A DNA stretch of 33,780 bases from an uncultured Gammaproteobacteria bacterium (GTDB taxonomy: Bacteria; Pseudomonadota; Gammaproteobacteria; Arenicellales; JAANXG01): assembly GCA_947258975.1 (NCBI GenBank), contig CAMYKK010000039.1:1-33780 (forward strand), read 5' to 3'. A program made the translations under genes and the position numbers. Shown piece after piece: positions 1 to 33,780 of the stretch (within the stretch, counting starts at the first letter, position 1; every line of letters starts with the position of its first letter). Under the pieces are notes generated by a model that saw nothing but the letters and a program-made list of their open reading frames with translations, searched no databases and was not told where the DNA came from.

Positions 1-613
1 TCGTCCCGGTCGCACCATCTGCATAGGTAAATGTACCGGATGAAGCCAGCACATTGTCGCCAGTAAGCGCTGTGTTTTGCGTAGTACCTGAAGTACCAAT
101 AGACTGAATGCCTAAGTCTGTCAGTGTGAGCAGCTCGGCCGCCTGGCTAATGCCATCCTGATTCAGATCTTGCCAGACGCGGAGATCATTAAACTGCGCA
201 TCATTCACATCAATCTGACCATCCAGATTTGAGTCCAAATCTGACAGCGCATCATAACCATCAGCCGCCAGGGTGCCATCAGATTTGATAGTATTTTCGC
301 CAAACAGCTCCAGACCATTATCAATCAGACCATTGCCATTTCGATCCATAACCAATATACCGTCATCTGCACCGACCCAACCTGTGGCGTGTTTAATGCC
401 GTCGCCATCATGGTCGAAGAGCGTTGTGCCATCTGCGGCGGTGGTTTCTATGCCATCGCCGTCGAGGTCCAATACAAAAGGATCACGGTAAACTGGCTGT
501 ATCCAATTAATTAAATTATTGAATAATTCATCAACATTAATATCAATATCTACTTTAGATAAGTCTTCAAAGGAAGCCGTACGCAAGTCCTGGTGGAACC
601 TGCATACGACCAT
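1..613 (-). CDS. RTX/EF-hand-like calcium-binding repeat protein, fragment running off the left edge
   Basis: This reading frame on the minus strand is open from the left edge to about 638, where an in-frame TAA closes it; the first ATG is at 613. The translation carries a series of Asp/Gly/Asn-rich calcium-binding loops, in order [38 protein letters not shown] and [11 protein letters not shown]. It also has the stretches [12 protein letters not shown] and GLELFG that are typical of large secreted RTX or haemolysin-type proteins. In those families this block sits deep inside a giant protein, so the ATG at 613 is probably not a native start and the piece is likely truncated at its N-terminus as well as by the window edge. 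It starts only 17 bases after the NosZ stop codon, an unusual neighbour. Function: probably a secreted or surface calcium-binding protein. The family call is fairly safe; the gene boundaries are not. Confidence 0.6.
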
Positions 614-630
614 TCCTAAGATTCGATCAT

Positions 631-2451
631 TTAGATATTACTTTCATCTCCAACACTCCAACTAAGAGGCGTTCTCGAACCCCTTGGTGATACTCTGATG
701 TATCCTTGCATTTCTTGGTGCAGTGCAGAACAGAAATCGGTGCAATAGAAAGTAAATACACCTTCGAATTGTGGTTTCCAGTACAATGTTTCTGTTTGAC
801 CTGGCATCACAAGAAGTTCAGCATTGTTCATACCCTGTATTGCCAATCCATGCGGCACATCAAAGTCCTGTTCAAGATTGGTTAAGTGAACGTAAACTTC
901 ATCTCCAACTCTAATACCTTCGATATTGTCAGGAGCAAAGTGAGATCTGATAGATGTCATGTATACATGCACAGTGTTTCCTGATCTCTCCACTCTTGTC
1001 TGACCCTCACCTAAGGCTCTGTGTGGATGTTCGTTTTCTTCAATTTTGTAAAACTTCTTACTCTTACTAACTATCCTGTCGGCTGAGATTCCTTGAGCAT
1101 AGTGAGGTTCTCCAACAGTAGGGAAGTCTAATAGCAGTTTCATTTTATCTCCTGATATGTCATATAACTGAGCTGAGTGATTCATTTCAGGCCCTGTAGG
1201 CAAGTAGCGGTCTTTGGTTATCTTATTAAGCGCAACCATGTATTTGCCCTGAGGCTTTTTAGAATCACCACCTGGTATCATAAGGTGACCCACAGAGTAG
1301 TAAGTAGGTACTTTGTCAAGTACTTCCCATGTTCCTACTTTCCACTTAACTATATTAGAAGAGATGAAGAAAGTAGTGTACGCATTGCCTTTGTTATCAA
1401 ATTCTGTATGAAGAGGCCCTAAACCTGGCTTCTTAACAACACCACCAACAACCTTATCATATTTAAGGACAGGTACACTTTCTATAATAGTTTCAAATTC
1501 TTCGTTTTCAATTGCAGAAAGCATGTTGGTAAATGAGTGTGCAGTTAGATCAGCAGAAAGTTTACCACTTCCTATGATGTATTCTCCAGTTGGGTCAACA
1601 TCTACACCGTGAGGTGACTTAGGAGTTGGAAGAAAATACACTAATCCTGGGCAATCTTCAGGAGTCAATACAGGAACTGTCTTAACTTCTGTTGATGTAG
1701 CCATATGCGTCTTTTCATCATAACGGTTAACAAAATGTCTTCCTGGAATATTTTTGGCCTTACCGGCAGCTAAATATTCTTCGGCTTTCTTCCAGTTTAC
1801 TGCAGCTATGAAATCTTTGTCATTTTGAGAAGCATTAACTTCTTTAAGTGTATGACTCTTTTCTGTATTGTAGGTAGTAAAGAAAGTCCATCCGTGAGAT
1901 TTCCCTTTGCCTGAATGGGCAAGATCATAATCAAAGGCAGGAAGTAATATCTGGAAGGCAATATTCATATGTCCTTCGTCATCAACGGTTAGGCATTTTT
2001 GTGGGGTGAAATGCGCCGGCGCCGCGCTCACCGTGACCGCCGCCTCATGATCGCCTTGAATAAGCGTCTCGACGGTTCTTCTTATGTCCTCCGGCCGCCT
2101 CAATGGACTCGTCGGCTCCAACAGTACGGATATGTCGTAGCGTTCGCCATAGTGCCTTTCTGATTCGACCCACGCGTGCTTCCACATGTCGATCGAAGTT
2201 GCGAAATCGCCTGCCAGTTCGGGCGGCCGCATGAATGGCACATCGAGTTTATACTTGGCCGCCTCCGCTGCGATCGCCGCATCGTCCGTGGAAACGATTC
2301 TCCGGTCTATCCATTCGACATTCGCCGCTGCTTGCGCCGCACGGCCGACAAGCGACACCCCGCAGACCTTACACAGATTTTTACGCGGTATGGATTTACT
2401 TCCCCCGCGCGCCGGAACAACCGCCAAGATGGTATGAGTTTTGTACGCCAA
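631..2451 (-). CDS. Chimeric ORF: NeuA-type CMP-acylneuraminate cytidylyltransferase N-terminus joined in frame to NosZ C-terminus
   Basis: One uninterrupted 606-residue frame with a TTG start. Residues 1 to about 158 are the N-terminal part of a CMP-sialic acid synthetase-like enzyme: the nucleotide-binding [20 protein letters not shown] at 54-57 and [14 protein letters not shown] at 110-123. The family is normally about 230 residues, so its C-terminal third is missing. From about residue 162 (MNIAFQ) the protein is nitrous oxide reductase. It has the NosZ propeller histidine contexts [26 protein letters not shown] and GEPHYAQG, then the cupredoxin CuA site HGLAI ... [12 protein letters not shown]. 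The NosZ N-terminus, with its first CuZ histidines, is absent, so neither half is a complete enzyme. The DNA changes from GC-richer to AT-rich at the junction near 1966-1975. The NeuA part follows the Gfo/Idh gene by 18 bp and belongs with the leftward nonulosonic acid locus. This is either an assembly or amplification chimera or a true recombinational fusion; I favour an artefact. Confidence 0.85.
1960..1980. other. Junction between NeuA-like and NosZ-like coding sequence
   Basis: The protein goes from LTVDDEGH (still NeuA-like) to MNIAFQ (NosZ-like) here, without a change of frame. Base composition and codon choice shift at the same point. A CATATG hexamer lies at 1966-1971, exactly at the switch; this could be chance. 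Confidence 0.7.
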
Positions 2452-2469
2452 GGAAACTGATGCGTAAAA

Positions 2470-3471
2470 CTAGCTTACGACCACGACGCGGCGGCTGTCA
2501 TTGCTCTCCCTCGCCGCCTCAATGATGGACAGCACCTGAACGCCGTCATCGATTCCGCATGTAGTCACAGGTTCCCCCGCCAGGACGTCCAAAAACTCCC
2601 TTGCCGCCGCCAGGAACATATCATTCCTCTCGCAGTTATACAGAGTGTGGTTCCAGGTCTCCTCCATGTCATGGCCCACCGCCACCCGATTGGGGTCGAC
2701 GGTCCATAGTATCGTTCCGTTCTCACCGATAAAGCGGATGTATTTTTGATGCGGCCGTCCATACAAATCCAGATGCATGGTAACTACCGGGCCATCTTCA
2801 TATTGAATCACCATATCCACGTTGTCGTCCGTGCTTATATCAAGGTCGCTCATTTTACCGATGCTTGCGTAAACACTTGCAGGTTTGCCCAACAACCAAA
2901 GCATCAGATCTACCCAGTGACTTTCATCTAACAGCGCCCCGCCGCCAAGCTCCTTGCTCGCCATAAAGAAATCCCGGTAGTCCTCCCAAGGATGCCAGTC
3001 CGCCAGGTGGGCCGACATCACGAACTGTACGCTCCTGAGCTGACCGATCTGGTTCTGATCAAGAAGCTGTTTCACCTGCGTTAACGGCTCCCACCACCGC
3101 CAGGTATAGCCCAACAACAGCGGCGTATTGGATTGTGCTACGGTTGCCTGCAATCGGCGCGCGCTTTTGTCGTCGGGAGAGACGGGTTTTTCCAGCAACA
3201 CCGGCAATCCGCTTTCCAGCATCTGAATAGCCTGATCTACATGAAACACCGGGGGCGATGCCACGACTGCCCCTGCGTAATCGCTGCTCTGCTCCAACGC
3301 TGCATCAACATCGGTATACACTCCCTTGACATAGCGCTCGGCGCTGACTTCATCCAACCGGTCCTGCCGCGGATCCACATAGCTGATGTCGCAACCAAGA
3401 GACGCGAGGTTGCTCCCATGCCGTTTTCCGGCACTACCGGTGCCAATCACTAATATATGTCCGCCACGCAT
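2470..3471 (-). CDS. Gfo/Idh/MocA family NAD(P)-dependent oxidoreductase
   Basis: A 333-residue protein with ATG start. The N-terminus is a Rossmann fold with the dinucleotide loop ILVIGTGSAGKRHGSNL (residues 6-22). LLEKPVS near residue 93 carries the lysine conserved in this family, and GGGALLDESHWVDLMLWLLG near residue 178 is the segment that normally contributes catalytic Asp/His residues. The family oxidises or reduces hydroxyl groups on sugars, often nucleotide-linked sugars. Members occur in sialic, legionaminic and related nonulosonic acid loci, which fits its place between the TPP enzyme (28 bp upstream) and NeuA (18 bp downstream). Substrate cannot be read from the sequence; a role in modifying the nonulosonic acid or its precursor is inferred from context. 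Confidence 0.85.
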   Translation of the reverse strand: MRGGHILVIGTGSAGKRHGSNLASLGCDISYVDPRQDRLDEVSAERYVKGVYTDVDAALEQSSDYAGAVVASPPVFHVDQAIQMLESGLPVLLEKPVSPDDKSARRLQATVAQSNTPLLLGYTWRWWEPLTQVKQLLDQNQIGQLRSVQFVMSAHLADWHPWEDYRDFFMASKELGGGALLDESHWVDLMLWLLGKPASVYASIGKMSDLDISTDDNVDMVIQYEDGPVVTMHLDLYGRPHQKYIRFIGENGTILWTVDPNRVAVGHDMEETWNHTLYNCERNDMFLAAAREFLDVLAGEPVTTCGIDDGVQVLSIIEAARESNDSRRVVVVS

Positions 3472-3499
3472 CCTGCCGCCTGTTGTAGTTTGTGCCTGT

Positions 3500-5053
3500 C
3501 TATCTTATCCCGGCCACCATGGCCTGATAGGGTTCAGGATCGAACGGTAGCTCCAAAAACAACGGACCGTCCGCCCTGTTCCAGGCCCCAAGGGCACACT
3601 GCAACTGTGGGAGGTCTTCCACCCGCTCAGCGGCCATACCCATACCGTGAAACACGCTGACCCAGGACTCACGCGCCATTTTCACTGGTTTTCGGGAAAG
3701 ATGATTTTTGATTCCCCGGGTGTATACCGATCCGAAATATCCGTCGGTCATAAACAGAACAAGCAACGGTAATTTTCGCGTCACCGCAATATCAAAGTCG
3801 GAAAGAAACATACCCACGCTGCCGTCACCGACCGCCACAACGGTTGGAGCGGTCGCATCATACAAGGCAGCGCCTACCGCCAAGGGTACGCCGATGCCCA
3901 TATACCGGCCTTGACCAGAGGACAGGTAGTAATCTGGCCTCGGAATACGACAGGCATGTTCGCCTATGGTGCAGAAATACCCTGTATCCAACACGATGCG
4001 AACGTCGTTTGAGAAGAATTCCTGAACCGCGTTGAACACCGTAGCCGGCAGAAATCCCTGTCCCGCCATATACGCATCAAGTCTTGTCTTGAGCAGCTTC
4101 AGTTCTTGATCGCCCCAGGCCTGGCGGCTCAGCAGGGCGAATAATTCCTCGAATGTTTGCGGAGTTCCAGGAGCGCTTAATTCAAAACCAAATCCTGAAA
4201 ATTCTTTCTCGTCGGCGGAGTCCACATTGATCGAGACACACGGGAATTCCTTAACGGCAAGCACCTCGTTGTGCCGTAATCCGATACCCACGATGAGGTC
4301 GGCCCGATCGATCAAGTGCGCTTCCGGCACGCGTTCCAGGCCGACGCCGGTGTATACACCGGCCGCGTGAGCCAATGTCTCGTCCACCACGCCCTTTGCA
4401 GCCGCGGTGCTGAATACCGGCACCCGCAAGTCGTTTAACAACGAACTCAAGCCACTGCGTATAGCGTATGTACCAGCAATAACAATCGCCCGTTTACTTC
4501 GTTGCAGATTCTTTTCCAGTGCAGCCAGATCATTGCTATTGGAACCAACCGTAACGGACTGCGATATGTCACTGTCACGACCCCCGACCAGCTCCAGGTG
4601 CACCGGCCCCGGCACTTCGGACTGCGCTTGTTCACACAAACCAGGAAATTGGCGCCGGCGATCTGATAGATAATGCCGGCACTTGGTGACGGCCTTGAGC
4701 ATCGCCGCGTGGTCCATATTCTTATGGGCCTTGGTGGCCGGCGTATCGGGCGGGTAGCACTCAGCCATGGACACGATCGGCAGCGCCTCGAGTCGACACG
4801 CCGCCAGTCCGGGCAGCATATTAGCCAGACCCGGGCCCTTGATACTCAACGCAACCCCCGCCTTGCCGCTCATCCTGCCGTACGCGCCCGCCATGACTGC
4901 AGCAGAGGCTTCATGGGATACAATCGTGAAGTCGACGTTTCGTTTTTCCAAGGCATCCAGCAAGGTATAGCTGGAACCACTGCCTGGAATCCCGAATATG
5001 CGATCGATGCCGCTGTCGGCGATCTCGTCCGCGAGTTTTTGTAGATCACTCAA
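3500..5053 (-). CDS. Thiamine pyrophosphate-dependent enzyme, acetolactate synthase / 2-oxoacid decarboxylase type
   Basis: A 517-residue protein with the three-domain layout of the acetolactate synthase superfamily. The N-terminal pyrimidine-binding domain has FGIPGSGS and the catalytic glutamate in SHEASAAVMAGAYGR (about residue 48). A central domain follows, then a C-terminal pyrophosphate-binding domain with GDGSVGMFLSDFDIAV from about residue 408. The usual NN ending of the TPP motif is replaced by TD (FMTDGYFGS), so magnesium would be bound by Asp rather than Asn. It lacks the features of a housekeeping acetolactate synthase locus (no small subunit nearby). The start is TTG, overlapping the stop of the upstream dehydrogenase as TTGA, which implies translational coupling. 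In this operon it may make or decarboxylate a 2-oxoacid that is then reduced by the neighbouring hydroxyacid dehydrogenase; that is inference. Confidence 0.85.
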   Translation of the reverse strand: MSDLQKLADEIADSGIDRIFGIPGSGSSYTLLDALEKRNVDFTIVSHEASAAVMAGAYGRMSGKAGVALSIKGPGLANMLPGLAACRLEALPIVSMAECYPPDTPATKAHKNMDHAAMLKAVTKCRHYLSDRRRQFPGLCEQAQSEVPGPVHLELVGGRDSDISQSVTVGSNSNDLAALEKNLQRSKRAIVIAGTYAIRSGLSSLLNDLRVPVFSTAAAKGVVDETLAHAAGVYTGVGLERVPEAHLIDRADLIVGIGLRHNEVLAVKEFPCVSINVDSADEKEFSGFGFELSAPGTPQTFEELFALLSRQAWGDQELKLLKTRLDAYMAGQGFLPATVFNAVQEFFSNDVRIVLDTGYFCTIGEHACRIPRPDYYLSSGQGRYMGIGVPLAVGAALYDATAPTVVAVGDGSVGMFLSDFDIAVTRKLPLLVLFMTDGYFGSVYTRGIKNHLSRKPVKMARESWVSVFHGMGMAAERVEDLPQLQCALGAWNRADGPLFLELPFDPEPYQAMVAGIR

Positions 5054-5991
5054 AGAGACTGACCCAGCGTCTCAATCACTTTTTCTGCGGCGCGGCGGCA
5101 TACTATCCTGACGGCATCCGGTGAATATCCGCCACAATGCGGCGTAATGAGCAAATTCTCATGCGTTTTCGCGTACATGAGTAATGGGTTGCCGGCGATA
5201 TCGGGTTCCCCGCCCAACACGTCCAACCCGGCCGCCCCCATCTGTCCAGATTCGAGCACTTCAAGAAGGCCAAGTTCGTCAATGACCGCCGCCCGCGAAG
5301 TGTTGATGAATATCGCGCCGGTCTTGACCTGCCGAAATAAATCGCGGGTCACCATTCCCTCGGTCTCCTCATTCAAATGCACGTGCACTGAAATGAAATC
5401 GCTGGCCCGGAAAACGTCCTCCAAAGAACTTCTTTCGCAATTTTCCGGATATTCACGCACATACGGGTCGAAGCCGACGACCTTCATACCGAATCCCGTC
5501 GCATACCGGGTCATCCAGCCGCCGATACGGCCGCAACCAACGAGACCGAGTTGTTTTCCGCGTAACATCACCCCGGGAAACAATTCCCGGGTCCAACTGC
5601 CGTTGCGTACATGACTGCAGGCCGCCGGCAATTTTCTGGCGCAGGCCATCAATAACGCCCAGGACAGCTCTGCCGCCGGCGTGATGTTTCTCAGCAGTTC
5701 CCGATCCTCCTTCAGCGTCCTGACGGATATATTGCGCGCATCAAGGCCGCCGCGTGCTATATGGTCAGACCCGGTCGTCGCGCAAGATATGATTTTCAGT
5801 TTCGTCGCCCTCTCGAGCATATCTTCGTCGAACCGAACCCGCATCGAAGCGTCGATGATGGCATCGGCGTCACCAATCACTTGTTTCACTGCCGTCGGAG
5901 TAGCGTCTATATGGGTAACATCGACGGCGGAAGGCATGGATGCGGCCACCGCTTCGTAGCCCTCGTCGGCACCGAGGTACAGCACCTTCAT
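5050..5991 (-). CDS. D-isomer-specific 2-hydroxyacid dehydrogenase
   Basis: A 313-residue protein of the phosphoglycerate/D-lactate dehydrogenase superfamily. The NAD-binding loop is LGLVGCGRIGGW (about 148-159) followed by the acidic VVGFDPY. The catalytic triad contexts are visible: Arg in INTSRAAVIDE, Glu in VLGGEPD and His in ITPHCGG. The reaction is interconversion of a 2-oxoacid and a D-2-hydroxyacid with NAD(H). It overlaps the upstream methyltransferase stop by four bases (ATGA) and the downstream TPP enzyme start by four bases (TTGA), so the three genes form a tightly coupled unit. The pairing with a 2-oxoacid-handling TPP enzyme suggests successive steps. A biosynthetic serine-type PGDH is less likely because the C-terminal ACT domain is absent. 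Confidence 0.88.
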   Translation of the reverse strand: MKVLYLGADEGYEAVAASMPSAVDVTHIDATPTAVKQVIGDADAIIDASMRVRFDEDMLERATKLKIISCATTGSDHIARGGLDARNISVRTLKEDRELLRNITPAAELSWALLMACARKLPAACSHVRNGSWTRELFPGVMLRGKQLGLVGCGRIGGWMTRYATGFGMKVVGFDPYVREYPENCERSSLEDVFRASDFISVHVHLNEETEGMVTRDLFRQVKTGAIFINTSRAAVIDELGLLEVLESGQMGAAGLDVLGGEPDIAGNPLLMYAKTHENLLITPHCGGYSPDAVRIVCRRAAEKVIETLGQSL

Positions 5992-6917
5992 TGTTTGCGA
6001 TCTTCGCGCCCGTGCGCTTTTTTCAGAAAATAATACAGGTAATCACCGACGCCTTTTTCCTCCAGAAATCGTTTCCATACGTCATCCATCAACGCACTCT
6101 CGAAATGCTGCAATGGCTTGTTCCCGGTGGGTCTTCCGTCGCGCAACCAAGCCAAGGCATTGGAAACTCCAAATCGTTGAACGCAACGAGCGTCCATCAC
6201 TTCAAATCCTGCATGCTGTGCACAATGGGCGAAAGAATCAGTATCGAAATACCAACGATGCACCGTTCTGTAAAAAAACTTGGGATATTCTTTTTCCAAC
6301 AGATCCATGAGCACGTCGGACCGGTTCGGCGTGCTCACCACGAGTATCCCGTCGTCTTCAAGCAGCTTTCCAATGTCGGCGAGAAAATCCCGGGGATCGA
6401 ACACATGTTCGATCACGCTGAAACTGAAAGCAAAATCCACCCTTCCACGCCCGTCGGCGGCCGCATCCGCTGCAAACGGATACACGTGGTATCCCCGCGC
6501 GGCGAGTGATTCGTGATAGACCTGGCATGGCTCGACGGCGACGACACGCTTTGCTAAGCCACTGATATGATCGAGGAAACTGCCTGCCCCGCAACCAATA
6601 TCCGCGACCGACTTACCTCTTAACGAGTGCGGCCAAAGCGCTGACACATTCAATAGCTGTAACTCGTCGTGCCGTGACCAATAACCGCCCACATCCGTCG
6701 GCTCCTCGAGCAGTTTTCGATATTCCTCTCCCTCGTAAAAGCTCGTATCCACGCACGCCTTTTCCTGCAGGCGCTGGACCCGGCACATTTCACATTGCCC
6801 GATGAGACATTCTCCGCCGGTGAGATTTCCGAATGATCCGTTGCGAATCGGACCGCTGTAGACCACTCGCCAATCGTTGTTGCCACAAATTTCGCAGGTG
6901 TGTTCAAAGGCATCCAT
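5988..6917 (-). CDS. SAM-dependent methyltransferase with N-terminal zinc-ribbon
   Basis: A 309-residue protein starting MDAFEHTCEICG. I chose the ATG at 6917, 10 bp after the NeuC stop, because an upstream extension would overlap NeuC and is not family-like. Four cysteines (CEICG ... CEMCR, with intervening Cys) form a putative zinc-binding knuckle like that of C-methyltransferases acting on nucleotide sugars. Then come motif I VADIGCGAGSFLDH, an acidic VVAVEP and the post-motif FSFSVIEHVFDPRDFL. The C-terminal third has no motif I recognise. The family includes sugar C- and O-methyltransferases; position inside the nonulosonic acid operon suggests methylation of the glycan or its precursor. 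Its stop overlaps the next start (ATGA). Confidence 0.82.
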   Translation of the reverse strand: MDAFEHTCEICGNNDWRVVYSGPIRNGSFGNLTGGECLIGQCEMCRVQRLQEKACVDTSFYEGEEYRKLLEEPTDVGGYWSRHDELQLLNVSALWPHSLRGKSVADIGCGAGSFLDHISGLAKRVVAVEPCQVYHESLAARGYHVYPFAADAAADGRGRVDFAFSFSVIEHVFDPRDFLADIGKLLEDDGILVVSTPNRSDVLMDLLEKEYPKFFYRTVHRWYFDTDSFAHCAQHAGFEVMDARCVQRFGVSNALAWLRDGRPTGNKPLQHFESALMDDVWKRFLEEKGVGDYLYYFLKKAHGREDRKQ

Positions 6918-6927
6918 CTGACCGGAC

Positions 6928-8091
6928 CTAGTACGCGAGTCGTTTTTGAATTCTGATATCTGCAGTTGCGAGATGCTCCGCGATTCTTGTGCCGGCGTTG
7001 CCATCGCCGAACAACTCAGAGCGCTCAAACACACCATGATCTATCTGCTTTCTCACCGCCGCCTCAATCTCGCCGCTGTCATACGCCGTCCATATCACAT
7101 TGTCACCATGCTCCCTGCCCAATTGGCGCGTGCCGATGCTTACCGCCGGCACCCCAAGAAACGACCCCTCTCTGAGGGCGGAGCTGGAATTACCCAGCAA
7201 ACATTTCGAGTTTGCAATCAGCCTCGCATAATCCTCTACCGAGAAATTGCGATAGAAATGAATATAGTCCGGATTGTTCTGTTCTCGATACACTCTCAAT
7301 CCTTTCGATACGTCGTCCGAACCCGCATCAACATTGGGCCAAAGCCACACGGTTTGCATTCTAATTGCCTCGACCGCCTTTAATGTCTTATTGATTTGTA
7401 CGAACCCCTCTCCATACTCGGTGGTAACCGGATGCTGAAGAACTGTAATGTACGGTTTGTTTGGGTCAATCGATGGTCCCACCCCTTTATATCTCTCGAA
7501 GATATCGTTTGGCAGACTCAGGTCCAACTGCGCCACAACATCTATTGCCGGACACCCTGTCCAAAAAACGGTGTCCGCCTGCTCCCCCATACGCACGAGG
7601 TTTTCCGCGGATTTCTTGGTTGCAGGAAAATGAATGTGCGAGAGTTTCGTCACGGCATGTCGCACGCTCTCATCGATTGATCCGGTGACTTCGCCGCCCT
7701 GCGTATGTGCCAAACGAATATTCATGTAGCTCGCTGCCACCGCAGTGGCCATTGTTTCAAATCGATCCGCTACGGTGAGAACGATATCCGGCTCCATGTT
7801 CTCGAATAAGGTAGCCAACTCCATAATCGCCATTCCGGTTGATTTAGCCATCGTCGTTGGCGTCTCACCCTCGACTATTGAGTAAACAGTCGCGTCCGGA
7901 GTGAACCCGTCGTCCTCAATGATCTGCCTGACATTCCCGAAACGGTACAGTAATGCCGATGCACCGAGGATTATCCGCAGTTCCAGCTCCGGGTGTTCCC
8001 TGACAGCCGCCATAACCGTTTTAATCCTGCCGTAGTTCGCCCGGCTATTGACAACTACGCACACTTTTCGCTTGTTGGTTGCTGTTTTCAT
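6928..8091 (-). CDS. neuC: NeuC-type UDP-N-acetylglucosamine 2-epimerase (hydrolysing)
   Basis: A 387-residue protein matching the usual length of hydrolysing UDP-GlcNAc 2-epimerases. It shows the two-domain GT-B-like pattern with KVCVVVNSRANYGRIK at the N-terminus, ADRFETMATAVAA, the HTQGGEVTGSIDESVRHA segment and the C-terminal nucleotide-binding GNSSSALREGSFLGVPAVSIG. NeuC converts UDP-GlcNAc to ManNAc and UDP, the precursor for NeuB; relatives (LegG/NeuC2) do the equivalent for GDP- or UDP-linked bacillosamine in legionaminic acid synthesis. With NeuB upstream and NeuA downstream the assignment to nonulosonic acid synthesis is strong, but the exact sugar cannot be fixed. A 300-bp gap separates it from neuB, wider than elsewhere in the operon. 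Confidence 0.9.
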   Translation of the reverse strand: MKTATNKRKVCVVVNSRANYGRIKTVMAAVREHPELELRIILGASALLYRFGNVRQIIEDDGFTPDATVYSIVEGETPTTMAKSTGMAIMELATLFENMEPDIVLTVADRFETMATAVAASYMNIRLAHTQGGEVTGSIDESVRHAVTKLSHIHFPATKKSAENLVRMGEQADTVFWTGCPAIDVVAQLDLSLPNDIFERYKGVGPSIDPNKPYITVLQHPVTTEYGEGFVQINKTLKAVEAIRMQTVWLWPNVDAGSDDVSKGLRVYREQNNPDYIHFYRNFSVEDYARLIANSKCLLGNSSSALREGSFLGVPAVSIGTRQLGREHGDNVIWTAYDSGEIEAAVRKQIDHGVFERSELFGDGNAGTRIAEHLATADIRIQKRLAY

Positions 8092-8391
8092 AAAACCTTC
8101 ATCAAGAGCATCCGGCCGTTCATTCGTTGCAGCAGGTGAGTGCCTTCCCGCCTCCCACGCTTGAAATACTTGAACTGATCACATCAGCCAGAAGAATTTG
8201 AGAGAAATCGAAATGGTCCACCTATTCCTTCGACCGCCGCCACGCATTGCGACAGCCGGTAGATTTTATTTGGGCGCTCTCGTTATACGGGATTGGTGCT
8301 TCAGTCCGCATGAGGCACGTCACATGCCTTTGCAGCGCGCAATCGATGCGGGTATCCTACATGCATTAAACGATGAAGAATCGTGGCTTGG
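8092..8391. other. Non-coding gap between neuB and neuC
   Basis: I see no convincing gene on either strand in these 300 bases; open frames on the plus strand are continuations of antisense to neuB. It may hold a secondary leftward promoter for neuC and the genes after it, but no clear -10/-35 pair stands out. Confidence 0.4.
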
Positions 8392-9438
8392 TCACGCCTC
8401 GACGTCCTCCCATTTCAATAGTCTTTTCATACTCACATCACGTACCAGTTTTCTGCCTATGAGAGCTTCCAACTTGGAACCGGGAATACCGTCACCGGGC
8501 TTTTTCAGCACCAGCATATCCGGCGCCAGGATTGTTCCCGCGTCCAAGTCCCTGGACACTGAAATACTTTTATTAAATATCTCCCGCATGCTCTGCATCG
8601 TTTTGGCTTGCGTATCCTTATCAATCTTATTTGCGAGCATTTTGTGGAATGCTTCCGCCGCCTCCACTATGACCTTCAATTCATCGAAAGTTATCGATGC
8701 CGGGGTGTCAGGCCCAAACATCCGCTTATCGAAAACAACATGCAACTCTATTACGTCGGCACCCAACGCCATTGCCGCCATCGCCGGGTATATCGAGCCG
8801 GAGTGATCTGACAGGCCGACCGGACAGTCAAACCTGTTTCTCAGCTCGTCAATTACGTTCAAGCCTACGTCATCAACAGAAACCGGATACTTACTCGTAC
8901 ATTGAAACAGGGCTATGGGAATGTGCGCTCGCCGCAAATGGTTAACGGTCCGCGCGATTTCATCATAGCCGCTCATCCCTGTGCTCAAAAGAACCGGCTT
9001 CTTGGTTTGGATGATCGCATCTAATATGTCGCTGCTTGCGATTTCTCCGGAACCTATCTTCCAAGCGGCAACCCTCACTTCCTCGAGCAACTGCACCGCT
9101 TCAACCGAAAACGGTGAACTTAGAAACACGAGCCCTTTTTGCTTCGCGTATTCGGCCAAACCGTGCCACTCCTTCGGCTTGAACTCCATGCGCTTCCAAT
9201 AATCGTATCGGGTCTCGTCTTGTTTGCTGAACTTGACTCTAAATGGTTCGTCGACGGTGGATTCGGCACTGGCAATATGTGTTTGGAACTTGACTGCATC
9301 TGCACCAGAATCTGCTATTGCATCGATATATGCATAGGCGGCGCCCAGCGAACCATCGTGCGCTTGGCCCACTTCAGCGATAATAAAGGTCCGCTCACCC
9401 GCCCCGATATTCTTATTCCCTATGGTTATGCCACTCAT
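8392..9438 (-). CDS. neuB: NeuB-type N-acylneuraminate (nonulosonic acid) synthase
   Basis: A 348-residue protein, typical for the family. The N-terminal TIM barrel has FIIAEVGQAHDGSLGAAYAYI, ADAVKFQTH, WKIGSGEI and LSTGMSG. GLSDHSG and ALGADVIELHVVFDKRMFGPD carry the metal- and phosphate-binding residues. The C-terminal ~60 residues (SISVSRDLDAGTILAPDML...) form the SAF/antifreeze-like domain. NeuB condenses phosphoenolpyruvate with an N-acyl hexosamine (ManNAc or 2,4-diacetamido sugar) to give sialic, legionaminic or pseudaminic acid. It heads the set NeuB-NeuC-...-NeuA. The sequence is NeuB-like rather than the phosphorylated-substrate eukaryotic type; which nonulosonic acid is made is undecided. 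Confidence 0.93.
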   Translation of the reverse strand: MSGITIGNKNIGAGERTFIIAEVGQAHDGSLGAAYAYIDAIADSGADAVKFQTHIASAESTVDEPFRVKFSKQDETRYDYWKRMEFKPKEWHGLAEYAKQKGLVFLSSPFSVEAVQLLEEVRVAAWKIGSGEIASSDILDAIIQTKKPVLLSTGMSGYDEIARTVNHLRRAHIPIALFQCTSKYPVSVDDVGLNVIDELRNRFDCPVGLSDHSGSIYPAMAAMALGADVIELHVVFDKRMFGPDTPASITFDELKVIVEAAEAFHKMLANKIDKDTQAKTMQSMREIFNKSISVSRDLDAGTILAPDMLVLKKPGDGIPGSKLEALIGRKLVRDVSMKRLLKWEDVEA

Positions 9439-9551
9439 CTTGCCATCGACCCCGCTGCTGACTGATCTCTACCGTCCCCGCAAGACCATAGCGGTTCCAT
9501 ACACCGGTGCCTCCCCGCAGATAGGACCAAGTACTTCGCCGGCTCTGCATT

Positions 9552-11363
9552 TCATTTGAAGCCAGCCGCCATCAATCTGAAATTGCTGTCGCGCTCGGCC
9601 AGCTCTTCAAATTTACCGGCGTCCTTCAGCCGTCCACGCTCGAACAGGAAGATAACATCACATTCCCGCACCGTACTGAGCCGGTGGGCAATCAGTATGA
9701 TGGTCTTTCTGTGCCCGAGATTATGCACCGCGCCCATGACTGCTTTTTCAGTGAGGTTATCCAAGGCGCTCGTGGCCTCGTCCAGTATCAACACGTCCGG
9801 GTCGTGGTACAGGGCCCTGGCGATTCCGATGCGCTGCCGCTGACCGCCCGACAAACGTATGCCTCGCTCACCTACCATGGTCTGGTAGCCTTTGGGTAAC
9901 TCCTGCGCAACGAAGTCGTGGAGCTCGGCGACACGTGCGGCCTGCTCGACCGCTTGCTGATCGATCTTTTCTGGCCGGATACCAAAGGCGATATTGGCGG
10001 CCACCGTATCGTCCGTGAGAAAAATATGCTGGGGCACGTACCCAATGTTCCGCTGCCAAGCACGGATAGCTTCCCCCTTTATGGGCACACCATCAACGCG
10101 CAGTTCGCCCTCCTGGGGCTCAAGCAGAGCAAGGATGAGATCGACTGCGGTGGTCTTCCCGGCCCCGGTAGTCCCCACAAAACCCACAGTGGTCCTGGCC
10201 GGGATAGTGAGAGTCAAGTCGATTAGTGCGGGATTTTCGGCCTGCGGATAGGTGTAAGTGATCTTATCCAACTCCACTACCCGATGCAGTCGCACCAGCT
10301 CGCGGGATTCGTTTTTGTTACCACCCGGCGCATCTCCCAGCGCACCGGTCTCTACTAGATCCTTGTGCAGAACATCCAGGGCAGGTTTGCCAAAACGGAG
10401 TGTCGTGAATGCTTTGTAGAGCAATTGCAGAGCCGGATTGAGACGTGAACCGGCAAACGCGTATAACGCCATGAGCGGAAGTACGGCGCCCAAGTCTCCA
10501 TCCCGGGCGATCAGAAGAATCAGCAATAGTACTAACATGCCTCCGTAAACGACGGCCTGCATGACAATCTGTGGCACCTCACTGATGAGTTTTTGAGTGG
10601 AGGTGATTCTGGCTAGTCGACTCGCCGGATTACGGAAGCTGTTGATATAACCATCTTCCAGGCCTAGGATTTTCACATCCTTAATGCCACCCAAGGCCTC
10701 TTGCGTGATCTGGAAGCGCTCCTGATTTGCTCGCACCCGATCTGCGCCGATTCGGCTCAGGTAATTTCGGAGCAAAAAGTAGACCAAGGCATAGGCACCA
10801 CCCAACACGGCGAGGCCAACGATGGCCACCACCGGGCTGGCCGCCACAACCAAGCCGACAATGAGGACTGCAACAACAGCATTAGCCACCAGATCCATGA
10901 CAGGCATCAGCCCTTTGTTGATCACGGCGCCCACCTCGGAGAGAACCGATTTTCCCAAGTCAGCGCTGTGACGGTTAAGGAAAAAACTGTAGGGCCGGTT
11001 CAGATAACCCCTAAGTAAACGGCTGCTCAAGCTATAGTTGCGCATTTGCACATAACGGGCCATGGCCCATTGAGTGAGAGCCCGAAAAGCGAGACCGCCG
11101 ACTAGTAAAATGAAGAGCACAATGCCGAGGAAAAGCAAGAAGTCATTGGTGTTTGTAAAGCCGAGACTCTGGTAAACAGCGTTCAAGTAACTATTCGTAT
11201 GGACGACCTCGGGTTTTGCGAGAACGGCAATGAATGGCATGACAGAAGCGACACCGACAACCTCCAACAACGCCATGATCAGCATCAGCCCGAACAGCAA
11301 GACGGCGTTGCGGCGCTCTCGGGCGTCGAGAAGGTCGCGTATCTTGCGAAAAACATCGATCAT
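9552..11363 (-). CDS. ABC transporter, permease-ATPase fusion (PglK/MsbA-like glycan flippase)
   Basis: A 603-residue half-transporter. The N-terminal ~320 residues hold about six membrane segments (for example around 20-40, 75-95, two between 155 and 205, and 260-285). The ATPase domain has Walker A GTTGAGKTT near residue 396, the Q-loop region GYVPQHIFL, signature LSGGQRQRIGIARAL near 502, Walker B DVLILDEATSALD near 524 and the switch histidine in LIAHRLST. The arrangement matches lipid or lipid-linked oligosaccharide exporters such as PglK and MsbA. In a surface-glycan locus the likely role is flipping of a lipid-linked glycan across the inner membrane. Gaps of 112 bp to neuB and 215 bp to the epimerase leave room for internal promoters. 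Confidence 0.88.
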   Translation of the reverse strand: MIDVFRKIRDLLDARERRNAVLLFGLMLIMALLEVVGVASVMPFIAVLAKPEVVHTNSYLNAVYQSLGFTNTNDFLLFLGIVLFILLVGGLAFRALTQWAMARYVQMRNYSLSSRLLRGYLNRPYSFFLNRHSADLGKSVLSEVGAVINKGLMPVMDLVANAVVAVLIVGLVVAASPVVAIVGLAVLGGAYALVYFLLRNYLSRIGADRVRANQERFQITQEALGGIKDVKILGLEDGYINSFRNPASRLARITSTQKLISEVPQIVMQAVVYGGMLVLLLILLIARDGDLGAVLPLMALYAFAGSRLNPALQLLYKAFTTLRFGKPALDVLHKDLVETGALGDAPGGNKNESRELVRLHRVVELDKITYTYPQAENPALIDLTLTIPARTTVGFVGTTGAGKTTAVDLILALLEPQEGELRVDGVPIKGEAIRAWQRNIGYVPQHIFLTDDTVAANIAFGIRPEKIDQQAVEQAARVAELHDFVAQELPKGYQTMVGERGIRLSGGQRQRIGIARALYHDPDVLILDEATSALDNLTEKAVMGAVHNLGHRKTIILIAHRLSTVRECDVIFLFERGRLKDAGKFEELAERDSNFRLMAAGFK

Positions 11364-11578
11364 GCTTGTATACGCCAGATAATAATGTCAGTGACTGTGA
11401 TCATTCAGGGACTAAGCCGTTGTCCGCGGCTGCACCACAAGATCAGTCGATTCGTGAGGTCGCGATCGTGAGGTGGCTCTTGTATTAAGTTTGCTTCGCG
11501 CGTGTTCGGAGCCTGGCAACAACATCGATAAGCAGCGTTTTTTCAGTTCCAAACGCCGCCGCCGGCCCGGGTACGTTG

Positions 11579-12595
11579 TCAGTGCTGGGTGAACCCGTAG
11601 TATTCCTTATACCACCTCACGAATTGGGGAATACCCACCTCGACGGACGTAGTGGGCTTATAACCGAGTTCGTTTGCCAGGTCGGTGGTATCCGCGGCGG
11701 TCACCGGCACATCGCCGTCCTGCATCGGTAACAGATCCAGCACCGCTTTTTTTCCAAGACTTTCCTCCAGGACTTCGATATAGCGCATCAATTGGATCGG
11801 ATTGTTGTTGCCGATGTTGTACACCCGCCAGGGCGCGTAACTGGTGGCGGAGTCCGGGCTTTGTCCGTCCCACCCCGGCGATCCACGCGCGGGGGTGTCG
11901 ATCACTCGTATCACGCCCTCGACGATGTCGTCGATATAAGTGAAGTCACGCACCATATTGCCTTCGTTGAATACCGGAATCGGCGCACCCTCGATGATCC
12001 CCTTGGTGAACTTGAACAAGGCCATGTCCGGCCGGCCCCACGGCCCGTACACGGTAAAAAACCGCAAGCCCGTGCACGGCAACTGATACAGATGCGCATA
12101 ACAATGGGCCATCAGCTCGTTGGCCTTTTTGCTCGCAGCATACAGCGACACCGGATGATCCACGTTATCGTGTTCGGAAAATGGCAGCTTGGTATTCGCC
12201 CCGTAGACGGAACTTGAGGATGCATACACGCAGTGCTTGACGCCGCTGTGACGACAGCCTTCCAGTATGTTTCCGAATCCGACCAGGTTGGCGTCGATGT
12301 AGGCCGCCGGGTTTTCGATGGAGTAACGCACGCCGGCCTGGGCCGCCAGGTTCATCACCGCATCGAAGGCATGCTCCTCAAACAGTCTTTGCATGACACC
12401 GCGGTCTACAATATCCAGGCGCCCGAATTCGAATCCGTCCCGCTGCTGCAACTGGGCAAGGCGCGCTTTTTTCAAGTTGACGTCGTAGTAGTCGTTCAAG
12501 TTGTCGATGCCGACGACTTCATCCCCCCGTTCAAGCAGGCGCAGGCTCAATGCTGAACCGATGAACCCGGCGGCGCCGGTTATCATGATCTTCAT
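11579..12595 (-). CDS. NAD-dependent epimerase, UDP-glucuronate 4-epimerase-like
   Basis: A 338-residue extended short-chain dehydrogenase. It has the N-terminal GxxGxxG loop [31 protein letters not shown] (a signature of UDP-glucuronate 4-epimerases), [15 protein letters not shown], the catalytic Ser region YASSSSVYG and the YxxxK pair in [32 protein letters not shown] is also typical of this subfamily. It interconverts UDP-glucuronate and UDP-galacturonate, supplying acidic residues for capsule, EPS or LPS. The start codon ATG is followed by the beta-strand MKIMITG with no alternative needed. It lies directly downstream of the EPS-type regulator gene in the same direction. Confidence 0.9.
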
Positions 12596-12730
12596 TGTCT
12601 ATGTTCCATACGTCAGATGTTCAATCGACTCGCAGTCCTAAAAAAAGCACGCTACCGCCCTGCAGAACACTTTTTGTGCGTTCCGCATACCTGGATCCGG
12701 GCGGTCCTTGCCGCTTGGCTCCTTTAATAT

Positions 12731-13357
12731 CTAGCGCCCGTTGTCTCCGACGATGCCCTTGAGTCCCAATACCTCGGGAACCAACAGGCGCTCGGCGCCC
12801 ACCGCGCCCACCAGCGATTCATAGGTAGTGAGCGGCGACTTGAGATCGGTGAGCACACACGCATCGAAGGGTTCGGATTCGCAGAATTCCCGCCATACCG
12901 GTTTGGAGAAGAATTGCTCCTTCCCGCAGTCGCGATCGTAGATGCCGATGATTTCGACGGGCGAATTGTTAGCCCGCAGTATTGCGATCTCGGCCAGGTC
13001 GGACAGACCGCACAGCAACAAGCGGTGCCAATGCGATTGCTGGCAATACGCATAGATTGCAGTGCAGGACTCGGCGGCCTCGCGATAAAACACGAGCGAC
13101 GACGACAGATACTGCGCGGTTAGACGCGCCTTTTCGGAAAATCCCTTGGGCGTCAGGTAGTAGAGATAGCGATTCGCCGGGGCGTCATGGATCTTGACCA
13201 ACCCTTTGCGCACACAGCGCTTGAGGTAGGAATTGGCCAAACCCAGGGCCACACCCATGTGGCTGGCCAGGCGGCGCTGGCTCAGATCACTGTCTTGCTC
13301 GATGGCATTGAGCAGTTCCAGCGTCAGCCGGTCTTCCTTGGTATTTCCGTTGTTCAT
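12731..13357 (-). CDS. EPS-locus winged-helix (MarR-like) regulator with C-terminal Rossmann-like domain
   Basis: A 208-residue protein from the ATG at 13357 (MNNGNTKEDRLTLELLNAIEQ). I chose this start because a longer frame would use the -35 hexamer TTGACG at 13391-13396 as its start codon. Residues 1-90 are a winged helix (LSQRRLASHMGVALGLANSYLKRCVRKG) followed by a wing NRYLYYLTPKGFSEK, as in MarR-type regulators found at the head of exopolysaccharide loci. Residues ~95-208 (LLLCGLSDLAEIAILRANN ... VEIIGIYD ... LLVPEVLGL) look like a small alpha/beta Rossmann-type domain, plausibly a ligand sensor. The gene leads the leftward glycan cluster, and a palindrome overlaps its start codon, so autoregulation is likely. 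The HTH call is firm; the ligand is unknown. Confidence 0.82.
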   Translation of the reverse strand: MNNGNTKEDRLTLELLNAIEQDSDLSQRRLASHMGVALGLANSYLKRCVRKGLVKIHDAPANRYLYYLTPKGFSEKARLTAQYLSSSLVFYREAAESCTAIYAYCQQSHWHRLLLCGLSDLAEIAILRANNSPVEIIGIYDRDCGKEQFFSKPVWREFCESEPFDACVLTDLKSPLTTYESLVGAVGAERLLVPEVLGLKGIVGDNGR

Positions 13358-13366
13358 ATTATGAAC
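13352..13366. promoter_or_regulatory. Palindromic operator over the regulator start codon (site 1)
   Basis: The 15-bp sequence has perfect arms GTTCAT and ATGAAC around a 3-bp centre. It begins immediately downstream of a minus-strand -10 box and includes the ATG of the regulator. A near-identical site lies at 13503-13517. A bound repressor here would block transcription initiation, so autoregulation by the winged-helix protein is the simplest reading. Confidence 0.6.
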
Positions 13367-13396
13367 ACTATAAATCAAACAACAATCTTGCGTCAA
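13367..13396 (-). promoter_or_regulatory. Sigma-70-type promoter P1 of the glycan regulator
   Basis: On the minus strand TTGACG (13391-13396) is followed after 18 bp by TATAGT (13367-13372). The expected start point falls within a few bases of the ATG at 13357, so the mRNA would have almost no leader, or none. Confidence 0.6.
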
Positions 13397-13502
13397 CCTA
13401 TTGAAATTATGAATAATATGTCCGAAAAACCGCCGCCCGAGACGGCCTTGTATGTGCGCCCGTAGTCTGGGAGCCTTTTCCCCGTGGTGCTTAAGGTTTA
13501 AT

Positions 13503-13546
13503 GTTCATTAGTTGAACACTATAGGCGTCCCTTATCTTTGGGCCAA
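13503..13546 (-). promoter_or_regulatory. Upstream promoter P2 with second operator copy
   Basis: On the minus strand TTGGCC (13541-13546), a 17-bp spacer and TATAGT (13518-13523) are followed by the palindrome GTTCA-TTAGT-TGAAC (13503-13517). Promoter box plus operator have the same relative layout as in P1, about 150 bp upstream of it; the duplicated -10/operator block suggests two repressed promoters for one regulator. Confidence 0.5.
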
Positions 13547-13566
13547 CTCACGAATTCCACCACCGG

Positions 13567-13629
13567 CCGGGGTCGCGGAGCCGTAACCAAAGGCGCCAAC
13601 CAGCGCTTGCATATTCCACGCGACCCCGG
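13567..13629. repeat. Inverted repeat, 11-bp perfect arms
   Basis: CCGGGGTCGCG at 13567-13577 is matched by its exact reverse complement at 13619-13629. It lies in non-coding DNA next to the IS21 remnant. A minus-strand frame across it ends in GYGSATPAGGGIRELAQR and could be the tail of a lost gene, but I cannot identify it. Confidence 0.45.
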
Positions 13630-13724
13630 CAATCAGGCCGCTCGTCCGGGTCGGGAGAAGGCTGATGCAGGACACTGAGGTACCTTTCGCTCTTTAGAAT
13701 TGTTTGGAGAGGCGAGGTGCCGAC

Positions 13725-13895
13725 AAAGTAGAGTGTCCATGCGAAAGAATAAGAGAAGTGCTGCGGCTGTGGGCTGCAGATAAGAGTCGACACCAGATTG
13801 CGGCCATCGTAGGTATCGGCCAGAGCACAGTGAACGACTATCTGGTTCGCGCTCGGCGGGCCGGCATCGATGTCGCGAGCGAGGTGGATGATGTC
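13725..13895 (+). mobile_element. IS21-family transposase (IstA) N-terminal remnant
   Basis: About 55 residues resemble the N-terminal helix-turn-helix of IS21 IstA: IREVLRLWAADKSRHQIA followed by IGIGQ-like VGIGQSTVNDYLVRARRAGI. The catalytic DDE region and istB are absent, and after about 13895 the same frame runs into LON-domain sequence. This is therefore a short insertion-sequence scar, not an active element. Confidence 0.65.
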
Positions 13896-14343
13896 GCGTT
13901 AGGGGGAGAAAAAGGTGACCCCTTTTCTATTTTCTACTATGAAATCGGCACCCTGGCCACTATTGCGGATTGGCGCACCTTGCCCGACGGGCTGCTGGGC
14001 ATCGTCGCCGACGGAGGGGACCGTTTTACCATTCAGACCACCCAGGTACAGTCCAATCAGTTGCTAACCGCGGGGGTGGCACTGATTCCCGGGGATCCGG
14101 TGGTCGCGCTGCCGTCCCAGTACGCGAAACCGAGTCATTTGCCGTCCGAGACCATAGAAGAGGCGGGGCCGCTCCATGCTTCTATTACAGCGGCATTTTA
14201 ACCATGCAAACTGGGTCAGCTATCGGTTGGCGGAAATCCTGCCGCTGGACACGGTGGTAAAACAGCATCTGCTCGAAATGAGCAGCCCCATCACCCACCT
14301 CACCCATTTGCAATCCGCGCTGCGCAATTTATTTGACGCCTGA
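13896..14343 (+). pseudogene. LON-peptidase N-terminal domain protein, 5'-truncated and frameshifted
   Basis: After the IS21 scar the frame reads YEIGTLATIADWRTLPDGLLGIVADGGDRF and continues with Lon substrate-binding-domain-like sequence to about 14178. The match then moves to another frame (LLLQRHFNHANWVSYRLAEI ... LQSALRNLFDA) and ends at a TGA at 14341-14343. Deleting one base near 14178 would restore a single frame. Stand-alone LON-domain proteins are about 200 residues, and the first ~70 are missing here. They have no known protease activity. Loss of the start and the frameshift make this a pseudogene, presumably broken by the IS21 event. Confidence 0.7.
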
Positions 14344-14415
14344 GGGACGCTTCAGCATTTATCGCGACTGGTCTACAATACCCACCCTGCCGGCACGATA
14401 TACAAGACAACATAT

Positions 14416-14491
14416 GGGGCAGTAGCTCAGCTGGGAGAGTGTCGCGTTCGCAACGCAAAGGTGGGGAATTCGATCCTCCTCTGCTCCACCA
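14416..14491 (+). tRNA. tRNA-Ala(CGC), with atypical base pairs
   Basis: A 76-nt cloverleaf with encoded CCA. The acceptor stem GGGGCAG pairs with CTGCTCC. The D arm is GCTC-AGCTGGGA-GAGT, and the anticodon loop TTCGCAA gives anticodon CGC (Ala). The T loop is TTCGATC. Weak points are a G-T end pair in the D stem, a C-A mismatch at 28-42 in the anticodon stem, and A at position 53 opposite C61, where nearly all tRNAs have G-C. It sits between two pseudogenes and may itself be decaying. Confidence 0.75.
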
Positions 14492-14657
14492 TTATCCAGC
14501 CAATCCCTGCCGATAGCTGAGCCGACGCCTGGTGGTGATGTATGCAGACAACGGCCTCAAACCAGGCTTGTTATCCGGTTTTCTACGGTTAGTTTCATGT
14601 GCCACTTAATCTGTTATCGCTTGTTTAAATGATTTTCGAGGAGCCCCAGGTATTATT

Positions 14658-15248
14658 GTGGTGAGACAATCCCCAAGGCCGAGCAAACAATTGCTATGGC
14701 TACTCTTACAGCGAGACATGAAGCACTCCCAAGGATAGAAAGTAGGCGTGGATGTTGGTTGCGGAAAAATGTGGAATTATCCACTGTTTCAGACGCAGCG
14801 ATATATAGGTGTTGACATAGATAAAACAAGCCTCGATCTGGGCCGAAAAACATATCCGCGGGCGGAAGCCGTTCGTGTGCCGATGGAACAGGCTACACAT
14901 GTGAAAGGGGATTATCTTCTTTGCGTTCAGGTATTCAACAACGTTCACTTTGATGTCAAAAGGACGATTGACGCGGTCGGGGCACTTTGCGCCATGGTAA
15001 ATCCCAAGGGCACGCTCATATTCAATATCGGTAAAGACAGCAAGAAGTATGAAGAAGATATCGATGCATTACTGTCGTCGAAATTCGGAACTGTAGAGAA
15101 GATAAGATACGGGTCGGTTTACTCCACACGTCAAAGACCCATGATAGTGTCTTTAATTTTCGCCCTGGCAATGTTGAAATTTACCTCGTTACGGGGAATT
15201 GGCGGATATCAGAAGGTATATTACTTTTGCACCAACCGACGTAGTTGA
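14658..15248 (+). pseudogene. Class I SAM methyltransferase with in-frame amber codon
   Basis: From the GTG at 14748 an intact frame gives VDVGCGKMWNYPLF (motif I), RYIGVDIDKTS, DYLLCVQVFNNVHF and a C-terminal YYFCTNRR. That start would place motif I at the very N-terminus, which is abnormal for the fold. In the same frame the sequence continues upstream as SKQLLWLLLQRDMKHSQG, a plausible leading helix, but is separated by a TAG at 14736-14738. A GTG at 14658 lies after GAGGAG (14638-14643), at a long spacing. I read this as one gene of about 196 codons broken by a nonsense change (CAG to TAG would explain it). If the amber is an error, it is an ordinary glycan-locus methyltransferase. Which start is used is uncertain. 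Confidence 0.55.
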
Positions 15249-15425
15249 AAAGTACCTTATTTCGCCTTTGAAGACGCCCGGCCGGATATCGAATAGTCAT
15301 ACGTCTCGAGAAATCCGTTGATATTATGAAAAACGTTTTAACGAGGTCCAGCTACCTCCCGCGAGGACCGTCACGGTAACAAGCGCTGTAATAGTGATTC
15401 GTTTTCCATTTATTCGTCGGTTACG

Positions 15426-17326
15426 GTGAAGTACCGAAAGGAAATCGACGGCCTTCGTGCCTTAGCTGTTGTACCAGTAATATTTTTTCATGCTGGCTTT
15501 AAACCGTTCAGTGGCGGTTTTGTTGGTGTCGATGTGTTTTTCGTCATCAGCGGCTATCTGATTACATCGATCATCCTCACAGAGAAACAACAAGGCAACT
15601 TCACACTTATCGGATTCTATGAGCGCCGAGTGCGCCGCATATTACCCGCCTTATTTTTTGTAATGCTCGTATGTCTGCCGTTTGCCTGGCTGTGGATGAT
15701 GCCCGGCGATATGCAACGTTTTTCTCAGAGTGTCGCTGCCGTGTCCGTCTTTGCCTCGAATATCCTGTTCTGGAGACAGAGCGGTTATTTCGATACCGCG
15801 AACGAACTCAAGCCTCTGTTACATACCTGGAGTCTGGCGGTCGAGGAACAATTCTACGTGCTGTTCCCGCTGTTTCTTTTGATTACATGGCGTCTGGGAA
15901 AACGCTGGACAATCGTAACACTCGCGTTGATCGCGGTAATAAGCGTGTCGTTAGCGCATTGGGGCTCTATACATAAGCCGGCGGCGGCGTTTTACCTGCT
16001 CCCGACCCGAGGATTTGAATTGACGCTGGGTGCGCTGGTTGCTTTCTATGCGAACGACAAACAGTCGACTCCGGCGACCCAGTCAATCAGCGAATTGAGC
16101 GCTTTTATCGGTTTAGGTTTAGTTGGATACGCGATCTTAACGTTCGATGACAGCACCCCATTCCCGAGTCTATACGCGCTGGTACCGACACTTGGCGTAG
16201 TGCTGCTGATTCTGTTTGCGACACCGCAGACGTTTGTAGGGAAACTATTGAGTTACAGGTGGTTGGTGGTAATGGGCCTGATCAGCTACAGCGCGTACCT
16301 GTGGCACCAACCGATGTTCGCTCTGGCCAGGTACCGCACTTTCGACCAAGCAAATGGGCCGCTGCTGTTGTTCCTGTCGGTCCTGGCGGTTTTTTTGCAT
16401 ACCTGAGTTGGCGCTATGTGGAACAGCCGTTCAGGAATAGACAGACCTTTAAGGCAAAGACGGTATTCACCCTTGGACTCATTATGAGCATGAGCTTCTT
16501 TTTTCTGGGTGCTTATGGTCACTACAACGGCGGATTTATCGGGCGGTTCGATCCCGAGATCGTGCAACTCCTCTCGCAAAATGCAAGGTCTTCCTCTCTG
16601 ACCCTGTATCGCATGCGCGAATGTTTCCTGGTTCTGGATGGATCGCAGAATTACAAAGATTTCTCTGCAGAATGCAAAGAGGCCCTTAACGATGATACCG
16701 CCAGTTTAATATGGGGCGATTCACATGCCGCAGCGCTGTCAGTGGGATTGCGTTCCACTATGTCCAACGTGGCCCAATATACCGCCAGTGGATGTCCGCC
16801 TTTAGTGGGATTTGTTATCACGGAAGACCTGGTTTGCAAGAACGTTAATGATTTTGTGATGCAGGAAGTTCGGCGCATGCAACCGAAACAAATTTTCGTC
16901 CATGCAAATTGGAGCAAGTATGACCAGATCGATCGTCCTAGTTATATCAAGGAGACCATTGCCGCCATTCAAAAAATTGCGCCATCATCGAGAATTTTTG
17001 TTGTAGGGAGTGTTCCTCAGTGGAGACCAAACTTGCAGGCGGCTATCCGGTCAAGATTGATGTCCGACCGGGCGAACATCGTTGATTACCTTCCGGTACC
17101 GCGCCTTGAAGGTTTAAGGCATATCGACGAGGTCCTGAGAGAGGCTGCCGATTCCAACGGCGCGCGATTTTTGTCCGCCATTGACAGCCTGTGTAAGGAA
17201 AACGCATGTAAGACCATCGCCGAACTCGACGGTAAACGCGACCTGACCACTTGGGACTATTCGCATCTGACCAAGGCCGGGAGCATTTTTCTGTCGAAGA
17301 GACTGTTGACACAAATCGCGCATTAA
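15426..17326 (+). pseudogene. OafA/YrhL-type acyltransferase with C-terminal SGNH domain, split at a T7 run
   Basis: The first part (GTG at 15426 to TGA at 16404-16406) is an acyltransferase-3 membrane protein: YRKEIDGLRALAVVPVIFFHAGF with the conserved His, FFVISGYLIT, FYERRVRRILPALF and LKPLLHTWSLAVEEQFY. The second part, in another frame, carries on as AYLSWRYVEQPFRNRQ, a last membrane helix and a periplasmic SGNH hydrolase-like domain with LIWGDSHAAALSVGL and the C-terminal DYSHLTKAG (Asp and His of the triad). The switch falls at seven T's (16389-16396 region). One more T would give a single ~633-residue protein, the normal size of such O-acetyltransferases of LPS, EPS or peptidoglycan. 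It is either a real frameshift, a phase-variable tract or a sequencing error. Confidence 0.85.
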
Positions 17327-17593
17327 GCCTGACCGGCAACGGTAAGGAGGCAAGATCGACCAACACGCTCACGGACATTCAACTCCAACGGCGTGGTGAA
17401 GCGCCCTGTGCCGCTACGCTTCTGTTATGTGAATTTGGTCCGCCCGCGCACCGGCGCCAGCTCCTCTCTCCTAGATGCAAATATCCAGACCGGGTTCGAC
17501 CTTGGAAAAGGGGCCTTGAAAAAGGGGGCGGTACCCACTCCTCTCCGATAAACGCAATTTTAAGAAAGGCTTGGTAAGTTCCTGCTTGTTGGG

Positions 17594-17614
17594 GAAAAGG
17601 GGTCAGCACCCTTT
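17594..17614 (+). repeat. REP-like palindrome, copy 1
   Basis: Sequence GAAAAGGGGTCAGCACCC followed by TTT. The AAAGGG and CCCTTT arms can pair, giving a small hairpin. Identical to 17832-17852. Confidence 0.6.
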
Positions 17615-17831
17615 AGCGTAAAGGGAAAAGGGGGCACCCATAAGCCGTCTCCGGTCAAGGGGGCGAACAAAAAACTGAGCATTCGTCCATTGAGTTCCAT
17701 GACAACGTTTGGAGTCTGCGCCCGCGATCTTGGCATGGTAGCTACTTTGCCGTTGGCAATGAGCTTCAGTCACCCATCTGGATCAAGGCCTGGAACGCGG
17801 ATAACAAGAAAAGGAGCTACGGTCAAATTTC

Positions 17832-17852
17832 GAAAAGGGGTCAGCACCCTTT
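17832..17852 (+). repeat. REP-like palindrome, copy 2
   Basis: Exact 21-bp copy of 17594-17614 in the same orientation, 54 bp before the RAYT start codon. A related partial sequence (GAAAAAGGTGACCCC) is at the IS21/LON boundary near 13909-13923. Confidence 0.6.
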
Positions 17853-17905
17853 GCGAGTGTGATCGGTTAGCATTGTTATGAGTAACAAAGAACAAGGAGG
17901 TTCCA

Positions 17906-18298
17906 ATGCCACGCAAGCCGCGGTTTTACTTACCCAACATTCCGGCACATATCAGTCAACGCGGTAACAATCGTCAAGCGGTCTTCTTTTGCGACGACGA
18001 TTACGCAGCGTATCTGGCCTGTCTCGACGCAGGAGCCAAGGCACACGGGTGTGTTCTTCATGCGTATGTGCTGATAACCAACCATGTACATCTTTTGGCG
18101 ACGCCCGTCTCGCGGCTGGCCGTCAGCCGGATGGTTCAGTATCTGGGTCGTCACTACGTGACGTACACCAATCATCAGTATCGCCGCAGTGGTACGCTGT
18201 GGGAAGGCCGGCACAAGGGCAACATTGTGGCGCAGGATGAGTACCTGAAGCCATCAATGGGGGCAGGTCTTTCATTACCACATTGGGCAAAAATATGA
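17906..18298 (+). pseudogene. REP-associated tyrosine transposase (RAYT, Y1/HUH), C-terminally truncated
   Basis: A 130-residue protein beginning MPRKPRFYLPNIPAHISQRGNNRQAVF, with the HUH metal motif in ITNHVHLLATP and the conserved YRRSGTLWEGRHKGNIV. It follows an excellent Shine-Dalgarno (AAGGAGG). Full-length RAYTs are usually about 200-240 residues and continue with a conserved YIELNPVRA-type block. Here the sequence departs after DEYLKPS and ends in an unrelated tail, so it is probably inactive. RAYTs bind and mobilise REP palindromes; the GGGGTCAG-type palindromes at 17594, 17832 and 19397 are likely its partners. Confidence 0.82.
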
Positions 18299-18426
18299 AT
18301 GATGAGTATTTTGGTTTCGACAAAAAACACCGTCGTTGCGACCGAGGCTCAGTGGCGGTGAGATTGAAACGCAGTCAAGTTATCCGCCTTTGTGCTATCG
18401 TAGGACCTGGTTAAGGTACTGTCGCT

Positions 18427-19362
18427 GTGTTTGCGTGTTGCAATTCAAGACTTGACTCCATCGCCGCCGTGCTAATAGCCGCCGCGGCATTAATCACCAT
18501 GCCCGGGCATGCATCGGACTTGACGCACAGTCGGCAGGTCATCTTTCGCGACACCCTGGCAAACGGCCACCCTTGTGTTTTTTGCCCAGAGCTGGCGCTA
18601 ATTCAAGGCGGCCGGTTCTTCATGGGCTCTTTACCCGGCGAAGGTCATAACGACGAGCATGGGCCCAACGATCTTCCATTCGGCGTGAAGATTGGAGATC
18701 ATCTGGCGGTCAGCGTGTATAACATCACGCGGCGCGAATATTCCGCTTTCGCCTCCGCTGCCGGGCGCGTAACCCAGCGTTGTGCCGGACTGATCGATGG
18801 CGTGTTTAAGCACGATCTCGAATTGAGTTGGCGCAATCCGGGATTCGCGTAATTGGACGATCATCCTGTCGTGTGCGTGACTTGGGATGACGCGAATGCC
18901 TATGCGCGCTGGTTGTCGCGGCTGACAGGGAAAAGATACCGCCTGTTGACGGAGGCGGAATGGGAATATGTCGCTCGTGCCGGCACGACTACTCGTTACT
19001 GGTGGGGGGAGCATATGTTGTTCGACCGGGTAAACTGCCTCAATAAATGCGATAACAGGTATCTGTACACGGCACCGGTAGATGCCTTTCGCGGTAACCC
19101 GTTCGGGTTGTTCAATCTGCTGGGGAATGTCTGGGAATGGGTGGAAGATTGCTATCAAGCGGATGCATATAAGACGCATCCCAAGATCTACCCGCGATCC
19201 GTGTCCGGCCAGCAAGCATGCAAGCGGGTCATCCGCGGCGGCTCCTGGCAGGACAACCCATGGAGCCTGCGGGCGGCCAACCGGGAGGGATGGAAGGCGG
19301 CCACTCCGCTCAATGATATCGGTTTCCGGGTCGCACGCATCGCGCCTGACATACCGATCTAG
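18427..19362 (+). pseudogene. SUMF1/formylglycine-generating-enzyme-like secreted protein with in-frame ochre codon
   Basis: The N-terminal half (GTG 18427) has a signal peptide-like start (IAAVLIAAAALITMPGHAS) and LALIQGGRFFMGSLPGEGHNDEHGP, the usual opening of a SUMF1 (FGE-sulfatase) domain. It stops at TAA 18850-18852. The same frame continues directly with LDDHPVVCVTWDDANAYARWLS, RLLTEAEWEYVARAG, NLLGNVWEWVEDCY and RVIRGGSWQDNPWSLRAANR ... DIGFRVAR, which complete the domain. A CAA-to-TAA change explains the stop. The intact protein would be about 311 residues and exported. The domain occurs in formylglycine-generating enzymes and in unrelated accessory proteins; substrate unknown. Confidence 0.85.
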
Positions 19363-19396
19363 CCTGAATCATGGCGAAGGACTCGGACGCTTGAAT

Positions 19397-19421
19397 GGGG
19401 TCAGAATAATATTCTGACCCC
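19397..19421. repeat. Perfect 12-bp-arm palindrome (GGGGTCAG type)
   Basis: Arms GGGGTCAGAATA and TATTCTGACCCC around a single A. It lies 35 bp after the SUMF1 stop. It shares GGGGTCAG with the repeats before the RAYT, so it may be a REP-like element. It could also act as a factor-independent or attenuating hairpin. Confidence 0.65.
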
Positions 19422-19617
19422 AGTTTGACTCCATTTTCATACGCTTAGTTGGCGCAAAAATTGATGTAAAGACATTATGCATCCGGACAATATGAAACGA
19501 TAATATATAGATACGGCGCCCGGGCTAGAAATACTTGCATCTGAAGAATGCATGGCCCTTGATATTGCTCGCTTCAGTTGAACCGAAACTATCACACAAA
19601 TCTATGGAGAGGCTGGT

Positions 19618-20082
19618 ATGAAAAAAATCTTAGTGGCGGTAGACGGCACCAAAGGTTCAATAAAAGCTGCGGAGATCCTCGCCGAATGGGCTGCCATGAT
19701 CCAACCGGAAACGATCATACTACTCCATATAGAACAAATGCTGGGGCGATCGTTGATCGGCGAGAGTCTGGAAAGCGACATGGATTTGGAAGAAATACGC
19801 ACCGCCTTGGAGGGCACTGACTTCAAGGAAAAACTGGACAAGCGGGCCGGTAACATTCTTGCCTACCACACGCATATTCTAGTGAGCGCGGGCTTTTCAA
19901 ATATCAAACCAATGATTAAACAGGGACATGCGGCCGAGGAAATACTCGCAACGGCCAAGGAAGAAAACGTTGACCTGATCGTCGTGGGTTCTCGCGGGAA
20001 ACGTCGCCACGACTTCTTGATCGGCAGCGTCAGCCGGGAGGTCGCTAACAGTGCGACGGTACCGGTTCTGTTAGTCCACTAG
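19618..20082 (+). CDS. Universal stress protein, UspA family
   Basis: A 154-residue protein with the standard single-domain Usp fold: KKILVAVDGTKGSIKAAEILAEWA at the N-terminus, IILLHIEQM, and the C-terminal VDLIVVGSRGKRRHDFLIGSVSREVANSATVPVLLVH. The ATP-binding consensus G-2x-G-9x-G(S/T) is nearly met but has eight residues instead of nine between the second and third glycine. Whether it binds ATP is therefore uncertain. The Shine-Dalgarno GGAGAGG precedes the ATG. It stands alone, with palindromes on both sides, and is intact unlike its left-hand neighbours. The role is cytoplasmic stress survival; no partner is suggested by position. Confidence 0.93.
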   Translation: MKKILVAVDGTKGSIKAAEILAEWAAMIQPETIILLHIEQMLGRSLIGESLESDMDLEEIRTALEGTDFKEKLDKRAGNILAYHTHILVSAGFSNIKPMIKQGHAAEEILATAKEENVDLIVVGSRGKRRHDFLIGSVSREVANSATVPVLLVH

Positions 20083-20114
20083 TCGCTAGTCCTAGCACGG
20101 ATTCAACGATGATT

Positions 20115-20151
20115 GGGGTCGGAGTGCATTTTTTTAATGCACTCCGATCCC
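20115..20151. terminator. Long hairpin after the universal stress gene
   Basis: Arms GGGGTCGGAGTGCATT (20115-20130) and AATGCACTCCGATCCC (20136-20151) pair over 16 positions with one G-T, with a TTTTT loop. It starts 32 bp after the Usp stop. It lacks a clear T-tract after the stem, so it may be a REP-like palindrome that also stops transcription. Confidence 0.55.
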
Positions 20152-20399
20152 ATTACTGCGCAACCCGAATAGACCCCGTTATCCGTGATTGAACGCCTCG
20201 CGAGGCGCGACACGTGACCAAGCAGTACGCTTTGCACGGGGAGTCCGGACCGCGCAACCTCCCGTGAGCGAGCCCCTTGAGTCGGCGCACGAGAAGATAG
20301 ATGATCGTGTAACCGGCTTTTATGGCGATAACTGGCCGGTGGTTTGCAGCGAATTTCATCCCGTGCCGGCTTTCGAAAATTGAGGTCATTGCCCTTTCA

Positions 20400-21470
20400 A
20401 TGATGACGCGATCGTTACATTCTCGGATCAGACAGTTCAAGCAATTTCTGTGGCGGTTTATGCTGGACCACAAGCAATCAAACGCCCTCGAGCTCGAACG
20501 ACCAGCAAAGATCCTCTTTGATCAGAAAGAGGACCTCATTGGGGACATGTTGGTCAATACCGTTGCCTTCCGGGCGATAAAAAATGCCTATCCGCGATGG
20601 ACCATTCATGTCCTGGCCGGTGCGGCCAATCGCGAGGTCGTTTCCAGCAATCCTGATATTGACAAGATCATCCCGTTTGCCGGGTTGTGGCGGACAATCA
20701 AGAGTTTGCGGCATGAGCACTATGACATCTATTACTTTCACAAGAACAGATTGACACTGCAGGATTTTATTCTTTTGAAATATGCTGGTGCCAAGGTCAA
20801 CATCGGACGCGATAAGGCCGACTTCAAGCTCTTCGACTACTCGATCGTTGCGCCCAGCGAAACTGAAGTCGAAAGATTCGCACGTTTGCTCGAACTGTTG
20901 GGCGTCAATGAGATTGACCGCAGTTACCAATTCCACCTTACCCCGGAAGAGCTGTCGCGGGGCGCGTCACACATCGCCACCCTGTCCGGGAGGCCGGTCA
21001 TAGCATTCAATCGCTACGGAAACCATCGCGGGAAATTGTTCAGCCGCTCCCGAGCAGTTCAACTCATCCGCGAGATCAATCGTGTGTACAAGGGAGCGGC
21101 GATTGTTTTGCTATGTTCCCCGGCAACGAGACACGAGACCATCGGTATGCAAGGCGAGTTGGCATTGGATAATGTCCTTGCCGCCGCATGGATCCGGACT
21201 ATCAGAGATTCCGCGGCGATTCTGCGTCACGTCGATCTAGTCGTGACACCGGACACATCGATCGTTCACATTGCGTGTGCTTTTCATAAACCGCAGATAT
21301 GCGTGTACCGGGACCAAACCGAGTTGCAGCTCTGGAGACCCATGTCAGGCCAAGCGATCATACTATTGCCCCGCTCACCGAGCCGCCAAGTGGATGACTT
21401 GGACTTGACGGAATTCGCCCGGGCTCTGGAGAAAGCAAGGGCATGGGTGTCCTTTCAACCAACGGAATAA
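20400..21470 (+). CDS. Glycosyltransferase family 9 (heptosyltransferase-like) protein
   Basis: A 356-residue protein; the ATG at 20400 (MMTRSLHSRIRQF) is preferred to an upstream ATG that adds an unrelated N-terminus, but no good Shine-Dalgarno is visible. It has the GT-B pattern of heptosyltransferases: AKILFDQKEDLIGDMLVNTVAFRAIKNAYPRWTIHVLAG (a variant of the family's opening loop), a linker, then GRPVIAFNRYGNHRGKLFSRS and the donor-site DLVVTPDTSIVHIACAFHKPQICVY. In GT9 enzymes ADP-heptose is transferred to LPS core. The basic loops here differ from WaaC/WaaF, so the exact acceptor is unknown. It points rightward, convergent with the next GT9 gene. Confidence 0.8.
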   Translation: MMTRSLHSRIRQFKQFLWRFMLDHKQSNALELERPAKILFDQKEDLIGDMLVNTVAFRAIKNAYPRWTIHVLAGAANREVVSSNPDIDKIIPFAGLWRTIKSLRHEHYDIYYFHKNRLTLQDFILLKYAGAKVNIGRDKADFKLFDYSIVAPSETEVERFARLLELLGVNEIDRSYQFHLTPEELSRGASHIATLSGRPVIAFNRYGNHRGKLFSRSRAVQLIREINRVYKGAAIVLLCSPATRHETIGMQGELALDNVLAAAWIRTIRDSAAILRHVDLVVTPDTSIVHIACAFHKPQICVYRDQTELQLWRPMSGQAIILLPRSPSRQVDDLDLTEFARALEKARAWVSFQPTE

Positions 21471-21560
21471 TAGATCTCGCGCAAATTGCAGGCTCGTGAT
21501 CTCATTCAAGAAGGCGGGCAAGGATGTTCAAGCAAATCAAACGGCGCAGACGAGTAAAAA

Positions 21561-22613
21561 CTAATTTACAACGAAATCCTGCAGCATGGGCTGCAGTTTG
21601 CTAATCACCAACTCTGGCGTGATCTTTCTGTAGTAACGGTGTCCATGACTGCGAAATTCTTGTGCGCGCTCGTACCAGGTCTGCTCGTCAATATCCAGCG
21701 CGTCGCACATATCCACGCCGCGGTGCCGGTTACCCATGTGCGGAATCCAGGCGAACTTCCCGGTGAACGGCGAAAAGATGGTGAATGTAGGTATCCCGAC
21801 GGCTTCGGCAACATGTCGCGGCCCGCTGTCGTTGCCAATAAACAGGACGCAATTCTTTGCCAAGGCCGCCAGTTCGCGTAGATCAGCGGTCTCGATGGTC
21901 GCAAAGACACGATCCTGAGATTGGGCCCGCTCTGCCAAACGCTGAACGCCGTCGCGTTCACCGGGCCCCCATATCAAAACAGCCTGCGCATCAAACCGGC
22001 TCACGCAATAATCGAGCAGTGATACAAAGTAGTCTTCCGGCCACGTTTTTGAATCAAGGCGGCTGATGGGGGAAAACAACAAGATGGGTTTGCGCAAGTC
22101 AATGCCGGTGGCGGTCATGCGTTTACGCATCGCGGACACCTCGCCAGGGGTCAGCACGACATCGAAGTTTCGATCTATCTCCACAGGAAACGGCATGCCC
22201 TTCAGAATGGCCAGTTTCGCGTCGAGACTGCCGCTCTTTTCCGGGTGCGGCACCTGAACGTTGTACAAACGCGAGCGCCATTTGCCCTTATCGAAGCCGA
22301 TTTGCCATTTGGCGCCCGAAAGGCGCGTCGTCAATACTGTCACCGGGACGGTCATTAGATCGATGATCATGTCATACCGCGCTCGTCTGATAGCAAGCAT
22401 CTTTTTGAAATATTTCCATCTGCGGCGCCGCTCTTCCGGCGTGATCACCAGCACGTTGTCAATCGCCGGATGGTGGTGGAAAAGCACGGCGATGTGCTCG
22501 TAGAGCAGATAATCAACCTGCGCATCGGGAAAAGTCTTTTTCAGGCTCTTGCAAACAGGAAGAGAAATTAAGGCGTCTCCGATCTGCTTTAATCTGATTA
22601 CGAGAATTTTCAT
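21561..22613 (-). CDS. Lipopolysaccharide heptosyltransferase, GT9 family
   Basis: A 350-residue protein with a textbook start MKILVIRLKQIGDALISLPVCKSLKKTFPDAQVDYLLYE. The C-terminal half has ILLFSPISRLDSKTWPEDYFVSLLDY and the donor-site LFIGNDSGPRHVAEAVGIPTFTIFSPF. Family members transfer L-glycero-D-manno-heptose from ADP-heptose to lipid A-Kdo or the growing LPS core at the inner face of the membrane. It is convergent with the upstream GT9 gene (90-bp gap) and just downstream, in the same direction, of the two-component pair. A core-LPS role is likely; the specific linkage is not. Confidence 0.9.
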   Translation of the reverse strand: MKILVIRLKQIGDALISLPVCKSLKKTFPDAQVDYLLYEHIAVLFHHHPAIDNVLVITPEERRRRWKYFKKMLAIRRARYDMIIDLMTVPVTVLTTRLSGAKWQIGFDKGKWRSRLYNVQVPHPEKSGSLDAKLAILKGMPFPVEIDRNFDVVLTPGEVSAMRKRMTATGIDLRKPILLFSPISRLDSKTWPEDYFVSLLDYCVSRFDAQAVLIWGPGERDGVQRLAERAQSQDRVFATIETADLRELAALAKNCVLFIGNDSGPRHVAEAVGIPTFTIFSPFTGKFAWIPHMGNRHRGVDMCDALDIDEQTWYERAQEFRSHGHRYYRKITPELVISKLQPMLQDFVVN

Positions 22614-22668
22614 TTATGAGCACACATCCACCAGGTGTGACCGCTTGCACGGCTTTGCAATAAGCGAC

Positions 22669-24135
22669 TCAGACGGGCCGCAACTCGGAAAGCAAGATCG
22701 TGAAGCGCCGGCTCTTATCCAATACCGAGCTGATCTTGATACTTAAGTGATCCGCCAAGGCCTTTACCAGCGACAAGCCGAGGCCGGCGTGACGCCCGCC
22801 GGTGCGGGCCTCGTCTTTACGCCAGAAGCGCTCGAACATCAGCGGCAGATCCTTCTCGGCAAGGTCAACGGTCGGATTTGACACCGCAAGCCGCGCGCCG
22901 CCCCTACCCTCTGCCGCTTCCACGACAATCGCCGAATGGTCCGGGCTGTACGACACGGCGTTGGAAAAAAGATTCGTCAGGATGAGCGTCAGTTTGTCTT
23001 CATCGCTGCGCACCTTCAGATCGCCCCGGACCCGATTGTCCAGCCGCACTTGCTTGCCGTTCGCCTGGGAGGCCAGGCGTTTCCAGGTCTTTTCGATCAA
23101 CCGGGAAAGGTCAATTGGCGCCATCTCCACACGCTGCGTGCCCGCCTCCAGCTGACTGAGCATCATCAGGTTGGTGACAGTCCTCTCCATATCGTCGGCC
23201 AAGTGCACCAGCTCGCCAAAGAAATCCTTGACCATATCGCGGTCGGCGGGCCACTCCTGACCGACCTCCGCCAGGCTACGCAGTTCCGCAATCGGTGTGC
23301 GCAACTCATGGGCAACATTACCCGAAAATCGCTTTTCGCGTTGAAACGCCGCCTCCAGACGTTCAAACAGTTCATTGAGCTGCCTCGTAATCGGCGCCAA
23401 TTCGTCGCTGCCGGACGTGTCCGGCAGCCGTGTGTTCAGGTTGTCCACCTCCAAGTTGCGAACCTCATCGGCGATTTTGTTCAGCGGCTTCAGGCCGCGG
23501 TCAACGGACAGTCGCACGAGCAGTGCCGCGGCTCCCATCAGCGCTATAAAAGTCGCCGCCAGCGTGGTGCGCACGATCAAGATCAAATGGTCGCGGTCTT
23601 CCGTCCCGCGCGCGACGGCAATGTCCGCGCGGATCTCGGAGGCCGGCACCCCGGCGTCACCATCTGGCTGGCTCCCCGGATGCTCCCGCTCGCGCGCATC
23701 CTTGCCATCTTCATCCGCGCCGTCTTGGTACGGGACAAAACGGACCGCGACCAGTCTGCCGGCACGGCCATCGGGCAGTGTCAGATCGGTGAATCTAGGT
23801 GTCCCCAGGGGTGGGCCGGATCGCGGCAAGTCCGCCTCGCCCAGGGAATCGGAGCGCTCGATTAGCGTGCCGTCCGCCAGCCACAACTGGAAATACTCCG
23901 GACGTTCGTCCACCGCGAACTCCGGCATGAACCGGTCGACAAAATCGAATTCGACTTCGCCTTCATCCTGCTCGCTCAGGGTCACCAGGCTCATCGCCTT
24001 GGAAAGCAAATTGCGGTCAAACTCTGTCTTCAGCTGCCCGCGCAGCAGATAATCGATGGTAATGCCGGCAATAATCATCAGCACGGCCATCCCGGCAATG
24101 ATGAACGTTGTCAGCCTGTTTCGGATTGAACTCAT
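22669..24135 (-). CDS. Membrane sensor histidine kinase (QseC/PmrB-like)
   Basis: A 488-residue kinase. Membrane segment 1 is at ~10-30, a periplasmic region ~35-185 follows, with a low-complexity acidic stretch (QDGADEDGKDAREREHPG), and the second segment is at ~187-208. A HAMP region leads to HisKA with NVAHELRTPIAELRSLAE (phospho-His near residue 276) and an HATPase domain with NLFSNAVSYSPDHSAIVVE (N box) and HAGLGLSLVKALADHL (G box). Twelve base pairs separate it from the response regulator gene upstream. The stimulus is unknown; the neighbouring LPS gene and porin suggest envelope control. Confidence 0.92.
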   Translation of the reverse strand: MSSIRNRLTTFIIAGMAVLMIIAGITIDYLLRGQLKTEFDRNLLSKAMSLVTLSEQDEGEVEFDFVDRFMPEFAVDERPEYFQLWLADGTLIERSDSLGEADLPRSGPPLGTPRFTDLTLPDGRAGRLVAVRFVPYQDGADEDGKDAREREHPGSQPDGDAGVPASEIRADIAVARGTEDRDHLILIVRTTLAATFIALMGAAALLVRLSVDRGLKPLNKIADEVRNLEVDNLNTRLPDTSGSDELAPITRQLNELFERLEAAFQREKRFSGNVAHELRTPIAELRSLAEVGQEWPADRDMVKDFFGELVHLADDMERTVTNLMMLSQLEAGTQRVEMAPIDLSRLIEKTWKRLASQANGKQVRLDNRVRGDLKVRSDEDKLTLILTNLFSNAVSYSPDHSAIVVEAAEGRGGARLAVSNPTVDLAEKDLPLMFERFWRKDEARTGGRHAGLGLSLVKALADHLSIKISSVLDKSRRFTILLSELRPV

Positions 24136-24147
24136 GAAGTTGCACTA

Positions 24148-24813
24148 TCAGTCGATATAATATCCGAATCCACGTTTCGTCTTGATGACTGTGTCTGGAT
24201 TCACGGCGCTGATCTTTTTGCGCACATTACTCACCAACACCTCGATGACATTACTCACTGCCTGCGATTGCGCATCAGCAAGCCTATCTTGCAGTTGCGA
24301 TTTCGAAACCACGTTGCCGCGTCTTAGCGCGAGATATTGCAGTAGATTGTATTCGGCTGGCGTCAAGGACAGGGGGCATCCATTGACCCTGGCCTGACGT
24401 TTAGATGTGTCAATAACCAACTCACCGATTTCGATGCCCGGTTTTTTAACTTCGTACCGGCGCCGTATCAGGGATTTGATGCGCGCCAACAATTCCTCGA
24501 ATGCGAACGGCTTCACCAGGTAATCGTCGGCACCCAGCTCCAAGCCGTTTACCCGATCCATTACTTGGTCTTTCGCGGAAAGAATCAGCACCGGGGTGAG
24601 ACTTCGCCGGCGACGCAGGTTCTTGAGTAATGTAAGTCCGTCTATTCCTGGCAGCATAATGTCCAGCACGATCACATCGTACTCAGTGGCATTCGCGAAT
24701 TTCAGGCCCTCGATGCCATCTCCAACGAGATCCACAACGAAACCCGAACGGCGCAAACCTTCCCCAAGCGCCCGCCGTAACCGGTCGGAATCTTCCACTA
24801 CAAGTATCTTCAT
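24148..24813 (-). CDS. OmpR/PhoB-family response regulator
   Basis: A 221-residue protein. The receiver domain has the acidic pocket VVEDSD, phospho-acceptor Asp51 in VIVLDIMLPGIDG and the conserved LVKPFAFEELLARIK. The C-terminal winged helix has LTPAEYNLLQYLALRRGNVVSKSQL and the RKKI...IKTKRGFGYYI wing. It is first in a leftward two-gene unit with the histidine kinase and is most like QseB/PmrA/CpxR-class regulators. It binds DNA as a dimer at target promoters, none of which I can identify. Confidence 0.93.
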   Translation of the reverse strand: MKILVVEDSDRLRRALGEGLRRSGFVVDLVGDGIEGLKFANATEYDVIVLDIMLPGIDGLTLLKNLRRRRSLTPVLILSAKDQVMDRVNGLELGADDYLVKPFAFEELLARIKSLIRRRYEVKKPGIEIGELVIDTSKRQARVNGCPLSLTPAEYNLLQYLALRRGNVVSKSQLQDRLADAQSQAVSNVIEVLVSNVRKKISAVNPDTVIKTKRGFGYYID

Positions 24814-25258
24814 CCGCGCTCAATTCTACATCTAATCACGCATGAGAACCCGACAAGTCAGGGTACCAGACGTATATTAATAGTTCCTTAATGTGACGTG
24901 GAATAAACGCCTGATCTCGCCGGCAATTCACTGCACCAAAATAAGCATCGATGGCTTCAGCAGATATTAAGCATCACTACCCAAACTTGCATGCGCAGGA
25001 TATACAACAATCATCTTGTGTGCGTGGATGGGCCACAAGGTGTCAGAAGGAGGAAGCCGTCAAAAAATCGGACATAGATAATAAAACAGAAAACGATTCT
25101 AGCGAGTCCAATTGCGCTGACTTGTGTGCCCGCGGCACTTGGTGTTATCCGCATCGTTGTGGATAATTCAAGAAACATGCATCCGTTGGAGTTCACGCCT
25201 GCCTGATCAATGGTTCGGTTCCACAGAAACGCCGTCGACTTGTTGCTATATTGCCTGC
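24814..25258. other. Divergent intergenic region, regulator pair and LbtU-like gene
   Basis: No gene recognised in these ~445 bases. It must contain the leftward promoter for the two-component pair and the rightward promoter for the porin gene. The bases just after 24814 are AT-rich (TATATTAATAGTTCC near 24872), but I cannot assign boxes with confidence. Confidence 0.4.
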
Positions 25259-26413
25259 ATGAGCACCCGAGAGACCAATGACCTGTCGATCGACAATAGC
25301 TGGAACCGCGCGACAACACCCCTTCTCACTCTCATCCGCTGTGCAGGGTGGTTACGGCTCCTAAGCGTCGTATTGATTGGTGCCGTATCTATACCCCCTT
25401 CTTTGGGCGCGACCGTTGACGATGAGTCCGTTCGGCTCTACCGCACGCGAGCAGAAAAACGCGAAGTCGGCTTACACACGCCGTTGACACCCTGGCTCAC
25501 TCTTTCCGGATTGGTCGAGTTGGAGTGGAACAAGGATCGTTTCTCCGTGGCTCGCAGTGCCGATGTCACCCGTAAAGAGGATCGCGCGATGAAAGTTCAA
25601 ACGGGGTTGATTGCGACGCCCGCGGAGAACGTACGGGCTGAGTTGATCCTCGAATACGATACCGACACCGATCGAGTCAAAACCGAGGAATTCACCGTGC
25701 GCCTGGAATCAGATCCGTGGGAATTTGTCATCGGCAAGCAGTACCTGCCGTTTGGGGAATATTTTAGCCGCTTCGTTACCGACCCGCTGATCGAGTTTGG
25801 CGAGACCCGTGAGGCGGCAGCGACGCTGACTTATGATTTCAGCGACCGGTTGGATCTCTCGATGTCCGTCTATCATGGCGCGGCCGGCGCGCTCGATCGC
25901 AACAACCGCGGTCTGGATTGGACATTCGCGATGGCGGCGTGGGCACACCGCAATGTTGCGCTGGGCCTCAGCTATCAGACCGATCTGGCCGATGCCGACA
26001 GCCGTTTGCTGGCCGACAACGACGACCGCTTTGTCCGCAAGGTGCCGGGCTTGAGCGGATACATCTTATGGATCGAAGATAACTTCGAGCTGACCTTGGA
26101 AGCGCTCGGTGCGACACGATCCTTTAGTGATTTCGAGGACGATCGCGATCAACCCTGGGCTTGGAACTTGGAACTTGGGCTGTTTCCACATCCTCGCGTC
26201 GACTTGGCGCTGCGTGTCGAAGGCAGTCGCGAGTTGGAAGACGAACCGCACCTACAGTACGGTGTCGCCGCCACCTTCCTCGCGCATCGCTACGTCACCT
26301 TGACGTTCGAGATTCTGCACGGGCGCTTCCATGACGACCTCGCCAGCGACGATGACGGTAATCCACTCGATCATGTCAATCGCTTCGGCGCGCAATTATC
26401 CGTTGCCTTTTAG
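25259..26413 (+). CDS. LbtU-family-like outer-membrane porin
   Basis: About 384 residues from the ATG at 25259; a longer frame adds an unlikely N-terminus. After a long polar leader comes a signal-peptide core LRLLSVVLIGAVSIPPSLGA. The mature protein begins with an acidic, tyrosine-rich stretch and a short helix VRLYRTRAEKREVGL. It then shows alternating amphipathic strands typical of a beta-barrel (LTLSGLVELEW, VRAELILEYD, FTVRLESD, WEFVIGKQYLPFGEYF, LEFGET-like IEFGETREAAATLTYDF) and ends in aromatic Phe (LSVAF), the outer-membrane sorting signal. It resembles the LbtU family of siderophore-linked porins; iron transport is not proved. It lies beside a two-component pair that could regulate it. 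Confidence 0.72.
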   Translation: MSTRETNDLSIDNSWNRATTPLLTLIRCAGWLRLLSVVLIGAVSIPPSLGATVDDESVRLYRTRAEKREVGLHTPLTPWLTLSGLVELEWNKDRFSVARSADVTRKEDRAMKVQTGLIATPAENVRAELILEYDTDTDRVKTEEFTVRLESDPWEFVIGKQYLPFGEYFSRFVTDPLIEFGETREAAATLTYDFSDRLDLSMSVYHGAAGALDRNNRGLDWTFAMAAWAHRNVALGLSYQTDLADADSRLLADNDDRFVRKVPGLSGYILWIEDNFELTLEALGATRSFSDFEDDRDQPWAWNLELGLFPHPRVDLALRVEGSRELEDEPHLQYGVAATFLAHRYVTLTFEILHGRFHDDLASDDDGNPLDHVNRFGAQLSVAF

Positions 26414-26721
26414 CGCCAAATTGATGTAACGATCGTGAATCACGACATCGCCGGCTTGGGTGGCGAATTCAAGACCGCGCATCTCCGCGCTGGCGACTTC
26501 GCAAACACCACCGGACACCGGCACTGGTGCCGGGCGCCGCGGGTTTTGTTGAGTTTTATATGACTTGCGTCAATGCAGCGCAAATTGAGACCTGCCAATT
26601 TGTTCACTGTATTGAGAATCTATGTGAAATGGTCGATACAGGCCAAACGCGTGAATCCTCAGCGCGACAATAATTTCCTTGCTATCCTTTACGCAAGTTC
26701 ATTCGCAACAACAACAAAACC
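26414..26721. other. Intergenic region before the haem-sensor kinase, with an inverted repeat
   Basis: No gene seen. The inverted repeat TTGCG-N9-CGCAA at 26565-26583 resembles in layout (but not in exact bases) the FNR/DNR-type dyad TTGAT-N4-ATCAA and could be a regulator site for the kinase gene. A GC-rich hairpin CCGGCAC/GTGCCGG lies near 26517-26533. Confidence 0.4.
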
Positions 26722-28359
26722 ATGGGTCCGAAAACCCTAAAGCTGAAAGTGGGTCTTTACTTGGCGATCGCCCTGACGTTGGCCATGGTGGCGTTTGTTG
26801 TGCTGGTAGTGCGGCACCACCGCGCCCACCTGCTGGATGGAGCGATCAGCCACGTCACACAACTTTCCGAAGTGGTCACCAAGAGCACGCGTTTCGCCAT
26901 GCTGCAGAATCAACCGTCCTACGTGCACCGGATCATCGAGGACGTCGGCAGTCAAGAGGGAATCGTTAAGATCAGGATAATGAGCAAGGAAGGAACGATC
27001 ATCCATTCGAGCTTTCCCGAGGAATTTGGGCTGCAGGTGGATACAAAGGCGGAGGCATGCTTTCACTGCCACGAGAGCGAGACGCCACTGGCGCAGATCC
27101 CCAAGCACAAGCGGGCGCGTATTTTTGAGGATTCGAACGGGGCCAGATTGCTGGGCAGCATGGAGGTAATCCGCAACGAACCGTCGTGTTACACGGCCAG
27201 TTGCCACGTGCACAGCCAGGACCAAACGGTGCTTGGGGTGTTAGATATTGTCTATTCCCTGGATGAGATCGACCACAAGGCGTGGGCCGACACCCTCACT
27301 ATCGCCGGTTTTGCCGTCGGATTCGTAATCATCGCCTCCCTTTTCGTGAGTTTTTTTGTGCATCGCATTGTCTATGTACCGTTGCGCGACCTTGAGTCCG
27401 GCGCCGACCGGCTGGCATCGGGCAATCTGCAACAGCCGATTCCGGTGCGCAGCATGGACGAGTTTGGTCAGCTGGCCATCTCTTTTAACGCCATGACGAA
27501 CGCGTTGAGCAAGTCCCAGAACGAATTACAGGAGTGGGGCCAAACCCTGGAAAACAAGGTGCAGGAAAAGACCAAGGAATTGCAGGCCGCCGAGGCCGAA
27601 TCCGTGCATCGAGAAAAACTGGCTTCCGTCGGGCTGCTCGCGGCCGGCATCGCCCATGAGCTGAACAACCCCTTGACCGGTGTCCTTACCTTCTCCACCT
27701 TGGTACGTGAAAAGATGGCCGAAGGAAGCCGGGAAGCGGAAGACCTGGACCTGGTCATCCGTGAAACCAATAGGTGCGCCACCATCATTCGCAGACTGCT
27801 GGATTTCGCGCGCGAGAAGACCCCGGAGAAGAAATTCGCCAACCTCAATACGATCATCGAGGATACGGAGCAGTTCATGCGACGGCCGGCGTATTTTGAT
27901 GATATCGAGATCACCATGGACCTCGATCTAGACCTGCCGCAGATCTGGCTCGACGAGGATTTGATCAAGCAGGTCATCATGAACATTCTCGTCAACGCCC
28001 AACAGGCCATCGAGGGCTCCGGGCGCATTACGATCCGCAGCCGTGTTGTGCCGGAGGCGACGAGCCCCGAGCTGAGTCCCGGACCCATGGTGGAGATATC
28101 GATCACCGACACCGGATGTGGCATCTCGGACAAAGATCAGCAGCGGATTTTCGATCCCTTCTTCACCTCGAAGGGCGTGGGGCAGGGAACGGGGCTGGGA
28201 TTGTCCGTCAGCCATGGTATCGTCAGGGCCCACGGGGGGACGATCGAGGTGGACAGCAAGGTCGGAGAAGGATCCACCTTCCGGATCTACCTGCCCCTTG
28301 AGACGCAAGACACCGAAGTAACGAGTATTGAATATGAGCGGCAAGATACTGGTAGTTGA
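26722..28359 (+). CDS. Membrane sensor histidine kinase with c-type haem-binding periplasmic domain
   Basis: A 545-residue kinase. Membrane segment 1 is at ~11-30 and a periplasmic sensor at ~31-190. The sensor carries two haem-attachment motifs, CFHCH at 113-117 (CXXCH) and CYTASCH at 156-162 (CX4CH), followed by SQDQTVLGVLDIVYSL. Membrane segment 2 is at ~192-213, then HAMP (~214-265), a coiled coil, and HisKA with AAGIAHELNNPLTGVL (His312). The C-terminal HATPase has LVNAQQAIEGSG (N box), ITDTGCGISDKDQQRIFDPFF and GTGLGLSVSHGIV. Its gene overlaps the sigma-54 response regulator by 26 bp, so they are a cognate pair. Redox state, or a gas or small ligand at the haem, would be the signal; this is inference from the motifs. 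Confidence 0.88.
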   Translation: MGPKTLKLKVGLYLAIALTLAMVAFVVLVVRHHRAHLLDGAISHVTQLSEVVTKSTRFAMLQNQPSYVHRIIEDVGSQEGIVKIRIMSKEGTIIHSSFPEEFGLQVDTKAEACFHCHESETPLAQIPKHKRARIFEDSNGARLLGSMEVIRNEPSCYTASCHVHSQDQTVLGVLDIVYSLDEIDHKAWADTLTIAGFAVGFVIIASLFVSFFVHRIVYVPLRDLESGADRLASGNLQQPIPVRSMDEFGQLAISFNAMTNALSKSQNELQEWGQTLENKVQEKTKELQAAEAESVHREKLASVGLLAAGIAHELNNPLTGVLTFSTLVREKMAEGSREAEDLDLVIRETNRCATIIRRLLDFAREKTPEKKFANLNTIIEDTEQFMRRPAYFDDIEITMDLDLDLPQIWLDEDLIKQVIMNILVNAQQAIEGSGRITIRSRVVPEATSPELSPGPMVEISITDTGCGISDKDQQRIFDPFFTSKGVGQGTGLGLSVSHGIVRAHGGTIEVDSKVGEGSTFRIYLPLETQDTEVTSIEYERQDTGS

Positions 28360-29764
28360 CGACGAGGAGATCGTTGTAAGAAGTTGCCTGCGCATTCTCG
28401 GCGAGACTGATTATGAGGTCGACGTGGCGAGAAGTGGTTCGGCGGCGCTGCAGCAAATGGATGAGACGCACTATGACGTGCTCGTTCTTGACATCATGAT
28501 GCCGAAGATGGATGGGCTGGAAGTGCTGCAGAGGGTGAAAGAGGCTCACCCGGACGTCGACGTCATCATGGTCACGGGATTGTCCGAAATCGAAACTGCG
28601 GTGCAATCCATGAAGTTAGGGGCCCTCGACTATCTGCCCAAACCCTTCAACCCGGACGCGCTCACGCTCGTGGTCGAGCGCGCATTCGAGAAGCGGCGTC
28701 TGCAACAGGAAAATCTCAACCTCAAGAGCGAGGTGAGCTCCAAGTATCGTTTCGAAAATATCATCGGCTCCAGCCCGCAGATGCAGAACGTGTACCGTCT
28801 GGTTGCAAAGTGCGCGCCCACCAACAGCACGGTGCTGCTCAGAGGGGAGAGCGGAACCGGCAAGGAGTTGATAGCCCGCGCCATCCACTACAATAGCCTT
28901 CGCAAAGACAAGGCCTTTGTCCCGATCGACTGTGGATCGCTGAGTGAACAACTGCTGGAGAGCGAGTTGTTTGGCCACGTCAAGGGTTCATTCACCGGCG
29001 CGGTGGCAAACAAGCAGGGGCTATTCGAGGTCGCAGATGGGGGCACACTGTTTCTGGATGAAATAGGAAATATTTCCTTGTCCACCCAGGCGAAGCTTCT
29101 GCGCATTATCCAAGAGCGGGAATTCAAAGCGGTGGGGGATACCCGGATTCGGGCCGCCAATATCAGGCTGATCAGCGCCACCAACAGAGATCTCAAGGCG
29201 ATGGTGGCCGAGGGATCATTTCGTGAAGATCTCTACTACCGCCTCAATATCTTTCCCATCGAGATACCACCGTTGCGGAATCGCCGGGAAGACATTCCGG
29301 CCCTTGCATTTCATTTTCTCAAGCTGTTCGGTGAGGAGTTGGGTAAGGAAATGGTTGAATTCTCGGTGGAGGCGATGAATATGCTCGTGAACTACAACTG
29401 GCCGGGGAATGTCAGGGAGCTGGAAAATACGATACACCGCGCAGTGATCCTCGCCACCGACAAGGTCATCCGCCAGGGTCACCTGGTAACGATTATCGAC
29501 ATGGGAGCGGCGCTCGATTCCCATGTGCCGAAGACAAGCGATGAGCTCAAGCAGGTCAAAAAGCTTGCGCGAGAAAAATCGGTGAAAAATATCGAGAAGC
29601 TGTTCGTACTCGAAGCACTGAAAAGAAACGAATGGAACGTTACCAAGAGCGCCGAGGAAACCGGCATGCAGCGTACCAACTTCCAGGCGCTGATGAAGAA
29701 ATACGATATCCGGATAAGAGGGGGGGAGCGGGATTCCAGCGAAGTGGAATCCACCGGTTCCTAG
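28334..29764 (+). CDS. NtrC-family sigma-54-dependent response regulator
   Basis: A 476-residue protein; the ATG at 28334 (MSGKILVVDDEE) is preferred to a TTG two codons earlier. Receiver: Asp53 in VLVLDIMMPKMDG and YLPKPFNP. Central AAA+ domain: Walker A GESGTGKELIARAIH, the sigma-54 contact loop as GSFTGA (canonical GAFTGA with Ala to Ser), Walker B GGTLFLDEIG and sensor RLISATNRDL. The C-terminal Fis-type HTH is EALKRNEWNVTKSAEETGMQRTNFQALMKKY. It overlaps the haem-sensor kinase gene by 26 bp. The only strong -24/-12 promoter seen in the window lies upstream of the cytochrome operon, so that operon is its likely target. Confidence 0.92.
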   Translation: MSGKILVVDDEEIVVRSCLRILGETDYEVDVARSGSAALQQMDETHYDVLVLDIMMPKMDGLEVLQRVKEAHPDVDVIMVTGLSEIETAVQSMKLGALDYLPKPFNPDALTLVVERAFEKRRLQQENLNLKSEVSSKYRFENIIGSSPQMQNVYRLVAKCAPTNSTVLLRGESGTGKELIARAIHYNSLRKDKAFVPIDCGSLSEQLLESELFGHVKGSFTGAVANKQGLFEVADGGTLFLDEIGNISLSTQAKLLRIIQEREFKAVGDTRIRAANIRLISATNRDLKAMVAEGSFREDLYYRLNIFPIEIPPLRNRREDIPALAFHFLKLFGEELGKEMVEFSVEAMNMLVNYNWPGNVRELENTIHRAVILATDKVIRQGHLVTIIDMGAALDSHVPKTSDELKQVKKLAREKSVKNIEKLFVLEALKRNEWNVTKSAEETGMQRTNFQALMKKYDIRIRGGERDSSEVESTGS

Positions 29765-29772
29765 CAATCTTT

Positions 29773-29817
29773 GGGAGCGGCATGTTGCCGCGATAGTCGC
29801 GACAAGAGGTCGCTCCC
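29773..29817. repeat. REP-like palindrome
   Basis: Outer arms GGGAGCG and CGCTCCC with an inner arm GCCGCGATAGTCGCGAC, just after the response regulator stop. A partial copy begins at 29839 (GAGCGGCACGTTGCCGCGA). Confidence 0.6.
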
Positions 29818-29879
29818 ACATCAGCACAATATCTTGGCGAGCGGCACGTTGCCGCGAAGATCTTGACACAGGTCCGCGT

Positions 29880-29929
29880 CTTGTGCTGCGCGTAGTCGCA
29901 AGTGCTTGTGCTGCGCGTAGTCGCAGTAC
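29880..29929 (+). repeat. Tandem pair of dispersed 21-bp repeats
   Basis: Two copies of CTTGTGCTGCGCGTAGTCGC plus A, at 29880-29900 and 29905-29925. The core CTGCG...CGCAG can form a short hairpin. A third copy with one mismatch lies at 33719-33739. Confidence 0.75.
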
Positions 29930-30043
29930 GGGGGCTGCCCGCTCGTCAGGGACGACGATACAAGCGAATTCGACACCCGAGAATGAAGCTGCCGCCTGCC
30001 CGGGGTGTCGTACCGGCGCCCCGGACAGGGTGGAGAGAACTAC

Positions 30044-30754
30044 TTAATGGATGTGCAGTGGAGATGGCGGCCCACTGATAGGTATCGATAATTTCTTTAC
30101 TTTGTCCTTATCTTGTTTTGCATGCGCCGGCTCTTCTTCCTCTACTTCTTCATATCCAGTAAACATTGCCTTGATGTGCGCCATTGCCGTGTGGCCAAGT
30201 GTCGCTAAATAGACGTGAATAAACAGAAAAAACGTAAAGAAAATGAGTATCAGGACGTGCACGGTATCCACAACCCGCACGCCGCCCAGCATCGTCACGA
30301 TTCCCGAAAAGCGTTCCACGTCCCAAAGCAGAATCCCCGTTGCGATCTGGATGGGAAGGATCAACAGCATGATGATCTGGTAAGAGACACTCTGTAATGG
30401 ATTGAACTTGTTGAAGGCAGTCATGCGGTGCGGATTCCGCGCACCTTTGAAAATACCCCACCCGTAATATTGGGCCTGACGGAAGCTGTCGCGATAGTAC
30501 TTTTTCGGGTTCAACTCGGGTTGATAGATCCTGATGTTGTCCGAAAACAGATAGAGGGACAACCAGACAAGCAAGTTGCCGAGCAGCAAAAATCCAAACC
30601 AATTATGCACGGTGACCGCGGCCTCTAAAGACATGACGTCGAACACCCCAAGGTATCTGATCTGCAGTCCGGTGAGGATCAACGCAATGACACTGCTGGC
30701 GTTGATCCAGTGCCAAATTCTGACTGGAAGTGGATGAATGTATATTTGTTTCAT
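30044..30754 (-). CDS. Membrane di-haem cytochrome b (hydrogenase / thiosulfate reductase cytochrome b type)
   Basis: A 236-residue protein with four predicted membrane helices (~12-32, ~50-70, ~125-145 and ~160-185). Candidate haem ligands are His in VRIWHWINASS, VHNWFGFLLLGN, DTVHVLILI and FLFIHVYLATLGH. This is the pattern of the cytochrome b subunits of NiFe hydrogenases and thiosulfate/tetrathionate-type reductases. The C-terminal tail (EEVEEEEPAHAKQDKDK) is charged and cytoplasmic-looking. It is encoded 13 bp after the nine-haem cytochrome gene and probably exchanges electrons between quinone and that cytochrome. Confidence 0.85.
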   Translation of the reverse strand: MKQIYIHPLPVRIWHWINASSVIALILTGLQIRYLGVFDVMSLEAAVTVHNWFGFLLLGNLLVWLSLYLFSDNIRIYQPELNPKKYYRDSFRQAQYYGWGIFKGARNPHRMTAFNKFNPLQSVSYQIIMLLILPIQIATGILLWDVERFSGIVTMLGGVRVVDTVHVLILIFFTFFLFIHVYLATLGHTAMAHIKAMFTGYEEVEEEEPAHAKQDKDKVKKLSIPISGPPSPLHIH

Positions 30755-30767
30755 CGTTTGTCTCTCC

Positions 30768-32105
30768 TTATTTATCTTTCCTGAAAAATCTGCGCATCGT
30801 CAGGTGCACGATCGGCACCGAGGCACCGCCGACCAAAGCGAGGAGCAAGAGAATATCCAGCAATTTAATTCTTGTGCCACCCAAGGCGTAAAATCCACCC
30901 ACGGAATTTACCGACAGCGCGGAACTCAATACCTCTTTTTCAGCGTCGTAGCTCACCCGTTTACCGTCGGCACGAATCAGAGACACGGTGACGTTCTGAA
31001 ACGGTTCGGCGCCGGCGCGGTGACAGCTCTCGCAGTCCCTGAGTGCTTTCTCCTTCGACGCCATTTGATGGGCCTGTTCTCCGGTCGCGACTTCCATGCG
31101 ACCCCTTAGGGTCACTTCCGCCGCCATACCATCGCGGTTGATTCCGCGCACCAGACTCCATAATTCTTTCGCGTCCAGACCATCCTCGCTCGACTTCCTC
31201 AGACCGGGCAGATCGCCCAACCGCGGCGCGATCTCGTTCTCGGAAAGTGGGCGCTGGGCCACACTGTCGAAAAGCATAAGGTCAACCCGGCGCCGCGCCG
31301 CCGGTGCATGGCAAGCGGGGCACGACACCGCCTGCAGATGCAGTCCGGCATTCGGCAGCCACTCTTTGTGGGCAAGCTCCGCACCTTGGTGACAACCCAG
31401 GCATGCGTCTTTCAACCGGCCTTCGATTGATGCCACGTTGACGTCATGCGCACGATGGCAACCGGAGCAAATGGGCGCTTCGATATGTCCCAGCTTGCTC
31501 CGCGCCTGCCCATGCATGCTCTCGAGATAAGCGTCAAAGATATTTTCATGACAATTCTTGCAAGGGGCGCCGGTTAATGTTTCGTAGGCCGCTTTAGTTT
31601 TGACGTTGTGAGATCCATGACAATCGGTGCATACGGGAGCCGCCAGGTTGCCGGACTTCACCAATGAGGCATGAATACTTCCCTCATATTGAGCGGATTT
31701 GTCCCCGTGGCACTCATGACAAATCTTGGCCAATGCGACGGAGCGCTCGCGTTCGTTGGCGTATGGTTTTTTGTTCGTGCTCAGCGTGTGCGTGTTGAGG
31801 TTGATGTCCCGATGACAGTTCGTGCAACCGATCCAGTTATGCACTGACTTTGCGAACATCTCACCCGGTACGTGAAGGGGAAGCGTTTCACCGTTTTCCA
31901 GGGTCGTCGACAACCGCTCGAAGGAGTGGCATTTCAGGCACTCCCCGTCATCCGCCGATAGCGTGTCATCAGGAACGCTCGCCATGGCGGTGGATGCGAA
32001 CACTAAAAAAGCCCAAGAACTAAGAAAGGTTGCCACCGCCGGTCGCCAAAAATGCGTATGTGCTCCACTCGTTGGGTTTTTTCGTGTTCTGCTGGAAATT
32101 GTCAT
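30768..32105 (-). CDS. Periplasmic, membrane-anchored nine-haem cytochrome c
   Basis: A 445-residue protein with a signal peptide (FLSSWAFLVFASTAMA, cleavage near residue 43) and nine CXXCH motifs: CLKCH, CTNCH, CHECH, CTDCH, CKNCH, CSGCH, CLGCH, CPACH and CESCH. Most lie between residues 56 and 280 and the last at about 360. A C-terminal membrane segment (KLLDILLLLALVGGASVPIVHLTM) anchors it at the periplasmic face. Extra His residues (SIHASLV, ESMHGQA) suggest bis-His ligation of some haems. It is cotranscribed with cytochrome b and two receiver proteins. The likely job is electron transfer between the quinone pool (through cytochrome b) and a periplasmic or outer-membrane partner not present here. 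Confidence 0.92.
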   Translation of the reverse strand: MTISSRTRKNPTSGAHTHFWRPAVATFLSSWAFLVFASTAMASVPDDTLSADDGECLKCHSFERLSTTLENGETLPLHVPGEMFAKSVHNWIGCTNCHRDINLNTHTLSTNKKPYANERERSVALAKICHECHGDKSAQYEGSIHASLVKSGNLAAPVCTDCHGSHNVKTKAAYETLTGAPCKNCHENIFDAYLESMHGQARSKLGHIEAPICSGCHRAHDVNVASIEGRLKDACLGCHQGAELAHKEWLPNAGLHLQAVSCPACHAPAARRRVDLMLFDSVAQRPLSENEIAPRLGDLPGLRKSSEDGLDAKELWSLVRGINRDGMAAEVTLRGRMEVATGEQAHQMASKEKALRDCESCHRAGAEPFQNVTVSLIRADGKRVSYDAEKEVLSSALSVNSVGGFYALGGTRIKLLDILLLLALVGGASVPIVHLTMRRFFRKDK

Positions 32106-32224
32106 AGCTGCTTCCGCCGTTGTGTACTCTCCCGTTCTACCGGGAGGCTGTTTTGCCCCCCGGTGATTGGCTCGATCAAGGTTCGTGACACTTCCCTTTC
32201 AGCGAACATCGCTGCCGGGCTGCG

Positions 32225-32797
32225 CTACTTTTCCGACACCGATCGTCCGGTCAGCGCCTGAAAGCCGTACCATGCGAGCATGCCGAGACCGATGAACGGA
32301 AATGCCATGAAATAGGCCAGCCCGATGAACGGCGACGCGAAGAACAGGCCGATGTTCTTCAGGGTACGGCCGATGCTTCTCGGTGCGCTTGCCTCTTCTG
32401 CGACTTCGGGAACCTTTTCTTCGATAATTGATTTCCGGGTGATCCTTTCCATCACCTCCTCTAACGCCCCCGGTAAGAGAGGTTTGTGAAGAAAGTCCGC
32501 GACTCCCACCGCTGCTGCCGCGGCCTCGTTGGCAGGTGTGCCGTAACCAGTCACGACTACCACCGGCGTCCAAGGACTCTTTGCCTTGATACGCTGTGCA
32601 ACCTCAATACCGTCCATACCCGGCATCTTTATATCGGTGAAGACGACATCATGTTTTCCACCACTGAACTTATTGAGCGCTTCGTGGCCGTTCATTGCGG
32701 TACTAACGGCATATCCCTTTTCCGAGAGCACCCGGTCGAAACTCTGGCCAACCACCGCGTCATCGTCTACTACCAGAACTTTTGCTAAGGCTTGCAT
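32225..32797 (-). CDS. Receiver-domain protein with C-terminal hydrophobic (membrane-like) segments
   Basis: A 190-residue protein from the ATG at 32797, preceded by GGAGG at good spacing; an upstream start is less likely. The receiver domain (~5-125) has DDD at 11-13, phospho-acceptor Asp55 in VVFTDIKMPGMDG and the conserved Lys in FLHKPLLPG. After a short acidic linker (IIEEKVPEVAEEASAP) come two hydrophobic segments, FFASPFIGLAYFMAF and PFIGLGMLAWYGFQAL (~145-185), ending GRSVSEK. No DNA-binding or enzymatic output domain is present. Receivers with a membrane tail are rare, and I do not recognise a named family. It sits in the operon with the cytochromes, 119 bp upstream of the nine-haem gene, and may tether or modulate the cytochrome complex. 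Confidence 0.8.
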   Translation of the reverse strand: MQALAKVLVVDDDAVVGQSFDRVLSEKGYAVSTAMNGHEALNKFSGGKHDVVFTDIKMPGMDGIEVAQRIKAKSPWTPVVVVTGYGTPANEAAAAAVGVADFLHKPLLPGALEEVMERITRKSIIEEKVPEVAEEASAPRSIGRTLKNIGLFFASPFIGLAYFMAFPFIGLGMLAWYGFQALTGRSVSEK

Positions 32798-32829
32798 TAC
32801 TACCTCCTGGCCTCTGTTAAAGAAGCCAA

Positions 32830-33276
32830 CTAGTTTTCCCAAGGATATCGATACTTAAAACTTTCGCCGCCGTCGTAACCTGCTCGACAAGTTTGCAGGC
32901 TCCACTTCTTCTGCAGCATCGCTGCGTTCGCGGCTTTGATGACATCATCCGGGCCGACCGGCTTGGCGAGGTAATCGTAGGCGCCGAGCCGAACCGCCTC
33001 TTTGGCGGTTTCGATGGACGGGTAACCGGTAATGATGACCACCTGACTTTCGGGCCATCTCTCCTTAATGATCTTGAGCACCGACATGCCGTCCAAATCC
33101 GGCATGCGCAGATCGAGCAGTATCACGTCGAACGGTTGGCGCTCCATTGCGCGCAACGCCTCTTGTCCGTTCCAGGCCGCTTCCACATGGCAGTGCAGGC
33201 CTGCCAAGGTCCTGAGATGACTCATGCGTACCACTTCTTCGTCATCAACAATGAGGATGTTCGTTGTGTCGTACAT
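32830..33276 (-). CDS. Stand-alone receiver-domain response regulator
   Basis: A 148-residue protein; the ATG at 33276 follows GGAGG by five bases, which decides the start. It has NILIVDDEEVVRMSHL, phospho-acceptor Asp55 in VILLDLRMPDLDG, VIITGYPSIETAKEAVRLGAYDYLAKPVGPDDV and a short C-terminal tail YRYPWEN. There is no output domain, so it may serve as a phosphate sink, a CheY-like interaction partner, or a partner of the membrane-tailed receiver (32 bp downstream). It is the first gene of the operon behind the sigma-54 promoter. Confidence 0.9.
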   Translation of the reverse strand: MYDTTNILIVDDEEVVRMSHLRTLAGLHCHVEAAWNGQEALRAMERQPFDVILLDLRMPDLDGMSVLKIIKERWPESQVVIITGYPSIETAKEAVRLGAYDYLAKPVGPDDVIKAANAAMLQKKWSLQTCRAGYDGGESFKYRYPWEN

Positions 33277-33332
33277 GCAGACCTCCAAACCTTTGCCCAA
33301 TCGAATTATGTCCACTCTTGGCTAAGGTAGGT

Positions 33333-33348
33333 TGCAACCATCGTGCCA
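33333..33348 (-). promoter_or_regulatory. Consensus sigma-54 (-24/-12) promoter of the cytochrome operon
   Basis: On the minus strand TGGCACG-ATGG-TTGCA matches the sigma-54 consensus TGGCACG-N4-TTGC(A/T) at every conserved base. The spacing of GG and GC is correct. The expected start near 33323 gives a leader of about 47 nt to the ATG at 33276. A much weaker look-alike (TGTCACG-AACC-TTGAT) lies near 32174-32190. Confidence 0.85.
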
Positions 33349-33380
33349 ACTTTGATCCGGGCATCGAAAGATCGTTATTT

Positions 33381-33405
33381 TCCTAATGTTATTAATGAGT
33401 TAGGT
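33381..33405. promoter_or_regulatory. Candidate enhancer repeat, copy 1
   Basis: TCCTAATGTTATTAATGAGT plus TAGGT. About 17 of 25 bases match the copy at 33501-33525, including TCCTA, GTTAT and AGTTA. It lies about 33 bp upstream of the sigma-54 -24 element. Confidence 0.4.
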
Positions 33406-33500
33406 AAGGGCTGCGAATATGTCCTTGGCCCCCTGGGCGGCGTGCGGAAGGCCTCGAAGAACATTATTTTTATACAACCAGACCGCAGTGCGGATGGTTT

Positions 33501-33525
33501 TCCTATAGTTATCAACTAGTTACCT
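33501..33525. promoter_or_regulatory. Candidate enhancer repeat, copy 2
   Basis: TCCTATAGTTATCAACTAGT plus TACCT, same orientation as copy 1 and 120 bp from it. It is about 150 bp upstream of the sigma-54 promoter, a normal distance for NtrC-type activator sites. Confidence 0.45.
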
Positions 33526-33536
33526 CCTTACAGGAT

Positions 33537-33557
33537 ATGTACGTTTCCAATGTACAT
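33537..33557. repeat. Inverted repeat ATGTAC-N9-GTACAT
   Basis: A 6-bp dyad upstream of the cytochrome operon promoter, centre near 33547; possible site for a dimeric regulator. Confidence 0.4.
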
Positions 33558-33780
33558 TCTTGAGCCGACGGTATATTACTTTTTAAAAACAAAGGCTTAG
33601 TACGTATATCGCGCCTATGCGTAGCGCCCTAACCTAACCACATGCAGTGAAAGCCGGCTGTGATTGAGTTGGCCCGTTTGTTCATCGCTCCAGGCGCGGC
33701 ACTCAGCTGCGCGAGTCGCTTGTGCTGCGCGGAGTCGCAGTATGCGCCAGCATCCGGGATCCTGATGAGAAATGCGGGCT
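33558..33780. other. Right-edge non-coding stretch with third copy of the dispersed repeat
   Basis: No gene is supported here. The stretch near 33705-33739 holds CTGCGCGAGTCGC and a copy (33719-33739) of the repeat found at 29880-29925, so copies in the same orientation lie on both sides of the cytochrome operon. Confidence 0.5.

Follow-up and report, generated by a model that had tools for sequence, protein, structure and literature searches.

Response regulators are chiefly known as controllers of transcription or of other soluble targets. What, then, could be the target of a response regulator that ends in a hydrophobic tail and is encoded just ahead of two cytochrome genes? The question is raised by a gene in the window, a stretch of 33,780 nucleotides (contig CAMYKK010000039.1, forward strand) from an uncultured gammaproteobacterium of the order Arenicellales. 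An open reading frame exactly spans positions 32225–32797 on the minus strand and encodes a protein of 190 amino acids plus stop, here called the receiver-module protein. AGGAGG precedes its ATG in the sequence.

The N-terminal part of the protein (residues 7–115; 32453–32779, minus strand) is a receiver domain (Pfam PF00072, Response_reg, E = 5.5e-28). An alignment of 54 receiver-module proteins, the window's included, shows no variation at D55, T83, and K105 and at least 90% conservation at D11, D12, and D13, in agreement with a sequence-only reading of this DNA which held that all phosphoryl-transfer residues are kept. By its domain and its acidic pair, phospho-Asp, Thr/Ser, and Lys, the protein is a two-component response regulator and is predicted to accept phosphate. 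The genome holds 38 other receiver matches, the best two being the neighbouring NtrC-type regulator, whose receiver is 38% identical and the closest other one in the genome, and the neighbouring single-domain receiver REC1. Response_reg was the only Pfam match in the receiver-module protein; the scan detected no AAA+ domain, no HTH, and nothing on the tail. With no Pfam domain past the receiver and a hydrophobic tail, the protein falls outside the DNA-binding response regulators. The receiver is followed by a variable linker (residues 121–144; 32366–32437, minus strand), in which the mean frequency of the majority residue is 0.36 vs 0.77 in the receiver.

The core of the tail, about 31 residues long (149–179), contains zero charged residues, is interrupted by two prolines (P156 and P167), and is flanked by charges at K147 before it and R185 after it. 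It reads PFhGLxY-x4-PFhGLG with Lys/Arg flanks, the pattern that defines what we name here the PFxGL membrane module (residues 147–182; 32252–32359, minus strand). P156, G159, L160, P167, and G170 of the module are invariant in the 54 aligned rows. Tail identity is 73–83% across six relatives found in the search of the order, five of the same genus and one of another family. Over up to 21 pairs, mean dN/dS is 0.061 in the module, 0.076 in the receiver, and 0.184 in the linker, ratios that are rough since mean dS (0.95–1.27) is near saturation. Because of the identity in the six relatives and the low dN/dS relative to the linker, the tail is conserved beyond chance. The same low dN/dS, the conserved module, and its invariant columns rule out assignment of the protein to the single-domain response regulators. 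In the proteins scanned against Pfam, NCBIfam, and PHROGs, no family matched the module significantly.

AlphaFold2, run with 54 sequences, modelled the receiver confidently, the linker with pLDDT below 50 at residues 128–142, and the tail as a single helix (residues 144–188) with mean pLDDT rising from 74 (151–160) through 88 (161–170) to 94 (171–180). A fold search of the PDB with the full model placed receivers and receiver-containing proteins among the 50 matches listed. A soluble output domain at the C-terminus was rejected from the Pfam scan, the conservation in the 54 rows, and the predicted structure. The sequence-only reading had described two hydrophobic segments in place of an output domain; the hydrophobic tail in that place is borne out, but it is not clearly two segments, being one uncharged stretch and one predicted helix. 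Two outcomes named there as speaking against a membrane tail did not appear, namely a globular tail homologue among the aligned relatives and a soluble fold in the AlphaFold2 prediction.

The module is not confined to this protein. An exact IUPAC pattern back-translated from the core and applied to contigs of one genome per species returned 102 stretches, of which at least one (L049) is a chance match; the titles of 80 of them are mostly of Proteobacteria (Beta, Alpha, and Gamma), with two Nitrospirae. With an HMM built from the cores to count module units, 117 distinct module proteins were obtained, a set that covers the window and two viral-collection contigs. By blastp, 62 of them have a receiver, 47 have none, and 8 are cut at the locus start. 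Small receiver-free module proteins thus occur besides the receiver-module proteins. Under a stricter core rule, receiver proteins carry one unit (24 proteins), two (34), or three (4), and the HMM detects four in L068. The four-unit protein (L068:900–2099, minus strand) lies on a contig titled Patescibacteria from a genome of about 0.7 Mb, an odd host that perhaps reflects transfer or binning. The two viral-collection contigs (L043:4259–4708 and L044:4519–4923, plus strand) each encode a receiver-free protein with two modules, which in L043 adjoins an NAD synthase gene.

The 27-residue core is free of charged residues in 147 of 154 modules of the three main classes, and the linkers between modules are positive in 73 of 74. 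In two-unit receiver proteins, the mean K/R content exceeds that of D/E in the linkers (4.4 vs 0.6), the N flanks (2.0 vs 0.8), and the C flanks (3.0 vs 0.6). By the positive-inside rule, such flanks fit a unit with both ends in the cytoplasm, that is, a short hairpin or re-entrant unit. AlphaFold2 gave one long helix per unit rather than a hairpin, with a pTM of 0.30 for the tandem form. An alternative is a general membrane-inserting or membrane-organising element that unrelated proteins use and that has no specific tie to cytochromes; it would suit the positive charges that flank the units and fill their linkers, the repeated units, and the receiver-free copies in many contexts, two viral-collection contigs among them. 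We regard this as very unlikely, given the operon position that recurs in two phyla, the fusion to a cytochrome, and the co-occurrence within the order, all described below.

The receiver-module gene sits in a block of genes. Just upstream lies REC1 (32830–33279, minus strand; 149 aa), a single-domain receiver in which D13, D56, T84, and K106 are invariant in 48 rows. Downstream on the same strand follow a multihaem cytochrome c, hereafter MHC (30768–32105; 445 aa), which has a C-terminal hydrophobic segment, matches Cytochrome_C7 and other Pfam families, and has CxxCH motifs that are 88–100% conserved in 48 rows; and a cytochrome b561-type membrane subunit, CYTB (30044–30754; 236 aa; Ni_hydr_CYTB, E = 9.6e-28), with H15, H50, H166, and H180 invariant in 43 rows. 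Convergent with these genes, Pfam identifies a histidine kinase (HK) with a HAMP domain (26722–28359, plus strand) and an NtrC-type sigma-54 response regulator composed of receiver, AAA+, and Fis-type HTH (28328–29764, plus strand). The kinase contains the motifs C113-x2-C116-H117 and C156-x4-C161-H162, in which the four cysteines and H162 are invariant across 24 kinase rows and H117 shows 96% conservation; from these CxxCH-type motifs, we infer that it binds haem. A protein that by eye resembles an outer-membrane beta protein (25124–26413, plus strand; no Pfam match) is encoded upstream of the kinase and is a possible part of the block. It is found beside the kinase in L036, L038, L039, and L040; the stretches of L037 and L041 stop no more than 1.4 kb from the kinase, and the homologue is thus seen in four of the six relatives L036–L041.

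Loci labelled Alpha-, Beta-, and Gammaproteobacteria share this arrangement, with REC1, receiver-module, MHC, and CYTB in that order and the kinase and NtrC-type regulator genes convergent to them; the contigs of two Ramlibacter isolates (L055 and L083) carry the first four genes. MHC lies directly downstream on the same strand of 34 of the 43 receiver-module genes with at least 1.5 kb of downstream sequence, both MHC and CYTB follow in 26 of the 33 with at least 3 kb, and REC1 is directly upstream in 36 of the 48 with enough upstream DNA. These neighbour counts are drawn from 55 receiver-module genes, and the receiver regex misses some (for example L072, L124, L134, and L138). A recount by an ORF rule placed an ORF with at least four CxxCH within 1.2 kb downstream of 35 of 49 receiver-module genes, and 4 of the 14 exceptions (L046, L109, L119, and L122) do have an MHC by tblastn. 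Nine of the 43 genes are without an MHC directly downstream. In L063, MHC and CYTB are convergent; the genes of L104 and L116 and both of those in L145 lie near a gene with five CxxCH; and in L098, L099, L100, and L126 no multihaem ORF was found near the receiver-module gene in the DNA stretch examined. The receiver-module protein, MHC, and CYTB are likely encoded in one operon. The conserved gene order also fits plain co-regulation.

How the block may be switched on is suggested by the DNA ahead of REC1. A predicted sigma-54 promoter (33333–33348, minus strand) is an exact match to TGGCACG-N4-TTGCA. By chance, a single match with up to one mismatch is not rare (34 of 100 shuffles). Such a site occurs within 100 bp of REC1 in 37 of 48 distinct upstream regions vs 11 of 4800 shuffles. 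In several of the 11 regions that miss it, a receiver-free module gene precedes REC1 (L045, L048, L076, L101, L104, and L116). Farther upstream, a palindrome (33537–33557) with a TGTACA-N7-TGTACA-like pattern is a candidate upstream activator site; with up to two mismatches, the pattern is present in 16 of 48 regions vs 22 of 2400 shuffles, a comparison in which the pattern was taken from the same data. The block's NtrC-type regulator probably drives the operon of REC1, receiver-module, MHC, and CYTB. With this regulator and a conserved sigma-54 promoter in the block, control at the DNA therefore runs beside whatever the receiver-module protein does, and the earlier proposal that phosphorylation acts on the membrane complex instead of on DNA is wrong in its "instead".

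The same layout raises a different possibility, in which the module merely holds the receiver near the kinase as a membrane-tethered phosphate sink or connector that competes with the NtrC-type regulator, and the cytochromes are co-regulated cargo. One kinase shares the block with three receivers that are competent by their residues, within the genome these receivers match one another best, and the sigma-54 promoter places two of them under their own pathway, which amounts to a feedback layout. A receiver tether leaves unexplained why a receiver-free module lies beside, or is fused to, cytochromes in Nitrospirota (see below), and we consider a phosphate sink unlikely, though not strongly so.

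The receiver-module proteins were gathered through the module pattern and not through cytochromes; a count within the order and a search of Nitrospirota provide less biased tests of the link. Of 109 genomes searched in the order, 7 contain the module, and those 7 are also the ones in which MHC was detected. At wider ranges, a search with the tail across 274 genomes of the class gave no convincing match beyond the window's own genome, the next best one (E = 6.4e-4) containing a stop, and a tail-profile search of 398 genomes of the phylum returned a single weak other match (E = 1.9e-4). The window's MHC as a query found four others in 299 genomes of the phylum, with partial and weak matches of 27–41% identity.

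The Nitrospirota locus L106 encodes a module protein of roughly 135 residues that lacks a receiver; it has matches in 39 of 245 genomes of the phylum, its own included, and the search yielded loci for 30 of the 39. An HMM built without the seeds L062, L087, L106, and L144 recovers the Nitrospirota proteins, the best 40 matches having E values from 2.5e-12 to 0.0032. These receiver-free proteins are likely, as judged from their sequences, homologous to the PFxGL module. In 18 of 29 Nitrospirota module loci, a gene with at least four CxxCH follows on the same strand no more than 700 bp downstream; eight of these genes encode a large cytochrome with 12 or 13 CxxCH, one has 9, and nine have 4 or 5. 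The 29 loci are those tested of 34 given, L183, L185, L186, L187, and L190 having been dropped for lack of a module at the threshold; L167 and L172 were counted despite less than 200 bp of downstream sequence, and the set includes L154, a MAG titled only "bacterium". L174 is a further module–cytochrome case beyond the 18, with a cytochrome frame that overlaps by more than 150 bp. Five genomes (L191–L195) encode fusions in which a 13-CxxCH cytochrome is joined to the module protein's N-terminal part and core, with a changed second PFxGL half in the sequence. Six putative fusions were examined; L196 was not shown to be one, and L186 is the same gene as in L192.

Two Nitrospirota loci display a fuller arrangement. 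In L197, the module gene is followed by MHC, b561, a dCache kinase that contains CxxCH, and then a regulator of NarL type by eye. In L206, two module genes precede those for a four-CxxCH protein, an Fe-S protein, NrfD, MHC, and b561, after which comes the first part of a Cache sensor resembling the one in the L197 kinase. The Fe-S protein of L206 is about 41% identical to the Fe-S proteins of the Proteobacterial L116 and L145, and its NrfD and the L116 one share 39% identity over 148 residues. In L116 and L145, the receiver-module genes lie beside this second kind of complex, the multihaem-FeS-NrfD type. A BlaR1/M56-type peptidase gene and a gene for a protein of 175–184 aa precede the module genes in both Nitrospirota loci (L206:7178–8089, minus strand; L197:1061–2606, plus strand). 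A second receiver protein is encoded in L145 (1509–2723, minus strand) and L116 (4574–5914, plus strand), beside the genes for the 5-CxxCH cytochrome and the Fe-S protein and, in L116, with NrfD as well. Its N-terminal segment is hydrophobic by eye and is followed by a receiver and then a domain like glycine-cleavage H (REC-GCV_H).

If the module were a small structural subunit or assembly factor of b561/NrfD-type complexes, the receiver controlling assembly or clustering and not turnover, one would also expect the receiver-free module proteins and module–cytochrome fusions of Nitrospirota, as well as the position of receiver-module genes in L116 and L145 close to genes for a 5-CxxCH cytochrome and an Fe-S protein (and for NrfD in L116). 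We hold this to be distinctly unlikely: the module has no family match, and a multihaem ORF is missing from the neighbourhood of most receiver-free module proteins tested. When 1.5 kb was available on both sides, an ORF with at least four CxxCH was present within 3 kb in only 7 of 25 such proteins and was found in none of the other 18.

The module most likely belongs to a membrane redox complex, and the receiver would put it under the control of the kinase. Gene context points this way; against it stand the 18 of 25 receiver-free module proteins with no multihaem ORF within 3 kb, the nine of 43 receiver-module genes with no MHC directly downstream, and the one long helix per module drawn by AlphaFold2. 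Because the Nitrospirota module adjoins or is fused to a multihaem cytochrome, a respiratory complex may be a direct target of phosphorylation in addition to genes. To this extent, the sequence-only reading, which had proposed phosphorylation control on a membrane cytochrome complex, is partly upheld: the tail goes with a redox complex by context (34 of 43 genes, the same 7 of 109 genomes, and the Nitrospirota adjacencies and fusions), and the exclusion of DNA control falls away.

We therefore favour, at a probability of roughly one half, a response regulator that has a membrane module as its output in place of a DNA-binding domain, docks through it on the cytochrome b/MHC complex and, once phosphorylated by the kinase, alters electron flow or assembly. 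The kinase, with its haem motifs, would sense redox state on the periplasmic side and phosphorylate the NtrC-type regulator, switching on the operon. It would also phosphorylate both receivers that the operon encodes, REC1 and the receiver-module protein. The module would insert in the membrane and dock on the cytochrome b/MHC complex, at the place where the receiver-free protein sits in Nitrospirota, and phosphorylation of the receiver would then alter electron flow through the complex or its assembly. A broader version is more tentative and, in our estimate, somewhat short of even odds: PFxGL may be a small subunit of quinone-linked redox complexes (MHC-b561 and multihaem-FeS-NrfD) common to Nitrospirota and Proteobacteria, with the receiver fusion in Proteobacteria providing a phosphorylation switch on electron flow parallel to the sigma-54 control. 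If true, a receiver joined to a piece that elsewhere travels with, or is fused to, a respiratory cytochrome would let phosphorylation switch an electron-transport complex directly, and PFxGL offers a defined module with which this can be tested.

Several known systems share some of these features. Like stand-alone receivers, the receiver-module protein has complete phosphoryl-transfer residues and no DNA-binding or enzymatic domain; unlike them, it has a conserved hydrophobic module of 36 residues, REC1 next door being the single-domain one. It resembles NtrC-type regulators in its receiver and differs from them in having neither AAA+ nor HTH. The Tmc and Hmc redox complexes of sulfate reducers comprise a multihaem cytochrome, Fe-S, and membrane subunits, and stand-alone response regulators are encoded nearby; we know of no membrane module on those receivers. 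The receiver followed by a membrane-type segment, with a predicted membrane location, places the protein among membrane-anchored response regulators, a kind already known, with a membrane module that is uncatalogued in the three family collections scanned. The closest likeness, drawn from their description, is to the MetOD3 response regulators of methanogens, which have a membrane-anchored output domain (PMC5847659). They are archaeal, with very few members in one or two genera, and the portion of that report available to us describes no cytochrome link (PMC5847659), unlike the receiver-module gene beside MHC and CYTB. No description of the PFxGL module or of its pairing with cytochromes was found in the parts at hand of the literature on membrane response regulators and such gene clusters, including the available portion of PMC3333781, and absence from print is not claimed.

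Elsewhere in the window, a single open reading frame (631–2451, minus strand) joins an N-terminal cytidylyltransferase part (CTP_transf_3) to a C-terminal nitrous oxide reductase part (nos_propeller), either a real fusion or an assembly chimera.
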